Under the pieces are notes generated by a model. It did not search any database and had not been told where the DNA came from. It saw only the letters and a program-made list of their open reading frames with translations. 63,375 bases of DNA from Spirochaetales bacterium (lineage in GTDB: Bacteria; Spirochaetota; Spirochaetia; SZUA-6; JAFGRV01), in the NCBI GenBank assembly GCA_016937215.1, contig JAFGWI010000119.1:1-63375 (forward strand). Direction: 5' to 3'. Below are positions 1 through 63,375 of the stretch, in pieces. Position numbers and translations under genes: made by a program. The stretch's first letter is position 1, and each line of letters opens with the position of its first letter.

Positions 1-143
1 GGCATGGCTTGCCATTTTTTCAAAAATGGCAAGCCAAAGCGTTTTTTACCGGATTATTTCCGGTAAAAAACCTTCGGAGCGACAGCGTAGTGGCGTATAG
101 CCCGGCCTGAAGAAAGCCCCTGGGCTTATCAGGTAACGCCCAA
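1..143 (+). repeat. Multi-hairpin intergenic element, copy A (left end cut by window)
   Basis: First of seven related intergenic elements. Three hairpins are visible: positions 6-35 (stem GGCTTGCCAT), 42-70 (stem TTTTTTACCGG) and 106-133 (CCTGA plus AAGCCC pairing with GGGCTT and TCAGG). They are joined by linkers shared with other copies: AAAGCG, CCTTCGGAG, AGCCCGG and the closing AACGCCC. The expected opening GCGTTAGGG would lie just left of base 1. Stem sequences differ from every other copy while the linkers are kept. Confidence 0.75.
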
Positions 144-358
144 AAAGCATAGGAGCTAAACAAATACAATATTTTTTATTATAGGAAAGTTCGAGTTAAA
201 GAAATATCTGTCCTGGCAGATAAGGCAAAACTGGGTGACACATACCAATACTTGCTCTTATTAACTGTTAAGGTTCTTCACTTGACTTCGTCGCGTTCTG
301 AATAAAACCAAAAGACTTGCAGATTAATCTTGCAGAACTTTTGTGATTGAGGATTCCA
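144..358. other. Intergenic region before the response regulator
   Basis: AT-rich stretch with no supported gene. It holds a short direct repeat (CTTGCAGA twice, about 316-337). A TTGACT hexamer near 281 has no good -10 box at the right distance. The Shine-Dalgarno-like GAGGA at 349-353 belongs to the next gene. I see no terminator or riboswitch. Confidence 0.4.
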
Positions 359-796
359 TTGAATTTGGTAAAAATCGACAACATTGTTGTAGTAGAGGAT
401 AATCCTGACCATCTGGAATTGACCTGTAACGCGATTAAGGAAATTTGTCCCGACATTTTGGTTCTTGCTTTTACCAATGGCAAAGAAGCAGAAGAGTACC
501 TTTTTGGAAACATGGGCCCCTTAAAAAATCCCTTAAGAAAATTGCCAGATCTCATCCTGATTGATATGTTTATTCCACTTGTCCCTGGTATGGAGCTGCT
601 AAAATCAATCCGCACTTACAGAGAATATCAGACCGTTCCCGTGGTCATGTTCTCAGAACTCAATGGAGCCCGTGATATAGATAGAGTTATCAATTTAGGG
701 GGCAATGATTTTATCATCAAGCCTCATGACATGAATCATTTTACAGAAAAACTCAAGGCCTTGATGCGATACTGGGCTTATGTCAGCGACCTTTAA
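359..796 (+). CDS. Single-domain response regulator (CheY/Rcp1-like receiver)
   Basis: A receiver domain with no output domain, about 145 residues. The acidic pocket is the ED of VVVEDNPDH, the phospho-acceptor Asp lies in LPDLILIDMFIP (about residue 69), the conserved Ser/Thr position is VVMFSELNG, and the Lys is in DFIIKP. Receivers with an ED-N-P-D-H start are usually Rcp1-like and paired with a phytochrome-type or hybrid histidine kinase, but no kinase is adjacent here. I chose the TTG at 359 because GAGGA sits 5 bases upstream; a TTG at 347 would also keep the frame but has no ribosome site. Partner and output are unknown. It probably acts by protein-protein contact. Confidence 0.8.
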   Translation: MNLVKIDNIVVVEDNPDHLELTCNAIKEICPDILVLAFTNGKEAEEYLFGNMGPLKNPLRKLPDLILIDMFIPLVPGMELLKSIRTYREYQTVPVVMFSELNGARDIDRVINLGGNDFIIKPHDMNHFTEKLKALMRYWAYVSDL

Positions 797-849
797 ATGT
801 GACTAGACAGCAATTTTTATAAAAATAACCACCTATTTACAAATCTATC

Positions 850-878
850 TTGTTTCTTTACAGGTATCACAGTAGAAT
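850..878 (+). promoter_or_regulatory. Sigma-70-type promoter of rlmL
   Basis: TTGTTT at 850-855, a 17-base spacer and TAGAAT at 873-878. The predicted transcription start is about 885, only some 4 bases before the ATG at 889. The TTG at 850 is therefore better read as the -35 box than as a start codon. Confidence 0.55.
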
Positions 879-888
879 AGGCCCCATT

Positions 889-3042
889 ATGTCAGAAAAA
901 TACAACTTTTTAGTAACATGCCCTCCTTTTTGTGAGGATCTGCTTGGAGAAGACTGTCAAAAAGCCGGAATTTCTTCATTTAAAAAGGGGCCTGGCTTTT
1001 TAAGCGGAGCTGCTGATTATGCCTCACTGCTCAGAGTTATTTTCTATAGCCCCATTGCCGGTCGGGTTTATCTGAATATTCATCATTTCGCGGCCTCTGA
1101 TTATGATGAACTCTATCAAATGGCCCTTAATTTTCCCTGGGATGAGCAAATGAAGGTTGACCAAAGCTTTTCGATTTCTGTTCAAAGTAAACGGACAAGC
1201 AAAACCGATAATCGTTTTGCTGTTCAACGATTAAAGGACGGGCTTTGCGATTATTTTCGAAAAAAAACCACGCGACGACCTTCAGTAGATAGCGAACAAG
1301 CTGATGCGCCTTTTTATGTTTTTTGGGACGATAAAGAAGCCAGTCTTTACTACGATTTATCCGGCCAAAGCCTCCATCGCCGAGGTTATCGTGAAGCTCT
1401 GGGAAAGGCTGATCTAAAGGAAAATCTGGCAGCTGCCATTATCAGACGTTCAGGATGGTTGGACAAGTTCCAGGATTATCCATTAGCCGATCCTTTTTGC
1501 GGTTCCGGTACACTGGTAATCGAAGCATTGCTCATGGCCCTGGAAATACCTCCAGGCCCCTTACGGTCCTATTATGGATTCAAAGGCTGGAAACACCATG
1601 ATCAAGGTCTATGGGAACAGCTTTGCAATGAAAACAGTCTCAAAATCATGGAATCGAAAAAAATGCCATTGATCTGGGCCAGTGATGTGGATCCCAGAGC
1701 CATCCAGCTGGCCAGGCAAAACGCTGAAAAAGCGGGTGTTAGTTCCTATATCCATTTTCATCGAATCGATTTTTTTGAATTTCAGGTGGCCCGGCAAATT
1801 TCCAAACCCGGCTTTATGCTGATGAATGCCCCGTATGGGCAAAGGCTTGATATTGATGAGGATATGACCTCTTTTTATCATCTTTTGGGGCGCCAACTAA
1901 AAACACAATGGCACAATTGGAAAACAGGAATTTTGGCACCAAAAGAATTGACTCTTTCCATCGGTTTGAAGGCTGAAAAAAATTATCGATTTAACAATGG
2001 CACTATTGCTTGTCAGCTGGCATTATTCAACATCAATGATTCCAATCGTTTTAACCCCTTGATTACAAAACCGATACAAAACAAAACCAGAGTCGCATAC
2101 TTTGAGGATAACAATCAGGAGATGCTGATAAACAGATTAAAAAAGAACCATCGCATTTTGAAATCCTGGCTGAAACGGGAAAACATAAGCTCCTATAGGC
2201 TTTATGACGCGGATATTCCAGAATACAATGGGGCTATCGATATCTATGAGGGGAAATGGGTAGTAATACAGGAATACCAGGCGCCCAAGGAAATCCCCTT
2301 TGAAAAAGCCTTCACTCGATTAAAAACCATGGTTCAAGCTGTTGAAAAGGCCCTTGGTCTGGGAGGGCAATTTATTTACATCAAACAGCGGAGTCATCAA
2401 AAAGGCAGTCAACAATACAGAGCTCATTCCCATCTGGGCATATACCATACCATTGAGGAAGGTGGGCTAAAATTCTATGTCAATTTCATTGACTACCTCG
2501 ATACAGGCATCTTTCTGGATCATCGGCCGGTAAGGGGCTTGGTAAAAAAAATGTCCCAAGGAAAAAATCTGTTGAATCTTTTTTCGTATACCGGAACTGT
2601 AAGCTGTTATGCTCTATCAGGCAGTGCCCTGAGGGTTGTGAATGTCGATGCCAGTAAAAATTATCTCGCCTGGGCTGATGAAAATCTGAAACTCAATGGA
2701 TTTCATGAATCCTCATACCAGAATATCTGCTCCGACTGTTTTGAATATCTCAAGGATAACACTGAGAAATTTGATCTGGTTTTTTGTGATCCTCCTACAT
2801 TTTCCAACAGCAAATCCCGCCAGGGGCATTTTGATATTCAAAGGGATTATCCCGGATTGCTTCGTTTAATTAAAAAATCCCTCAAACCAGGTGGAGAAAT
2901 AATTTTCTCCTGCAATTACAGAGGCTTTAAACTGGATCCCGGGGAAATTCCCTTTGAAGAAATAAGGGAAATTACCAAACAAAGTATTCCAGAGGATTTT
3001 GAAAAAAATCCCAGGATCCATCAGGTCTGGATTTTTAAATAA
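889..3042 (+). CDS. rlmL: Bifunctional 23S rRNA (guanine) methyltransferase RlmL/RlmK
   Basis: Fusion methyltransferase of about 717 residues, close to the length of E. coli RlmKL, which makes m2G2445 and m7G2069 in 23S rRNA. The N-terminal part is a THUMP-type RNA-binding region. It is followed by the RlmL catalytic domain with SAM motif DPFCGSGTLVIEAL and the NAPYGQR active-site motif (the NPPYG box with Ala for the first Pro). The C-terminal RlmK half has SAM motif LLNLFSYTGTVSC and the FDLVFCDPPTFSNSK motif. The start at 889 (MSEKYNFLV) fits the family N-terminus and lies just after a consensus promoter. A hairpin directly after the stop may terminate the transcript. Single-gene unit. Confidence 0.93.
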   Translation: MSEKYNFLVTCPPFCEDLLGEDCQKAGISSFKKGPGFLSGAADYASLLRVIFYSPIAGRVYLNIHHFAASDYDELYQMALNFPWDEQMKVDQSFSISVQSKRTSKTDNRFAVQRLKDGLCDYFRKKTTRRPSVDSEQADAPFYVFWDDKEASLYYDLSGQSLHRRGYREALGKADLKENLAAAIIRRSGWLDKFQDYPLADPFCGSGTLVIEALLMALEIPPGPLRSYYGFKGWKHHDQGLWEQLCNENSLKIMESKKMPLIWASDVDPRAIQLARQNAEKAGVSSYIHFHRIDFFEFQVARQISKPGFMLMNAPYGQRLDIDEDMTSFYHLLGRQLKTQWHNWKTGILAPKELTLSIGLKAEKNYRFNNGTIACQLALFNINDSNRFNPLITKPIQNKTRVAYFEDNNQEMLINRLKKNHRILKSWLKRENISSYRLYDADIPEYNGAIDIYEGKWVVIQEYQAPKEIPFEKAFTRLKTMVQAVEKALGLGGQFIYIKQRSHQKGSQQYRAHSHLGIYHTIEEGGLKFYVNFIDYLDTGIFLDHRPVRGLVKKMSQGKNLLNLFSYTGTVSCYALSGSALRVVNVDASKNYLAWADENLKLNGFHESSYQNICSDCFEYLKDNTEKFDLVFCDPPTFSNSKSRQGHFDIQRDYPGLLRLIKKSLKPGGEIIFSCNYRGFKLDPGEIPFEEIREITKQSIPEDFEKNPRIHQVWIFK

Positions 3043-3076
3043 GGGTATTTACAAATACTCTTATTTATCGATTTTT
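3041..3076 (+). terminator. Probable terminator after rlmL
   Basis: Inverted repeat of about 10 bp beginning in the stop codon (AAGGGTATTT pairing with AAATACTCTT, with one G-T pair) and followed by T-rich sequence up to 3076. The loop is very tight, so the end pairs must open. Confidence 0.5.
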
Positions 3077-3372
3077 GAGTTTGTTGTAAAAACTCAATAT
3101 TCTGAATTATTGCCTAAAGCTCATATAAGAAATTATTATTTTCGTGCGGGTAGTGAGCTTCAAAGACCCAATAGGCAAGTTAAAATACTTAAAATCGTGG
3201 TCACCGAATCATTTCCGCAAAGACCTGTGAAAAAAAGAGGTTTCAATATTCACGGATAGGATTCATCCCTTTGAATAGCTACTTTCATAGGATAAGAGGC
3301 AGGCCGAGTCGATTGTTAAGATGAAAAGCCTGGTTTTTTGCTTGGTGGTAAGCGAAGAAAATAGCTGTACAC
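3077..3372. other. Intergenic region between rlmL and lepB (convergent)
   Basis: About 300 bases between two converging genes. An open frame at 2999-3259 has no ribosome site, overlaps the rlmL tail and resembles nothing I know, so I do not call it. An inverted repeat CTGGTTTT/AAAACCAG spans about 3332-3389 and reaches into the lepB end. Nothing else seen. Confidence 0.4.
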
Positions 3373-5091
3373 CTAGGGCAAAACCAGACCGATCCGGTTT
3401 ATAGGCCAAATCCTGGCCACTGCCATTCCCAATATTCTATTCTGGGGCAAAAGATAGGGGTTTAAGCGCACTGTTCTGGCCCAGGAATAGGAATCATCGG
3501 GATCAAGAGGAATGTAAACCGCTTCGTCACCATAGCGAAAGTCCAGAGAATTATATCGGTTATCACCCATCAGAAAATAGTGCTTTGCGGGAATAAACTC
3601 ATTTTCGCCTTTTGGAAAAGCGTTAAAATTACGAGTAAAATAATGACCAAGGTAATTTCCGTTAAATTGATTGAATTCCATGGCTGCCTTGAAATAGGAA
3701 TCCATCAGGCTTTTGTCCTCAGGAGAATGGATAATAGCCAGGCCCAATTCAAGCTGCCTGGCCACAAGATAATGAAAAAGGAAATTGGCTTTGCGTGAAG
3801 AAATTTCATAAAGGTTTAAAGTGCTCTCATCAGGCAAAACAGGGGCATTAGCCCAGATTTTTTTCCAGGTATTGCTGAAATTCATGTTAATATTAGAAAT
3901 AAACTCCTGTTGTTGCTGCTCTTTCAGCCCAAAAAAATCTTGTTGAATCCTCTTCCGGCTGGTTTCCCATAATTCATGCCACTTCAAAAGTGAGTAGGAG
4001 TTTTTAAATTGGTCAAAATACTCAAGGAGTTCACGATCCTCAGCTGAAAGCACAATATTGATATGTGAGTATTTTGAAGCATCTACTTCCAATAATGAAA
4101 AATCCGCGTCACCGCTTTTTTTAACATAGACCTTGTCATCCACCATCATAAGTTGGTCACCCGGAACCCCGATAATACGCTTTACAATATATTGAGGCTC
4201 AACCGAATTTTCACTTCGATTTATGTCCCACATTGAAAGGGTTGCCAAAAAAATAAAATTCTGAAGAATCTGCATGTAAAGGGGAGGCTTTTCATAACGG
4301 TGGGTTTGAAAAATCACCACATCACCGCGCTCAGGCTCCTTGATAATCGGCAATTGCCATGATGTCAAAGGAATAGTCGGACCAGATAAAGCCTTCAGCA
4401 CAAGCGGACGGTCGTTGAGTAAAAAAGTTGGAATCATCGAACCAGAAGGAATAATGTATAATTGAAAAACAAAATGATTGATCAATATTACCATAATAAT
4501 AGCCTGAAGCACAACATTGGCATTATCGAGTAAAAAGTGGAGAGGGCTTTTCTTTGCTTTTGTCCCGAGCCTTTTTTTTGAATCCTCCTCTGAAACAGGC
4601 TCATCATTTTTTCCCGATTCAATTGGAATCATGGGTTGAAGCGTTTCAACATGGCATTGTTTAATTATGGTTTTATTAATCAACATTAAATACAAAGCCA
4701 AGGGAAACAAACATAAAATAGAGCTATTGATCCATAAAAAAAGAGCCTGAGTTTCAGACACTAAACCTTGCTGCTCCCAGGACAAACGGGGAAGACAAGA
4801 AACCACATAAAGGCAAACCACCATATAACCCGTGTAGCTTCGAAGCGGCTGATAAAACCTTGAATTATCATTCATAAAAAATTGAACAAAAAACCAGATG
4901 TTCATTCCCAGGAGAATTACCTTGAACAACCAGGTAAAAAGAAGATAGCCATTCATTTCTGTCACACCTTCAAGAAAGGCGGATAAAACCAAATCCAAGC
5001 ACCAGAGTAACATCAAGATCATCATCGCTTTTTTGGCAGCAGGCTGGCCGGAACCAGAGATTTTCCTATAAATATCATTTATCGTGATCAT
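3373..5091 (-). CDS. lepB: Signal peptidase I with N-terminal membrane region and large insertion
   Basis: Removes signal peptides from exported proteins at the cytoplasmic membrane. It has 572 residues, much longer than most bacterial LepB proteins. Residues 1-145 hold about four hydrophobic segments, 155-182 are charged, and 190-212 form the membrane anchor before the catalytic part. The Ser-Lys dyad is visible as PSGSM (Ser218) and YIVKRIIGVPGD (Lys304). The family box GDNRYNSLDFR lies at 509-519. Between the last two boxes is an insertion of roughly 170 residues (about 325-495), rich in Gln, Glu and aromatics, of unknown role. The promoter lies directly against the ATG, so the mRNA looks leaderless and no ribosome site is present. 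Divergent from mutT across repeat copy B. Confidence 0.92.
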   Translation of the reverse strand: MITINDIYRKISGSGQPAAKKAMMILMLLWCLDLVLSAFLEGVTEMNGYLLFTWLFKVILLGMNIWFFVQFFMNDNSRFYQPLRSYTGYMVVCLYVVSCLPRLSWEQQGLVSETQALFLWINSSILCLFPLALYLMLINKTIIKQCHVETLQPMIPIESGKNDEPVSEEDSKKRLGTKAKKSPLHFLLDNANVVLQAIIMVILINHFVFQLYIIPSGSMIPTFLLNDRPLVLKALSGPTIPLTSWQLPIIKEPERGDVVIFQTHRYEKPPLYMQILQNFIFLATLSMWDINRSENSVEPQYIVKRIIGVPGDQLMMVDDKVYVKKSGDADFSLLEVDASKYSHINIVLSAEDRELLEYFDQFKNSYSLLKWHELWETSRKRIQQDFFGLKEQQQQEFISNINMNFSNTWKKIWANAPVLPDESTLNLYEISSRKANFLFHYLVARQLELGLAIIHSPEDKSLMDSYFKAAMEFNQFNGNYLGHYFTRNFNAFPKGENEFIPAKHYFLMGDNRYNSLDFRYGDEAVYIPLDPDDSYSWARTVRLNPYLLPQNRILGMAVARIWPINRIGLVLP

Positions 5092-5097
5092 TGTGCT

Positions 5098-5126
5098 ACT
5101 ATAAAAGGTAATTGAAAAGGGGTCAA
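5098..5126 (-). promoter_or_regulatory. Sigma-70-type promoter of lepB, leaderless
   Basis: On the minus strand: TTGACC (5126-5121), a 17-base spacer and TATAGT (5103-5098). Only six bases separate the -10 box from the lepB ATG (5091-5089), so the transcript should begin at or beside the A of the start codon. Confidence 0.7.
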
Positions 5127-5182
5127 GCTTGGATATTCAGGATTTTTAAAACAACAAAGGGTGTTTTTCAGCTTCTTGTTTT

Positions 5183-5322
5183 GGGTGTTGCCTGACTTCG
5201 CTTCGCTGTGTCAGGCCGGGCTTTACGCGGTTCCAAAGCTTTTGGCGCGGAATTATCGCGCCAAAAGGCTTCTGAAATCGGTTTTTGAAAAAACCGATTT
5301 CAGCCGCTCCAATCCCTAACAC
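5183..5322 (-). repeat. Multi-hairpin intergenic element, copy B
   Basis: Read on the minus strand it opens with GTGTTAGGGATTGGAGC and ends with CAGGCAACACCC. Three hairpins are visible: a stem starting CTGAAATCGG, a stem CTTTTGGCGCG and a stem GCCTGAC/GTCAGGC. The terminal GTGTT pairs with AACAC; copies C-F have GCGTT with AACGC, a compensatory change. It lies between the divergent lepB and mutT promoters without overlapping either. Confidence 0.8.
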
Positions 5323-5348
5323 GTCGATTCCTTGGCCACAGGTAAAAC

Positions 5349-5377
5349 TTGACAAAAACAATAGGCTTCTCTAAAAT
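5349..5377 (+). promoter_or_regulatory. Consensus sigma-70-type promoter of mutT, leaderless
   Basis: TTGACA at 5349-5354, a 17-base spacer and TAAAAT at 5372-5377. The ATG of mutT is at 5383, five bases after the -10 box, so the mRNA should start on the first codon. Confidence 0.75.
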
Positions 5378-5382
5378 GCATT

Positions 5383-5760
5383 ATGCATCAATCAACAGCA
5401 GCCATCATGGAAAAACAAGGCCTTGTTCTTATAGCCAAACGAAAACCCGGCGGAGTTCTTGGTGAAAAATGGGAATTTCCCGGAGGCAAGGTGGAACCAG
5501 GAGAAACACCCCAAAAAGCCTTAACACGGGAGCTTTTGGAGGAATTTGAAATCAGAGTCACCATAGGCAAGTGTCTGGCAAGCCATAGCTTTACCAATCG
5601 TGATAAAGAGTATCAGCTTCTTGCCTATGAGGCTTTTCATTTATCAGGTGATTTTGTGCTTCATGAACACAGTGAAATCAAATGGGTAAACCCAAAGGAA
5701 ATCGGTTTATATGACTTGGCTTCTTCAGACAAGGGGCTTTTATCAAAACTGAATTTATAA
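5383..5760 (+). CDS. mutT: MutT-type Nudix hydrolase (probable 8-oxo-dGTP diphosphatase)
   Basis: Small Nudix enzyme (125 residues) that probably cleans oxidised guanine nucleotides from the pool. The Nudix box is at about residues 34-56: GGKVEPGET, then REL and LEEFEI. The usual Gly near the end of the box is Phe here (EEFEI instead of EEXGU); the metal-binding REUxEE glutamates are kept. The strand before the box (STAAIMEKQGLVLIAKRK) is needed for the fold, which supports the ATG at 5383 despite the lack of a ribosome site; the promoter places the transcript start on that ATG. A related (d)NTP pyrophosphatase function is possible. Confidence 0.87.
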   Translation: MHQSTAAIMEKQGLVLIAKRKPGGVLGEKWEFPGGKVEPGETPQKALTRELLEEFEIRVTIGKCLASHSFTNRDKEYQLLAYEAFHLSGDFVLHEHSEIKWVNPKEIGLYDLASSDKGLLSKLNL

Positions 5761-5849
5761 TTTTCTGGACCATGGCAGCTTAATCTCTTTCTGATGTTTT
5801 TTGTTTGTGAAAAATAAATCATTTCCGGGAATAGACTCTTTTGTTGCTG

Positions 5850-6485
5850 TTATTGGCGAATATGACTCAACATTGTTTTTGAAAAAAGTTTCAGGAATCT
5901 GGATTTTTGTATGACCTTGACATTTTCAAAGCGAATCCCTGACTGCCTTAAACCCTTTGAATTGGCTTTTTGCCAAACCACAACACCTTTGATCATCAAT
6001 TGATCTGTGGTGGAAATCGGTTTTATCAAATATATAGGCTGATTAATTTTAATATGCCGGGTTGTATATAAACATAAGCCCGTATTATTGAAATTCTTGA
6101 TCATCCCGTTCATTAAGGGAGAAAACTGAATGGTTTTTATACTGTTGAATCGTGCTGAAGACCTTCGCTCTTCCTTGCCAAGTGGTTGCTGTTGTGACTC
6201 CACTTGTAAATTGTTGGGGGTCTGCTTATCGGTGAATTGAACAGCTATTTCGTAATACCCCTCTTCATGTGAAACACAGCGGGTTATGACCCCGAATCGG
6301 TGATGGTATTTTTTCTTGTCAGGTATTTTCACATAAAGTGGTGTTCCCTTTTCAAGTGGATGTCTGCTCTTGATCGCTATTCCCGAGTGGCTGACATTCC
6401 GGCTTGTGGCGATCTGGGTTTCGTAGTAATTTATCAAGCCCTTCAGATCGGATCGGTGGATCTTTCTGCGTTCAGCCATATTCAT
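5850..6485 (-). CDS. Tandem PilZ-domain protein (probable c-di-GMP receptor)
   Basis: About 211 residues with two PilZ-like units. The first has the c-di-GMP signature RKIHR (RxxxR) followed by NVSHSG (N/DxSxxG). The second has RSSAR followed by NFNNTG, where the Ser is replaced by Asn. The first unit should bind c-di-GMP by family rule; the second may bind weakly or only help fold or dimerise. No output domain is attached, so it probably acts by touching a partner such as the motility or envelope machinery. Start: on the minus strand AGGAG lies four bases before an ATG at 6485; the longer reading from 6500 would put the ribosome site inside the gene. Confidence 0.75.
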   Translation of the reverse strand: MNMAERRKIHRSDLKGLINYYETQIATSRNVSHSGIAIKSRHPLEKGTPLYVKIPDKKKYHHRFGVITRCVSHEEGYYEIAVQFTDKQTPNNLQVESQQQPLGKEERRSSARFNSIKTIQFSPLMNGMIKNFNNTGLCLYTTRHIKINQPIYLIKPISTTDQLMIKGVVVWQKANSKGLRQSGIRFENVKVIQKSRFLKLFSKTMLSHIRQ

Positions 6486-6722
6486 TATTCTCCTATTCAT
6501 TTTTTCTTTTATCGTTAGTTTTTATCGATCACTTAAATTTTTATAGTGATAATGGGAGACAAGAGGCATTTAGTGATATAACACAATTAAGCTGATTTTT
6601 TATACAAAAAAAATAATTTTTATTATAAATAATTCGGTGACTGTTCAGAAAGTCAAAATTTTTGAAATAACATCCATATATAATGGCTTTTTGTTAAAAT
6701 TGCAGTAAAAATCATAAAAATA
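6486..6722. other. Intergenic region between the PilZ gene and leuB
   Basis: Very AT-rich. It must hold the promoter of the minus-strand PilZ gene, but I see no clear hexamers. No open frame with a ribosome site. See the adjacent hairpin entry for 6723-6776. Confidence 0.35.
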
Positions 6723-6776
6723 TCCCACATTCCACACAAAAATCGCGATTACTAAAATGCACTGGGGAATGTGGGA
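6700..6776 (-). terminator. Long hairpin downstream of leuB, possible terminator or small RNA
   Basis: A perfect 11-bp inverted repeat, TCCCACATTCC (6723-6733) and GGAATGTGGGA (6766-6776), with a 32-base loop. On the minus strand it is followed by T-rich sequence down to about 6700, as expected for a terminator behind leuB. On the plus strand a short ACCCGATCGGGT plus T-run (6804-6823) follows, so a small plus-strand RNA of about 100 bases is also possible. Confidence 0.4.
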
Positions 6777-6825
6777 ATCAATTGTTAAATTTTGAGCTTA
6801 CAGACCCGATCGGGTGTTTTTTTGC

Positions 6826-7926
6826 CTATTCGGTTTTAACTAGATTTTCAATAACCTTGTCACCAAAAGAATCGGTCTTTAAGGTTTTTTCAGGCATATT
6901 AATCTTGGAAACCAAATCCTGTGTATGAAAACCCTGTTCAAGGGTGCGGATTAAGGCTTCCCAAATAGATCTGGCCTCTTGTTCCAATCCAAAAACCTTT
7001 TCACACAATAAAGCCATGCTGCCGATCATGGAGTAAGGATTGGCAATATTTTTGCCCCCAATATCCGGAGCAGAGCCGTGAGCTGCTTCCACGTAACTTT
7101 TTTCAGGACCAATACACGCTGATGGCATAAAACCCAGCGAACCGATTATACCGCCGGCCTGGTCTGATAAAATATCACCCTGCATGTTTTCAAGAAGCAT
7201 GACACCATTATACTGGGCCGGGTTAATAACTAACTGGTAAGCCACATTATCCACCAAAGCTGAACGATATTCAACATCAGGGTATTCCTTGGCAATTTCT
7301 TCCACAACGCGGTTCCAGAAGCGCGAGGTTGCTAACACATTGGCTTTATGCACATTTGTCATTGGTCCCTTCTTTTTGCGAGCTTCCTCAAAAGCGATGC
7401 GAGCCACACGTTCTACTTGCTGGCGTGTGTAAGTGGCATTGTCGCTGGAATGGCTATGATTGGTTTCATGGCTTTCGGTTTTTTCTCCAAAATAAATACC
7501 GCCCACCAGTTCTCTGATCATGAGAATATCAAGTCCCTTGGGTATGACCTCTTTTTTGAGCGGCGATAAGTTTATCAGTGAGCTTGGTAAAAAAACAGGC
7601 CGATAATTGGCAAAGGTATCGTAACGCTTTCTTAATCCCAGTATGCCTTCTTTTTCCGGACTATGTTCCATGGGAATTTTATTCATTTCCTCAACAGCCA
7701 GACCTGCCGGGCCTTTAATAATGGCATCAGAGTTATCGCACAATTTTATTGTTTCAGGGGGCAGGGAACTGCCTGTTTTAAAGTAAGCAGAGGCTCCGAA
7801 ATCGCAGTAATCATAGTGAAAAGTGTGACCATAAAGTTCGGCAATCCTGTCCAGGACCTTTATCCCTTCCCGGGTTATTTCAGGGCCTATCCCGTCGCCT
7901 GGCAGAACAGCTATATTTTTGTTCAT
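6826..7926 (-). CDS. leuB: 3-isopropylmalate dehydrogenase
   Basis: NAD-dependent oxidative decarboxylation of 3-isopropylmalate in leucine synthesis. It has 366 residues, the normal length. LeuB identity is supported by IRELVGGIYFGEK, the nucleotide-side motif GPEKSYVEAAHGSAPDIGGKNIANPYSMI and the metal-binding region VDNVAYQLV and GDILSDQAGG. The binding motif reads LLENMQGDILSD where most family members have NMFGD. It stands alone: leuA, leuC and leuD are not nearby. Minus-strand AGGAG before the ATG and a strong promoter (7970-7998) support the start. Isocitrate dehydrogenase is less likely because of the RELVGGIYFG motif. Confidence 0.9.
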   Translation of the reverse strand: MNKNIAVLPGDGIGPEITREGIKVLDRIAELYGHTFHYDYCDFGASAYFKTGSSLPPETIKLCDNSDAIIKGPAGLAVEEMNKIPMEHSPEKEGILGLRKRYDTFANYRPVFLPSSLINLSPLKKEVIPKGLDILMIRELVGGIYFGEKTESHETNHSHSSDNATYTRQQVERVARIAFEEARKKKGPMTNVHKANVLATSRFWNRVVEEIAKEYPDVEYRSALVDNVAYQLVINPAQYNGVMLLENMQGDILSDQAGGIIGSLGFMPSACIGPEKSYVEAAHGSAPDIGGKNIANPYSMIGSMALLCEKVFGLEQEARSIWEALIRTLEQGFHTQDLVSKINMPEKTLKTDSFGDKVIENLVKTE

Positions 7927-7969
7927 AATTTACTCCTTGTTTTTTCTTAATCAATACTAAAGAAACTTG

Positions 7970-7998
7970 AATATAAATTAATACAACTCCTTGGTCAA
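7970..7998 (-). promoter_or_regulatory. Sigma-70-type promoter of leuB
   Basis: On the minus strand: TTGACC (7998-7993), a 17-base spacer and TATATT (7975-7970). This gives a leader of about 35-40 bases containing the AGGAG ribosome site. No leucine-rich leader peptide or T-box is seen in so short a leader. Confidence 0.65.
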
Positions 7999-8234
7999 CA
8001 AAATTTTATCAAAATATTCGTCTACAGTAAACTTGGGCCCTTGAAATTTCAATGCTCAATCAATGCCGCTTAAAAAAACTGTAATACCAAAAGATTTTTG
8101 GCCAGAATAGAGTCATTTCAAAAATTTTGATGCTAAAAAGTATTTTATTGAACCAACATGAAAGTCCAAATAAGATGGGTAAATATACTTCACAAAAACT
8201 TCATTTTACATGATTGTTTTGTCTGGCAAAAATA
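7999..8234. other. Intergenic region between leuB and the PgsA-Vps62 gene
   Basis: Together with the leuB leader this makes about 308 bases without a gene. AT-rich, with short runs such as TTCAAAAATTTTGA near 8116. I see no terminator with a convincing stem, no gene and no repeat copy. Confidence 0.3.
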
Positions 8235-9704
8235 TCATCGATAAAAATCCAGCCATTTATCAGGAAAACTCCAGATATTTAATTCCTGATTATGAGGTGA
8301 TCGAAAGGCAGGCCCTCGCATTAAAGAGAATAGGGGAGGGCCCCAATAGCCATGATACTGAATCCAGGAAATCGAATCGCTAAGTATCTTTAAGCGATAA
8401 ACCTCGAGGTCCATTCTAATTTCACTGGAAGTTCGGTCGCTCCCCAAACGAAGCAACTTGTGATTGTCAAAATAGGCCTTATGTATACCTTTGGTAAAAT
8501 AACTACCATGCCCGCCTTTGGCAATATAAACCACTGGTCTGTTATTTTCCTTTTCAAGGTCATTATAGTTTTTCACAAAACCATAATAATGAGAAGAATA
8601 ACCAGCTTCAACAGGCTGTTGATTCTGATCAAGGCGAATCATTATCATTTCCCAATCAGCTTCGTGCACCAGCATCCCTGTGTCTCCAGCCTCACTGCCT
8701 AAAAAGAAAAACCAGTATTGGAGAATTATGCCTTGAGGGGTTTGGCATGCCCGGGCATAAACCATTTTTTCATACTCATTAGCAAAGGCCGCGGAAATAA
8801 TATCCGGCGGCTGCGCCAAACGCGTGTAATATTTCTTTCCAGGCTCCAAAGTACTTGATAAAAAATTAAGAGGCGCGGAGCTCACCTTTTTATCAAAGGC
8901 CCCCAAAAAACCATTGGATTCAAAAAGTTCGGCATGATCAAGATAGGCTTTCACATCAATCGGGATATAAGGATCATCCTGGGTCAAATAAATCACCGGA
9001 GCATAGCCTTCCAACAGCAACATGCTTTGCTCTGTATCAAGTGTAACCCCTGTTTTTGAAAAATCCTTTTGTTTTATTTCAGGAGCATATGAAAATGGAA
9101 TAAGCAAAATAGAAAGAGAAAAAATAATCACCAGGCAAATCAAAATGACGCGCCATTTTAGTGAAGTTATGAATATCCCAAAGAATTGATAAACATAGGT
9201 ATAGAATGAAATAATTATCAATACGAATGAAATGACTAAAAGGGGCAGACTTAGAAACCAAAGGTCAGGAAAAATAAACAAAACCATCGATGCCATCATG
9301 ATAAAGGTTCCGGCTTTTCCCCATATATTGGATTCCATAACCTTGCCTGTTTTAATTTTAATAAACAGCCCGCCAACAAGAATAAACAGATCACGGAGAC
9401 CGATCGTCAGAAAAACCCACCAGGGAACACCGCGGAACATAACAAGAGCTGCCAAAAGAATAAAAACAATAATCTTGTCTGCCAATGGATCAAGGATTCG
9501 TCCCAATTCGCTTTGCTGGTTTAATTTTCTCGCGAGGTATCCATCAAAAAAATCAGTGAGAAATACCAGAGTAAAAAAAACCAGGGTGATTATTTGACCT
9601 GCGAGGCTTTGCCATTGAAACAGAAAAAAAGCAAGGGGTGCAAAAAAAATGCGGCTTAAACTGAGGAGATTGGGAATTTTAAAAATATCTTTTTTCATGC
9701 TCAT
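8235..9704 (-). CDS. PgsA-like CDP-alcohol phosphatidyltransferase fused to a Vps62-like domain
   Basis: 489 residues. Residues 1-180 are a CDP-alcohol phosphatidyltransferase with the full motif DGYLAR, then G eight residues on, then DPLADK (about 50-78). They probably make phosphatidylglycerophosphate or a related lipid at the membrane. A further hydrophobic stretch around 185-205 leads to a C-terminal domain of about 280 residues. That domain carries HEADWEMIMIRL, YSSHYYGF and PVVYIAKGGHGSYF, the layout of Vps62-type domains (H-x-x-DWE, then VYxAxGxHxxYF). The fusion is unusual; the second half may act outside the membrane on the lipid product or on a glycan. Start ATG with GGAG five bases upstream. 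It could also be the cell's only PgsA. Confidence 0.75.
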   Translation of the reverse strand: MSMKKDIFKIPNLLSLSRIFFAPLAFFLFQWQSLAGQIITLVFFTLVFLTDFFDGYLARKLNQQSELGRILDPLADKIIVFILLAALVMFRGVPWWVFLTIGLRDLFILVGGLFIKIKTGKVMESNIWGKAGTFIMMASMVLFIFPDLWFLSLPLLVISFVLIIISFYTYVYQFFGIFITSLKWRVILICLVIIFSLSILLIPFSYAPEIKQKDFSKTGVTLDTEQSMLLLEGYAPVIYLTQDDPYIPIDVKAYLDHAELFESNGFLGAFDKKVSSAPLNFLSSTLEPGKKYYTRLAQPPDIISAAFANEYEKMVYARACQTPQGIILQYWFFFLGSEAGDTGMLVHEADWEMIMIRLDQNQQPVEAGYSSHYYGFVKNYNDLEKENNRPVVYIAKGGHGSYFTKGIHKAYFDNHKLLRLGSDRTSSEIRMDLEVYRLKILSDSISWIQYHGYWGPPLFSLMRGPAFRSPHNQELNIWSFPDKWLDFYR

Positions 9705-9900
9705 AGAAACTCCATGATGAATCTTTTCTATAAAAGAAATTATTAAGGCCTTTAAAGAACCTTCATTTTATTTCAAGTTGCAGGGCTTTACAGGCACCAT
9801 CGGTAATTAAATTATCATGAATTCCATATCTTGCAGCATAAACCTATCTTTTAGCATGGGCTTTTTCCGAAAAAAATTGAAAATAGGTTTTTTCGCCTTT
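9705..9900. other. Intergenic region upstream of the PgsA-Vps62 gene
   Basis: No gene. It contains the minus-strand promoter region of the PgsA-Vps62 gene (TATAGA near 9730, no clear -35 box). Confidence 0.3.
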
Positions 9901-9930
9901 TTTATAAAACCCCGTTACTAAAAAACGGGG
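9895..9930 (-). terminator. Rho-independent terminator of fprA
   Basis: CCCCGTT (9910-9916) pairs with AACGGGG (9924-9930). On the minus strand the stem is followed by TTTTATAAA. It lies 24 bases after the fprA stop. Confidence 0.65.
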
Positions 9931-9954
9931 CTTAAATTCTTAAATATGATATTC

Positions 9955-11154
9955 TTAAAATTTCTTTTTAAGTTCTTTGGCGAAATTACGGCCAAAGGCC
10001 GCGGCTTTTTCCAAAACCTCATCGGTCGGGCCGCCGGGAAAGCAGAAATCCTTTATCCAGTTCCATTTATCTCCAATAATCGACTTAAGTTCTTTCAACG
10101 CGCCGCCTGACCACCCATAGGAGCCAAACATGGCCACATCCTTGTTATTGACTCGTTTTTCAAGTGCCATTTTTACTAAATTCCGAACTGGTGGAAAACA
10201 AGCGACTTCATAGGTCGGCGCTCCGAGAATCACGCCTTTGCGCTTTAACATGGAAGGCAGAATGTAGGAAGTATGGGTACGAGCGCAGTCGAAAATTTCC
10301 ATTGGCACATTCTCTTCTGAAACACCATGGGCCACAGCGTTCATAACCTGTTCGGTATTGCCGTACATGGAACCATAAACCAGGGTTACGCCAAGCTCGC
10401 CGCCGGTTGACCCCCAATCAGACCATGTGGAGTAAAGATCAACAATTCGGCCCGGATCTTTTCGCCAGACAAGACCGTGGGAAGGACAAATGGTATCAAC
10501 TTCAATACCATTGAGCTTTTTTATCGCCTTTTTTACAGGTCCGGCAAATGTGGAAACAATGTTGGAATAATAGCGAAGTGATTGGGCCTCGTAAAAGTTC
10601 ATATTGTCACACTGGTCATCAAAAATAGTGCCGGTTAAAGCACCGTAACCGCCAAAGGCGTCGCAGGAAAAAAGTGTTTTTGTAGAAACTTCATAGGTCA
10701 CCATGGTTTCTGGCCAATGAACAAAGGGAGTGTAGACAAACTGGAGAGTCCGTTTACCAAGCTTTAGGGTTTCACCATCTTCTACCACCTGAAAATTAGT
10801 GGTGATTTGATAAAAGTCAGCCATCATTTCCTTGCACTTTTTGGTACCCAATATCTTGATATCAGGCACCATTTTAATCAAGGTTCGGAGAACACCAGTG
10901 TGATCAGGCTCCATATGATTAACAATAAGGTAATCTAATTTCTTGATATCCATTATCTGGGAAATCTGTGAAAAATAATCATCGGTTTTCATGGCTTTGG
11001 ATAAATCGATAATCGCCTTTTTTTCATCATTTATCAGATAGGAATTATAGGAAACACCTACGTTTTCAATAGGCCATATTCCTTCAAACAAATCAGTGGT
11101 ACGGTCATTTACTCCGACCCAGTATATATCTGGTTTTATGGATACAACAGACAT
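9955..11154 (-). CDS. fprA: Flavodiiron protein (FprA family)
   Basis: A-type flavoprotein that reduces oxygen to water and/or nitric oxide to nitrous oxide in anaerobes and microaerophiles. About 399 residues. The N-terminal beta-lactamase-like domain has the diiron ligands HMEPDH (H-x-E-x-D-H), HWPETM, CDAFG and the late His in SHG. The C-terminal flavodoxin domain has the FMN loop VYGSMYGNTEQ and FGSYGWSGG. No rubredoxin or flavin reductase domain is attached, so a separate electron donor is needed. The start at 11154 is set by GGAG seven to eight bases upstream. A 12-bp inverted repeat in the leader (11198-11231) may be a regulatory site. It suggests an oxygen-sensitive lifestyle. Confidence 0.92.
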   Translation of the reverse strand: MSVVSIKPDIYWVGVNDRTTDLFEGIWPIENVGVSYNSYLINDEKKAIIDLSKAMKTDDYFSQISQIMDIKKLDYLIVNHMEPDHTGVLRTLIKMVPDIKILGTKKCKEMMADFYQITTNFQVVEDGETLKLGKRTLQFVYTPFVHWPETMVTYEVSTKTLFSCDAFGGYGALTGTIFDDQCDNMNFYEAQSLRYYSNIVSTFAGPVKKAIKKLNGIEVDTICPSHGLVWRKDPGRIVDLYSTWSDWGSTGGELGVTLVYGSMYGNTEQVMNAVAHGVSEENVPMEIFDCARTHTSYILPSMLKRKGVILGAPTYEVACFPPVRNLVKMALEKRVNNKDVAMFGSYGWSGGALKELKSIIGDKWNWIKDFCFPGGPTDEVLEKAAAFGRNFAKELKKKF

Positions 11155-11197
11155 TTTTTCTCCTTTTGCAATTGGTTGAAATTTATTATCCTCAAGA

Positions 11198-11231
11198 GCT
11201 AATGGCAAAAGTCCTGACATTTGCCATTAGC
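11198..11231 (-). promoter_or_regulatory. 12-bp inverted repeat in the fprA leader
   Basis: GCTAATGGCAAA (11198-11209) and TTTGCCATTAGC (11220-11231) form a perfect 12-bp inverted repeat with a 10-base centre, 44 bases before the fprA start. There is no T-run after it on the minus strand, so it fits an operator or an RNA leader hairpin better than a terminator. Confidence 0.45.
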
Positions 11232-11297
11232 AGACAGCTGTAAATAATTACCTGATTATCCGGTATTACGCTAACTTATCCGCCATTTTTATAATTC

Positions 11298-11321
11298 TTG
11301 CAAAAACTCAGTTTTGCAAGA
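11298..11321. other. Short hairpin after the small lipoprotein gene
   Basis: CTTGCAAAA and TTTTGCAAG form a 9-bp stem with a 6-base loop, ten bases past the minus-strand lipoprotein stop. A similar but imperfect palindrome sits near 56494-56510. No clear T-run; the function is uncertain. Confidence 0.35.
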
Positions 11322-11331
11322 GCCTCTCAAA

Positions 11332-11694
11332 TTATTGCTTTTCCAGATTTTCCACAGCTTCATTCAAAAGCCTGGCAATTTCCTTTATAATTTCAGAAGG
11401 CATTTTCTTTAATTCCTTTTTGGCCATTTCAGCCACTTCTTCCATGTTTTCAAGTCGTTTGATCATGGAATTTAGTTCCTCAACCGAATCTTCCAGTTCA
11501 CTTAGGTTTTTGGCTGTTCGGTTTAGCAATTCACGCATTCTGTCCATTTCAGCTGAAGTCTTCTGTTCAGATTCAGCCATTCTCTTGGCCAAAACCTCTT
11601 CTGTGGTTATAAAGCCAAAGACCCCGGTGGAAGTACAGGAATTAAACACAAATGAACTTATTAAAATGACGATAAAAACCACTTTTTTCATCAC
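11332..11694 (-). CDS. Small coiled-coil lipoprotein
   Basis: 120 residues. Lipoprotein signal peptide MMKKVVFIVILISSFVFNSC with the lipid-bearing Cys at residue 20. From about residue 35 to the end it is a continuous heptad-rich helix (AEMDRMRELLNRTAKNLSEL, then VEELNSMIKRLENMEEVAEM), like Lpp-type or other envelope coiled coils. AGGAGGT precedes the ATG. No specific family recognised. It probably sits in the periplasm, anchored to a membrane, and could act as a spacer or scaffold. Confidence 0.75.
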   Translation of the reverse strand: MMKKVVFIVILISSFVFNSCTSTGVFGFITTEEVLAKRMAESEQKTSAEMDRMRELLNRTAKNLSELEDSVEELNSMIKRLENMEEVAEMAKKELKKMPSEIIKEIARLLNEAVENLEKQ

Positions 11695-12135
11695 TCACCT
11701 CCTAAAAGAGTTAAAATTTATCATTCTTGATAAAACATGTCAAGAATCATCAAAGGGCGTCAGCAAAACAAAAGCTCAGCTAAAGGGGAAAATACTTTAT
11801 GCATTTTATTCAATTTTTTGAATCGACTTTCTTTTCAGCCCGGGATCATTCAAAACACTAAAAGGATGAATCAAAAATTTAACAATCAAACCGAATAAAA
11901 ATTAACCAAAAAATAATGCCTTTTTACCAAATAGACAACAAAGCTATTTTATGATGTTTTCGAAGATCAGCAAGTCCCAGCTGGTCCAGGCACTTCCTTC
12001 AGCCAACTCCCCGAATAACTATCAAAGTTCTTTTCCTTTGAACAGGTCCTTCCGGCCGGGTGCCCCGGGGGACTGTTTTTTCATGTAAAAAAAGCCCTTT
12101 TTTTTTAATCATCGCCAGGAAAAGGCCCAATTGAA
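11695..12135. other. Intergenic region before the mla operon with a potentially structured segment
   Basis: About 440 bases without a supported gene. At about 11970-12085 the plus strand can fold with an outer stem AGTCCC/GGGGACT and an inner stem GGCAC/GTGCC, ending in a T-run. The reverse strand carries a short open stretch ELAEGSAWTSWDLLIFENII with no start. I cannot assign either to a family. The segment is more GC-rich than its flanks. Confidence 0.35.
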
Positions 12136-12164
12136 TTGCTTAAGCTTTTTTTTTCTTTTATAAT
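12136..12164 (+). promoter_or_regulatory. Sigma-70-type promoter of the mla operon
   Basis: TTGCTT (12136-12141), a 17-base spacer and TATAAT (12159-12164). The predicted start is about 12171, giving a short leader with AAAGGA before the mlaE ATG. Confidence 0.6.
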
Positions 12165-12184
12165 TTTAGGCTGAAAGGATAATC

Positions 12185-12961
12185 ATGCTAAGGGCAATCG
12201 GACACAGGTTTTTTAAAATGCTGCAACAAAGCTTATACGCTTTGGGTTTCTTTTTTCAGGTTCTAAGGGAGTCCTTATTTTTTCTCAGACGCCAAAAAGT
12301 TGCTTTTAAAGTTCTTACCATGCAGATTTATTTTACCGGGGTTAAAGCCTTGGGAATCATTACATTGATTGCCCTGGCCATTGGCGCGGCTATTTTAATC
12401 AATGGAATTGCTGTTTTACCTCAATTCGGGCAAGGAAACCTTGTTTATCTGATTTTGATTACCGTGATTACCCGTGAATTGGGGCCGGTTTTAACCGCTT
12501 TTATTGTTATAGCCCGTTCCGCCACAGCCATTGCCACTGAATTGGGCGACATGGTGGTTACTCATCAAATAGAGGCTTATGTTTCAATAGGCATTAATCC
12601 GGTTTCCTACCTGGTTGTTCCGCGTTTTTTAGGTGTGACCATTTCAACAATCTTGCTGACGATTTATTTTAATTTTATCGGGCTTTTCGCGGCTTTTTTT
12701 CTTACTCAGGTTATCAAGCCTATTCCTTTTTTTGATTATTTTTACAATTTATTTAATGCCTTAAAGGTTGTGGATGTGATTACCATGATCATGAAAAGCT
12801 TGGTTTTTGGAATCATTATCAGCATCACTGCTTCTTATTACGCTCTTAAGGTTCAGGTTGCGTCCACCGAGATTCCTGTGGCTGTTATTAAGGCAGTAGG
12901 CCAGGGTTTTGTTCTCTGCATTATCGCCGATGTTATTATCACCCTGGTGTATTATATTTAG
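12185..12961 (+). CDS. mlaE: MlaE/YrbE-family ABC transporter permease
   Basis: Integral membrane permease of an MCE-type phospholipid transporter, 258 residues. Family features: TRELGPVLTAFIVIARSATAIATELGDM, then QIEAYVSIGINPVSYLVVPRFLG, with about five hydrophobic segments. It is the first gene of a run with the ATPase and MCE genes, matching the usual MlaE-MlaF-MlaD set that moves phospholipids between inner and outer membrane. No MlaB, MlaC or MlaA follows; instead a TPR lipoprotein does, which may stand in as an envelope partner. Confidence 0.9.
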   Translation: MLRAIGHRFFKMLQQSLYALGFFFQVLRESLFFLRRQKVAFKVLTMQIYFTGVKALGIITLIALAIGAAILINGIAVLPQFGQGNLVYLILITVITRELGPVLTAFIVIARSATAIATELGDMVVTHQIEAYVSIGINPVSYLVVPRFLGVTISTILLTIYFNFIGLFAAFFLTQVIKPIPFFDYFYNLFNALKVVDVITMIMKSLVFGIIISITASYYALKVQVASTEIPVAVIKAVGQGFVLCIIADVIITLVYYI

Positions 12962-12974
12962 ATCGGGAGACCTA

Positions 12975-13757
12975 ATGAGAGAATTGATCTATCTTGATAA
13001 TGTGAGTTTTACTTCTGAAAATTTTGAAATTATTCGCGAAGTAAAGCTTTCTTTGCCTAAAAATCTCACAACGGTCATTATGGGGTCTTCAGGTTGCGGA
13101 AAAAGTACATTGCTGAAAATCGCGGCCGGGATTTACCCGCCTGATAGTGGGCTAGTTTATTTAAAGGATAAGGACCTTCTTGAATTAAATGAAAAGGAAA
13201 ATCGTGAATTCCGGAAAATAAGCGGTTTTGTGTTTCAGGATTCCGCCTTATTTGCCAATACCAATATTTATGAAAATATTGCTTTGCCATTAAAATATCA
13301 TTTTCCCAAATTATCAGCTAAAGAAGTTTCCGAAAGGGTGGAAGCTTTATGCGCGGAACTTGGCTTTCACGATTCCACCAGCCTCCGGCCAGCGCGTTTG
13401 TCCTTTGGGGAAAGAAAGGTCATTTCGTTTTTAAGGGCCATCGTTTGTGAGCCGGAAATTCTCTATCTTGATGATCCGACCCAGTCGGTGGATTCCCGTT
13501 TTCAGGAAAACATTATAAAGGTAATCAAACGCTTTAAAGACAAGGGAGCTTCCATTATTATGATTACCCATGACCCAAAACTGGTTTCGCAAATTGCCGA
13601 TTACCTGGTTATTGTAAAAAAAGGAGAAATCCTGGATGCCGGTGACTTTAATTCAGTCAAGCAGAATAAGGATCCCTATGCCCGGCAATTATTATCTCAG
13701 GTCCTGGGTGAAGCCGCTAGTTTTGATAATGATTTATTGGACTTGCTCAATGAATAA
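12975..13757 (+). CDS. mlaF: MlaF-family ABC transporter ATPase, with atypical Walker B
   Basis: ATPase subunit of the MCE transporter, 261 residues. Walker A is GSSGCGKST, the Q-loop is FQDSALF, the signature motif is LSFGE instead of LSGGQ, Walker B is ILYLDDPT and the H-loop is MITHD. The usual catalytic Glu after the Walker B Asp is Asp here, which in other ABC proteins slows hydrolysis. The ATG at 12975 follows GGGAG; the 13-base gap to mlaE shows an operon. Confidence 0.88.
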   Translation: MRELIYLDNVSFTSENFEIIREVKLSLPKNLTTVIMGSSGCGKSTLLKIAAGIYPPDSGLVYLKDKDLLELNEKENREFRKISGFVFQDSALFANTNIYENIALPLKYHFPKLSAKEVSERVEALCAELGFHDSTSLRPARLSFGERKVISFLRAIVCEPEILYLDDPTQSVDSRFQENIIKVIKRFKDKGASIIMITHDPKLVSQIADYLVIVKKGEILDAGDFNSVKQNKDPYARQLLSQVLGEAASFDNDLLDLLNE

Positions 13758-13869
13758 TCGCTTGGTTATTAAGATTATATCAAGATCCAAGACTCAATAG
13801 AGGGGCATAAAGGGCTATGTTTTTTTTGCGAATATTGACATGAGAAAGGATAAAGGCTAGACTTATACC

Positions 13870-15033
13870 ATGAAATTGAAAATGCCCATTGTCGACCAGA
13901 TTGTCGGTCTTTTTATAGTAATAGCCATTCTCGCCCTGGCAGGGCTTTTGATTTTAATCGGTATTAACCAGCGTTGGTTTGCCAAAAATTATAATTTTTC
14001 AACCCGTTTTAATTCAATGAGCGGTCTGGAAATGGGTATGTCCGTTACCCTTAAGGGCTTTGTAATCGGAAAAGTATCAGGGATTCAGATGAATCCCGAA
14101 GACCGTTTTGTGTATGTGGATTTTTATATTTATGATGAATTCTACAGTCATGTGGTCAAACCCAATTCCGTTATTCAGCTGCAAACCAGTCCCCTTGGAC
14201 TGGGAACCGCTCTTATTTTCAATCCTGGAAAATCCGAGACCAATATACCCCAGCCACCCCTTGCCGAAGGGAGCTTTATTTTTTCTAACCATATGGATGA
14301 AGGGAAACGGCTCTTGAGCCGGGGAATGGTTGAAGGGGCTGCATCGGAAGATACCCTTGGCTCTCTTATCGCGAGCATTGGTCCGATTTTATCCAATCTT
14401 GAACCGATTTTAGTGAACACCAATCAAATTCTGATTCATGTAAACGATGCCCTTGAAGGTTCACGAGACACCGCTCTTGGCAATACTCTCTACAATCTGG
14501 ATAAATCGGTGAATGAAATATACGTGGCCCTGGCAACAGTGAACAAGGGGCCTTCAGCGAATACAAGCGGCCCCTTGGGAACAGTTCTGACCAATGCCGC
14601 CAGCATGACCGATACCCTGAATCTTGAATTAAAAAGGCAACTTGAAACCTTAAACAGCACATTGATCAATCTTGAGGGAATAACAGCTAATCTCGATTCC
14701 TTGAGCAAGGATCCCAGAGGGCTGGCTGTTAAGCTGATTGATCCCAAGGGCTCTCTTAAAACCTTGCTTGATGATAATAATGCCATATATAATGACGTTA
14801 TCGAAATGATGAACAGTCTGGCCCAGATTGTTAATGAATTGGAAAGCCTATCGCGTTTCCTGACCGGGTCAACACCCCAGATATCAGGTATCCTTCAAGA
14901 AGGCCAAGATGTTCTTGACAAAAGCCAGGACGTAATGGAAGCTCTTATCAATAACCCCCTTTTAAGCGGCGGTGTAAGCGAAAAACAGGAAATGCCCAGC
15001 ACCTTTCAGAGTACCCGGGATGAGGATTTTTGA
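13870..15033 (+). CDS. mlaD: MlaD-family MCE-domain protein
   Basis: Substrate-binding MCE protein, 387 residues. One N-terminal membrane anchor (about 10-33) is followed by a single MCE domain (FSTRFNSMSGLEMGMSVTLK, then GKVSGIQM). A long C-terminal tail is predicted helical and Asn/Leu-rich (TNQILIHVNDALEG, LETLNSTLINLEGITANLDS). Six MCE subunits normally form a ring in the periplasm, and the tail may build a channel as in other long MCE proteins. The stop codon overlaps the next start (TGATG), so translation is coupled. Confidence 0.88.
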   Translation: MKLKMPIVDQIVGLFIVIAILALAGLLILIGINQRWFAKNYNFSTRFNSMSGLEMGMSVTLKGFVIGKVSGIQMNPEDRFVYVDFYIYDEFYSHVVKPNSVIQLQTSPLGLGTALIFNPGKSETNIPQPPLAEGSFIFSNHMDEGKRLLSRGMVEGAASEDTLGSLIASIGPILSNLEPILVNTNQILIHVNDALEGSRDTALGNTLYNLDKSVNEIYVALATVNKGPSANTSGPLGTVLTNAASMTDTLNLELKRQLETLNSTLINLEGITANLDSLSKDPRGLAVKLIDPKGSLKTLLDDNNAIYNDVIEMMNSLAQIVNELESLSRFLTGSTPQISGILQEGQDVLDKSQDVMEALINNPLLSGGVSEKQEMPSTFQSTRDEDF

Positions 15034-15998
15034 TGCGTATTTTATTTTTGTTTTGTTTAGCCATGTTTTTCTTCTCCTGTTCATCAGTTCCTTCACCTAA
15101 AGAGGAATTGATCGAGAAACAAAACCAGGCTGTGGAATTCGCCAACTATGGTAATGATTATTTTAACCAAGGGCTTTATGATCAGGCACTGGAATTCTTT
15201 AAATTGTCCCTGGCTTATAATGGTATTGTGTACAATGAAATGGGAGTAGCCCAAGCCTATAATGCCATTGGCAAGGTTTATATGGCCCAGGCAGATTACG
15301 AAAGCACACTCACCAGTTTTCAAAACGCCTATAATCTTGCTGAACGTATTGACCATAAACAACTGAAATTACGCAGTCTCAATAATATTGGCGAGCTCTA
15401 TTTACGCTTAAAGGATTTCAATAAAGCCCTTGAGTATTTTGAATCAGCCCTGAAAAATGAAGTGGTTGTTACGACTAAAGAAGATGTGGCAGTGGTTTAT
15501 CATAATCTGGGTATTGTTTACAAGCGCTTAGGTGACAGCACAAAGGCTTTGTCCTATTTTCAGAAAGCCCTTTCCATTAATCTGCAAAAAAAACTGGCCA
15601 TGGAAATTGCTTCCAATTATTATATGCTGGCATCGATTTATTCAGAAAAAGGCGATTTTATAAAGGCCATTGACATGGCTGAACAAGCTCTTAAGTATGA
15701 CAAAAAAGTTGAGAATTCCCTGGGAATCGCGAAAGATTATCAGGCCCTGGGCATTATTGCTCAAAAAAATGGACAAGGGGTAGATGCCTATTATTATCTC
15801 AAAATTGCCCATTTTATTTATCTGAATTTGGAAGTGGTTTATCCCAATTTTAAAACCACATCAGATTTAAAAGCTCTTTTAGAATTAATTTTGCCCCTGG
15901 CAGAGGAATTCGGCACATCCGATGATTATTCCTACTATAAACGACTACTGGCCTCAATTGAAAATAATAGTGTTAATGAAAATAAAGGGAAGGAATAG
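15033..15998 (+). CDS. TPR-repeat lipoprotein
   Basis: 321 residues. Lipoprotein signal with lipobox FFSC (Cys about 16) followed by at least six tetratricopeptide repeats (for example GNDYFNQGLYDQALEFFKLS, then AYNAIGKVYMAQADYESTL and YHNLGIVYKRLGDSTKALSY). TPR proteins are docking scaffolds. Coupling to mlaD by a one-base overlap suggests it serves the lipid transporter, perhaps as a periplasmic or outer-membrane partner. The start is the ATG at 15033. Confidence 0.85.
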   Translation: MRILFLFCLAMFFFSCSSVPSPKEELIEKQNQAVEFANYGNDYFNQGLYDQALEFFKLSLAYNGIVYNEMGVAQAYNAIGKVYMAQADYESTLTSFQNAYNLAERIDHKQLKLRSLNNIGELYLRLKDFNKALEYFESALKNEVVVTTKEDVAVVYHNLGIVYKRLGDSTKALSYFQKALSINLQKKLAMEIASNYYMLASIYSEKGDFIKAIDMAEQALKYDKKVENSLGIAKDYQALGIIAQKNGQGVDAYYYLKIAHFIYLNLEVVYPNFKTTSDLKALLELILPLAEEFGTSDDYSYYKRLLASIENNSVNENKGKE

Positions 15999-16020
15999 AC
16001 AGTTATTCTAAAAAAACATA

Positions 16021-16593
16021 ATGAATATACTAAAAAAAATCAGCCTGGGACTTACAGGTACAATCAAACAAATTCTTATCATTATTTTGACAATTCTCGT
16101 TTTTTGCGTCATTGGACTTGTCCTGTCTTTTCCGCTTTGGTACCTTTCCATTGAAGCACGTTTTTTGTTTAATATCCTGATCTTGATAATCGCCATAACG
16201 GGAATAGCTTATTTTGTCATCAATCAAATTCGCTTAACACCTCCCCAATTTATTATTTTGGACATCAGGAAAAAAGGAATTATCCTGATTAACCTGATGT
16301 TTTCAATCCTGAGTTTTATATTTTACGCTTTGCATTTGGAATATTTTATTTTTGTCGCCCCTTTTCTGATAATTCTATCCTTGGTTTTGAATCGGTTTTG
16401 GAAAGCCCCTTTTCAATTGGCCAGGAGTTTTAGTTTTTTCATCATTTTTATCAATTTTTTGTCCCTTATATACGAATTGGCTCTGGCTTATAAAACAGCC
16501 ATGTATTGGCTGGTTCTTCTGCTGGTTCTTCTATTTATACCTATGTTCGGTTATTTTCTCTATGAAAACCGCAGAAACCCCCAGGACGGTTGA
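16021..16593 (+). CDS. Polytopic membrane protein of unknown function
   Basis: 190 residues, mostly hydrophobic, with about five or six membrane segments (for example ILIIILTILVFCVIGLVLSF and FIVNVLLYAL-like stretches) and a basic C-terminus (YENRRNP). No family recognised. It sits between the TPR lipoprotein and an M23 peptidase in the same direction with short gaps, so it is probably part of the envelope operon. The ribosome site is weak. Confidence 0.65.
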   Translation: MNILKKISLGLTGTIKQILIIILTILVFCVIGLVLSFPLWYLSIEARFLFNILILIIAITGIAYFVINQIRLTPPQFIILDIRKKGIILINLMFSILSFIFYALHLEYFIFVAPFLIILSLVLNRFWKAPFQLARSFSFFIIFINFLSLIYELALAYKTAMYWLVLLLVLLFIPMFGYFLYENRRNPQDG

Positions 16594-16598
16594 ATTTG

Positions 16599-17498
16599 AT
16601 GCCAAAAACACAGCGCTTTATGATTATCTTGATTGAACTGACACTCTCGGCCGTCCTTTTTGGGCAATATCCTTTGTTAGGTGAATTGAGCCACAAAAAC
16701 CCGGTTTTTAAACAGCTGCAGGCAGATATTGACCAGTTTTTTCGGGCAGAAGCCAATAACGACCTGTATCCGCGCCTTTCCATCTATCAGATCAAGATAG
16801 ACCCGCATTTTGACATGCTTCATCTTTCAGCGCGCTTGAACCTGCCCTATGACAGTCTTGTTTCATTAAACCATCTTCATAGCCTGGAATTGACTGATCA
16901 CACTCCCTTACTGCTTGTTCCCAATATGCCAGGCTTGTACGTGCCCTGCAATCCTGAATCAGACCTGGAATATTTAATGCATTCCTGGCGGGATTTCAGT
17001 GATTCACCGCGCATTACAATCAGACATTCTACAGAAAATAGGGATGAAGAATTTTATTTTCTGAAAGGAAAAAAATTCCATTCAATGGAAAGGGTTTTTC
17101 TTTTACAGAGCTTCTTTCGCTTGCCACTTGAAAAACTCTCCATTACCTCCCGTTTTGGTTCACGACATAATCCCTTTGATAACCACCTTGAACAGCATCG
17201 AGGTGTTGATATGGCCGCGCCAGTGGGAACGCCAGTGTTGGCAGCACGAGCGGGAACAGTCCTAGATATGGGTTATAATGATGTTTACGGAAATTATATT
17301 TTATTATCCCATCAAGGTGAGTATCAGAGCCTTTATGCTCACTTAAAAATCATAAAAGTTCAGTTGAAAAGCGAAGTTTATTCCGGTATGATTATCGGTG
17401 AGGTCGGATTAAGCGGTAAAACCACGGGCCCTCACCTTCATTTTGAAATTCGAAAAAGGGGTGAGCCCACTGATCCCCTGTCTTTATTCAGGATGTAA
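16599..17498 (+). CDS. M23-family (LytM-type) metallopeptidase
   Basis: About 299 residues. An N-terminal signal-like hydrophobic segment comes first, then a LysM-like stretch (YQIKIDPHFDMLHLSARLNL then YDSLVSLNHL). The C-terminal M23 domain has the zinc ligands in GSRHNPF, HRGVDMAAP and GPHLHFEIRK and the YAHL His. The catalytic set is complete, so it may cut peptidoglycan cross-links; many relatives only activate amidases. The start ATG is at 16599; a TTG at 16590 is also open and would overlap the previous stop. It lies four bases before the next gene. Confidence 0.85.
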   Translation: MPKTQRFMIILIELTLSAVLFGQYPLLGELSHKNPVFKQLQADIDQFFRAEANNDLYPRLSIYQIKIDPHFDMLHLSARLNLPYDSLVSLNHLHSLELTDHTPLLLVPNMPGLYVPCNPESDLEYLMHSWRDFSDSPRITIRHSTENRDEEFYFLKGKKFHSMERVFLLQSFFRLPLEKLSITSRFGSRHNPFDNHLEQHRGVDMAAPVGTPVLAARAGTVLDMGYNDVYGNYILLSHQGEYQSLYAHLKIIKVQLKSEVYSGMIIGEVGLSGKTTGPHLHFEIRKRGEPTDPLSLFRM

Positions 17499-17501
17499 CA
17501 C

Positions 17502-18485
17502 ATGAAAAATGTTGGTTTTGTATTTACTTTATTGCTCCTAGGAATCCAATGCATGGGAGACCCTGTTTTTGGGCCTGTGGCTGATATTCTGGAAATCGAA
17601 GGCCAGGGTGGTTTGGAATTTGAACGGCCGGTTAAAAGCTATGAGCTTTTAATTATTCAGCCTGGAAAAAACACCCAATTCCTCACAGGTTTTCAAATCG
17701 AAATCATTATTTCCGATAACCTGAAACGCTATTCTGATAATTTTGCCATTGATATATACGGAAGCCTGAGCCCGGCTGTATCAAAAACCAGAAAAAACTA
17801 TCAAGGCGAGCGTATTTTTTCGGAAAACCTGCCGCGGGTCAATCGTTTGTTCATAAACATCCCCTTTGGAGAGAATCGACTGGAAATATCATCAGCCTTG
17901 GGCACCTATGATATTACCAGGTCAATGCCCGCGCGCGCATATCCTCTTGCCTTGACCATTCAACCCATAACCAAAGGCCTTCCCTCAGATGTGCTTGACC
18001 GTGCCTTTTATACAATCATTAAACCGATAGTTGAAGAAAAGGGTATTTTGAATCTGGCATTAGAAAAGGCTGATGGTCTTACAAAAGATGATTTTGATAT
18101 TCTTATCGATAATATTGCCTATACTGAAGAAGATACCCAAAACCTGGTGCTCAAATCAGGGATTCACCAGCTTGTTATCAATTCTCAGGCAGCAGGTTCT
18201 CAGCTGACTAATTTTACCATCAATGCCGGACAAACAACCGAGCTCAAGCTAAAGCTACAGCCCAAAAATACCACCTTGGTCTTTGATCTTTTAGAAGGCG
18301 CTGTTGTCTATCTGAACGGGAAACTCCTGGATTATAAAAATCATGAACCCCTGGCAGTTGAGGAAGGCTTGAATACCATTATCATCAAAATCGGAAATCA
18401 AAAAATGACGCGAAAAATTGAAATAAAAAGCGGAAAAAGCTATAATATTGCCTTAATTTTGGATTTAGATGTAAAAGAATATTAA
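17502..18485 (+). CDS. Secreted protein with PEGA-like C-terminus, unknown function
   Basis: 327 residues with a signal peptide (MKNVGFVFTLLLLGIQCMG). A beta-rich middle follows, then a C-terminal part that looks like a PEGA or carboxypeptidase-regulatory beta-sandwich (NTTLVFDLLEGAVVYLNGKL, then MTRKIEIKSGKSYNIAL). No enzyme motif. It is last in the operon and directly before the terminator. Probably a periplasmic or surface structural protein. Confidence 0.65.
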   Translation: MKNVGFVFTLLLLGIQCMGDPVFGPVADILEIEGQGGLEFERPVKSYELLIIQPGKNTQFLTGFQIEIIISDNLKRYSDNFAIDIYGSLSPAVSKTRKNYQGERIFSENLPRVNRLFINIPFGENRLEISSALGTYDITRSMPARAYPLALTIQPITKGLPSDVLDRAFYTIIKPIVEEKGILNLALEKADGLTKDDFDILIDNIAYTEEDTQNLVLKSGIHQLVINSQAAGSQLTNFTINAGQTTELKLKLQPKNTTLVFDLLEGAVVYLNGKLLDYKNHEPLAVEEGLNTIIIKIGNQKMTRKIEIKSGKSYNIALILDLDVKEY

Positions 18486-18574
18486 TCTTTTTTGAAAAAT
18501 ATACGATAATATAAATGTCGGTGCATCATAGTTCCCCTCCCAGTTACTATTTTGGCATCGGCAAATTGAGGAAT

Positions 18575-18611
18575 AGGTCGACTCTGCCCAGAGTTGACCT
18601 ATTTTTTTTTG
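18575..18611 (+). terminator. Strong Rho-independent terminator of the mla-M23 operon
   Basis: An 11-bp stem (18575-18585 with 18590-18600, one G-T pair), tetraloop and a run of T from 18602. It closes the transcription unit that starts at about 12171. Confidence 0.9.
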
Positions 18612-18645
18612 CTCCCACCTCGATTTTCACAATTCCTGATATTCT

Positions 18646-18797
18646 GGGCGTTACCTTCCTCCGCTACGCTCCGTAAGGCCCGGGCTCTTTGCTCCAACTC
18701 CTCGACCCTTTGGTTACTGGCCAAGGGCTCTGTTTTGTTGACCTGTCGCAACAATCTATCCGCAGGTCTGCGGGGTTTCCGCGTCGATCCCTAACGC
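18646..18797 (-). repeat. Multi-hairpin intergenic element, copy C (subtype II)
   Basis: On the minus strand it opens with GCGTTAGGGATCGACGCGG, continues AAACCCCGCAG, and near the end has CGAGGAGTTGGAGC, GAGCCCGGGCC and GGTAACGCCC. Terminal GCGTT/AACGC pairing is kept. The centre differs from copies A, B, D, E and F but its linkers match copy G, so C and G form a second subtype. Confidence 0.75.
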
Positions 18798-18955
18798 GTT
18801 TTTCACCCAAGACAGGGTTTGACCCTCATGGTGCCTTGCTATTAGCTCTTTTATAATATTATGGGATTTTTCGCCCTTGCGAATAAAAAGCGCCTCCCTA
18901 TGTTCTGTGTGAAATTACTGGATCGCTCATAAACTCTCAGAGTGGCCCGAATTCA

Positions 18956-19111
18956 GCGTTAGGGATTGGAGTTATGGGCTTCAGGTTTTTTAAAACCTGA
19001 AGCCCAAAGCGTTTTTCCCCTGATTTTTTCAGGGGAAAAACCTTCGGAGGCGAAAGCCGGAGTAACGCAAAGCCCGGGCCTGGCCTAGCGGAGCGGAGCC
19101 AGGCAACGCCC
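18956..19111 (+). repeat. Multi-hairpin intergenic element, copy D (complete reference copy)
   Basis: Complete copy: opens GCGTTAGGGATTGGAG and closes CAGGCAACGCCC. Hairpin 1 has the stem CTTCAGGTTTT, hairpin 2 the stem TTTTTCCCCTGA and hairpin 3 the stem GCCTGGC/GCCAGGC. The linkers AAAGCG, CCTTCGGAGGCG and AAAGCCCGG match copies A, B, E and F in part or whole. Copies C and D lie in the same intergenic gap in opposite orientation, 158 bases apart. Confidence 0.8.
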
Positions 19112-19206
19112 AAGACAGGATGAATGATCAAAAAAACAAAAAATGGACATTTCATGGCTAAAAGATACTCTGAAGGCTTCTGAAACCTAATAATTGATTT
19201 TGATAG

Positions 19207-19235
19207 TTGACAAAAGGGCCAAGTCTTTTTACCAT
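19207..19235 (+). promoter_or_regulatory. Sigma-70-type promoter of the penicillin-binding protein gene, leaderless
   Basis: TTGACA (19207-19212), a 17-base spacer and TACCAT (19230-19235). Six bases separate the -10 box from the ATG at 19242. Confidence 0.6.
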
Positions 19236-19241
19236 AGGCCC

Positions 19242-21833
19242 ATGAGTACAGTACGAAAGAGAAGGATTGTGATTGATATTCTTCTGGGTATCACCTTTGT
19301 TTTTTCCATTATTATCGCGATTCTTCTTGGTTTGGCCCTTGCGGCAACACAGAACCTGAAATACATTGATGGAGATTTGACTCCTATTGAATCAGCTCTT
19401 CCTACACAAATATTTGATCGTCACGGTGAATTGATCACCGAGTTTTTCTCCAATGAAAAGCGCAAGGTCATTTCAATCGATGAAGTCCCCGATCATCTTC
19501 TCTTTGCCATTATGACTCGGGAGGATCGTCGTTTTTTTGAACATAATGGTTTTGACTTTACCCGATTAGTAAAAGCAGCTTTTGATATTGTCCGGGGCCA
19601 GTATTCAGGCGGGGCCAGTACCATCACTCAGCAGGTAGCGGGAAATCGCTATGCCGACCGCCGTGATATTTCGATTAGCCGGAAATTAGTGGAATTATGG
19701 TATTCCATTCAGCTGGAGCGCTATTATACAAAACAGGAGATACTCGAGTTTTATATTAACGAGATTCCCTTTGGCGGCGGTACCAATGGTGTTGAGGCTG
19801 CTTCACAGTTTTATTTTCATAAATCCGCGCGGGACATCACTATAGCAGAATCGGTGCTTCTGGCCAATGTTATTGCCAGGCATTCAACCTATTCGCCTTT
19901 AAAAAACCCCAATATTGCCAAGGAAAGGCAGGAGGAAATCCTTTCTCAGATGGTTGAGCTGGGCTATACCACGCAGGAAGAGGCTGATCAGAGCTTTCAC
20001 CAGTACTGGCAAGGTTATGACGGTACCAGGGCGTCTTCTGAAAGTGCCTGGGGTAATCGTAATGATAAAGCCCCCTGGTTCAGCTGGTATTTGACCAGTC
20101 AGCTAGAGGAGCTTCATTTAAGCGCCGATGATATCTGGAAGGGCGGTCTTAAGGTTTATACTACCCTGGATTTGGAATACCAAAGCATCGCTGATGAATA
20201 CATGGCCCAAGCTTTGAAATATGCCAATGAAACCAATGCTTCCAACACGCGGGTGCGCAGTAAAGCCGGTGACAAGCAATTTTTGCCTATTATTGATTTA
20301 CTGGCTTTGGGTTTCAATCTACGAGACCTGCGAACAGCAGGCAGCAAGGAAAAGAGCCAGGCAAAAAAATATTACCGGGACTATTTAAACCCCCTTATTG
20401 ATGTGTTAGGAGTGTCCTTTAATCGAAATGATTTAAAGGATACAGCCACAACTGGTTTTGAAATTGAGCAAAAAATATCAAAACGCACTGAAATTGAGGG
20501 TGCTCTGGTTTCCCTCGATTCCCATACAGGTCATATTCTGGCCATGATAGGCGGTTCAAGCCTTGATTCAAGGACAAACTGGTTCAACCGCGCGGTGGAT
20601 GGCCATATTCAGCCTGGTTCCTCATTTAAACCATTGTATTATTCGGCTGCCATTAATTTGAAAAAATTTGATGCCGCCAGTCTGATTATTGACCGGCCTG
20701 TTGTTTTTGAAAATGATGACGGCACACCCTATATTCCTGAAAATTTCAAAGGCGAATGGGTTGATTATGTTTTGTTACGCAATGCCTTGGCCCATTCCAT
20801 GAACGTGCCTTCTCTTAAAGTGCTTGAAGCCATAGGTTTTGACGCGGCTATTGATCAAGCCAGTAAATTACTGGGTATTTCCGATCCGATTCAAATAGAG
20901 AAGACTTTTCCAAGGAAATTTCCTTTGGGTCTTGGTATCATAAATGTGTCTCCTTTGCAAATGGCCAAAGCCTATGCCACCTTTCCTAACGGCGGCAAGG
21001 AAGTTGTTCCCATTTCCGTGCGATATATTGAAGACCGCTATGGTAAAATCATTCTTGAACCGGAAAAACAGATGCTTAACGCGCAAAAACGTAAAGGAAA
21101 TGCAACTCAATTGATGAGCCCTCAAGCAGCCTTTGTTATGACCAACATCCTTCAGGGAACAGTCAAGTACGGAACACTGTCCAGCACCTCTTACTGGAAT
21201 GGCGGTTGGGAAGGGAGGCCTGTTGCCGGAAAAACCGGGACAACACAAAACTGGTCCGATGCCTGGACATGCGGGTTTACCAACCAGGTTACAACCACAA
21301 TGTGGTTTGGTTTTGATCAGCCAGGAAATTCCCTTGGAACCAATATGACCGGCGCGACCTTGACCGGAAAATATTGGGGCAAATACATGAAACGTATTCA
21401 TGAAGATATGCCTAATGAAGAGTTTACCGAGCCGGCAACAGGTATTCGGAGGGTGACTGTTTGTGAATTATCCGGTGATTTACCGGACCCTGAAGGGTAT
21501 TGTAATGGCCACACCTATGAGGAAGTGTTTATTGAGGGAACCCAGCCTCGGACTTATTGCGAACTTCATAAAAAGCGGGAAAAAGCCAACGTTGATAGTG
21601 AAGAAAGGATTATTAATGTCCTCGACAGCCTTGAAAGAGATGGGGAAAATCCTTTTAAATTATGGATAGATGAAGAAGAAAAACAGGAATATATGGATAA
21701 TCAGCCTGGCGAAAATGATCAAGATGATAATGAGGAAACAGTGACTATTGATGCTTTGGAAACCACAACTGAAAACAATTCAGAAAATGATTACTCCATA
21801 GACTTTAATTCTGAAAACCATTTATTTGATTAG
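19242..21833 (+). CDS. Class A penicillin-binding protein (PBP1A family)
   Basis: About 863 residues. Bifunctional peptidoglycan glycosyltransferase and transpeptidase. A short basic start and a membrane anchor (about 10-33) are followed by the GT51 domain (EDRRFFEHNGFD, GGASTITQQ and RKLVELWYSIQLE). The transpeptidase domain has PGSSFKP (SxxK), AHSMNVPS (SxN) and AGKTGTTQNW (KTG). All catalytic motifs are intact. The C-terminal tail of about 70 residues is very acidic and low in complexity. The ATG at 19242 is supported by a leaderless promoter just upstream. A short ParB-like gene follows after 11 bases and is probably co-transcribed. Confidence 0.92.
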   Translation: MSTVRKRRIVIDILLGITFVFSIIIAILLGLALAATQNLKYIDGDLTPIESALPTQIFDRHGELITEFFSNEKRKVISIDEVPDHLLFAIMTREDRRFFEHNGFDFTRLVKAAFDIVRGQYSGGASTITQQVAGNRYADRRDISISRKLVELWYSIQLERYYTKQEILEFYINEIPFGGGTNGVEAASQFYFHKSARDITIAESVLLANVIARHSTYSPLKNPNIAKERQEEILSQMVELGYTTQEEADQSFHQYWQGYDGTRASSESAWGNRNDKAPWFSWYLTSQLEELHLSADDIWKGGLKVYTTLDLEYQSIADEYMAQALKYANETNASNTRVRSKAGDKQFLPIIDLLALGFNLRDLRTAGSKEKSQAKKYYRDYLNPLIDVLGVSFNRNDLKDTATTGFEIEQKISKRTEIEGALVSLDSHTGHILAMIGGSSLDSRTNWFNRAVDGHIQPGSSFKPLYYSAAINLKKFDAASLIIDRPVVFENDDGTPYIPENFKGEWVDYVLLRNALAHSMNVPSLKVLEAIGFDAAIDQASKLLGISDPIQIEKTFPRKFPLGLGIINVSPLQMAKAYATFPNGGKEVVPISVRYIEDRYGKIILEPEKQMLNAQKRKGNATQLMSPQAAFVMTNILQGTVKYGTLSSTSYWNGGWEGRPVAGKTGTTQNWSDAWTCGFTNQVTTTMWFGFDQPGNSLGTNMTGATLTGKYWGKYMKRIHEDMPNEEFTEPATGIRRVTVCELSGDLPDPEGYCNGHTYEEVFIEGTQPRTYCELHKKREKANVDSEERIINVLDSLERDGENPFKLWIDEEEKQEYMDNQPGENDQDDNEETVTIDALETTTENNSENDYSIDFNSENHLFD

Positions 21834-21844
21834 CGGGGATTAAT

Positions 21845-22240
21845 ATGCAATTACCGATAGAGAGCATAAGGATTCGAAAGCGGGTACGAAAGGATCTTGG
21901 TGATCTTGGTCCCCTGATGGACAGTCTTCGCAATTTTGGTCAGTTAAATCCTATTGTTATTGATAAGAACTATGAACTCATAGCAGGTCACCGGCGTCTG
22001 GAATCGGCAAAACGTATTGGCTGGAGTACTGTGTTTGTGGCTATTGTTGAAACACAGGATGATATTACAAAACTTGAAATTGAATTAGAAGAAAACCTGC
22101 AACGACGTGATCTTACGGAAACAGAATTAGCTGATGGTCTAAACCAATTAAAGAAGTTGAAGAATCCTAATATTTTTATGAAAATATTACTTTTTTTTAA
22201 AAGATTATGGCTTTGGTTTATTAGCTTGTTCAGAAAATAA
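21845..22240 (+). CDS. Short ParB-like domain protein with hydrophobic C-terminal tail
   Basis: 131 residues. Residues 1-90 are a ParB N-terminal (CTPase-type) domain with FGQLNPIVI, AGHRRLESAKRIGW and EENLQRRDLTETE. There is no helix-turn-helix or dimerisation domain. The end, about 111-131, is strongly hydrophobic and amphipathic (ILLFFKRLWLWFISLFRK), which looks like a membrane-binding helix. That is not the layout of a chromosome-partitioning ParB. Co-transcription with a PBP1A gene suggests a role at the membrane in cell-wall growth or chromosome-envelope coupling; this is inference. Confidence 0.75.
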   Translation: MQLPIESIRIRKRVRKDLGDLGPLMDSLRNFGQLNPIVIDKNYELIAGHRRLESAKRIGWSTVFVAIVETQDDITKLEIELEENLQRRDLTETELADGLNQLKKLKNPNIFMKILLFFKRLWLWFISLFRK

Positions 22241-22325
22241 ATTTATCTATTCATGCTTTGAATGATTTCAGTCAAGGGATTGGTAAAATGATATTTATGG
22301 CAATGTGATTTGTCTATGTTTGAAT

Positions 22326-22350
22326 AAAACCCAATAATGGGTTTTCCTTT
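22326..22350 (+). terminator. Probable terminator between the PBP1A-ParB unit and the CoA operon
   Basis: AAAACCCA and TGGGTTTT form an 8-bp stem with an ATAA loop (22326-22345), followed by CCTTT. The T-run is short and partly inside the stem. Confidence 0.45.
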
Positions 22351-22375
22351 AGGGTGTTAATACAGGGAATGTATC

Positions 22376-23062
22376 ATGAGAGTAAAAAATCATATTTTAA
22401 TTTGCGGCTGGAATTCAAAAGGCAAATTCATCATTGATGAAATCCAGAACAAATACGCAAAAAAAATTGGACATATTGGTCTGATTGCTGAAATCAATTC
22501 AAAACCTGTTGATAACTGGAGAATTTTTTTTATTAATGGGAATCCAGCTAATGATGCTGATCTTGACCGCGCGAACGTGTATAAAGCAGACACGGTTATT
22601 ATTTTAGCTGATTATTCCAGAGGCCTTAATGAAGAGGATCTTGACGGCCAAAGCTTATTGGTCGCGCAAAAAATACGCAGAATAAATCCTCGTGTATATA
22701 TTTGTGTTGAATTGATAAATACTGAAAATCGCTATTTTGCCGAATTGGCAAAGGTTAATGAGGTTTTTTTAACAAACGAAATAAGCGGTCAATTGATTTC
22801 ACAAAGCGTTCAGAATAGGGGGCTGTTAAAGGTCTATTCTGAATTACTTAGTAATTCCTACGGCAAATATCTGGAAAAAATTAAGGCCCCTGATTTCACC
22901 GTAGATTTGAATTTTGACCAGGCATTAATCGAACTTCGAAAGAAAAATAAAATGATTTTACTGGGAATAGAAAGCCGTGGGCAGATAATTTTGAATCCTC
23001 GAGACACTTACATTATAGAAGAATATGACTTTCTTTTTATCATTTCCCAGGGAAGGAATTGA
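22376..23062 (+). CDS. RCK/TrkA-N NAD-binding protein, lacking a channel domain
   Basis: 228 residues. The N-terminal Rossmann unit starts HILICGWNSKGKFIIDEI, the style of RCK domains from potassium channels. The third strand and helix, with GNPANDADLDRANVYKADTV, match the TrkA-N region. The C-terminal part (about 165-228) resembles a small RCK_C-like ligand domain (LNFDQALIELRKKNKMILLG, then EEYDFLFIISQ). No membrane segment is present, so it is not a channel by itself. The stop codon overlaps the pantoate kinase start (TGATG), so it is translated together with the CoA genes. It may be a nucleotide-sensing partner of that pathway or a subunit of a distant potassium transporter. Confidence 0.75.
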   Translation: MRVKNHILICGWNSKGKFIIDEIQNKYAKKIGHIGLIAEINSKPVDNWRIFFINGNPANDADLDRANVYKADTVIILADYSRGLNEEDLDGQSLLVAQKIRRINPRVYICVELINTENRYFAELAKVNEVFLTNEISGQLISQSVQNRGLLKVYSELLSNSYGKYLEKIKAPDFTVDLNFDQALIELRKKNKMILLGIESRGQIILNPRDTYIIEEYDFLFIISQGRN

Positions 23063-23991
23063 TGCCTGTGCTTTCAGTCTCAAGTTTTTCTCCAGCTCAT
23101 ATTACTGGTTTTTTCAGCAGCTATTTTGACACCGATGATCCCTTAAAAAGCGGGTCCACAGGGGCAGGGTTTTCTATTAATAGGGGTGTTAGAACTCAAG
23201 TGGAGTATCTTAAAACATCTCAACGAAATAATGAAGTATTCATCAATAATATTTTAAGTGACGCGAAAGTGTCATTGAAAACCTTGGAGCTTTTTAAATC
23301 TCGCTACAATATCGGAGCTGATGTCTTTTATCGAATTTCTCACAGCATTGAAATTCCCATGGGTTGCGGTTTTGGAACCAGTGGTGCCGGGGCTTTGAGC
23401 GTATCCATGGCCTTGCATCAATTACATGAAATTGATGCGCCCCTTGATAAAATTGCTCAAATAGCTCATCTTGCTGAAGTTCAATTAAAAACTGGTCTGG
23501 GTACGGTCACAGCTGAAACCTACGGGGGAATGGAAATTCGGCTTTTGCCTGGTGCTCCAGGTATTGCTGAACTGGCATTTATCAAATACTCAGGTTATTC
23601 CGCTGCTTTTTGCGTTTGGGGGCCCATAGCAACATCGGAGCTTTTACAAGACAAAAAAATAAGGGAAAGGATTAATCATTTTGGTAATGAAATGGTGAAT
23701 CAATTAAAAAATGACCCTTGTGTTTCGCGATTCATGAAATTATCTTATAAATTTACCAATAAACTGAATATATTCTCGATAAACACAAAAAAGTTAATTG
23801 AAGAATTAAAAAATAAGAATATTCTGTCAGCAATGCTTATGTTTGGAGATGGAGTTTTCGTTTTATATCAGCCGAGTCAGCTAGAAGTCGTTAAGGGAAT
23901 ATTAAACAAATTTAGCGATGAAGCCGAAATTATCTATTGTGAAATAGAAGAAAAGGGAGTTCGACTCATTGATCAAAATAGAGGTACCTGA
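23062..23991 (+). CDS. Archaeal-type pantoate kinase (PoK, GHMP family)
   Basis: 309 residues. Phosphorylates pantoate to 4-phosphopantoate, the archaeal order of steps (phosphorylate first, then add beta-alanine). It has the PoK-type start FSPAHITGFFSSY, the GSTGAGFSINRGV loop (about 31-43) and the GHMP phosphate-binding motif PMGCGFGTSGAGALS (about 99-113), followed by GLGTVTAETYGGMEIR. This family is typical of archaea and replaces the bacterial pantothenate kinase route. The ATG at 23062 overlaps the previous stop and follows GGAAGG. The gene end overlaps the next gene by 23 bases. The alternative is another GHMP kinase, but the neighbour genes make PoK very likely. Confidence 0.87.
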   Translation: MPVLSVSSFSPAHITGFFSSYFDTDDPLKSGSTGAGFSINRGVRTQVEYLKTSQRNNEVFINNILSDAKVSLKTLELFKSRYNIGADVFYRISHSIEIPMGCGFGTSGAGALSVSMALHQLHEIDAPLDKIAQIAHLAEVQLKTGLGTVTAETYGGMEIRLLPGAPGIAELAFIKYSGYSAAFCVWGPIATSELLQDKKIRERINHFGNEMVNQLKNDPCVSRFMKLSYKFTNKLNIFSINTKKLIEELKNKNILSAMLMFGDGVFVLYQPSQLEVVKGILNKFSDEAEIIYCEIEEKGVRLIDQNRGT

Positions 23992-24739
23992 TTCACATCC
24001 ACGAGCAAAATCCATTCGTGTTCGTGAAAACTTAATTGAAAAATGTCATCAAAACGTTGTCGCGCAAGCGGGTTTAATCGCCCATGGAAGAGGAGAGGCT
24101 TTTGACTATTTGTTGGGTGAAATTACAATTCCGCCAGCACAGGAAAGCATTAGAGCCGCGGCTGCCGCGTTTTTACTGGCCAAACATCCGGTTCTTTCTG
24201 TAAATGGAAATGTCGCGGCGCTATGTCCAAAAGAAATTGTTTTATTGTCCCAAACAATTCCGGCCAAGCTTGAAATCAATCTTTTTTATCGTTCTCAAAA
24301 AAGAATTAAGGCAATTGCAAAAGAATTGAAAATGGCCGGGGCCTCGGAAATACTTGGAATAGAAAAAAAATATTCAACGCAATTAAAAAATCTTGAAAGT
24401 CACAGACGTATTGTTGATAAAAGAGGTATTGAGATCGCTGACTTGGTTTTTGTTCCTTTGGAGGATGGTGACAGGACAGAAGCGTTAATAAATAATGGAA
24501 AAGAAGTGATTACTGTGGATTTAAATCCACTTTCCCGAACAGCGCAAAAATCTCACATTACTATTGTTGATAATATCATTCGCTGTGTACCGCTTTTTAT
24601 CAATGAAATCAACTTATTAAAAAAATCAGATATGAAAACCCTGAAATCAATTAAAACAGATTTTGACAATAAAAAATCCATCGCAAAGGTTCTGCTCCAT
24701 ATCACGCAGCAGCTTTCCCGTATGGCAGAGGAGTCTTGA
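23969..24739 (+). CDS. Archaeal-type 4-phosphopantoate--beta-alanine ligase (phosphopantothenate synthetase)
   Basis: 256 residues. Joins 4-phosphopantoate and beta-alanine using ATP to give 4'-phosphopantothenate. Family motifs are clear: SHPRAKSIRVRENL (9-22), AGLIAHGRGEAFDYLLGE (34-51), AAAAFLLAKHPVLSVNGN (64-81) and EDGDRTEALI. It belongs to the archaeal PPS family (formerly DUF137) and is unrelated to bacterial PanC. The start is TTG at 23969 with GGGAG upstream, inside the end of the pantoate kinase gene in another frame; no later start keeps the SHPRA motif. Confidence 0.88.
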   Translation: MIKIEVPDSHPRAKSIRVRENLIEKCHQNVVAQAGLIAHGRGEAFDYLLGEITIPPAQESIRAAAAAFLLAKHPVLSVNGNVAALCPKEIVLLSQTIPAKLEINLFYRSQKRIKAIAKELKMAGASEILGIEKKYSTQLKNLESHRRIVDKRGIEIADLVFVPLEDGDRTEALINNGKEVITVDLNPLSRTAQKSHITIVDNIIRCVPLFINEINLLKKSDMKTLKSIKTDFDNKKSIAKVLLHITQQLSRMAEES

Positions 24740-24742
24740 TAA

Positions 24743-25894
24743 ATGAGGGAATTAGGATTTCCAGAGACTCAGGTTTTGCAACAGTTGAATCTGAAACTAG
24801 AAAGAGACTTAAACTTTGAATCAGGCCGTATTCTGGGGTCCATGTGCACCTTGCCGCATCCCATAGCGAATAAGGTTATTCTAAAATATTTGGAAAAGAA
24901 TATAGGTGATCCGGGGTTGTGTCCTGCTACTGTCGAGATTGAACAGGACGCGATTAATATGTTAGGTGACTTGTTTGATCTTCGACCTGCCTATGGTTCT
25001 ATTGTTACCGGTGGTACAGAAGCAAACATACTGGCTTTTTGGACTGCAAAAGAAATGGCTCCTTTGTCCATTACAAAGCCGGAATTTATTGTGCCTGAAT
25101 CCATGCATTTTTCCTTTGTAAAAGCTGAAAAAATGTTAAACCTAAAGTTGGTAAGGATTCCTTTAAACCATAAATATAAAATGGATGAAAAAGTCATTGA
25201 AAAAGCAATCACAGAAAATACTATCGGTATTGCTGCTGTAGCCGGTTCTACGGCTTTAGGGATGGTTGATCCTCTTGAAGAAATTGCTCAAATTGCTTAT
25301 AAATATAAACTTTATTATCATATTGACGCGGCTTTTGGCGGCTATGTAATGCCATTTTTGGGAAATACTAAAAAGAAATTACCACAATTAAGTTTTTCCT
25401 ATCCTGGCATATCATCGCTCACCATCGATCCCCATAAAATGGGGATGGCTCCTATTCCAGCTGGCGGAATCATTTATACTTCAAAGGAATTATCTCAAAA
25501 AGTCAAAGTAGCAGTGCATTATTTGTCTGGCGGTAAAGCGGCCCACGCGACCATTGTCGGCACGCGGTCTGGGGCTTCTGTTTTGGCTGTTTGGGCATTA
25601 CTGAAACATCTGGGTAAAAGGGGATACAGGGAAATTGTCTCAAAAACAATGGAACTGACAGATTATTTTGTTAAACAGATATCTAAACTTGATGATTATG
25701 AAATATTAATAGAGCCTGACCTGAATGTTGTCGGCTTTGTTTCTCGTAAATATCCTGTCAATGAATTGGCAAATATCATCCGAAGCAAGGGTTGGGCTGT
25801 TTCTCTATTTAAAACCCATATTCGAATTGTTTTTATGCCCCATGTTAAAAAGGAACACATCGATATGTTTTTAGCTGATTTAAAAGGAATATAG
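24743..25894 (+). CDS. MfnA-type PLP-dependent decarboxylase, probable L-aspartate 1-decarboxylase
   Basis: 383 residues. Group II PLP decarboxylase of the archaeal MfnA family, whose members make tyramine (methanogens) or beta-alanine from aspartate. The PLP Lys lies in SLTIDPHKMGM (K232), the PLP-binding Asp in YHIDAAFGG (D195), and TGGTEAN (89-95) binds the phosphate. Here beta-alanine is the sensible product because the gene follows the synthetase that uses it. That would replace bacterial pyruvoyl PanD. The ATG at 24743 follows GAGGAG. Gap to the previous stop is three bases. A glutamate or tyrosine decarboxylase activity cannot be excluded by sequence alone. Confidence 0.83.
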   Translation: MRELGFPETQVLQQLNLKLERDLNFESGRILGSMCTLPHPIANKVILKYLEKNIGDPGLCPATVEIEQDAINMLGDLFDLRPAYGSIVTGGTEANILAFWTAKEMAPLSITKPEFIVPESMHFSFVKAEKMLNLKLVRIPLNHKYKMDEKVIEKAITENTIGIAAVAGSTALGMVDPLEEIAQIAYKYKLYYHIDAAFGGYVMPFLGNTKKKLPQLSFSYPGISSLTIDPHKMGMAPIPAGGIIYTSKELSQKVKVAVHYLSGGKAAHATIVGTRSGASVLAVWALLKHLGKRGYREIVSKTMELTDYFVKQISKLDDYEILIEPDLNVVGFVSRKYPVNELANIIRSKGWAVSLFKTHIRIVFMPHVKKEHIDMFLADLKGI

Positions 25895-25904
25895 GAAATT
25901 AAGT

Positions 25905-27164
25905 ATGCATATATCAAAAGATATTATTGGATCAGTATCCCAAATATTAAGTGGAAAAAAAATCACTCTGGGTTTAACCGGGAGTGTGGCAGTAACGCGT
26001 ATAGTGGATTTAGCCAGACTATTGATGCGCCATGGCGCTGAGGTTTATCCTGTTTTCACTAAATCGGCGAAAAAATTAATCCAACCCCGTTTGCTTTATT
26101 GGGCGACTGGCAATAAACCTGTTGTAAAATTAACCGGCCTTGTTGAACATGTGGCTTTATGCGGTAATGTTCCTGGTAAAAGTGATATTCTTTTAATCGC
26201 ACCGGCAAGTGCCAACACAATTGGAAAAATAGCAGCAGGTATTGATGATACACCTGTTACCACATGCGCTACATCTGCTATGGGCGAAGGGATTCCAGTT
26301 ATAGTCGTTCCCGCCATGCACGAAAGCATGTACCATCATCCTGTTGTTGTTGAAAATATAGAAAAACTGAAAAAACTAGGTGTTAAGTTTATTGATTCCA
26401 AAGAGGAAGAGGGCAAGGCAAAAATCGCGGATAATCAAGAAATTGTGAATTTTCTTATTTCACTGCTTTCACAAAAAACCCTCTTAAAGGGAAAAAACAT
26501 TATTATTTCTGCTGGTCCGACTGTTGAAAGTATTGATCCGGTGCGCGTTATTTCAAATCGCTCCTCTGGTAAAATGGGTATGGCCCTTGCTGAAGCAGCC
26601 CTGAATTACGGGGCTTCAGTTACCCTAGTTCATGGTCCCTGCCGGGTCAAGGTTCCTCATGGAGCCCTCGATATCTCGGTAGAGTCGACAGCAGAAATGA
26701 AGAATGTAATTCTAGATAAAATTAAAAAAGCCGATATTTTTATTTCCGCGGCAGCTGTAAGTGATTATCAATTGGATCAATCATTTAAGACAAAAATTTC
26801 TACTGATAATCCAGAATTAGTATTGAAACTGATTCCAACACCAAAAATTATTGATGAAATTAAAAAGCATAACCCCAACATCTTTTTAGTGGCCTTTCGC
26901 GCGCTTACTGATTTAGATGACAATGCCATGATAGATAATGCTTTTAAACGTTTGAAAAAAGCCTCAGCTGATTTGATTATTGCTAACGATGTTCAACGGC
27001 CTGAGGCTGGTTTTGATGTTGATACAAATGAAGTGATCATCATAGATAAAAATAAACAAATAAAAAAAATTGATCTCTCCTCAAAAAAAGCAATTGCTAA
27101 CAAAATAATTGAAACTATAATTGAAAAGCTTGATATCCATAATCACACTAAAGAAACTGGTTAA
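25905..27164 (+). CDS. coaBC: CoaBC: phosphopantothenoylcysteine decarboxylase / phosphopantothenate-cysteine ligase, archaeal-like
   Basis: 419 residues. Converts 4'-phosphopantothenate and cysteine to 4'-phosphopantetheine. The N-terminal flavoprotein (about 1-190) has GLTGSVAVTRIVDLARLL, VEHVAL and APASANTIGKIAAGIDD. The substrate loop reads PAMHESMYHHP, with His where bacterial CoaC has Asn (PAMN). The bacterial ACGD Cys flap is replaced by EEEGKAKIADNQEI, both features as I know them from archaeal CoaBC. The C-terminal CoaB ligase begins IIISAGPTVESIDPVRVISN and has RSSGKMG and ISAAAVSDY. ATG with AGGA upstream. The 3' end overlaps the converging DUF115 gene by 17 bases. Confidence 0.93.
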   Translation: MHISKDIIGSVSQILSGKKITLGLTGSVAVTRIVDLARLLMRHGAEVYPVFTKSAKKLIQPRLLYWATGNKPVVKLTGLVEHVALCGNVPGKSDILLIAPASANTIGKIAAGIDDTPVTTCATSAMGEGIPVIVVPAMHESMYHHPVVVENIEKLKKLGVKFIDSKEEEGKAKIADNQEIVNFLISLLSQKTLLKGKNIIISAGPTVESIDPVRVISNRSSGKMGMALAEAALNYGASVTLVHGPCRVKVPHGALDISVESTAEMKNVILDKIKKADIFISAAAVSDYQLDQSFKTKISTDNPELVLKLIPTPKIIDEIKKHNPNIFLVAFRALTDLDDNAMIDNAFKRLKKASADLIIANDVQRPEAGFDVDTNEVIIIDKNKQIKKIDLSSKKAIANKIIETIIEKLDIHNHTKETG

Positions 27165-28797
27165 TTATGTTTGTTGACCATTGAATGGTTTCATCCAATA
27201 AATCAGCGCCTTTCAGATTTTTTGGGTTTAATTTTTCTCCAATCGTGGATGCGGCCGGGAATAGGGTCATCAACAAATCTCTTTGATATAGTTCCAAATG
27301 ATAAAGATATTCGCTAATAGGAGAAAAAGGCTTTGGCAATTTGCTTAGTTCCAGGTTAAAAAAAATAAGAAATTCTTTCCATGAGGTTTTTGCTGGCCCC
27401 TGGGATATTAGTCGCGGAAGTTTATTCACATCAGTATGAAAATGTTTAACATCCAATGGAATTCCCATTGAATTTTCCTGAATCACATTGATTTCCAGAT
27501 TATTCACGATTTCCTCAAGACGCTTTTTGTAATTTATCATTGGCCTGGTTGTGTATCGAATATAATTTTTTATTTGTTCTTTTATTACCTTTTTATCTTT
27601 AAAAATAAAATTAAAAAAAGAACTTTCCAAAGGCTTGGTTCTGGATTCAGAACTTCTGAAATAGGGGTACAAATAGGACTCTCTTGAATAGGCTTTTCCT
27701 TCGGGAAAAGAAAAATCGATGCCATATAAATATACTTTTTCAGCGCCCAAATATCTTGCCAAAGAAAGCGCGGCATGTGAAACATTCCCACCTGATGTAT
27801 CAATGTTAGGAAAAGCCCTCCAATAATTGGAAATAAATTGGCTGAATGGATGTCCGCTCGAAAAAAAGAGAATATTATCGGTTAACCGTGTTAATAATGG
27901 GGGGGAGGCCAAGTCCAGAACAAGTGGAATGTTATCGGGAATTCCTTTTAAAAAATGATGGTAACTAATGTGTTGACAATCAATAGATAAAGTCAAATCC
28001 GGAACAATATCATAGGCCAATAAAGTTAAAAGCGAGGTGTCAGTCGCTATGAGCAATGCGTCTTTATGCTTTTTTTTAATCAGGGGAATTTGATTTTCAA
28101 GCGAAGGCCCGGCACCGGTAATAATAATTTTACGGTTCGAAGGGAGCCTGAAATATGTTTTTTCCGCTTTTTCCAGATTTTTTATTGTATTAATAAACCA
28201 TCTTCGACCGAAATTTACTTGAACTGTGTAATCATCTGCGATTTTACCAATTACATTTCGAATCACTTCTATAATATTTTCAAAATAACTTCTATCCAGA
28301 TTTACTCGTGAAGCCAAGGAAATGGTTTTTAAATTTCCAGAAAAACAGGGTAAATAATTTTTTAAAAGAAATTCTTCAACTTCCCTATCAGAATAACCTA
28401 CAATAAGCCTCACCTTGGGATTAATGATCAACGCGCTCAAATCTATGTTTTCAAGAAGATATTTGAAATATGAAAATTCTTTTTCGATTATAACTACTTG
28501 AGTCACTTCATTTTGTTTTAAAAAAGGTTCAATTTGATAGCCTGCCCCAAGTCCTAAAAAGACCAAAAAACCCTCAGCTTCAAAATGCTTTAAATATTTT
28601 TCACCCTCTTTCTGTGGATCAAATCTTGAGTGAAGGGGAGTGTCTCGGTTATTGCGGGAAATAACTGGAACAGGATGACCGCTTTTGGAAAGAATGATTT
28701 GGGTGTCTATTGAACTAGTCACACCGCTAATTTGCGCCGATAATCTGGGATCGCAGGAAGACAATGCTAAAAGATTTCGTTCAAAAATGGTACTCAA
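27148..28797 (-). CDS. DUF115 / MptE-like protein (Maf-type motility-associated factor), first copy
   Basis: 549 residues. The central domain has IIITGAGPSLENQI, ALLIATDTSLLTLLAYDIVP and DLTLSIDCQHIS, plus GGNVSHAALSLARYLGAEKVYLYGIDFSF, the core of the DUF115 family. In flagellated bacteria this family is linked to glycosylation of flagellin (Maf proteins, nonulosonic acid transfer); archaeal relatives (MptE) are pterin pyrophosphokinases. The N-terminal third (FLVFLGLGAGYQIEPFL) is a second Rossmann-like unit. It is last in a four-gene minus-strand operon, overlapping the previous gene by four bases (ATGA). Role in spirochaete flagella or surface modification is inferred. Confidence 0.82.
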   Translation of the reverse strand: MSTIFERNLLALSSCDPRLSAQISGVTSSIDTQIILSKSGHPVPVISRNNRDTPLHSRFDPQKEGEKYLKHFEAEGFLVFLGLGAGYQIEPFLKQNEVTQVVIIEKEFSYFKYLLENIDLSALIINPKVRLIVGYSDREVEEFLLKNYLPCFSGNLKTISLASRVNLDRSYFENIIEVIRNVIGKIADDYTVQVNFGRRWFINTIKNLEKAEKTYFRLPSNRKIIITGAGPSLENQIPLIKKKHKDALLIATDTSLLTLLAYDIVPDLTLSIDCQHISYHHFLKGIPDNIPLVLDLASPPLLTRLTDNILFFSSGHPFSQFISNYWRAFPNIDTSGGNVSHAALSLARYLGAEKVYLYGIDFSFPEGKAYSRESYLYPYFRSSESRTKPLESSFFNFIFKDKKVIKEQIKNYIRYTTRPMINYKKRLEEIVNNLEINVIQENSMGIPLDVKHFHTDVNKLPRLISQGPAKTSWKEFLIFFNLELSKLPKPFSPISEYLYHLELYQRDLLMTLFPAASTIGEKLNPKNLKGADLLDETIQWSTNIINQFL

Positions 28798-30368
28798 AAA
28801 TCTACCCTCAATGCCTTGATTTTATTTTTTAAACTATATAAATAATCCGAACATTCTGCTTTTAAAAGGTTTAAAGAATTTTCAAATAAAGCTTCCTCTT
28901 TATATTGTTGATGATGTTTAAACCTTGAATATTCAATAGGATTAATAAAATAAAATAGTTCCTCTATGAAATGAAATGTATTAGAATTTTGATCTAAATC
29001 TTTTAACCAGGAATCTAAAAGTAATAATGCTTGATTTTTTCGTAACCTATGAGAAGGAATATTTTCTAATTTATTATAATTAACAGGAGCCTTGGAGAAT
29101 TGATTCATAGAAAATTTTTTTTCATCGAAAATCTGAAATCCCTTAAGCATTTTTTCATGTTCGGTAATATAAATACGCTTCTTAATTGCTGTTGGCAATA
29201 AATTAAAATAATCAGCATACAATTTTAAACTTTTAGAAATTCTTTGATCTTTAAATAAAATATCATCACTGGTGTTTACAGCATTTTTGAATAAATTAGA
29301 ATAGAGTGGACGAAGACGAGTGGAATTCAATAACTGAATATCGTAAAATGAATTTGGAATAACATGTCCATGTATGTCCATAAATGCCAAATCCAGACCT
29401 GTTACAAAACAAGGGGTATTTGTTTGCGCTAATATTAAAGCCAATGCTGAGGCAGCAACTGTTCCTTGCGGAGGAATATGTAAAAAAGAATGGTTAAAAT
29501 ATTGTAAAAGGCTAGTCTCAAAAAAATGAGGTTGGTGGAAAAGATAAAACTCATTGAATAAATTATAAATTCCCTTTGCAGCGGATAAGGGCATGGCAAT
29601 AACCGGATTCTTGAATTTATGGAATCGAAAATGATAAGCTGAATAAAAACCAGGGTCTGTGACAACAATAACATCGGGTGTAATTTCATATTCATTTAAA
29701 ATCGATAATGATGAAGGAAGCGCGATCAATTGAATATAGTTTCGGTAAGCTTTAATAAACGTGATGGATTCTTTTAAACTATATCCTGAGGCTGCCAAAA
29801 CCGGAAATTTTTCAGGTGAAATTAACTGCCCCGAGATAATTTTTTGAATGGACACATAATTCATAAAGGAATTGCTGATCCAATTTTTTCCAAAACCTTG
29901 GATAGTTCTGAAAGAGCCCTTCAATTGGCTCAAGCTCTGATGTAGAATTCCAGCGCTTATTTTTGCCAATTGTGGAAAGGCTTGTATACTTGGTTCCCAT
30001 TTAATCATCATGACTCGATCATAATCATAATCATGTAAAACTTGATTTAAAGAATCAAAGAGATCTTGGTTCTTTTCAGGATGCCAGGAATGATTACCTA
30101 TTTTATTTTTATGACTGCAATTATGAAAAACCTCAGAGTGAAAAAATATTAAAAAAACGCGCGCGTGAGGATAAATCTTTTTAATGGCATCATGTATATA
30201 GCCCAAGCCAGCACCAAAGAGGATAATTAAATTGGGTTTTTCGTTGGCATAAAGCTGGCTTATAAAACGAAAAGCCTCTTTTTCAGGTGAATAAAGTGAG
30301 TGTATTAAACGCCCGTTTATTTCAATCGTCTTTGATCCAGATTTGCTTTTTTGAAGAACAAAGGACAT
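28794..30368 (-). CDS. Second, divergent DUF115 / Maf-like protein
   Basis: 524 residues. Same plan as its neighbour: an N-terminal Rossmann-like unit (NLIILFGAGLGYIHDAIKK) and a DUF115-like centre (PVLAASGYSLKESITFIKAY, then YEITPDVIVVTDPGFYSAYH and GTVAASALALILAQTNTPCF, FVTGLDLAFMDIHGH). GAGPSL is replaced by AASGYSL, so nucleotide binding may differ. The duplication suggests two specialised transferases or an enzyme with a regulatory partner. One-base overlap with the upstream gene (TAATG). Confidence 0.72.
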   Translation of the reverse strand: MSFVLQKSKSGSKTIEINGRLIHSLYSPEKEAFRFISQLYANEKPNLIILFGAGLGYIHDAIKKIYPHARVFLIFFHSEVFHNCSHKNKIGNHSWHPEKNQDLFDSLNQVLHDYDYDRVMMIKWEPSIQAFPQLAKISAGILHQSLSQLKGSFRTIQGFGKNWISNSFMNYVSIQKIISGQLISPEKFPVLAASGYSLKESITFIKAYRNYIQLIALPSSLSILNEYEITPDVIVVTDPGFYSAYHFRFHKFKNPVIAMPLSAAKGIYNLFNEFYLFHQPHFFETSLLQYFNHSFLHIPPQGTVAASALALILAQTNTPCFVTGLDLAFMDIHGHVIPNSFYDIQLLNSTRLRPLYSNLFKNAVNTSDDILFKDQRISKSLKLYADYFNLLPTAIKKRIYITEHEKMLKGFQIFDEKKFSMNQFSKAPVNYNKLENIPSHRLRKNQALLLLDSWLKDLDQNSNTFHFIEELFYFINPIEYSRFKHHQQYKEEALFENSLNLLKAECSDYLYSLKNKIKALRVDF

Positions 30369-31108
30369 TATTCCAGCAATCCATTTATAAGATCCTGAAT
30401 GTTTCTACCATCCTCAGGAAAAATACGAACAATGGGATTTAATTCAAGGTCACTGACATTTTCAAGTTCGGTCAAATTTTTTCGGATAGCACGCTTGAAC
30501 TGGTGCAAGAAAATATCCGGATCAGGTTTATACATTTTATTGATAACTAAGATTATAGTTTCTGATTTGAAAAGATAAGCTTTGCCTATATCAATCATTA
30601 TTTTTTGAATTATTGACAATAGAGCATCGATAGCAACTGACTGATTTATCATAAGCAATAGTTTGTTTATGGATATTTTTATAATGAAAAATGCCTGTCC
30701 CTTTTCCAAAGAACGAATTAATTGATGCGATAATTCATCGATAAAATCATCACGATTAGAAATCAATTTAGAAGGCAAGCTTACTTGTTTGTGTTCATTA
30801 TTGCCATCAATCTCCCTGTCTTGTTTTTTACAAAGCTCTCCTGAAATAATATCCTGGCTTTCCCCAAGACTTTCAGTGTCAAAAGAAAACTCATTTTCTT
30901 CGTAGACAGTAATTTGGTTCAGTTTTTCCTTGTGTTTAATTGAAAATTCTTCAATTTGTTCAATTACCTCTACTCTGGAATTAATCGACTCAGAAAACTG
31001 ATCGCTTTGATCAAAAGAATATTCAAGTGATCGTTGAAGCAGACCCTTACGGGGGAGGGCAGAATATACTTTCCGATTCAGTTTATTTGCTCGTAATAGA
31101 AGACCCAT
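30368..31108 (-). CDS. Protein with a degenerate GGDEF-like C-terminal domain
   Basis: 246 residues. The first 110 are charged and probably disordered. The rest (about 115-246) follows the fold pattern of GGDEF domains: FFIIKISINKLLLMINQS, then SIIQKIMIDIGKAYLFKSETIILVINKM where a functional enzyme would have GGDEF, and a closing NPIVRIFPEDGRNIQDLI typical of the C-terminal strand and helix. The catalytic motif is absent, so it cannot make c-di-GMP. It starts immediately after the acidic protein's stop (TAAATG). Domain call is by eye. Confidence 0.55.
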   Translation of the reverse strand: MGLLLRANKLNRKVYSALPRKGLLQRSLEYSFDQSDQFSESINSRVEVIEQIEEFSIKHKEKLNQITVYEENEFSFDTESLGESQDIISGELCKKQDREIDGNNEHKQVSLPSKLISNRDDFIDELSHQLIRSLEKGQAFFIIKISINKLLLMINQSVAIDALLSIIQKIMIDIGKAYLFKSETIILVINKMYKPDPDIFLHQFKRAIRKNLTELENVSDLELNPIVRIFPEDGRNIQDLINGLLE

Positions 31109-33784
31109 TTATGTGGCTAGTCCCAATTCCTCAAATAATTTTTTATAAGTAGAAAAATATTGGGATTGGGCAAATTCCTTTATTTTGTCTTCTGGAAGAG
31201 AATCAAGCAATTTATCCATATATTCCAATACGGATTTTAATTCATCTTTAAAATTGGCAGGTAAATTTGTATCCTGCGTTTCGGTTATTTTATTTTCTGA
31301 TGAAGCAGTGTCATCATCCAATTCTACAACTTCCAGTTCGTTAAATCTATCTTCTGTTTCCATGGTAGATGTTGTATCGTAATCTTCAACAGAAGATAAT
31401 TCATCGTCAATAACATTGTCGCTGAAATCCGCTACCTCTTCAAAACCAGTATTACCTAATTCATCGGTTTTATCAAAATCAATACTCTCGGCTTCTTCAA
31501 TCAACGATTCCATTTCGCCTTCTGCGGTCAAATCATCCTCAAGATTATCGTGAATATCCTCCTCAACCACAAGGTCTTCCTCATCATCAAGTGATAATCG
31601 TATTTCACTTTCTTCCTCAGAAATTTCATCATCGGGTTCACTTGAAAAATCTGAAACCGATACATCTTCAATTTCTTCATCCAGATCAATATCCGAAATA
31701 TCATCATCGAGTTCAATATCTGAATCGTTGTTTTCGATTATCAGTTCATCTTCTTCAGGAATATTTAAGGCATCCATGTCCTCAGAAAAACTATCATCAT
31801 CGGATGCCCTGTCTGAATCACTCTGTTCATGAACATCAAGATCCAGTTCACCATCAATATCAATAGCTTCAAATTCATCAAGATTTGACTCGCTGGATTC
31901 TTCAGCCTCGTCCAATTCTATTGAATCGATAGTCATGCCATCGCTTTCATCGCTTTCAAGAGATTCCTCTTCCATGTTCGATTGCTCATCAACTGCTTCT
32001 TCGGTGATATCAGCTGTTGTAAGAATATTGTTTAATTCTTCTCCGGTCAGGGCTATGGTTTCATCATCCTCATCATCAAAAAAGCCAGAAACATCACTGG
32101 AGGATCCAGCTTTACTTGCTTTAAGTGTGATGTTGGCAGCTTTTGACTGTTGCAAACTTGAAAGTTCACTTTTTAGACTCGAAAGTTCCGATTTAATGGA
32201 AGATAGTTCTTGTTCGATTCTGCTTAGCAAGCTGTCATTCCCGCCACTGGTTCCTGAAGAAGGCATTACACTTTGTGATGATAAATCTTCATAGTGATCG
32301 TCAGTATTAACTCCCTCAGAAAGAGGCACTTCAATTTGATCGCTTAAATCTTCAACACGATTGATTCCATCCATTTCATCGGATTCACCATCCAAGGGTA
32401 AATCATCTCTGGGCATATCAGTGTCTAATTCCGGTAATTCCTCATCAAGATTAAAATCTTCAAGATCATCCAATTCAATATCTTCAAAACTTTCTTCATC
32501 TATGGATGATACACCCATTTCAGTATCATCTTCTATTTCTTTGGAATCATCTGAATTATTTAAAAAATCTTCGTTATTGGACAATTCAAGATCATCATCC
32601 TCAGATTCAAAAGAATCATCAAGGTCTATATTATCATTTAAAGATAAATCAAAATCATTTTCATCAATATCATCCAGATCCACTTCAGATACATCATCAT
32701 CCATTAATAGATTATCTTCAGGCTTAACACCTGCTATGAGATTGGCTTCTTCTTCCATTTCTTCCAGATCAATATCATCGTCAAGATCGATTTCATCGGT
32801 TTCATCCATCACATCAAGATCAAGATCATCCATTTCCATTTCATCTTCATCCTTGTCATCATCAAGAGATAATTCTTCGGATTCAAGATCATCAAGAGCA
32901 ATTTCACTATCTTCATCAATATCCAGAGTAATGGATTCTTCATCTTCATCCAGAGAAAGAGAATCTTCTTCGGGTAATTCAAGGCTTTCATCTGATAAAT
33001 CATCCATATCAATATCATCAGAGCTTAAATCCGAGGTACCTTGAGTATCTTCACCCAATTCTTCATTAAGGGCCATATCAGCTTCAAGCTCATCATCAAG
33101 GGATAATTCTTCATCATGGAGTTCTAGACCTTCATCATCAAGAGATATCTCTTCATCTCCCATAGAAAGTTCATCTTCATCAAGAGACAGCTCTTCATCT
33201 CCCATAGAAAGTTCATCTTCATCAAGAGACAGCTCTTCATCTCCCATGGAAAGTTCATCCTCATCAAGAGACAGCTCTTCATCTTCCATGGAAAGCTCAT
33301 CTTCATCAAGAGACAGCTCTTCATCTTCCATGGAAAGCTCATCTTCATCAAGAGACAGCTCTTCGTCCCCCATGGAAATCTCTTCATCATCGCCAAAAGA
33401 CAAATCCTCATCCAATGTGAGCTCTTCTGTATCAAGATCATCAGCATCCAAGGACTCATCCATGGAAGACTCTGAAAAGCCTAAATCATCAAGAGAGTCA
33501 TCAGAATCATCCTGGTCAAGAGACAGATTGCTTTCCTCGTCAAGGGCAAACTCGTCATTGACTTCGTCGGGCAACTCCATATCCTCTTCAGATAAATCCA
33601 CTTCCTGATCACTCTGTATTTCCTCATCAGACAAATCAATGTCCTGCATTTCATAATGTTCATTATCCAAAGAAGGATCATCAGCAATAACTTCAGGTTC
33701 GACCTTTACCCAGACCCCATATTGCTCAAGCATATCGTCTTTTATGTCGGGATTATTGCTGAAATTGTCATTTTCTATTGCCAT
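31109..33784 (-). CDS. Very acidic repeat protein with 14-residue tandem repeats
   Basis: About 891 residues, dominated by Asp, Glu, Ser and Leu, and expected to be mostly disordered. It opens with a conserved-looking segment (DMLEQYGVWVKVEPEVI). Near residues 135-235 there are about seven copies of a 14-residue unit of the form ELSMGDEELSLDED. A heptad coiled coil lies near 510-550 (SLLSRIEQELSSIKSELSSL). The last 50 residues look folded (FKDELKSVLEYMDKLLDSLP, then EFAQSQYFSTYKKLFEELGL). Start ATG at 33784 with AGGAG eight bases upstream. First gene of the operon with the GGDEF-like and DUF115 proteins. No known function; the ends may bind partners, with the middle as a long charged linker. 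Confidence 0.75.
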   Translation of the reverse strand: MAIENDNFSNNPDIKDDMLEQYGVWVKVEPEVIADDPSLDNEHYEMQDIDLSDEEIQSDQEVDLSEEDMELPDEVNDEFALDEESNLSLDQDDSDDSLDDLGFSESSMDESLDADDLDTEELTLDEDLSFGDDEEISMGDEELSLDEDELSMEDEELSLDEDELSMEDEELSLDEDELSMGDEELSLDEDELSMGDEELSLDEDELSMGDEEISLDDEGLELHDEELSLDDELEADMALNEELGEDTQGTSDLSSDDIDMDDLSDESLELPEEDSLSLDEDEESITLDIDEDSEIALDDLESEELSLDDDKDEDEMEMDDLDLDVMDETDEIDLDDDIDLEEMEEEANLIAGVKPEDNLLMDDDVSEVDLDDIDENDFDLSLNDNIDLDDSFESEDDDLELSNNEDFLNNSDDSKEIEDDTEMGVSSIDEESFEDIELDDLEDFNLDEELPELDTDMPRDDLPLDGESDEMDGINRVEDLSDQIEVPLSEGVNTDDHYEDLSSQSVMPSSGTSGGNDSLLSRIEQELSSIKSELSSLKSELSSLQQSKAANITLKASKAGSSSDVSGFFDDEDDETIALTGEELNNILTTADITEEAVDEQSNMEEESLESDESDGMTIDSIELDEAEESSESNLDEFEAIDIDGELDLDVHEQSDSDRASDDDSFSEDMDALNIPEEDELIIENNDSDIELDDDISDIDLDEEIEDVSVSDFSSEPDDEISEEESEIRLSLDDEEDLVVEEDIHDNLEDDLTAEGEMESLIEEAESIDFDKTDELGNTGFEEVADFSDNVIDDELSSVEDYDTTSTMETEDRFNELEVVELDDDTASSENKITETQDTNLPANFKDELKSVLEYMDKLLDSLPEDKIKEFAQSQYFSTYKKLFEELGLAT
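33149..33400 (-). repeat. 42-bp in-frame tandem repeat (6 units)
   Basis: Six units start at 33149, 33191, 33233, 33275, 33317 and 33359, each 42 bp and coding 14 residues. Two variants differ by a Gly/Glu codon (SMGDEEL and SMEDEEL) in a grouped order, which suggests recent unit duplication. Copy number may vary between strains. Confidence 0.85.
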
Positions 33785-33918
33785 TTTCATGTCTCCTAAA
33801 AGAAAAAACTCTCTTTCATCTATTATCGGCCAAAACCCTTATTGTTTAATTAAATTATAATATATTTTTGAGTCAGATATTGGAAATTATTTAGAAAAAG
33901 CCTTTTTTATATAATAAT

Positions 33919-33948
33919 AATTTACTTGATCTGAGCAACCCTTGTCAA
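33919..33948 (-). promoter_or_regulatory. Possible promoter of the acidic protein operon
   Basis: On the minus strand: TTGACA (33948-33943), an 18-base spacer and TAAATT (33924-33919). The leader would be about 130 bases. A closer TATAAT near 33858 lacks a good -35 box. Confidence 0.4.
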
Positions 33949-33959
33949 GTTTCCCTTAT

Positions 33960-34155
33960 TTTCTGCCAGAATTCAAGCCGATTTTTCAATTGTGTTTTAT
34001 AAGCCTTGATAAACACTATACTCTAAAAGCAACCTGCATTTGGGCTATCATAAAAAAAAATGAGGCCTTTTAACTTAGTCATTGCAAAATAAAGATTTTC
34101 CAGGTAAACTTTTTCATCAGTATTTATAGATGATATAAAATCAAGGAGAATCGCT
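33960..34155. other. Intergenic region before ppnP
   Basis: With the leader of the acidic gene this makes about 370 bases without a gene between divergent units. TATAAA (34134-34139) with a weak TTTTCA 17 bases upstream may be the ppnP promoter. AAGGAG precedes the ppnP ATG. No repeat copy. Confidence 0.35.
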
Positions 34156-34476
34156 ATGGTTGATACCTTTGAAAACGTAGCTATTGTCAAAAAAGCCAAT
34201 ATTTATTTTGATGGTAAAGTGACAAGCCGAACGGTAATATTTACAGATGGAACCAAGAAAACTCTGGGAATTATGCTTCCCGGAGAATATAAATTTGGAA
34301 CAAAAGATAAAGAAATCATGGAAATCCTGGAGGGCAAGGTGGAAGTACTTTTACCTGGAAAAAAGGAATGGCAAACCTTCATCGATGGTGACAATTTTGA
34401 AGTTTCTGCTGATTCGGAATTCCAATTAAAGGTCATGACTCCTCTCGATTATTGTTGTTCTTACATCGATGAGTAA
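34156..34476 (+). CDS. ppnP: Pyrimidine/purine nucleoside phosphorylase PpnP
   Basis: 106 residues, a small cupin-fold nucleoside phosphorylase (YaiE/DUF1255). Matches family landmarks: [58 protein letters not shown] and the closing DYCCSYI. It splits nucleosides with phosphate to bases and ribose-1-phosphate. About 10 residues longer at the N-terminus than E. coli PpnP. Stand-alone gene with AAGGAG upstream. A weak hairpin (ATGCCCT/AGGGCAT, 34494-34525) follows. Confidence 0.9.
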
Positions 34477-34493
34477 GAAAGGGTGCTTCTTTT

Positions 34494-34536
34494 ATGCCCT
34501 TAATTTGTTATATTATGAGGGCATTTGATTTTAATA
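34494..34536 (+). terminator. Weak terminator-like hairpin after ppnP
   Basis: ATGCCCT and AGGGCAT form a 7-bp stem with a long AT-rich loop, followed by TTGATTTTAAT. Modest stability. Confidence 0.35.
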
Positions 34537-34668
34537 TGGTTTACTAAAACAAGTTGGTATATATTATTAAGTAAATTCAAAAGTGCTTAAATCATTTATT
34601 CTGCTTTCTTTTACTTTAACTTTGTAATTGCAAAAGGCAATATTTTTTTAATAAATGAATAAAGCAAT

Positions 34669-34697
34669 TTGTTTTTTGTAAAAATTGTATATATACT
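34669..34697 (+). promoter_or_regulatory. Sigma-70-type promoter of the TM2 gene
   Basis: TTGTTT (34669-34674), a 17-base spacer and TATACT (34692-34697). The start would fall near 34704, and GGAGG (34705-34709) precedes the GTG start. Confidence 0.55.
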
Positions 34698-34715
34698 TGT
34701 AATTGGAGGTTCACA

Positions 34716-35210
34716 GTGTTTTCTCTTACTATAGCGCGCTTAATGTGGGTATTATCATTATTTGTTCCTGGTTTACACCGCTTTTATCTGGGAAAAATCG
34801 GCTCTGGCTTATTGTATTTTTTCACCTGGAATCTTGGTTTTTTGGGGTTTTTAATTGACGGGCTTTCCTTGCCCAATATGGTAGCAGAAGCTAATTTAAG
34901 GGAAAAATACAGAAGAGCTATCAGCTTTGAAGATGAACCCATCAGTCTTCAAATGAGGCCGGCCAGAAAAATACAAAAAATGTCGGTTGAAAAAGTTATC
35001 CTCCAATGCGCCAAAAACAATAATGGCCTGGTAACACCCGGCTCTGTTGCTCTTGAAGGGGATTATTCTCTGGACGATGCCAAAAAATACCTGGATAAAC
35101 TGGCAAGCAAGGGCTATTCTGAAATGCGCATTACCGATAATGGTGCCATTGTTTATGTTTTTCCTGATTTTCAAAAAGAATCGGTTAAAGGTGAATTCGC
35201 AGATCTTTAA
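34716..35210 (+). CDS. TM2-domain membrane protein with C-terminal helical domain
   Basis: 164 residues. The N-terminus is a TM2 domain: two hydrophobic segments joined by a short turn (VPGLHRFYLGKIGSGLLYFF, then LGFLIDGLSLPNMV). The cytoplasmic C-terminus (about 85-155) looks like a small winged-helix-type fold (VEKVILQCAKNNNGLVTPGS, then SLDDAKKYLDKLASKGYSEM). GTG start with GGAGG seven bases upstream. Function unknown. The stop is six bases from the converging flavoprotein gene. Confidence 0.75.
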   Translation: MFSLTIARLMWVLSLFVPGLHRFYLGKIGSGLLYFFTWNLGFLGFLIDGLSLPNMVAEANLREKYRRAISFEDEPISLQMRPARKIQKMSVEKVILQCAKNNNGLVTPGSVALEGDYSLDDAKKYLDKLASKGYSEMRITDNGAIVYVFPDFQKESVKGEFADL

Positions 35211-35216
35211 AAACTT

Positions 35217-36425
35217 TCAAACTGATTTTCCAGCTGTGAAGGCTGTAGAAAAAGCAGCTTGAAGGTTATACCCACCAGTATCACCATCGATATCAAGAAT
35301 TTCCCCCGCAAAATAAAGGCCAGGGCAAATTTTTGATTGAAAACTTCGGGGGTCTACTTGTTTCAAATCAATACCGCCCGCGGTTACCATGGCATGTGAA
35401 AAGCCCTGTACTTTGTTGATCTCTATTTGAAAGTTGGTTAATTGCTGAATCAGCCGGGTCCGCAGGGCTTTGCTTAATTCAGCTGCTTTCAAGTCCTGTT
35501 TTATACCGATAGCAGTAAAAAAATGTTTTACCAGGTTTCTGCTTACAGGATAGGCTCTGAAAAAATTTATCAGGCTATGACTTCCCTTATGTTGAATATA
35601 ATCAAGCATTTCTTTAATTAAACCAGCAGCCTGTAATGGATGCAAAAAGTTAATATGAAGAACATCACCTGACAACAAATAGCGAGAATGATTCAAAATA
35701 ACCGGTCCTGAAAGCCCCTTGTGGGTAAAAAGTAAATCACCTGTAAAGCTCGCTTTTTTTATATGATCGCGAAACAAATCAATAGCGACTTCTTTGAAGC
35801 TTAAGCCGGAAAGATGACTCATGGAAAAATCGCTGACGCAAACAGGAGTCAAGGCTGGTCGCGGCGGTATAATGCTGTGCCCAAGGGATTTAGCCAGGCT
35901 GTATCCATCACCCTCTGATCCTGTCCCCGGATAGGACATGCCGCCTGTGGTCAGAATGAGTTTTTTGGCTTCATAAATCGCTTTATTGCTTTCAAGCAGA
36001 AAAAACTGATCTTTTCTCTGGACCTTCTCGATTCTCTCGCAGGTTTTAATGGCTACCCCATTTTTTTGACATTCCTGGATCAAAATATTCAGAATATCGG
36101 CAGCCTGGTTTGTTTTAGGAAAATACTTTCCCTCATCGCTAATATAAAACTCCAAATTGCGCTTTCTGAAAAAATCCAGTAAATCATCAGGCTGAAATTG
36201 TTGTAAACATGAACCAAGAAAAGAACCATGGCGCCCATAAAAAGCCAGAAAGTCTCTTACTGAGCCTGTATGGGTTAAATTACACTGGCCTGAACCAGTA
36301 ATAAGCAATTTTTTACCAGGTGAATCCTTTTTCTCAAGCAACAAAACCTGGTGCCGCGATGAAGCCTGTATCGCGGCAAACAAGCCTGCAGGTCCTGCTC
36401 CAACAACAATCACATCATGAATCAT
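35217..36425 (-). CDS. HI0933/YhiN-family FAD-dependent oxidoreductase
   Basis: About 402 residues. The FAD-binding start VIVVGAGPAGLFAAIQAS is followed by KKLLITGSGQCNLTHTG, LTTGGMSYPGTGSEGDGY and the C-terminal MVTAGGIDLKQVDPRSFQSK then GLYFAGEILDIDGDTGGYNL, the signature set of this aminoacetone-oxidase-like family. Substrate unknown. The ATG at 36425 follows AAGGCGG; the longer frame from 36446 has no such support. Convergent with the TM2 gene. Confidence 0.88.
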   Translation of the reverse strand: MIHDVIVVGAGPAGLFAAIQASSRHQVLLLEKKDSPGKKLLITGSGQCNLTHTGSVRDFLAFYGRHGSFLGSCLQQFQPDDLLDFFRKRNLEFYISDEGKYFPKTNQAADILNILIQECQKNGVAIKTCERIEKVQRKDQFFLLESNKAIYEAKKLILTTGGMSYPGTGSEGDGYSLAKSLGHSIIPPRPALTPVCVSDFSMSHLSGLSFKEVAIDLFRDHIKKASFTGDLLFTHKGLSGPVILNHSRYLLSGDVLHINFLHPLQAAGLIKEMLDYIQHKGSHSLINFFRAYPVSRNLVKHFFTAIGIKQDLKAAELSKALRTRLIQQLTNFQIEINKVQGFSHAMVTAGGIDLKQVDPRSFQSKICPGLYFAGEILDIDGDTGGYNLQAAFSTAFTAGKSV

Positions 36426-36498
36426 CAGAATCCGCCTTAAAAGCAAAAAATAAGCCTAGATAATCCATTAATGAGCTGAATTTTCATGACTATCTGGC

Positions 36499-37770
36499 CT
36501 AGTCGAGAATTTCAAGGGCCATTCCCTTGAGTTTGGCTTCAAGCTCAGGATTATCCGGAGCGTAAAGCGCGATAAAACGAAGGTTTTTAACAAAGCTCTC
36601 GGAACCATGGCCCTTGAACATGGATTCAGCTTTTTGATAAGGATACTCATGGTCTTCATCAATCACCATCAAATCGGTTTCAAAGGTAATAGGCTCGGGA
36701 ACATCCACAATAATCATCTCTTTCCTGAGCCAAGTGAAACTCTTTTTCAGGGAATGGAAAATTTCATTTTCCCATTGGCTTCTGCTGTCAAATTTTTCCA
36801 GTTTCGTGTGAAGTTCATGTTCCGAATCAAAAGCAGCTCTAAACACCTGGTTATAAAGACGCCCTTTAAATACATCACGCACAAGAGCCATTTCAGGCGT
36901 CGGCCTTTTATCTGCCAATGCAGCTAAGCCCTGGTCCTCAAGCCCATAGAGTTCATCAGCCTTGATCGTACCTTGGGCCAAACTTTCAATCATGGCCTTT
37001 TTAATCATGGCTGTGGCAATCCTGACATTTTTATGCCAGTAAATGCTTTTGTACATCAGGTATTTGGAAAAAAGAAGGCTTTCAACAGAGATGACACCCT
37101 TTGGTGTAATGGCGATGCCATGGTTTTTCAGGGGAAGGATTTCATTTAATATATGATCAAGATCCTGAATACCATAGGGAACACCGCAAAAATAAGCGTC
37201 CCGGTTCAAATAATCCAGTTTGTCAGGATCAAGGACACCGGATAGCACTTTGGTGAAAAAGCGGATCTCCTCGCTTTCTGCAGGAAGTGATTTATCCACA
37301 ATCTGGGCTACCCAAGCAGCATTTGTCCCACATTTTTTTTCAATAATCTTATTTAGAGAACTGTTAAGAATAATTTGCGAGGTCAGTTCTTCATGATCAC
37401 GAACACCAATATCCTTGAGTGAATGAGCAAAAGGGTAGTGGCCCAGGTCGTGAAGCAGGCTAGCCAGCAGAAAAGCCTTAACGCCTTCTAAAGTGAAATC
37501 CATGGACCTATTTTTTTTGATAAAGCCAAGGACCATTTTATAAGCTATATGAAACACTCCCAGACTGTGATTGTATCGACTGTGAGTAGCACCAGGATAA
37601 ACAAGATAGGTGGGTCCCAACTGACGGATTCCGTGAAGTTGCAAAAACTCACAACTTTTCAAAATACCCTGAAAGCAGGGCGGAAAATAAATATGTTTCC
37701 AAAGAGGGTCACGGATTGGTTCTGTAAAATGATTATCCAGAAAATCTGAAATTTCTCCAATCCGTGACAT
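36499..37770 (-). CDS. HD-domain phosphohydrolase (dGTPase-like, COG1078)
   Basis: 423 residues. Metal-binding HD motif: SRYNHSLGVFHIAY, LLHDLGHYPFAHSLKD and the late Asp in DPDKLDYLNRDAY. This matches SAMHD1/YwfO-type dNTP triphosphohydrolases. It probably hydrolyses dNTPs or a signalling nucleotide. AGGAGGGG before the ATG. It lies just downstream of hisG on the same strand (9-base gap), so likely shares the his transcript. Confidence 0.85.
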   Translation of the reverse strand: MSRIGEISDFLDNHFTEPIRDPLWKHIYFPPCFQGILKSCEFLQLHGIRQLGPTYLVYPGATHSRYNHSLGVFHIAYKMVLGFIKKNRSMDFTLEGVKAFLLASLLHDLGHYPFAHSLKDIGVRDHEELTSQIILNSSLNKIIEKKCGTNAAWVAQIVDKSLPAESEEIRFFTKVLSGVLDPDKLDYLNRDAYFCGVPYGIQDLDHILNEILPLKNHGIAITPKGVISVESLLFSKYLMYKSIYWHKNVRIATAMIKKAMIESLAQGTIKADELYGLEDQGLAALADKRPTPEMALVRDVFKGRLYNQVFRAAFDSEHELHTKLEKFDSRSQWENEIFHSLKKSFTWLRKEMIIVDVPEPITFETDLMVIDEDHEYPYQKAESMFKGHGSESFVKNLRFIALYAPDNPELEAKLKGMALEILD

Positions 37771-37779
37771 AGGCCCCTC

Positions 37780-38658
37780 CTAACTTACAATCTTGTTTAA
37801 AGGATATTCAATAATTCCCTCAGCCCCCTGGGCGATGAGTTTTGGAATGATTTCCCTGACAATGGACTCAGCAACAATCGATTCCACACTAAGCCAGTCG
37901 GTGTTATAAAGGTTTGAAATCGTTGGAGCCGTCAAACTCGGTAAAATGGCTACAACCGAATCAATCTTTTCCTTTGCCACATTCATTTTAATGCCCACCA
38001 TTTTCTCGGCAGCCAGGGCGCCCTGCAAGAGCATGGCAATCTGATTAATCTTGTCCTTTTTCCAAGGCACATTAAGGCTTTTGGGGTTCGCGATCATCTT
38101 GGTATTTGTCTCCAAAAGCGTATGAATGATTTTCAAACCATGAGCTTTGATGGTGCTCCCTGTTTCAGTCACCTCAACAATGGCGTCCACCAAACCTTCA
38201 ACAACCTTGGCCTCAGTCGCTCCCCAGGAAAACTCCACATTCACAGGAATGTTACGTTCCTTGAAATAACGCTTGGTAAAATTGACCAACTCGGTTGAAA
38301 TGGCTTTACCAGCACAATCCTCGATGGTTTTTATATCTGAATTTTCAGGCACAGCCAAAACCCATTTGGCTTTTTTTGAGCTCACCTTGGAGTAAATAAG
38401 ATCAGACATAATTTCAACCTCTGACTGATCCTCAAGAATCCAGTCAAGCCCTGTCAAACCTATATCGAGCACACCGCTCTCAACATAGCGGGCCATCTCC
38501 TGAGCGCGAACCAGGGCGCATTGGATTTGAGGATCATCAATCGTGGGAAAATAATTCCGTGATGAAACATTAATCTTCCATCCGGCACGTTCAAACAACT
38601 CAATGGTCGCGTCTTGCAAACTCCCTTTAGGAATTCCGACTTTTATGAAATCACTCAT
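37780..38658 (-). CDS. hisG: ATP phosphoribosyltransferase, long form
   Basis: 292 residues. First enzyme of histidine synthesis. The start [20 protein letters not shown] and [10 protein letters not shown] match HisG. The C-terminal ACT-like HisG_C domain ([20 protein letters not shown] then LTAPTISNL) makes it the long, histidine-inhibited form, so no HisZ is needed. Overlaps hisI by four bases. Other his genes are not in the window. GGAG before the ATG. Confidence 0.93.
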
Positions 38659-39038
38659 TTTTTATCTCCATAAACCTCGTCAGGGTCAAAAATTTTTTTA
38701 TCATCAATAACCAGATTATCGCCGGAAACCTTGCGATAAAAACAGCTTCTGTAACCAGTGTGACAAGCCGCGTCACCGATCTGTTTGATCAGGAAAACCA
38801 CGCAATCATCATCACAATCAACTCGAATCTCCCTTATTTCCTGAAGGTTGCCGGAAGATTCGCCTTTTTTCCACAATTTGTTTCGTGAGCGGCTGTAGTA
38901 ATGGGCAATCCCAGTTTCCAGGGTCAATTTCCAGGCTTCTTCATTAATATAAGCCTGCATTAAGACATCCTTGGTATCAGCATCCTGGGCAATAGCCGGA
39001 ACAAGCCCCCCGGATTTTTTAAAATTTAATTCAATCAT
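38655..39038 (-). CDS. hisI: Phosphoribosyl-AMP cyclohydrolase
   Basis: 127 residues. Third step of histidine synthesis. Motifs: [53 protein letters not shown] and [15 protein letters not shown], holding the metal-binding Cys and Asp residues. No HisE domain is fused. GAGGAG lies seven bases before the ATG. First gene of the hisI-hisG-HD unit. Confidence 0.93.
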
Positions 39039-39441
39039 AGATTCATCTCCTCAATTGTATTTCTTTTATCTTTCTCGTTAATTCACTATTTGCTAAAAGT
39101 GGTCGAATATTTAGCCGTGAAGACAGAAGTATCCTGCTTTTAGTTTTCTTCAATAAAAATAGAAAACGGGAGAAATTCGCTTTCACAAAGTCGATTGAAT
39201 TGCTAAAAGAGTTTTAAAAGTAAGTTTCAGCCTTTTCCTATGGTTCCTGAAAACCCCAAAAACAAAAAATTTAAAACCACATTTCATGACTTTCTTATTT
39301 GCTGTAATATCATATTTAATATCAACTTGAGTGTCAAGTTTTCCTGTTTCTTAATTGTCATGATAATGAAGCATAATATTGAAGGCCTTAGGTTTTCAGG
39401 ATGGTCTATAGCCTTAACCCATTAATTTCTGAATGAATATT
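39039..39441. other. Intergenic region upstream of hisI
   Basis: About 400 bases without a supported gene. It must carry the minus-strand hisI promoter, but the hexamers are unclear. No leader peptide rich in His codons and no T-box seen. Repeat copy E follows at 39442. Confidence 0.35.
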
Positions 39442-39593
39442 GGGCGTTTCCCGAAAACCCTCCGGGATTTTCGGGTCGCTCTGTTCCGCAGCTCCGCCAA
39501 GGCTTCGAACCACAGCCCCGCTAAAAAAACGCGGTGCTGTGGTTGTTTGTGTTTTTTTGAAAAAAAACACAAACCTGCTCCCATCGCTAACGC
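39442..39593 (-). repeat. Multi-hairpin intergenic element, copy E
   Basis: On the minus strand it opens GCGTTAGCGATGGGAGC (one base changed in the AGGG block) and ends GGGAAACGCCC. Hairpin 1 has the stem GTTTGTGTTTTTTT, hairpin 2 the stem CCACAGC with CCGC inside, and hairpin 3 the stem CCCGAAAA/TTTTCGGG. GCGTT/AACGC terminal pairing is kept. It lies between hisI and glgC. Confidence 0.75.
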
Positions 39594-39673
39594 GGTTAAA
39601 TCCTCAGGTCCTTGAATAAAGCCCATTACAATCTTTCAGACACAGGCAACAGAAGCTAGCTAAAAACCATTTT

Positions 39674-40954
39674 TTAAATAACCGTTCCAGAAGGAATAAT
39701 GGCATTTTTGGGAATAACGATAATACCGCTATTTATGTAATAATCGCCAAAATCGCCGTCTTCCCTGGTAAAATTATCAATACCGATTCGGCAGACCTCG
39801 CCAATCCTGGCATTTTTGTCAACAATGGCCTGTTTTATAATCGTACCCCGGCCAATGCCAATATCAGGAATTCCGGCTTTCCGGTTCGCTTTTTTCTGTG
39901 TATCATTCTCATAATAATCAGCACCCATACAAACCGCGCGATCAAGTTGGGCGCCGGTCTCAATGACCGTTCGTATGCCCACGATGGAGTTCATAATAGT
40001 GCCGTTGGTGATGATACAACCGTCAGCTGTCAGACTCTGTGAAATCGTGCAAAAATTGATTTTTGATGCGGGTAAATCCCTTCGGCGAGTGTAGATTGGT
40101 TTGTATTCATCATAAAAATTAAAATTGGGACGAATGGAGGTCAGGTTGATATTGGATTCGTAAAATGATTTAATGGAACCAATATCCTCCCAGTATCCAT
40201 TAAACTGATAAGCGAAAACATTGTTGTTTTCAAGACACTTGGGAATGATCTCCTTGCCAAAATCGGTCATGGAATTATCCAAAGCTGCTTCCAGAATACC
40301 GGCTGAAAAAATATAAATACCCATGGAAGCCAGATAATCTTTTCCAGATTCCCGACCAGGATAAGCCTTGTCAAAAGAAGCGGGTATCTTAAAATCATCG
40401 ATGTTTTTATCAGGACCAGGTTTTTCAAGAAATTCGCTAATCCTTCCATCGGGTTTTGCTTTTAAAATACCAAGGCCCGAAGCTGCCTCCCTGGTGACTG
40501 GCGTCACTGCCAATGAAATATCCGCCTTGTTATCAATATGGCGCTTTAAAAAATCGCGCATGTCCATTCTGTATAATTGATCACCCGATAAAATCAGATA
40601 ATAATCCGCATCACGGTCATGGAGATGGGGGAAATTTTTCCTTACCGCGTCTGCTGTGCCCTGGTACCAATTGGAATGCTCATAGGTTTGTTCAGCAGCC
40701 AGAATTTCGATAAAAGCATTGCTGAAACTGTCAAAAATATAAGTTTGGGCAATATGATTATGCAAGGATGAGGAATTGAATTGAGTCACAAGGTATATTT
40801 GTTTCATACCGGAATTAATGCAGTTTGAAATGGGGATATCCACCAAGCGGTACTTTCCGCCAAAGGGAACAGCAGGTTTTGCTCTTAATTTGGTTAGCGG
40901 GTAGAGCCGGGTTCCTTTCCCTCCGCTTAAGATAAGTGAAACAACGTCGTACAA
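39674..40954 (-). CDS. glgC: Glucose-1-phosphate adenylyltransferase
   Basis: 426 residues. Makes ADP-glucose for glycogen. Motifs: LILSGGKGTRLYPLTKLRAKP, GGKYRLVDIPISNCINSG, YQGTADAVRKN, and the sugar-binding FLEKPGPD. The C-terminal left-handed beta-helix is present (GAQLDRAVCMGADYYENDTQ, then GIGRGTIIKQAIVDKNARIG). The start is TTG at 40954 with GGAGGGG three bases upstream and a clear promoter at 40977-41005. No glgA or glgB beside it. Confidence 0.93.
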   Translation of the reverse strand: MYDVVSLILSGGKGTRLYPLTKLRAKPAVPFGGKYRLVDIPISNCINSGMKQIYLVTQFNSSSLHNHIAQTYIFDSFSNAFIEILAAEQTYEHSNWYQGTADAVRKNFPHLHDRDADYYLILSGDQLYRMDMRDFLKRHIDNKADISLAVTPVTREAASGLGILKAKPDGRISEFLEKPGPDKNIDDFKIPASFDKAYPGRESGKDYLASMGIYIFSAGILEAALDNSMTDFGKEIIPKCLENNNVFAYQFNGYWEDIGSIKSFYESNINLTSIRPNFNFYDEYKPIYTRRRDLPASKINFCTISQSLTADGCIITNGTIMNSIVGIRTVIETGAQLDRAVCMGADYYENDTQKKANRKAGIPDIGIGRGTIIKQAIVDKNARIGEVCRIGIDNFTREDGDFGDYYINSGIIVIPKNAIIPSGTVI

Positions 40955-40976
40955 AATCCCCTCCTTTTTTGCTGTA

Positions 40977-41005
40977 ATAGTAAGTCAAAATATATATGAA
41001 GTCAA
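40977..41005 (-). promoter_or_regulatory. Sigma-70-type promoter of glgC
   Basis: On the minus strand: TTGACT (41005-41000), a 17-base spacer and TACTAT (40982-40977), about 23 bases before the TTG start. Confidence 0.65.
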
Positions 41006-41188
41006 GAATTGCATTTTATTTTTAAAAAATTGTTTGTTTACTGGGTCTTAACAATCAGTGAACAGAGCTTTATGAAAAGTTATTTATTTTTTTATTTCTA
41101 TAAAGCAAAACCATTGGCAGCAATACTCTCTGAAATCATCTCAGGGCAATCGTATTATAATTTTGATAGCGCCTTTGTCATGCTGAGC

Positions 41189-41435
41189 TAGCATCCGCCG
41201 TCATTCTAAGCAAAGCAAAGAATCTCGTTTAACATAGGCCAATTGTAGTCATAAACAAAAGCCCCAACCAGGCGAGATTCTTTCCGGAGGCAGGGTTATG
41301 CAGCAACACAGAGCGTTATGACCAGGTAGGACGTATGGATATAGTGAATCCCAATGAGGATTCACGTCACTGAGCAATAAATGCGGAGCATTTATGACCA
41401 GGCCCCCGTCGTTTTTCCTCAGAATAACAAGTGGT
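41189..41435. repeat. Intergenic palindrome-rich element between glgC and mrfA
   Basis: Opens GTCATTCTAAGC and ends in the region CTCAGAATAAC. It contains AAGAATCTCG (about 41219-41228) and its inverted copy CGAGATTCTT (about 41274-41283), a TGAATCC/GGATTCA hairpin near 41347, an AAATGC/GCATTT hairpin near 41388 and two copies of TTATGACCAGG. It carries no gene and looks like a decayed mobile or palindromic repeat. It is not related to copies A-G. Confidence 0.45.
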
Positions 41436-41486
41436 TGAAACATTATTCTTTTAATGTGATTGCCCCGGGAATCATCGGATCTGTTA

Positions 41487-41515
41487 TTGTTCAAACCAGG
41501 CGAAAATGATATTCT
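41487..41515 (+). promoter_or_regulatory. Sigma-70-type promoter of mrfAB
   Basis: TTGTTC (41487-41492), a 17-base spacer and TATTCT (41510-41515). The start would be about 41522, leaving a leader of about six bases before the ATG at 41528. Confidence 0.5.
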
Positions 41516-41527
41516 TTGCCCTGTATT

Positions 41528-43828
41528 ATGAAAAAAAATATCAACATAATTATTGATGATTTAAAACAGGATCCGGCTTTTATCAACCAGGTTTCCTTTT
41601 TAAAGGAAATACCTGAACAAGCGGCCAAATACATCGATTTTCCCGAAGATTTATCACCTTTGCTGCGTCAGGGGCTTGAAAAACGGGGCATCTCCCGGCT
41701 TTATTCTCATCAACGAAAAGCCTATGACGCCATGCGACAGGGCTCACATGTTGTTTTAGTGACCCCTACTGCTTCAGGCAAAACACTCTCCTACAACCTG
41801 CCCGTTCTGCAAAACCTGCTGGAGGACAACAATGCCAGGGCCATGTATCTGTTCCCGACAAAGGCCCTGTCCCAGGACCAGCAATCGGAACTGAACGATA
41901 CGGTTTTATCCGGTGAATTGCCTTTAAAAATATTCACCTATGACGGTGACACACCCCAATCCATCCGCATGTCGGCCCGTGATGAGGGGCGCATCGTAAT
42001 CACCAATCCGGACATGCTTCACAGCGGCATTTTGCCCAATCATCCCAGGTGGATCAAATTCCTGAAGGCCCTTAAATATATTGTGATTGATGAGGTACAT
42101 ATTTACCGCGGAGTCTTTGGTTCCCATTTTACTAACGTGATACGCCGCTTGAAGCGGATCACCCGATTTTACGGCACAGAACCCCAGTTTTTTTGCGCTT
42201 CTGCCACAATTGGTAACCCCCGGGATCTGGCAGAAAAAATTATTGAAGAAAAGTCTGTTTTAATCGATGAAAACGGGGCACCTCGCGGGCGGCGCTATTT
42301 CATGCTTTATAATCCCCCCCTGGTTGACGCGGTACAAGGCATTCGCCGCGGAGTGGTGCTGGAATCCCAGAGAATAGCCGCGCAGCTGTTAAAAAGCGGT
42401 GTAAAAACCATTGTCTTTGCCCGTTCTCGAGTTCGTACCGAGTTGATTGCTTCCTACATCAGGGATAATCTTAAAAACTTTTATAATGACAACCATCACA
42501 TTAAAATCGCATCATACAGAGGGGGTTATCTACCATCGGAACGGCGGGCCATTGAAAAAGGCCTACGCGATGGTTCCATTCAAGGAGTGGTTTCAACCAA
42601 TGCCCTTGAATTGGGAATTGATATTGGCGGGCTTGATGCCTCGGTCATGGCTGGTTTTCCGGGCAGCATTTCATCAGCCTGGCAGCAAGCCGGAAGGGCA
42701 GGGCGCAGCACCGAGACCTCGCTTACCATACTCGTTGCCTCGGCCTCTCCTCTGGACCAGTACCTTATGAATCATCCCGAGTACTTTTTCGGCAAGTCGC
42801 CGGAATCAGGCTGGATAGATCCTGATAATATTTTCATTCTCATGGACCAGCTGAAATGCGCCTTGTTTGAACTGCCTATGGACGAAAAGGAATTGACCCG
42901 CTGGCAGGTTGGCGAGCTTCTCACTTATCTTGAAGAAATGGGTGTGATCCGCTATACAGGAGGAAAATGGTATTGGTCAGAGAGGACCTATCCTGCCGAA
43001 AATGTCTCGCTCCGTTCATCGAGCCAGCAAAATGTGATTATCATCAACACAAGCAAAGGCAAAAACAATGTTATCGGCGAGATGGATGTGCCCTCCGCCA
43101 AAACCCTGATTTATCAACACGCGGTTTATCTTCACGGGGGCGAACAATTTCTGGTCAAAGAACTGGACCTCGAAAAGCTGAAATGTTACGTGGAAGAAGC
43201 AGAGGTCAATTATTATACTGATTCGGTTGTGAAAACCGATATTAAAATCCTTCATAAGGACCAGGAAATCCGTGAAGCCAATTATCTTTCACTGATTGGT
43301 GATATTCTGGTGCGTTCAAAAGCCTCGAAATTCAAAAAGCTGAAGTTCAAGACCCATGAAAATATCGGCTTTGGAGAAATCTTTTTACCAGCCGAAGAAA
43401 TGCATACCCGTTCCGTAGCCCTGATATTTGATCGAGACTCATTAGGCGGCCAGGCCCTGGCCCGCTTTCCTGAGGAAGAGCAGGGTAAGATTATCCGCCG
43501 CATGGGAACCTTGATCCGCAATGTGGCCCCGCTTTTTTTGCTGTGCGATATCAACGATTTGGGCATAGCCGAAAGGGTCCGCGATCCCCAACTTGAAGAG
43601 CCATGTTTGTATATCTACGATACCTATGCCGGCGGTACGGGTTTGGCAGAGGGCTTTCTATCCAATTCCAAAGCCATACTCCAAGGCACCCTGGATTTGA
43701 TAGCCCGCTGTTCCTGTACCTTCGGTTGTCCCTCATGCATAGGTGCCATGGATAGTGACGATGCCGAGGACATCAAACAAAGGGTTACCGATTTTCTGGA
43801 AGCCCTGGATCTTGACCATGATGAATGA
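41528..43828 (+). CDS. mrfA: MrfA-type DEAD/DEAH-box helicase with DUF1998 zinc region
   Basis: 766 residues. ATP-dependent helicase of the YprA/MrfA family, which with the MrfB nuclease repairs mitomycin-type DNA damage in Bacillus subtilis. Motif I is TPTASGKTLSY, motif II is DEVH, motif III is SATIGNP, motif V is STNALELGIDIGG and motif VI is QQAGRAGRS. The C-terminal DUF1998 has four cysteines (CDIN and CSCTFGCPSC) that probably bind metal. The start at 41528 is chosen from the promoter position; no ribosome site is visible. The gene overlaps mrfB by 11 bases. Confidence 0.88.
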   Translation: MKKNINIIIDDLKQDPAFINQVSFLKEIPEQAAKYIDFPEDLSPLLRQGLEKRGISRLYSHQRKAYDAMRQGSHVVLVTPTASGKTLSYNLPVLQNLLEDNNARAMYLFPTKALSQDQQSELNDTVLSGELPLKIFTYDGDTPQSIRMSARDEGRIVITNPDMLHSGILPNHPRWIKFLKALKYIVIDEVHIYRGVFGSHFTNVIRRLKRITRFYGTEPQFFCASATIGNPRDLAEKIIEEKSVLIDENGAPRGRRYFMLYNPPLVDAVQGIRRGVVLESQRIAAQLLKSGVKTIVFARSRVRTELIASYIRDNLKNFYNDNHHIKIASYRGGYLPSERRAIEKGLRDGSIQGVVSTNALELGIDIGGLDASVMAGFPGSISSAWQQAGRAGRSTETSLTILVASASPLDQYLMNHPEYFFGKSPESGWIDPDNIFILMDQLKCALFELPMDEKELTRWQVGELLTYLEEMGVIRYTGGKWYWSERTYPAENVSLRSSSQQNVIIINTSKGKNNVIGEMDVPSAKTLIYQHAVYLHGGEQFLVKELDLEKLKCYVEEAEVNYYTDSVVKTDIKILHKDQEIREANYLSLIGDILVRSKASKFKKLKFKTHENIGFGEIFLPAEEMHTRSVALIFDRDSLGGQALARFPEEEQGKIIRRMGTLIRNVAPLFLLCDINDLGIAERVRDPQLEEPCLYIYDTYAGGTGLAEGFLSNSKAILQGTLDLIARCSCTFGCPSCIGAMDSDDAEDIKQRVTDFLEALDLDHDE

Positions 43829-45008
43829 TTTAGGCGACATAAAACGAAAATTATCCTTTCTCAAACAAAAGTCCAAAGACGAAAATCCTGCCTTTCACGC
43901 GCCCAAGGAAAAACCAGTTGAATTCAATTTATCAGGCTGGGAAAAACAGGGTGACTTTTCCTATGTATACACTCATCAGGAAGCTGTTCCCCAATTATCA
44001 GAGCTTTTAAAAAATTCTTTGATTTTCAACCAGGCTGTTCAAGCTGATGATTTGTTTTTCTTTGATACCGAAACCACCGGTTTATCAGGCGGGGCAGGTA
44101 ATCGCATCTTTCTCTTTGCCCTTGGATGCTTCAAAAAAAATGTTCTCGAAGTGAAGCAGTTTTTTATGACAGATTATCCCGGTGAAATGGAATTTCTTGA
44201 TCTTGTCCTGAGCCATCTTTCGGAAAATAAAATCTATGTATCCTACAATGGAAAAACCTTTGACTCCTATCTGTTTAAATCGCGATTAGATTTATACTCG
44301 CGGCCATTTCCCATCAAAGACCAGCTGGATTTGCTTCATTGGGCTCGTCGTTTCTGGAAGCGGCAAATCGGGTCCTGCCGCTTGTCTCAAATCGAAGAAA
44401 GGGTTTTGAATATAACCCGTGAGCAGGATATTCCCGGTTATGAGGTCCCGGCAGCCTATTTTGATTTTCTTCGAAGCGGAAACCTGGATCAACTGGCCCT
44501 GGTTTTTCATCATAACCTTCAGGATGTGCTTTCATTGGCCTTGCTGCTTCACCAACTGCTGATTCTGACTCAAAAAGAAAACAAGAAGCATTCCATTACC
44601 GACACTTCCTCACTCACCATTCAAATACCAGCCGATCCTTCAGCTTTGAGCCGTTTTTTCCAGAAAAATGATCCAGAAAAAGCCTCAAGGATTTTGGAGC
44701 AAGCCTATGGGCAGGGGGATTTTCGCTCAGGAGCCATTTTGGCACGAAACTATAAAAAACAAAAAGACTATGCCCGGTCTTATGAAATATGGGAGCAGCT
44801 TTTTAGCCAGAGGCCAAGCCCTTATTATGCCATAGAACTGGCCAAGCTTTCGGAACATCAATTCCGTGATTATCAAAATGCCCTTGAATGGATCGATAAA
44901 GGCTTCAAGGCCCAGAGTTTTATACTTCCCGTTATTCGTGAAGATTTACGAAAGCGACGCGAACGCCTAGTTAAAAAATCAGCCATTAGGGAACTAAAAT
45001 ATCCTTAA
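43818..45008 (+). CDS. mrfB: MrfB-type RNase H-like exonuclease with TPR tail
   Basis: About 396 residues. DEDD-type exonuclease of the YprB family: ExoI motif FFDTETTGLSGGAGNRIFLF, ExoII YNGKTFDSYLFKSRL and ExoIII HHNLQDVLSLALL. The C-terminal 120 residues are TPR-like helices (EQAYGQGDFRSGAILARNYK then YARSYEIWEQLFSQ). Two adjacent ATGs (43818, 43821) lie inside the end of mrfA, which indicates translational coupling and a shared repair role. Confidence 0.87.
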   Translation: MMNDLGDIKRKLSFLKQKSKDENPAFHAPKEKPVEFNLSGWEKQGDFSYVYTHQEAVPQLSELLKNSLIFNQAVQADDLFFFDTETTGLSGGAGNRIFLFALGCFKKNVLEVKQFFMTDYPGEMEFLDLVLSHLSENKIYVSYNGKTFDSYLFKSRLDLYSRPFPIKDQLDLLHWARRFWKRQIGSCRLSQIEERVLNITREQDIPGYEVPAAYFDFLRSGNLDQLALVFHHNLQDVLSLALLLHQLLILTQKENKKHSITDTSSLTIQIPADPSALSRFFQKNDPEKASRILEQAYGQGDFRSGAILARNYKKQKDYARSYEIWEQLFSQRPSPYYAIELAKLSEHQFRDYQNALEWIDKGFKAQSFILPVIREDLRKRRERLVKKSAIRELKYP

Positions 45009-45112
45009 TGGAATAAGGAAAAAAGACTTTTCTTTTGTGTTGAAATCCATCATAATTAAGATAGTCTTGTAAAAATACATTGACCCTTTAATAATGGGAG
45101 GATATTCAGATA

Positions 45113-45472
45113 ATGAGAAAAACCTTGATTGTTCTGATCATAGCCTTTGCCATGTTTTCAGCTTGTGCTGACAATTCACCGGCTGTTCAATACGCCGGAA
45201 TCATTAATCACGTTATTGCTGAACTGAAAAAAAACTCTGACAAGCCGCAAATCGCCGGCCAAAATATCGCACAATACCTTGAAAATAATAAAGACAAAAT
45301 TTCTCAGCTTCAAACAAGTCTATCGGGTTTAACCAATGATAAAATGTATGAATACAATAATACCATTATTATTCCAGCAACCGAACTGCTTAATCTTATT
45401 AAAGGTAACCAAAATTACGGGCAGGACCAGAATATCGTTAACGCCTTGTTTCTATTGAAAATAATTGAGTGA
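45113..45472 (+). CDS. Small lipoprotein of unknown function
   Basis: 119 residues. Lipoprotein signal MRKTLIVLIIAFAMFSAC with Cys at about 18. The mature part is helical and Asn/Gln-rich, without a recognised domain. GGGAGG precedes the ATG. Probably an anchored periplasmic protein. Confidence 0.7.
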   Translation: MRKTLIVLIIAFAMFSACADNSPAVQYAGIINHVIAELKKNSDKPQIAGQNIAQYLENNKDKISQLQTSLSGLTNDKMYEYNNTIIIPATELLNLIKGNQNYGQDQNIVNALFLLKIIE

Positions 45473-45523
45473 AGAAGCTGATTCTGAAAGGCTTCATTTA
45501 AGCAATCAGCTCCTTCCGATTAT

Positions 45524-46945
45524 TTATTCCAGTTCAAAAGAAGCGAAACTGGCAATACCGTCCCCAACATAGGCAAAATATAAGGCGTGAACCCCATCGG
45601 GAATGGTAATATTGTTGGAATTATCGGTCCATTCATTTGTAAAATCATTTATGCTGATTCTTCCCAAAGCAGGACCATTCCATGCTGTACGGATTTCAAA
45701 ATCACCTTTACAATAACCACGCACTTTGATTGTGACCTTTCTGATTCCCTCGCATTTTAAGTATTTGAACCCTGCAACAGCAGAATTCATCATATTGGCA
45801 ATGTAGCCTGGTTCCTCATCACCATCTTTTCCATCCTGCGTAATTTTTGGATAACGATTATCCATATAAGCGTTTGGACCGGAATAAATCGATTCATTCC
45901 TGCAAAAAAGATTGCAGGCTATATAAGCAGGAAACTCCCCTCGTCCTTCAAGTGGACCTTTATTGGGCCCGCAGGATGTCATCTCAACCTGGTCAATTAA
46001 ACCATCATCTTTGATGGTAATTTTTTCAAGGCATCCCTGTCTGCTGAAGTTGGTACCGTTTGTATGGCGGTGGTAAAAGATATACCATTGGCCCTTTATC
46101 TCAACAATGCTGCCGTGGTTGTTTCCACCGTAATACATGGGCATTTGAGGCGGTTTGTAGGAAGGAATGTGCAAATCACAATTACTAACAATAACACCGC
46201 CAAAGATAAAGCACTTAATAGGATGCTTACTGGTGGCATAACAAAGTTCGTGGAACACAACAGATGAATAAATGAAATAATAGGTATCACCCTTTTTTCG
46301 AATGGAAGGCGCCTCAAAAAACTCATGGCCCTCGAAGCCGCTTCCTTTGCTGTAAGGCTGGCTGGGCGCGATGAACACCGGGTCCTCAATAACAGTCAGC
46401 ATATCAGGCCCCAATACTGTTGCCATTGGCCCGCTTTTTGATCTATCGCCGCTAAAACAAAATCCAGTATATAGATAGGTTTTGTCCCCTTCAGTCAAAA
46501 CACCGGGATCAAATTGCTGCTCATCTCCAGGCCTTTCGCCCAGCCGGGAACCGTCAGCATAATGAACATAACCATAGAACTCGAATTTTCCTGCCGGCTT
46601 ATCGCACACTGCCACCGATACGACAGAAACCTTGTCCAGAACATAATAAAGGTAATATTTTCCATCGGGCCCCTGGGTAACATCAGGCGCGTATAAACAC
46701 ATGCGGCCATGGGGGTTTAAGGGATCATCGGTTTTATTGTAAATAACACCTTCAAATCGCCAGGCCGAAAGGTCATCCTCCGGCGCGGACCAGCAAACAT
46801 AATCATTCAGGCAGTAGACATGACCATTGAAACGATCGTGTGAACCATAGATATAAACGCGTCCTTCAAAAACATATGGTTCTCCATCGGGAATATATTC
46901 CCATGATGGCAGATAAGGATTGAAACCCTGTTTTTTTGAAATCAT
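45524..46945 (-). CDS. Glycoside hydrolase family 43 enzyme with C-terminal CBM6-like domain
   Basis: 473 residues. Five-bladed propeller glycosidase, probably beta-xylosidase or arabinofuranosidase. The catalytic acids fit MCLYAPDVTQGPDGKYYLYY (Asp), QQFDPGVLTEGDKTYLY (Asp) and FFEAPSIRKKGDTYYFIYS (Glu). The C-terminal 130 residues resemble a carbohydrate-binding beta-sandwich (GYIANMMNSAVAGFKYLKCE, then TIKVRGYCKGDFEIR). No signal peptide, so it probably acts in the cytoplasm on imported oligosaccharides. The ATG at 46945 is seven bases after GGAG; two earlier ATGs are too close to it. Confidence 0.85.
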   Translation of the reverse strand: MISKKQGFNPYLPSWEYIPDGEPYVFEGRVYIYGSHDRFNGHVYCLNDYVCWSAPEDDLSAWRFEGVIYNKTDDPLNPHGRMCLYAPDVTQGPDGKYYLYYVLDKVSVVSVAVCDKPAGKFEFYGYVHYADGSRLGERPGDEQQFDPGVLTEGDKTYLYTGFCFSGDRSKSGPMATVLGPDMLTVIEDPVFIAPSQPYSKGSGFEGHEFFEAPSIRKKGDTYYFIYSSVVFHELCYATSKHPIKCFIFGGVIVSNCDLHIPSYKPPQMPMYYGGNNHGSIVEIKGQWYIFYHRHTNGTNFSRQGCLEKITIKDDGLIDQVEMTSCGPNKGPLEGRGEFPAYIACNLFCRNESIYSGPNAYMDNRYPKITQDGKDGDEEPGYIANMMNSAVAGFKYLKCEGIRKVTIKVRGYCKGDFEIRTAWNGPALGRISINDFTNEWTDNSNNITIPDGVHALYFAYVGDGIASFASFELE

Positions 46946-46996
46946 CATCATTCTCCGATTTTATTTTGATAAAAAAAATCTATAAGCTTTGTTTCA

Positions 46997-47012
46997 GTTT
47001 AATATATTAAAC
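46997..47012. promoter_or_regulatory. 16-bp perfect palindrome upstream of the GH43 gene
   Basis: GTTTAATATATTAAAC is a perfect palindrome about 50 bases before the GH43 start. It could be an operator for a sugar-responsive regulator, overlapping the promoter, but AT-rich palindromes also arise by chance. Confidence 0.35.
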
Positions 47013-47138
47013 CAGCTTATTCCATCAAAAGTTTTATAATCCAATTTTATTGAAGAGCAGACACTATTGTCAAAGTTATCCAAAAATGCTAATAAAATTG
47101 TAGAAAAAAGAGGCTAAAGTCATCTGGAGATAGGAATA

Positions 47139-47507
47139 TCACCCCATTGCTTTCTTTAAAATCACAGCCGCTTCCCTCATACCATTTTCTGTTGCAAATT
47201 GATATGCCCTTAAGCCGTTTCTGGCCTTGATATTCAAGCTTGCCTTGGCCTGGAGTAAAAGCTTTATGATGCTGGTGAAATTCCGTCCAGCTGCCAAATG
47301 CAAAGCTGTTTGACCCATTTTGTCCTGGGCATTAATATCAGCTGTTGATTCAAGCAACAGCTTTACAATCTCTAACCTGCCTTGATCAGCAGCCAGAATC
47401 AAAGGCGTCATGTTATAGGAATCCCTGACATTAATATCACCCTGACCTTTTATGTATTCACGAACAAAAAGGGTATCATTTGATTTAATTGCATTGAAAA
47501 TATCCAT
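47139..47507 (-). CDS. Ankyrin-repeat protein
   Basis: About 122 residues with three to four ankyrin repeats (NMTPLILAADQGRLEIVKLL, then GQTALHLAAGRNFTSIIKLL and GLRAYQFATENGMREAAVIL). No signal peptide or catalytic domain. Last gene of a three-gene operon behind two FliG-like proteins, so it is probably a cytoplasmic protein-protein adaptor for them. The ATG at 47507 is chosen for its distance from AAGGA. Confidence 0.78.
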   Translation of the reverse strand: MDIFNAIKSNDTLFVREYIKGQGDINVRDSYNMTPLILAADQGRLEIVKLLLESTADINAQDKMGQTALHLAAGRNFTSIIKLLLQAKASLNIKARNGLRAYQFATENGMREAAVILKKAMG

Positions 47508-47522
47508 TATCATTTTCCTTTT

Positions 47523-47792
47523 TTAAAGAAGTTGACCAATAATATTCAGTGATTTTTTTATAAGCGATTCTGCCAGCTTATTTCTTCTTTGCTCCTCCAT
47601 GAGTTGCTGAATTGATTTTCGCGCGGGAACAGACATATTTCTGAAAATACACTTCGTAATATTATTATCCAATCCCAGCATCGCGATTGGCAGTACAGTC
47701 AACTCTGTTTCCATTTGTATCCTCCTTAGCCAATTCTGAATTTCCTTATCGGACATGGTCTTTACTGTGTCTAAAGTATTAATCTTCTTCAT
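47523..47792 (-). CDS. Small FliG_C-like protein
   Basis: About 89 residues. Residues 12-85 match the FliG C-terminal armadillo pattern: MSDKEIQNWLRRI (compare FliG DDRxIQxxLR), then LTVLPIAMLGLDNNITKCIF and RNMSVPARKSIQQLMEE (compare FRNMSxRAAExLxED). The torque-ridge Asp pair is reduced to SD. It lacks the FliG N-terminal and middle domains. GGAGG five bases before the ATG at 47792 sets the start; the longer frame begins before it. It may interact with its upstream neighbour or the flagellar rotor. Confidence 0.68.
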   Translation of the reverse strand: MKKINTLDTVKTMSDKEIQNWLRRIQMETELTVLPIAMLGLDNNITKCIFRNMSVPARKSIQQLMEEQRRNKLAESLIKKSLNIIGQLL

Positions 47793-47834
47793 TCTTTCCT
47801 CCATCAATTTCCCTTGAACTCAATGCCAAGGAAT

Positions 47835-48248
47835 TTATTCATTCATTAAAGCCATAAAAGCTTCGCTGATTAAATTTCGGCTACGCTCAATAATCAAATC
47901 CCGCGCGTCACCTTTTTCAAGCTTATCAACCTTAGCCTTTACATAATTTCGAACACGCTCCGAAAGGTTTCTGTACAGAACCTCTTTAATACACTGATCC
48001 GCGTCTATCATGGCCGTGATCAAATCAGTCCCATTGATTTTTCGTAACATTCTTTGAATGGTTACATCATCCATTTGGGAAATGGAATCAAAGTCCGGTA
48101 CAATTTCAGGACCAGTGGAACGGTTTAAAATAATTTTTCCCTCTGTTATTTCAAGTTCAATTTCATCACCAAAACTGAGCTGCTTCAAAATAGCCTGGGG
48201 AATTCGTATTCCCTTCGAATTCCCGATAGTAACAATTGGTATTCGCAT
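47835..48248 (-). CDS. AbrB/MazE-type DNA-binding domain fused to a FliG C-terminal domain
   Basis: 137 residues. Residues 1-45 are a SpoVT-AbrB swapped-hairpin domain (VTIGNSKGIRIPQAILKQL, then FGDEIELEITEGKIIL), as in MazE antitoxins and AbrB regulators. Residues 55-132 match FliG_C: FDSISQMDDVTIQRMLRKIN, then DLITAMIDADQCIKEVLYRN and LSERVRNYVKAKVDKL, close to the FliG pattern DDRxIQxxLR - DLxxALKGA - FxNMSxRA. The DD pair of the rotor ridge is kept (60-61). No toxin gene is adjacent. Start ATG 48248 with GGAGG six bases upstream. This could link motor or rotor state to transcription, or FliG_C may serve only as an oligomerisation module. Confidence 0.72.
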   Translation of the reverse strand: MRIPIVTIGNSKGIRIPQAILKQLSFGDEIELEITEGKIILNRSTGPEIVPDFDSISQMDDVTIQRMLRKINGTDLITAMIDADQCIKEVLYRNLSERVRNYVKAKVDKLEKGDARDLIIERSRNLISEAFMALMNE

Positions 48249-48384
48249 CCTTTTCCTCCAGTAAAATTGTATATACATAAAGTATACATTGTAATTACGA
48301 TGTAATCAACAATTATTTACGAGAATTCAGTAACATGATAATCTAAAGAGTCAGGGGGAGGAATTATTCTGGTAATTCATATTT
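48249..48384. other. Intergenic region upstream of the AbrB-FliG_C gene
   Basis: Contains the AT-rich promoter region of the minus-strand operon, with the palindromic GTATATACATAAAGTATAC near 48269-48287 that could be an operator for the AbrB-type protein itself. No gene. Confidence 0.35.
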
Positions 48385-48533
48385 GGGCGTTGCCTTGGAA
48401 CCTCCGGTATCCAAGGCCGGGCTTTCCAGCACTCCGCCAAAGGCTCCGACCCCAAAGGCGGCTTTGGGCGCCGCCTTTGGGTTGGCTGCGCCGTTTTTGA
48501 AAAAACGGCTTGCCTGCTTCCAATCCCTAACGC
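48385..48533 (-). repeat. Multi-hairpin intergenic element, copy F
   Basis: On the minus strand it opens GCGTTAGGGATTGGAAGC and ends AAGGCAACGCCC. Hairpin 1 has the stem GCCGTTTTT, hairpin 2 CCCAAAGGCGGC and hairpin 3 GCCTTGGA/TCCAAGGC. The linkers GAGCCTTTGGCGGAG and AAAGCCCGG correspond to those of copies D and E. It lies between the AbrB-FliG_C operon and the cellulase gene. Confidence 0.78.
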
Positions 48534-48583
48534 AATGCATTATAAAAGCAGATGACCTGATGTGCTCGTATATCAATGAAAAA

Positions 48584-48620
48584 CAGCGCTTAATACCCGA
48601 AAATATGGTCTTAAGCGCTG
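48584..48620. other. Inverted repeat near copy F
   Basis: CAGCGCTTAA and TTAAGCGCTG form a 10-bp perfect stem around a 17-base loop between copy F and the cellulase terminator. No T-run on either side; role unknown. Confidence 0.35.
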
Positions 48621-48639
48621 CAGATTGAAGACTGAATAT

Positions 48640-48680
48640 AAATAAAAATTGCTTTACCAATTCCAGGATGGTAAAGCAAT
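48640..48680 (-). terminator. Rho-independent terminator of the cellulase gene
   Basis: ATTGCTTTACCA (48648-48659) and TGGTAAAGCAAT (48669-48680) form a perfect 12-bp stem with a 9-base loop. On the minus strand the stem is followed by a TTTTTATTTATA tract. Confidence 0.8.
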
Positions 48681-48691
48681 CCCATAAAAAC

Positions 48692-51001
48692 CTAACATAA
48701 CAATGACGAAGTTATCCCTACATAGAACTGGGCGACCAAAAGGGCATCGACTATATTAATGGCATTGTCACAATTGACATCTGCCTTGCTGACATTGATG
48801 TCCCTTGTCAGCCCGACATAATATTGGGCAATTAAAAGCGCGTCCACGATGTTGACTTTACCGCTATTATCAACATCGCCAATTAATCCCGGGCTGAGTG
48901 TAGGGGTAGGTTCAGGGCTCACACCTTGGCCGGGAGGTTCGATTCCCGAAATAAGTTTGTTACCAAGATAGAGGGTAATATAATCCGTCGGGGCCAGATC
49001 CTCTCCAAGCCCCTTCTGGCTGTAATCATTGGCACCATTCCAATAGGATTTCCATTCAGGCCCCTGTTCCGCAATCAAGGCCACTTGATACTCTCTTGAA
49101 CCGTAAATATCAATACCCGCCCAGTCCATTTCAACATAATAGATATTTTTGGTTTCATCCCAGGGAAAAGGCCCTGAGAGCTTGACCGGTGTTTTGAACC
49201 TGAAATCACATTCATCATACATCACATCTGCGCTCACATCATCAATGCTCTGTCCTACCTCTACCATCTCGCTGATGTCAAAGAAATAACGGCTTTTCAG
49301 CCTGGTCTCGAAAAAGGGCGGAATGAATAATTGACCAAAAACCTGGATCGTTACCTGTGACCGTTGATTATTTTCCTGCACAATTTTAGCTTTCAATGAA
49401 TGCTCACCGGTAATTTCTTCAGGCGGAGGAAAATCCGCCAGGGGCATATGATTTTCATCTCTTCCAAAATAGTGGTAAAGCCCCGCCAAAGCACCGACCA
49501 AACCGGCATTATAATCGATGGCCACTTCGTTGTAGATATAATCATCGGTGGCATCCACATGTTTGTCAGAACTGTCCGGGCCGCCCACAAGGGCTCCCCA
49601 TAAAATATGGCGATGCTCAGGCGGATCAAGCAAATTATTGGTTGTGGAACCGTGGGCCGCACGGTGATGGGGGTGGCGGGCATAATCATCGCCATAGCCG
49701 ACGATATAGGAACGACCCATGGGGTTGTCACCCATAATATAACTCATCTGGTTTTTGGACCACTGGGCCATATCTCTTCGGTTACGATGTTTCCCATAAA
49801 TGAGTCCGCATAATTGGGCCGCGCAATTGTAGCGGGCAGAGCCCCAGGTGTTCAGCATGGCATAACCTCCGGGAGTATAAAAAACATAGGATGTGTCATT
49901 AGGATCTTCATGAGGAACCATGCCATTAGACCAGAACTCAATATTCCAGCGGGCAAAATAATCAAACTGCTCATTATCAGGGAAAAGGGTGGCCAATTTT
50001 ACAAAAGCCCCGCCCCAAACAGCATCCCAGCAATGGACCCAAATGTTTTGCCAGGTGTCGCCCGGCGCGGTAATAATTTTTCCCATATAACCGGTAAAAT
50101 TACCCTGACTATCAACAGCACCGATATCATCATAATAACGGGTATCACCTGTTGCTTCGTAAAGCCAGACAGCGGCCCATGAAAGTTCATCATCATCATA
50201 CATAGACTGGTAAAAAGAACCAGCGTAGCCCAAACCCCGGTATCTTACAGCAAAATCATAAAGGGCTTTGGCTGTGGCCAAACAACGGTCCGCGTAAGCT
50301 GGGTCGATTTTATGATATACCATTGACATGATGGTTAAGGCAGCAGAAGCTCCAGCGCATTGATCGCTGGCTGGAGTTTCCGCTGTGGCAAAATAGGCTG
50401 GCCGAGGATAGAGTTCAACATCCTGAAGCTCCGGGACACCCCAGTAATTGTGGTCAGTATCACCTTCACCAACCTGGTAACCAAAAGCGATCAGATTACC
50501 CGATTGATCAAAAAAAGCGCTTCGCAAAAAATAATCGGTAAACCATTTCACAATGTCGATCATATGGTCATATTCATTTATATCAATAAAAGACTGTTCA
50601 AATTCATAGAGCCCCCATAAAAGAGTTGCCGCAGTATAACTTTGGGGCAAGCCGAATTTCACATGATCACCCGCATCATGCATACCCCCATGAAGATCAA
50701 CACCTCCATCGCCGTCTGGATCAAGTATATCCCGATATTTATTGATAAAGCTTTGCGAAAGAACCACGCCGTTTTCCAGTGTTCCTTTAGGCTTTGAAAC
50801 CAAGGGCACATGAGAATCGGTAGTTTCCGAATCACCCCGCCATTGAAGCCTGCCGCCTGTAATGCCGGGCCCGGATTTTTCAGCATCATAAAAGTAAAGG
50901 GATTTTTGCAAAGCCTCGGCAAAATTGATCGATTGAGCCTGGGCGGAAAAAGCTGTTATTAATAGACCGATCAAAAGAGCCATATACTTTTTCTTTTTCA
51001 T
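48692..51001 (-). CDS. Secreted GH9 endoglucanase with CBM3-like and dockerin modules
   Basis: About 769 residues. Signal peptide ending in AFSAQA. The GH9 catalytic domain (about 25-460) has DAGDHVKFGLP with the catalytic Asp pair, the conserved His in ARHPHHRAAHG and the acid-catalyst region DDYIYNEVAIDYNAG. A CBM3c-like domain follows (RSQVTIQVFGQ, SRYFFDISEMVEVG), then a Pro-rich linker (PEPTPTLSPG) and two dockerin repeats (GDVDNSGKVNIVDALLIAQY and ADVNCDNAINIVDALLVAQF) that bind calcium and normally dock to a cohesin. Processive endoglucanases have this GH9-CBM3c order. The ATG at 51001 follows AAGGA. No cohesin or scaffoldin gene lies in the window. Confidence 0.9.
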   Translation of the reverse strand: MKKKKYMALLIGLLITAFSAQAQSINFAEALQKSLYFYDAEKSGPGITGGRLQWRGDSETTDSHVPLVSKPKGTLENGVVLSQSFINKYRDILDPDGDGGVDLHGGMHDAGDHVKFGLPQSYTAATLLWGLYEFEQSFIDINEYDHMIDIVKWFTDYFLRSAFFDQSGNLIAFGYQVGEGDTDHNYWGVPELQDVELYPRPAYFATAETPASDQCAGASAALTIMSMVYHKIDPAYADRCLATAKALYDFAVRYRGLGYAGSFYQSMYDDDELSWAAVWLYEATGDTRYYDDIGAVDSQGNFTGYMGKIITAPGDTWQNIWVHCWDAVWGGAFVKLATLFPDNEQFDYFARWNIEFWSNGMVPHEDPNDTSYVFYTPGGYAMLNTWGSARYNCAAQLCGLIYGKHRNRRDMAQWSKNQMSYIMGDNPMGRSYIVGYGDDYARHPHHRAAHGSTTNNLLDPPEHRHILWGALVGGPDSSDKHVDATDDYIYNEVAIDYNAGLVGALAGLYHYFGRDENHMPLADFPPPEEITGEHSLKAKIVQENNQRSQVTIQVFGQLFIPPFFETRLKSRYFFDISEMVEVGQSIDDVSADVMYDECDFRFKTPVKLSGPFPWDETKNIYYVEMDWAGIDIYGSREYQVALIAEQGPEWKSYWNGANDYSQKGLGEDLAPTDYITLYLGNKLISGIEPPGQGVSPEPTPTLSPGLIGDVDNSGKVNIVDALLIAQYYVGLTRDINVSKADVNCDNAINIVDALLVAQFYVGITSSLLC

Positions 51002-51076
51002 TTTTATTATTCCTTTCATTTTTTTTATAATTCAACACCCCGCTGTATATGCAGTTGCGACTTTTGACTAAAAAGT

Positions 51077-51103
51077 AATAAACGAGATTTTATCTCATTT
51101 ATT
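51077..51103. promoter_or_regulatory. Imperfect palindrome upstream of the cellulase gene
   Basis: AATAAACGAGAT and ATCTCATTTATT are inverted copies with one mismatch and a 3-base centre, 76 bases before the cellulase ATG. Candidate operator for substrate-dependent control. Confidence 0.35.
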
Positions 51104-51357
51104 CAGCCTATAGTAACACAAATCACTCATTTTTCCAAGGGATTGTGGATTGGCTCGGCAATTCCCTGCATAAATTAATAGGTGTTGGACGATAAGCGGT
51201 TTTTACGCTTAATCAAAAACTATCTCAACGAAAATCATGGGTTTCAGCCATTATGCCATAAGGCATGTTTCTGAATAAATCAAAAACTGATGAGGTATTT
51301 TCCATAAAGATGTGGTAAAATTCCTAATAGTTTCCATTGTTTTTTTGTATAAGGTGA
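51104..51357. other. Intergenic region between the cellulase and FecR genes (divergent)
   Basis: No gene. It holds a small ATGCC/GGCAT hairpin near 51253. Upstream regions of both divergent genes lie here; only the FecR-side promoter is clear. Confidence 0.3.
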
Positions 51358-51385
51358 TTGAAATAAATACTTTTCGAGATAAAAT
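51358..51385 (+). promoter_or_regulatory. Sigma-70-type promoter of the FecR-domain lipoprotein
   Basis: TTGAAA (51358-51363), a 16-base spacer and TAAAAT (51380-51385). The start would be about 51392, 25 bases before the ATG. Confidence 0.55.
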
Positions 51386-51416
51386 GGAAATGACTCCGGG
51401 AAACAGAGGGTGCGCT

Positions 51417-52952
51417 ATGAAAAGATATAATTTTACCATGATGATTTTCTGCTTGACTATAATTTTTATCGTACAATGCGGGCCGGAACAAAAGCCCCAG
51501 GTTCCATCTGTACTCATCAATTCAGCAGTAGTTACCTATATTTCAGGTAATGTCGAATATCGTTCTAATGATTCCTGGGAAGAAGCAAAGCTGGACATGA
51601 AACTCTATCCTGGTGATGTGTTAAGAACAGGTTTTTTATCTTATTGTGAATTAAAAATTGATGGTCTGGCTGACCTTCGTATTCAGGAAGAAACAATTAT
51701 CGGCATTTCAAGTCTGGAAAAATCCAGTGATAATCAAAAAGCCCGGTTTGATCTGGATATCGGGGCTGTTATTTTCAAGGTTCAGAGTATTATCGGCAAC
51801 AGTGAATTTGAGGTTCGGTCTAAAGCGGCTGTTTGCGCGATTAGGGGAACCGAATTTGGCGCGAGTGTCGCGTTAAATGGTGACACATCCTTTTTTGTTA
51901 AAAAAGGAGTGATCACGACTTTTCCCCGTTTGTTTGAAATGAACAAGCTTGAATTTGAAAAAAAGAGTGACAATTTTAGCAAGCTAATTTTAGATATAGC
52001 AGAAAAACAGGGCGTGGCCATAACTCAGGATCAAGAGATTAGCTATAGCCTGGAAGAGACACAGAAATCAGTAAAAATATTGAATGAAAAAATCGAAAAT
52101 CTTGATAAAGAAGCCTTGAGCCAGGACCAGGAGCTCATTGAAATGGACAAAATATTTCAGACCCTATTCACAGAGTATAGGCCTCGTGAAATGAGTGAGA
52201 AAAACCGTCGATTCTTTCTGGACGATGAAAAAAGAGAAAACTCCTCCAGTAACATCGAAGAACCACAATTATTTTCACTTCAAATCTCCACTGATCCCCA
52301 GGGAGCTGTGATTTTTTTAAACAAGGATAATCTGGGATTATCACCTGTATCTGCTCTTAAAGAAGCCGGCCAGCATATGCTTTTTATCGAAAAAATCGGT
52401 TATGAACCCTACGAAACAGCAATCAACTTAAAACCCGATGGTTTAAAACTCACCATTCCCTTAAAAATCGCGGATTTACAGATTATTACCTCTCAGGAAA
52501 TCATCGAAAATTTTCAGGGGCCCAATATTTATTATTCCCAAAATAAAGTCGCCTCAGCAGATTCTGTACGGGACAATTATGAAATGAATTATCACGAGTC
52601 CTTCTGGATACGGATTTTAAATGGCCGGTTAAAATCCATCACCTTTAAAGGGGATTCGGGTATTGATTTTTATAATGGCAAACTCAGGTTTGGAGCAACA
52701 CTGCCGGAGTTATTAGCCCTCCTTGGTGAACCCCTGGACATTAGTGATACTGAAAATCACAGAGAATACATCTATGATGAACTGAATGTATATGTTGTTG
52801 ATGAAAAGGTGCAGGATATACTGGTTAAAAAATTCGGCCCCCTTTTAACACACGGGTCCTATTCTCCCCAGGATTGGGTGATAGATTTTAGCCTGAAACT
52901 CGATGCCATGGTAAGAGACAAAGGGCTGACACTCCAAGGTGACGAGTTATAA
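51417..52952 (+). CDS. Lipoprotein with FecR and PEGA domains
   Basis: 511 residues. Lipoprotein signal with lipobox IVQC (Cys about 21). Residues 35-160 form a FecR domain (VTYISGNVEYRSNDSWEEAK, then LYPGDVLRTGFLSYCEL and VCAIRGTEFGASV). After a helical linker (about 205-255), residues 290-360 are a PEGA domain (LQISTDPQGAVIFLNKDNLG, then LFIEKIGYEPYETAINL). The last 140 residues are unrecognised. This layout is common in spirochaetes and related bacteria and probably serves as an envelope scaffold, not iron sensing. No sigma factor is adjacent. The start is the ATG at 51417 after AGAGGG. Confidence 0.82.
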   Translation: MKRYNFTMMIFCLTIIFIVQCGPEQKPQVPSVLINSAVVTYISGNVEYRSNDSWEEAKLDMKLYPGDVLRTGFLSYCELKIDGLADLRIQEETIIGISSLEKSSDNQKARFDLDIGAVIFKVQSIIGNSEFEVRSKAAVCAIRGTEFGASVALNGDTSFFVKKGVITTFPRLFEMNKLEFEKKSDNFSKLILDIAEKQGVAITQDQEISYSLEETQKSVKILNEKIENLDKEALSQDQELIEMDKIFQTLFTEYRPREMSEKNRRFFLDDEKRENSSSNIEEPQLFSLQISTDPQGAVIFLNKDNLGLSPVSALKEAGQHMLFIEKIGYEPYETAINLKPDGLKLTIPLKIADLQIITSQEIIENFQGPNIYYSQNKVASADSVRDNYEMNYHESFWIRILNGRLKSITFKGDSGIDFYNGKLRFGATLPELLALLGEPLDISDTENHREYIYDELNVYVVDEKVQDILVKKFGPLLTHGSYSPQDWVIDFSLKLDAMVRDKGLTLQGDEL

Positions 52953-52999
52953 ACCAATAGCTTAAATCAGGGTGTTCTTTTATTATCCGCTTATCCATT

Positions 53000-53172
53000 G
53001 TGTTAGGGATCGAAGGGGAAACCCCGCAGCAGCCCGGCTTTTTATGGGTTTAATATTTTTCAGGATTCCTTTTTCGCTACAAACTCAAAATGACTGTTTT
53101 ATGAAAGCGGCTGCGAGGAGTTGGACCGGAGAGCCCGGCCTGTGAAAGCCCTGCTTTCACAGGCAACACCCC
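53000..53172 (+). repeat. Multi-hairpin intergenic element, copy G (subtype II)
   Basis: Opens GTGTTAGGGATCGAAGGGG, continues AAACCCCGCAG and near the end has GCGAGGAGTTGGACC, GAGAGCCCGGCC and CAGGCAACACCC. The last hairpin has the stem GCCTGTGAAAGC. It shares its internal linkers with copy C but has the GTGTT/AACAC terminal pair found in copy B. Confidence 0.78.
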
Positions 53173-53388
53173 AAATAATAACGAAAAATACTATTTTGCC
53201 TCAGAAAATTCAGATTTTCATATAAAAATTCAGGAATTTCTTCTTTGTTTTTGTTTTTTTAAAATAAATGTTTTAAAATTATGGTAGAAATATGATGGTA
53301 AATTGATTATGCTGAAGCATCAATCAGAGGGTCTGTGAATCTTTAGGTCCTGCTTATGATTCAGTATGAGCAAAGGAGACTGTTCTTT
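53173..53388. other. Intergenic region after copy G
   Basis: AT-rich; no gene seen. It holds the upstream region of the next operon, whose AAGGAG precedes 53389. No convincing promoter hexamers. Confidence 0.3.
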
Positions 53389-53601
53389 ATGCCCCGTATT
53401 ATCGTGGAAGTGTTATCGACCTGGCAGGTGATAGCTATTTTTATACTGATCATGATCGTTTTGCCGACTATTTTTTATTTTGCCTCCTTTGATAAAAAAC
53501 CGGTAAAAATAAAAAAGAAGGTTATGCGTTCAGCACCGGCTCCGAGGAGAGTGCAGCCAAATATTCAAGAAAACAATGAGGAGATCGACGAAGACGAATG
53601 A
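53389..53601 (+). CDS. Small single-pass membrane protein
   Basis: About 70 residues. One membrane helix (WQVIAIFILIMIVLPTIFYF), then a basic stretch and an acidic end (NNEEIDEDE). AAGGAG lies ten bases before the ATG at 53389; an ATG at 53356 is also in frame. It overlaps the next gene by four bases (ATGA), so the two are co-translated. No family recognised. Confidence 0.6.
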   Translation: MPRIIVEVLSTWQVIAIFILIMIVLPTIFYFASFDKKPVKIKKKVMRSAPAPRRVQPNIQENNEEIDEDE

Positions 53602-54200
53602 AAAAGATACTATTATTAACATTGTTGTGTGTGTTTTTTGCTTCCTGTATCGGGATCAAGAATGTTGTAAGCATAAATGCGGATTTATCAGGCACTATTG
53701 AGTGGAATTATGAAATGGATAATTCCATTTATCAGCTTGGCCACCTGGGTGATCAGACCAAGGATTTGCCCTTGCCTGTATTAAAAGAAGATTTTCAGCG
53801 TGTTTGTGATTCCAATAAAGGGCTTAGCTTAAAATCCTATGATTTAAAACAGAAGGAGGATTCAATCTCGGTAAAGGCCCGGGTCGCTTTTTCTCATGTG
53901 TCCCATCTGAACCAGATCAGCCCCAAGTCGGACCTGGGTGAAGTATGGGTGGTTTCTGAAAAATCGATTGGTGTTCGCTTGAATTGGGGTGATTCTCTTG
54001 AGCTTACAGCCGATGACAAAGCCATGGTAAAGGATTTTTTGGAGGGCTACTCGCTCGAGATGATATTCCGTTTGCCTGGATCTGTGAAATCCGCCAGTTT
54101 GGGAGAGATCAGTTCAGATAAAAAACAGGTTTCCATTAAACTCTCTTATTTGGAGGCGTTGGAGCTTGAGGATGATTTTTTTGAAATAAGCTGGCAATAA
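53598..54200 (+). CDS. Lipoprotein of unknown function
   Basis: 200 residues. Signal MKKILLLTLLCVFFASC with lipobox FASC. The mature part is beta-rich with NADLSGTIEWNYEMDN near the start, a pattern seen in spirochaetal and other lipoproteins of no assigned function. Coupled to the small membrane protein before it. A hairpin AAGGGC/GCCCTT (about 54200-54240) follows and may end the unit. Confidence 0.65.
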   Translation: MKKILLLTLLCVFFASCIGIKNVVSINADLSGTIEWNYEMDNSIYQLGHLGDQTKDLPLPVLKEDFQRVCDSNKGLSLKSYDLKQKEDSISVKARVAFSHVSHLNQISPKSDLGEVWVVSEKSIGVRLNWGDSLELTADDKAMVKDFLEGYSLEMIFRLPGSVKSASLGEISSDKKQVSIKLSYLEALELEDDFFEISWQ

Positions 54201-54308
54201 AGGGCCGTTAATCCTGTTTGATGTAATTTCAATGCCCTTTTATAAAGGCGAGCGGAATCATGTGTTTTCAATGATTATAAATCGCGGGAAAAGAGAGGAT
54301 GTTTCTTG

Positions 54309-55490
54309 ATGAAAAGGATTGTTTTTTTATTAATCATTTTTGGAATGATCACAGGCTGCGTTTCAACAGGGCCCAGTAATGGTGATTTTCTGTCAACTTC
54401 TTCCGATGATTCTATTCAGGTGCCTGTAGTTGATGGTTCAAAATCGAATGAGGATTTTTATGAACTGGAAAGCTTTTTTAATGACGCCTACGACAAGCTT
54501 GATGAAGGAAATCTGCCGGAAGCCATTAAGCTGTTTATCAAGGTTATGGCTCGGGTAGATGCTGCCGGTGATGCTTCTTCCGAGGCAAGGGAATTGGCCA
54601 AGGAAGCGGAAATCCAGCTGCAGAAAATTGAAACATCCCTGACCTTATCAGCTGAAAGCTCATGGATTGATGAAAACATGATTCAAATTTCCGGCACTAC
54701 CATGAATCTGGATTTAAAACCAACCGTTGTTCTGACTTATATGTCTGATTTCGGCCGAACGGTGGTTGCCAATGTTCCTATCCGCTTTCAGTTTGTTGAA
54801 GGCTCCGGACTGATCACCAATATTGTGAACACTGACCGCTTTGGACAAGCCAGTTGTGAAATCGCCAGATTCGATAATCAATCAGCAGAGAATATTATTC
54901 AGGCCTCTTTAGTTTTTAAGGAAAGGGATTTTGTGTACCACTTTCAAAGCCTGGACAAGGATTTCATTTTTCTGCCGCCAGATAGACGGGCGACTATCCT
55001 TGTGCTGGAACGCTTTGGCGATAAAATCAATGAAGACCCGGCCATTTTTGACAGGGTTTTCAATTCACTAAAAGATGTGGCCTTTGATTTTACCTTATAT
55101 AATGGTTTTCTGAACCCGGAACAATTCACGAGAGTTTATGGCGGCGATGTGAAGGCTATTGAGGAGCTCTCATTGGTGGAGGGCGTAAGTTATCTGGTGG
55201 TGGTATTGAACGACTGCTATAATGTATCGCAGGTGGAATTTAATGGCAAGCTCCGGGATATTTATATTTCCGAAGCACAGGCTACTCTTAGAATAATCCG
55301 AGCACTCGATGGAAAAATCCTATACCAAAAAGTCGTTACCCGCGACAAGGCTTCCAATCTTCATGGACAGGGAGGTAATCCTGATACAGCTGCCCGTAAC
55401 GCCCTTCAGGCAGCAACCATTGATATGGAAAATGCCCTTAAAATAGAACTTAAAAAAATCAATGAAATTCTGACAGGTGATACACCATAG
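54309..55490 (+). CDS. Lipoprotein with helical, Ig-like and C-terminal LPP20/FlgT-like parts
   Basis: 393 residues. Lipobox ITGC (Cys about 17). Residues 45-105 are TPR-like (FFNDAYDKLDEGNLPEAIKL). A beta-sandwich with Big-1-like wording follows (VANVPIRFQFVEGSGLITNI, then TDRFGQASCEI). The C-terminal 150 residues hold LVEGVSYLVVVLNDCYNVSQ, ATLRIIRALDGKILYQKVV and AARNALQAATIDMENAL, like the secreted domains of LPP20/FlgT-type proteins. Likely an envelope structural protein. A strong terminator follows. Confidence 0.65.
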   Translation: MKRIVFLLIIFGMITGCVSTGPSNGDFLSTSSDDSIQVPVVDGSKSNEDFYELESFFNDAYDKLDEGNLPEAIKLFIKVMARVDAAGDASSEARELAKEAEIQLQKIETSLTLSAESSWIDENMIQISGTTMNLDLKPTVVLTYMSDFGRTVVANVPIRFQFVEGSGLITNIVNTDRFGQASCEIARFDNQSAENIIQASLVFKERDFVYHFQSLDKDFIFLPPDRRATILVLERFGDKINEDPAIFDRVFNSLKDVAFDFTLYNGFLNPEQFTRVYGGDVKAIEELSLVEGVSYLVVVLNDCYNVSQVEFNGKLRDIYISEAQATLRIIRALDGKILYQKVVTRDKASNLHGQGGNPDTAARNALQAATIDMENALKIELKKINEILTGDTP

Positions 55491-55514
55491 CCAGGATATT
55501 CTAAAAAAAATATT

Positions 55515-55544
55515 AAAGCTGGTATTAATTACCGGCTTTTTTTT
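55515..55544 (+). terminator. Rho-independent terminator
   Basis: A 10-bp stem (AAAGCTGGTA with TACCGGCTTT, one G-T pair), a 5-base loop and a run of eight T. It closes the lipoprotein unit ending at 55490. Confidence 0.88.
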
Positions 55545-55644
55545 GCAAATTATTTTTTTTTGAATTAAAATGAATTAAATGTTAATTATTGTGTAGATTT
55601 TTTACAAACCAGCTGCGTAACTTTGGAACAAAAGGGAGGTGCCT

Positions 55645-56004
55645 ATGGTTCCTTTTATAAAAAAATATCTTCGCATTCTTCAGATTGAGCTGGAAGACCT
55701 GGAGGAGGATATTAATTTTCTGATTGAGACCCATCAAAAAAGAGTGAATTCCAAAGAAATTACCCAGTATGTTTTTAATGAAAATCTGGCAGTCCTGAAA
55801 AATGAGATTTTTGCTGTTGAACGATTTGAAAAAATGGCAGCAGAAATAAAATCAGATGATTATAACACCATTGAGGATTTTATTGCTGATTTAAAAATCC
55901 GCTATAAAAAGCGCTTAAAGGACTCGGGTCTGGCTGAAGCGGTTTATCCTCTTGTAGAAAGAAAGCTCGATAAAGTCTACAAATTTGTAGCTTTGAATCA
56001 ATAG
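55645..56004 (+). CDS. Small helical protein of unknown function
   Basis: 119 residues, almost entirely helical, with an acidic coiled-coil start (LEDLEEDINFLIETHQKRVN). No signal peptide, no membrane segment and no family recognised. GGGAGG stands just before the ATG. It is probably cytoplasmic and lies 60 bases from the next small gene in the same direction. Confidence 0.65.
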   Translation: MVPFIKKYLRILQIELEDLEEDINFLIETHQKRVNSKEITQYVFNENLAVLKNEIFAVERFEKMAAEIKSDDYNTIEDFIADLKIRYKKRLKDSGLAEAVYPLVERKLDKVYKFVALNQ

Positions 56005-56064
56005 GGATTTTTTTTATAGTCTTTTGGTTGATTCTTTTAAAATCTTTGTGTAATCTGGTGGCAA

Positions 56065-56466
56065 ATGGTAGAACATCATCAATTAGCTTTATGGGAAAAA
56101 AAATTAAAAATCCTCTTCGATGAGATCGACGATTTTCTGGAAAACAAATACGGACAGGAATTTCCTTTGCAACCAAATAGGCCTAAAAGAGGAGCAACTT
56201 CCAGCAAGAACCATGACGGCTTGTTTAATGTCGGGGCTGCTTTTTCAGGCGGCTATGGTTCAGAACATGGCGCCGGTTATGTTATCGAAATACGAATGTC
56301 AACCCTGGCTCATGTACCTGATGAATTGCGAAACACCATAGGACTTGAAGTGAAGGATCTTGTTGAAGAAAAATTGCAAGAGCAATTCCCTGGCAAGGAT
56401 TTAAAAGTCGCCAAAGACGGTTTTGTTTATAAGATTTACGGTGATTTAACCCTTGGTTTCGCGTGA
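56065..56466 (+). CDS. Small conserved-looking protein of unknown function
   Basis: 133 residues. Helical N-terminus, a Gly-rich middle (LFNVGAAFSGGYGSEHGAGY), then VIEIRMSTLAHVPDELR and a helical and beta end. No signal peptide. The regular hydrophobic pattern suggests a compact alpha-beta domain. It stands between the helical protein and the V-ATPase operon. Confidence 0.6.
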   Translation: MVEHHQLALWEKKLKILFDEIDDFLENKYGQEFPLQPNRPKRGATSSKNHDGLFNVGAAFSGGYGSEHGAGYVIEIRMSTLAHVPDELRNTIGLEVKDLVEEKLQEQFPGKDLKVAKDGFVYKIYGDLTLGFA

Positions 56467-56609
56467 CTCGGAATTTATCTGGGGCTTTTACAAAACTTGG
56501 GTTTTGCAGGAATGGTAAAAATGAGGGGTAAATTAATTTTTTATTTAGCCGAATAATACATTATTATTTTATTGCTGCCTGCTGATTGATATTGTCAGAA
56601 CTTATGCAA

Positions 56610-56640
56610 TTGGCTCGCGTATTAAATATATTTTTATAAT
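56610..56640 (+). promoter_or_regulatory. Possible promoter of the V-ATPase operon
   Basis: TTGGCT (56610-56615), a 19-base spacer and TATAAT (56635-56640). The spacer is longer than ideal, but the -10 box is perfect and lies 31 bases before the ATG with AGAGGA between. Confidence 0.4.
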
Positions 56641-56671
56641 CACAAATTGATTAATTAAGAAAGAGGAACCG

Positions 56672-57283
56672 ATGGAAATTCAGATACAAGACTTAATTGA
56701 AAAAATTAAATCAGAAGGTGTTCAAGAAGCTGAAAAAAAATCGGCTGATATTGTAAAAGAAGCCGAATCAAAAGCAGCGGGAATTATTTCGAGCGCTAAT
56801 GATGAAGCAAAGCAAATTATCGCGAGGGCCGAGGCTGATAAAACACGGCTTGAACAATCCGGAAAGCAAGCTCTGGAACAAGCTGCCCGTGATTTGATTC
56901 TTAATCTTAAAAACCAGATCACAAACCTGTTTGATAAAGTCATCAAAAACCAGACAAAAATGTCGATAGATGACAGTGTATTAAAAGAGACCATTGTCCT
57001 TCTGGTAAAAGCCTGGTCAGAGGGCAAAGAAGGGGCTTTGGACGTTCTTTTACCCGAAGATAAACTCGCTTCATTGAAATCATATTTTGAAGCCCAGCTC
57101 AAAACTGCCATGGAAAAGGGCGTTGAGCTTAAAGCATCTTCGCAAATTGAATCTGGTTTCAAAATCGCCATGAAAGACGGTTCAGCTTTTTACGATTTTA
57201 CAGATCAGGGTATTGCTGAAAATCTGGCTCTCTATCTTAATCAGCAATTGGCTTCCATTCTCATGAATATTAAAGGAGCCTGA
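56672..57283 (+). CDS. atpE: V-type ATPase subunit E
   Basis: 203 residues. Peripheral-stalk subunit. The N-terminal helix is long and charged (VQEAEKKSADIVKEAESKAA, then IARAEADKTRLEQSGKQALE), and the C-terminal domain ends LNQQLASILMN. Its position first in the operon before DUF2764 and the A and B subunits is the spirochaete order. AGAGGA stands before the ATG. Confidence 0.88.
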   Translation: MEIQIQDLIEKIKSEGVQEAEKKSADIVKEAESKAAGIISSANDEAKQIIARAEADKTRLEQSGKQALEQAARDLILNLKNQITNLFDKVIKNQTKMSIDDSVLKETIVLLVKAWSEGKEGALDVLLPEDKLASLKSYFEAQLKTAMEKGVELKASSQIESGFKIAMKDGSAFYDFTDQGIAENLALYLNQQLASILMNIKGA

Positions 57284-57285
57284 TT

Positions 57286-57843
57286 TTGGACCAGTATTAT
57301 TATACTGTATCGTCACTGCCTTACTTAAGCATGGAAACTAAGCCGGAATTAACCATTGAACAATTTCTAAAGCAATGTTCGGCCGAGGTTTCAGAAGGCA
57401 AAATGAGAATATTAACAAATGTGACTCTTGTGCCATCGCCGGTTCATAACACCTTACCTGGAATAGTCAAAAAATGGTTTGCCTTTGCCGCGAGCTTTAG
57501 CAATCAACTGATTCAAGGCCGCGCCAAGAATTTGAACCGCAGCGCTCAAAAATATTTACGCCCTGGCGATGAAGTATTTGAAGCACAATTATCTGCCAGA
57601 CAGCTGATGAATATCGAAAATCCCCTTGAAGCTGAGTTACAGCAGATCAGATCACTTTATCAGTTTCTTGATGATCAGCAAGTGGGTCATTTTTTTGATT
57701 TTCACTTTTTAATTATTTACAAATTGAAGCTTGAATTGTTGTTAAGAAAATTTTCCTTTACCCAAGAGAGGGGCCAAGAGAATTTTAATCAGATTGATGA
57801 ACATTTCAGCAGTATCATTTCTTCCGGAGGAATTCATGAGTAG
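57286..57843 (+). CDS. DUF2764 protein of the V-ATPase operon
   Basis: 185 residues. Starts YYYTVSSLPYLSMETKPELT, the usual beginning of DUF2764 proteins that sit between subunits E and A in spirochaetal and Bacteroidetes-type V-ATPase operons. Mainly helical. It may take the place of subunit C as rotor-to-membrane connector, since no atpC is present; that is inference. TTG start with AAAGGAG upstream. Overlaps subunit A by eight bases. Confidence 0.85.
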   Translation: MDQYYYTVSSLPYLSMETKPELTIEQFLKQCSAEVSEGKMRILTNVTLVPSPVHNTLPGIVKKWFAFAASFSNQLIQGRAKNLNRSAQKYLRPGDEVFEAQLSARQLMNIENPLEAELQQIRSLYQFLDDQQVGHFFDFHFLIIYKLKLELLLRKFSFTQERGQENFNQIDEHFSSIISSGGIHE

Positions 57844-59626
57844 TCGTTCTATTGGAAAAGTCGTTGGTGTAAACGGCAATATGGTAACCTGTGAAAGCGA
57901 AGACAAGGTCCTGATGAATGAGGTTGGTTATATAGTCACAGGTGATAAGCGCTTGAAAGCCGAGGTCATTCGAATCCGGGGCAATCGAAGCGAGTTGCAG
58001 GTCTTTGAAATGACCCGAGGTATTGGGATTGGTGATGAAGTGGAATTTACCCAGGAATTGCTGGCCGTTGAATTGGGACCAGGATTGATTGGCCAGATAT
58101 TTGACGGCTTACAGAATCCTTTGCCCCAGGTCGCGGAAAAATGCGGTTTTTTTCTGGAGCGAGGTGTTTATCTTCCGTCGCTTCCAAAGGAGCTTCGTTT
58201 TGAATTCACACCCCTTTTAAAACCCGGCGACATGGTTGAAAGAGGAGATACCATTGGTACTGTTCCTGAGGGAATTTTTACCCACCAGATTATGGTTCCC
58301 TTTAATCTCTTTGGAAAATTCAAAATAAAGAGTATCAAATCCAAAGCGGAATATTCCATTCGTGACACTATATGCGAACTCGAAAATGAAAAGGGAAATA
58401 TTATTCCCATATCCATGGTTTTTGAATGGCCTGTGAAACGTCCTATTGATGTGTATCAGGAAAAATTAAAACCCACTGAGCCATTGGCAACCAAGGTCCG
58501 TATTGTGGACACTTTGTTTCCTGTAGCACTAGGCGGTACCTATTGCGTACCTGGGCCTTTTGGTGCCGGCAAAACCGTTCTTCAACAAATTACCAGCCGA
58601 TATGCCGAGGTTGATATTGTTATAATCGCGGCTTGCGGTGAGAGGGCCGGTGAGGTTGTTGAAACACTGAGGGAATTCCCCGAACTCATAGACCCTCGCA
58701 CCGGTAAGACCTTAATGGAGCGAACCATCATTATTTGTAATACAAGCTCCATGCCTGTCGCGGCCCGTGAAGCATCGGTATACACTGCTGTGACCTTGGC
58801 CGAATATTACCGACAAATGGGGCTGAACATTCTTTTGCTGGCAGATTCAACTTCCCGTTGGGCCCAGGCCATGCGGGAAATGTCCGGCCGACTTGAAGAG
58901 ATTCCAGGAGAAGAAGCCTTTCCGGCTTATTTGGAATCAGTTATCGCCAGTTTTTATGAACGAGCCGGTATTGTGCGTTTTAAAGATGGACGCAAAGGAT
59001 CGGTAACCATTGGCGGTACTGTCAGTCCGGCGGGTGGTAACTTTGAAGAGCCGGTGACTCAGGCAACATTAAAGGTTGTTGGGGCTTTTCACGGGCTTTC
59101 ACGTGAACGTTCAGATGCCCGTCGTTTTCCAGCCATTCATCCTCTTGAGAGCTGGTCAAAATACGCAGGAGCTGTGGCTCCCGATAAAGTGGCTTATGTT
59201 TCCAGTGTTTTATTCAGAGGAAATGAAGTTGACCAGATGATGAAGGTTGTTGGTGAAGAAGGAACCTCAATCGACGATTATATCATTTTCCTTAAATCGG
59301 AATTCTTTGACGCGGTATATTTACAGCAAAACGCCTTTGATCCGGTTGATGCTTCTACTACTATCATTCGTCAGCGCTTTATTTTTGACTGGATTATCTG
59401 GATACTTTTGGGCGAGTTCAATTTACAGGAAAAAAACAAGGCACGGGAATATTTCAATAATCTCAGACAATTATTCCTTGACTGGAATGGTTGCGAATGG
59501 GAATCCGATGAATTCAAGAGTTTTGAATCAAAAATCAAACAAAGCCTGGAATCCAATCTAACAGAATCTTTTAAGAGTATTCAGGAAGCGGCCGGTAAGC
59601 GCTTTAAAGACCAGGGAAGAGGTTAA
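57836..59626 (+). CDS. atpA: V-type ATPase catalytic subunit A
   Basis: About 596 residues. Catalytic subunit with P-loop [12 protein letters not shown], the Walker B region [20 protein letters not shown] with its following [15 protein letters not shown], and the A-specific insert before the P-loop (about 90-190). GGAGG stands before the ATG at 57836. ATP hydrolysis or synthesis drives proton or sodium movement; the ion cannot be told without subunit K. Confidence 0.95.
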
Positions 59627-59631
59627 AGATC

Positions 59632-60954
59632 ATGAGAAAAATATACAATAAAATCGAATCCATCGCCGGAAATGTCATTACCGTTAAGGCTGAAGGTGTA
59701 AAATACGGCGAATTGGCTCAAGTCAGTTCAGCTCATGGAAAGTCCCTGGCTGAAGTTATTCGTCTTTTAGATGATGAGGTGTCACTCCAGGTTTTTTCAG
59801 GTTCACGGGGTATTAGCACAAAGGACGAGGTTCGTTTTTTGGGCCATCCCATGAAAGTGTCCTTTTCCGATAACCTCATGGGCCGTATTTTTACAGGTGG
59901 TGGAAAGCCCCGTGACAATGGTCCTGAATTGATGGAAAACCTGATTGAAATCGGCGGGCCTTCGGTTAATCCAGCAAAACGTATTATTCCCCGTAACATG
60001 ATCCGAACAGGTATTCCCATGATTGATGTGTTCAATTCATTGGTGGAGTCCCAAAAGCTGCCTATTTTTTCCGTGTCCGGTGAACCCTATAATGAATTAC
60101 TTGCCCGTATTGCCATGCAGGCTGAAGTAGATCTTATCATCCTCGGTGGTATCGGGTTAAAATACGACGACTATCTTGGTTTTCGGGAAACACTTGAAGC
60201 CGGCGGGGCTTTGTCACGCACCATCTTTTTTGTGCACACCGCGGCCGATCCTATTGTTGAATCCCTGATGGTTCCGGATATTTCTCTGGCTGTTGCCGAA
60301 CGATTTGCCTTAAAGGGAAAACGGGTTCTGGTTCTTCTTTCTGATATGACCAATTTTGCCGATGCCTTAAAGGAAATCGCCATTACCATGGAACAGGTTC
60401 CCTCTAACCGAGGTTACCCTGGTGACCTTTATTCTCAATTGGCATCGCGCTATGAAAAAGCCGTAGACTTTGAAGGCGCTGGTTCAATCACCTTGCTGGC
60501 TGTTACAACCATGCCTGGTGATGATGTAACCCACCCGGTACCTGATAATACTGGTTATATTACGGAAGGTCAGTTTTATTTACGCAACGGCCGTATTGAG
60601 CCCTTTGGTTCCCTTTCGCGATTAAAACAATTAGTTAACAAGGACACACGAGAGGATCATCGGGCCCTGATGGATGGTATGATCAAATTATACGCTTTGT
60701 ACAAAGAAGCATTGGAAAAGAAATCCATGGGTTTTCGAATGTCTCAATGGGACACCAAGTTGCTCAAATATGGTGAGCTTTTCGAGTCCCGCTTAATGGA
60801 CCTGGATGTAAATATTTCTCTGGAAGAAGCCTTGGATCAGGGTTGGGACATTTTATCAGACTGCCTGCTGCCCGAAGAAACAGGTCTTCGAACCGATTTG
60901 ATTAATAAATTCTGGCCTAAAAACAAGGCAAAAGCCCTGGGAGCAGAGGTATAG
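59632..60954 (+). CDS. atpB: V-type ATPase subunit B
   Basis: 440 residues. Regulatory nucleotide-binding-like subunit: no P-loop ([20 protein letters not shown]), but [20 protein letters not shown] and [17 protein letters not shown] match the B family. Six bases after subunit A. Confidence 0.95.
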
Positions 60955-60957
60955 CCT

Positions 60958-61554
60958 ATGGCTCGTATTAAATTCACCAAAAATGAATTAAAACGCCAAA
61001 AGGATTCTCTCACCCGGTTTAAACGCTATTTACCGACACTCATGCTAAAAAAGCAACAGCTGCAAATGGAGATACGTAAAATCAATCAGACTCTGGACGA
61101 AAAGGCCAAAGCCCAGGAAAATCTGAAAAAAAACATGGATTCCTGGATAGCGGTGTTCGGTGAAAAAATTGATTTTAGCCAGTTTCTGAAAGTCAAAGAT
61201 ATTCAGACAGACAAGGGCAATATTGCCGGTATCGAGATTCCCATTTTTAAGAACATAGAACTGGAAATACTGGAATACGATCTGTTTAAAATACCCCTTT
61301 GGGTGGATAAGGCATTGATCAGCTTACAGCAATTATTGTCTCTGGAAGCTGAGATTAAAATCCTCAGGACCCAGAAACAATTACTCAACGATGAACTTCG
61401 TTTGACCAGTCAGAGAGTGAACCTCTTTGAAAAGGTCAAAATTCCTGAAGCTCAAAACCATATTCGTACCATAAAAATCTACCTGGGCGATCAACAAACC
61501 GCAGCCGTTGTCCGTGGTAAAATTTCAAAGAACAAGATCGAGAAGGCGAGTTAG
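60958..61554 (+). CDS. atpD: V-type ATPase subunit D
   Basis: 198 residues. Central-stalk coiled coil: start FTKNELKRQKDSLTRFKRYL, TLMLKKQQLQMEI, and end LTSQRVNLFEKVKIPEAQNH. Three bases after subunit B. Confidence 0.92.
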   Translation: MARIKFTKNELKRQKDSLTRFKRYLPTLMLKKQQLQMEIRKINQTLDEKAKAQENLKKNMDSWIAVFGEKIDFSQFLKVKDIQTDKGNIAGIEIPIFKNIELEILEYDLFKIPLWVDKALISLQQLLSLEAEIKILRTQKQLLNDELRLTSQRVNLFEKVKIPEAQNHIRTIKIYLGDQQTAAVVRGKISKNKIEKAS

Positions 61555-61557
61555 CTT

Positions 61558-63354
61558 ATGATCGTTAAAATGAAAAAAGCCACCTTATTGGTATTAGAAA
61601 CGCACAAAGAAGAGGCACTGAAAAATCTTCGAAAACTGGGGGTCCTTCATTTAAACATCAAAAGGGGAGAGAGTGCTGACAGCGCTCAACTCAAAGATGA
61701 TTATAATGTCATCGAAAACGCCTTGAAAATTTTGCCTGAGATTGAAAATCCTGAAAACAATGAAAGCTCTCAAGCGCCCCTGCCTATCGCCCAAAAAGCG
61801 ATCGCCCTCGCCAAGGAAAAAGAGCTGCTCACAGAACAGCGGAATCAATTGGAAAAACAAAGAAGCAAACTCTTACCTTGGGGTGAAGAAAAATCCTATC
61901 TCCTGGACTATATGCAGAAACATAAAATGGAACTGCAATTTATAGAAATCCAGATACGAGATTTGGAAAAAATTCCCGAGGCCCTTGAATATATAAAATT
62001 GATGGCTGATGATAAAAAGGCTTATCTTGGGCTTTTAGCTGATCCGGAAAAACTCACTGTCAATTATGAAAAAATTGATTTACGTAACCAGAGCTTAAAG
62101 GATATCCAAAACCGGCTAGCTGAAACAGAACAAAGACTGACAAGTATTCATAGTGAATTAAATCAATTGGCTTTGAATAGAGCTTCACTGATTAATCAAC
62201 AATCAGTTATTCAACGGAAAATCGAATTTGAAGAAGTGAAAGCAGCTATGAACAGCGGAGAAAAAATCGCCTATGTTCAGGGCTTCGTACCTGTGGATGA
62301 ACTAGACAGCCTTAAAAAAGAGGCTATTGCCCAAGGTTGGGGTCTGGCCTTGGAAGATCCATCAGAAAATGATCCAGTTCCGACCAAACTGAAATCCTGG
62401 GCCAAAAATCTACTGGCCCCTATTTACGGTTTATTGGGAACAGTGCCGGGATATCACGAAATGGACATCAGCTTCTGGTTTTTGCTCTTTTTCACCCTGT
62501 TTTTTGCCATGATCATAGGTGATGCAGGCTACGGATTGGTTATACTCGGGGGAATATTATTTGCCAGAGCAAAAATCAAATCCTTTAAAGGCGGCCCCTT
62601 CATCTTGTTCTTTATACTATCGATTGCAACAATTATTTGGGGCGTGATTACAGGGACCTGGTTTGGTTATGAACAAATCTATGAAGTCCCTATACTCTCC
62701 AAACTAATCATACCAGAAATAGCCAGCTCTCCGGCTGACGGCAGTATGGACAGCATGTTTTTTGTTATGAACATCTGTTTTATTCTGGGAACCATTCATC
62801 TGGTACTGGCTCATCTTTTGAGTCTACTTAAAAAATTCCCAAAGCTTTCATTTATGGGTGAACTTGGAAATATTGTTTTTATTCTGGCCATGTTTATGCT
62901 GATTCAAAATCTGGTTTTGAGTAAAACCAACCCCACTGATCCAATTCTACTGATGACAGGCATCGGGATTGCCCTGATTTTTATTTTTTCCAATCAGGAA
63001 GGAGGGAATTTTATAAAGGGTGTTCTACAGAATCTGGCAAATTTCTTGCCTTTGATTCTGGGAAGCATCGCGAATTTTTCAGATATCATATCATATATCC
63101 GGCTTTTCGCGGTTGGTCTCGCAACGGTCAAGGTTGCCGATGCCTTTAATGATATTGCCGTTATGGTTGGGGCCATACACCCTGTTGCCATTATTGGTGC
63201 TATCGCGGTTATTTTAATAGGTCATGGATTGAATATTGTCATGGCCGGCATGTCGGTGATTGTTCACGGCGTGCGTTTGAAAATGCTCGAGTTTTCCGGT
63301 CACCTGGGTATGGAATGGTCCGGGACTGAATATAAACCATTTAAAGAAAACTGA
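61558..63354 (+). CDS. atpI: V-type ATPase subunit I
   Basis: 598 residues. Membrane stator subunit (eukaryotic subunit a homologue). The N-terminal half is a long helical arm. From about residue 310 there are about seven membrane segments, with the conserved Arg in ISYIRLFAVGLATVKVADAF. The next gene, expected to be subunit K, starts after the window; its GAAAGGAGA ribosome site is visible at 63367-63375. Confidence 0.93.
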   Translation: MIVKMKKATLLVLETHKEEALKNLRKLGVLHLNIKRGESADSAQLKDDYNVIENALKILPEIENPENNESSQAPLPIAQKAIALAKEKELLTEQRNQLEKQRSKLLPWGEEKSYLLDYMQKHKMELQFIEIQIRDLEKIPEALEYIKLMADDKKAYLGLLADPEKLTVNYEKIDLRNQSLKDIQNRLAETEQRLTSIHSELNQLALNRASLINQQSVIQRKIEFEEVKAAMNSGEKIAYVQGFVPVDELDSLKKEAIAQGWGLALEDPSENDPVPTKLKSWAKNLLAPIYGLLGTVPGYHEMDISFWFLLFFTLFFAMIIGDAGYGLVILGGILFARAKIKSFKGGPFILFFILSIATIIWGVITGTWFGYEQIYEVPILSKLIIPEIASSPADGSMDSMFFVMNICFILGTIHLVLAHLLSLLKKFPKLSFMGELGNIVFILAMFMLIQNLVLSKTNPTDPILLMTGIGIALIFIFSNQEGGNFIKGVLQNLANFLPLILGSIANFSDIISYIRLFAVGLATVKVADAFNDIAVMVGAIHPVAIIGAIAVILIGHGLNIVMAGMSVIVHGVRLKMLEFSGHLGMEWSGTEYKPFKEN

Positions 63355-63375
63355 TTTAAAAAGATTGAAAGGAGA

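Follow-up and report, generated by a model that had tools for sequence, protein, structure and literature searches.

A folded element of ∼110–155 bases is present in nearly 400 copies in the 5.1-Mb genome of a spirochaete, and in a subset of these copies, probably the younger ones, it sits at the centre of a miniature transposon of ∼215 bp that has terminal inverted repeats of 14 bp (TIRs; TGTAYTTGTTTAGC) and 6-bp target duplications. The element is part of a superfamily of folded elements distributed across three phyla, which includes the Rfam family Flavo-1 (RF01705). Seven copies lie in the window, the whole 63,375-nucleotide stretch of DNA analysed here, where a first-pass annotation of the sequence had described them as intergenic elements with fixed linkers and freely changing stems. 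We give about even chances to the reading that this is a mobile element folding as a single strand (probably as RNA, on the strand as read), one that in this lineage was spread through DNA transposition and has been kept by selection for its shape.

The folded element and its copies

The outermost helix of the element, P1, pairs GYGTT with AACRC, the Y/R position covarying, and is followed by an unpaired A and a second helix, P2, in which GGG pairs with CCC. Inside P2 lies an internal loop comprising A opposite G, a U-A pair, a free pair (N.N') and G-N-A opposite G-N-A, and beyond it the hairpins of the interior are closed off by P3, a helix of some four variable pairs. The 3' part consists of GG, a variable 3' hairpin and AACGCC. 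Copy D of the window (18956–19111, plus strand; 50.3 bits with the covariance model described below) is complete and illustrates this layout: the P1 5' strand GCGTT (18956–18960) pairs with 19105–19109, position 2 of P1 covarying between C-G and T-A; the P2 5' strand GGG (18962–18964) pairs with CCC (19073–19075); the loop strand A-T-N-G-N-A (18965–18970) faces G-N-A-N'-A-G directly 5' of CCC; the GCCCGG linker, assigned from sequence, is at 19072–19077; and AACGCCC (19105–19111) provides the P1 3' strand and ends the element. P2 has been compensated to A-T in one young subfamily, in which GCGTTAAGGAT occurs with AAAGCCTGG.

The seven copies are where the first-pass annotation had placed them. 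All are recovered by R1, a covariance model of the outer frame trained mostly on copies outside the window and on other phyla (E-values 1e-15 to 1e-4), and GTTAGSGAT occurs in the window without mismatch exactly six times, once per complete copy. Copy A (1–143, plus; R1 match 1–140) has lost its 5' end at the contig start. Copies B (5183–5322, minus) and F (48385–48533, minus) score 63.7 and 59 bits with R1, B having a compensated P1 (GTGTT/AACAC). Copies C (18646–18797, minus; 35.6 bits) and D have their 5' ends towards each other; D has the first interior type, made up of several hairpins, and C, judging from its sequence, the second, Flavo-1-like type. Copy G (53000–53172, plus; 55 bits; P1 GTGTT/AACAC) also has a Flavo-1-like interior. 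Copy E (39442–39593, minus; 24.8 bits, E-value 2.7e-5) is divergent (GTTAGCGAT) and, as had been noted, lacks GCCCGG. All copies in the window are intergenic; a 98-aa open reading frame across copy F (48364–48660) looks spurious.

The neighboring genes of the window include those of a V-type ATPase, which fits a spirochaete. A 147-aa protein adjoining copy F (47835–48278, minus) joins a MazE-type N-terminus to a FliG C-terminal domain, and 48692–51019 (minus) encodes a GH9 cellulase with CBM3 and dockerin domains, which in a spirochaete genome suggests a cellulosome-like or borrowed cellulase.

Strong selection on shape, proposed in the first-pass annotation, is supported by covariation far above that of shuffled sequences, and the absence of covariation beyond chance, named there as a possible refutation, was not what we found. 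The alignment register was fixed from the linkers, independently of the fold. A set of 22 sequences from three phyla has a covariation score of 0.416 versus 0.119 in shuffles, a value reached by none of 500 shuffles, and every slid register scores 0.11 or less. N.N' forms a Watson-Crick pair in 110 of 113 copies (T-A 76, A-T 23, C-G 6, G-C 5), compared with a mean of 58 and a maximum of 71 after shuffling; the pairs of P3 covary in the same way, as do several in the 3' hairpin, and the G.A and A.G positions are nearly invariant. The linkers are fixed and the stems differ between copies, as had been claimed, yet the stems pair within each copy: 66 of 99 copies carry 11 or more perfect pairs in their first hairpin, these 66 long-stem copies have 59 different 7-nt arm sequences, and an arm makes 0.8 mismatches per 7 pairs with its own partner (all 99 copies) versus 4.9 with the arm of another copy (tested in the 66). 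An outer inverted repeat was rejected as an additional covarying stem, its sequence being conserved and shuffled partners pairing about equally well.

Whole-genome counts were obtained by pattern searches with the linkers and revealed many further copies, the opposite of the other refuting outcome that had been considered. The 5' linker GCGTTAGGGATNG has 387 matches in the genome (control 0), and the three linkers in order have 179 exact matches (85 forward, 94 reverse; reversed control pattern 0). R1 gives 174 matches in 1.14 Mb of the same genome, in regions chosen around copies. The base preceding GCGTT (core position −1) is mostly a pyrimidine (C in 57 and T in 28 of 115 own-genome copies), and in other phyla it is often the last base of a short T-run.

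Relatives in three phyla

An impression recorded in the first-pass annotation as unverified, that similar modules occur in other phyla, proved correct, the frame being present in Fibrobacter and many Bacteroidota as well as in Treponema. A scan of all species contains real and chance matches mixed, with ∼100 chance matches expected by calculation, and only those folding into the frame were counted. The frame was found in Bacteroidota (Christiangramia, Gillisia, Zunongwangia, Leeuwenhoekiella, Flavobacterium, Pedobacter and a Cytophagaceae MAG), in Spirochaetota (Treponema and others) and in Fibrobacterota. Most Treponema-group genomes tested have 2–11 matches to the 5' linker and two have none; Fibrobacter has 8–9, a Flavobacterium 19, a Pedobacter 11 and the Cytophagaceae MAG 67. 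Three relatives from the spirochaete's own family have none. R1 makes 53 and 34 matches in loci of these genomes, a few of which belong to its training set.

The first-pass annotation could name no described family. Flavo-1 can be named, and our literature search found no named family other than this one, but the window copies stay below its gathering threshold of 42 bits: the highest-scoring, copy G, reaches 27.9 bits with the Flavo-1 model, and other subtype-2 copies of the genome reach 30–33. We therefore regard the window copies as relatives and do not file them as members of Flavo-1. The Flavo-1 core geometry, i.e., a GGG/CCC-type stem, a bulged A opposite G, two pairs and a G-N-A/G-N-A loop, is present. 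Some flavobacterial elements sharing the outer frame do exceed the threshold (L050, 55.1 bits; L059, 49.3), which identifies Flavo-1 as the interior of the same superfamily; two others, L049 (37.9) and L065 (35.0), fall just below. Among small-RNA families, Flavo-1 is listed as one of the most abundant, and no function is known for it.

At one intergenic site in Pedobacter the element is present in six species and absent in five others examined. Between G450 and G508 the element, at 92% identity, is far better conserved than the ∼40 bases immediately preceding it (48%), in keeping with a retained core, and in some other pairs of Pedobacter species the flank is shared too. The exact borders of insertion are unreadable at the empty Pedobacter sites, since the flanking repeats differ as well. 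Eight loci of G450 (L246–L253) have a conserved 3' flank, CAAATCAGTTNGCAGTT, after most copies, so the Pedobacter unit may have outer borders of its own, and another repeat (CCTGCTATCGCTGCAAGTCCTCGCTCG) lies upstream of the copy at one site in this genome. In the Cytophagaceae MAG (G444) REPIN-like inverted pairs of copies occur, tail to tail or head to head (e.g., C13:7989+/8273−, C18:30940+/31199− and C53:2543+/2801−), and no TIR was seen.

A miniature transposon as vehicle

Mobility, one of the possibilities raised in the first-pass annotation, is supported, the vehicle being a miniature transposon with TIRs and target duplications that it had missed and not the REP-like unit that it had suggested. 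When the flanks are read, TGTAYTTGTTTAGC stands at −37 to −24 of the core and its complement 8–15 nt past the core. Inward-facing TIR pairs cluster at 214–217 bp apart (263 bp in L118), and exact 6-bp duplications (ATAATT, ATTTTT, AATAGC, TTTTTT and TTTTTC) lie outside five TIR-paired units. The genome contains 133 TIRs and 62 copies with TIR plus core; other genomes of the order contain zero or one TIR. Many TIRs are found 70–200 bases away from the end of a contig, where repeats that are young and almost identical would be expected. The only clear TIR in the window is the 3' TIR of copy A (155–168; TGTATTTGTTTAGC on the minus strand, the exact TIR sequence), which agrees with the extended TIR at 15 of 17 positions and is at the usual distance from the core. 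Some TIR-bearing copies differ in their interior, which has tandem GCATGTATAAAGTGAATGCCAATGAGCATTCAC followed by GAGCAACAAATGCGAAGCATTTGTGACCAG, seen in L120 (minus; 5' linker at 9633 of the reversed locus), L090 (−13836), L096 (+6788), L082 (−18797) and at the contig start of L086; this is possibly a second repeat inserted in the second hairpin.

About half of the copies in the genome have no recognisable inverted repeats, and the TIR match at the fixed offset (−37) is graded across copies. The core is intact whatever the TIR state: its R1 score is independent of it (58.5 vs 54.8 bits, p = 0.53), a comparison that can overstate retention because copies with degraded cores are harder to find. 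Read most simply, the TIRs decay once a copy has inserted, with the core preserved, and loss of TIRs around an intact core would mean selection for the shape where the copy resides. Alternatively, the TIR-less copies may have arrived by another route, which would count against our reading.

No transposase gene flanked by the same TIRs was found in the genome, and the assembly, which breaks at these repeats, may lack the enzyme. The genome has two rve and two Y1 genes, none of them TIR-flanked, and the two rve genes were rejected as the partner on these grounds. The TIR and target duplication lead us to guess at a transposase of IS481-like type.

We propose the following model. P1 and P2 enclose an internal loop that closes the variable multi-hairpin interior, and the 3' hairpin and AACGCCC complete the folded module. 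This module, drawn from the superfamily that includes Flavo-1, would have become the core of a miniature inverted-repeat transposon in the present spirochaete lineage, and a transposase acting in trans would have spread it to its nearly 400 sites, where the TIRs decay and the core stays intact. The folding strand would be the strand as read, most likely RNA inside passing transcripts, in which the closed fold may be a tolerated or useful self-contained domain; the host may gain from it.

Folding strand and comparison with known systems

Copies occur in all types of gap between genes of the spirochaete genome, roughly as gap space predicts, and have a preferred strand there. Of the start codons within 250 bp, 65 are past the 3' end of the element (sense leader) and 26 past its 5' end (antisense). 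Of the 37 copies in divergent gaps, 32, including all 11 TIR-less ones, point at the nearer gene; stop codons have no such bias (55:46). These statistics use simple ORF calls as genes and treat copies as independent. RNA in passing transcripts is suggested because copies close to gene starts are mostly in sense. Mismatches in stems favor G.T over A.C (17:6), so the strand as read is probably the one that folds. Among 78 intergenic copies of other genomes the sense-leader bias is weak and not significant (32:22, p = 0.22); it is rejected as a general rule, and this counts against our reading.

The way the stems change is unusual. Between copies at least 86% identical, 69 pairs have changed on both sides and are still Watson-Crick, 33 have changed on one side only, and 38 of the 69 double changes are transversions. 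G.U makes up 2.4–3% of pairs and 0.9% inside long helices; five tRNAs have 11% and shuffled elements 13%. Few G.U pairs and many transversions are odd for an RNA evolving via G.U intermediates and thus speak against the element being kept as a folded RNA. Orthologous copies in Pedobacter include a change from A-T to G-C with one G.U intermediate, the ordinary route, and a 3'-hairpin tip exchanged as one block.

The scarcity of G.U pairs and the excess of double changes, many of them transversions, together with the almost perfect stems, speak for a fold that acts as single-stranded DNA, either as the substrate of a recombinase or transposase or as a hairpin at replication whose arms are matched by hairpin-templated copying (template switching) and not by selection. 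We consider this unlikely, since copying within hairpins leaves unexplained the covariation of the isolated N.N' pair and of P3, whose strands are ∼90 nt apart, as well as the excess of G.T over A.C and the sense bias near starts, and a vehicle with TIRs and target duplications is the mark of double-strand transposition. The same sense bias, above all in divergent gaps, and the complex conserved internal loop could also point to a cis-regulatory leader RNA, in which sense copies upstream of genes regulate them via a ligand or protein. That role is improbable: the functions of the genes flanking the window copies are unrelated, many copies are antisense or in convergent gaps, and the bias is not significant elsewhere. 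A stand-alone small RNA gene, the class in which Rfam places Flavo-1, is very improbable for an element with hundreds of copies in both orientations. In the one published data set, which is from Flavobacterium psychrophilum and is ambiguous, Flavo-1 matches are sense or antisense to transcripts indistinctly and many lie outside transcripts (PMC9723704), which argues against a consistently transcribed gene and also against our own reading of the element as RNA.

The first-pass annotation had suggested looking for a matching RAYT gene. Two RAYT-like Y1 genes of 159 aa each are present (G000 C114:4125–4460, plus, and C180:3002–3343, minus; L091 and L092), near GGGACAGACC / GGTCTGTCCC motifs resembling repeats of their own. 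Mobilisation of a REP-like unit by such a Y1 transposase, despite one of the two genes lying ∼310 bp from a copy and the inverted pairs in the Cytophagaceae MAG, is the least credible explanation and is hardly to be entertained, as no Y1 gene was found in eight copy-bearing genomes (G286, G343, G354, G358, G390, G438, G447 and G448), Y1 genes are present in the element-free relatives G001–G003, both RAYT-like genes have GGGACAGACC-type flanks of their own and the stem sequences are not conserved as in REPs.

The reading that we prefer, a folded and probably RNA-borne module spread by transposition and kept for its shape, can be extended to one module of the same architecture in Bacteroidota, Spirochaetota and Fibrobacterota that has used different DNA vehicles in each lineage, with shape selection after decay of the vehicle and with hairpin-templated copying that rewrites the two sides of a stem together. 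This wider proposal is tentative and, taken as a whole, rather unlikely. With different stems in each of nearly 400 natural copies, the element offers a data set for the origin of paired changes, on which selection through intermediates can be weighed against copying of one arm from the other.

Like MITEs, the spirochaete unit is short and non-coding, with TIRs at a fixed distance, 6-bp target duplications and a high copy number; unlike them, its core is a covarying fold common to several phyla and kept where TIRs are not recognisable. The finding of the fold as the core of such a transposon in this genome is new; it identifies the means of spread in one lineage, and what moves the element can now be separated from what keeps it. 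REP/REPIN elements with their RAYTs are likewise intergenic hairpin repeats, sometimes in inverted pairs, but here the stems are free and the linkers fixed, there is no co-occurrence with RAYT genes, and target duplications are present. Integron attC sites (RYYYAAC 5', GTTRRRY 3', in arrays) were considered and rejected, the ends being reversed (GTT...AAC) and the copies dispersed. Flavo-1 shares the core geometry (ccGAUuGaAGc / gCGgAaAGCgg; Weinberg et al. 2010, PMC2864571) and, as here, occurs in many copies per genome without clear gene association (PMC9723704). The Flavo-1 model describes the interior only (76 positions), without P1 or the 3' hairpin, and the taxa listed for it are Bacteroidetes; the elements reported here differ in that their interiors are of several types, they extend into new phyla and they have a transposon as vehicle. 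The real borders and the extra helices of a Flavo-1-type unit are thereby made visible, and its range is widened by two phyla.
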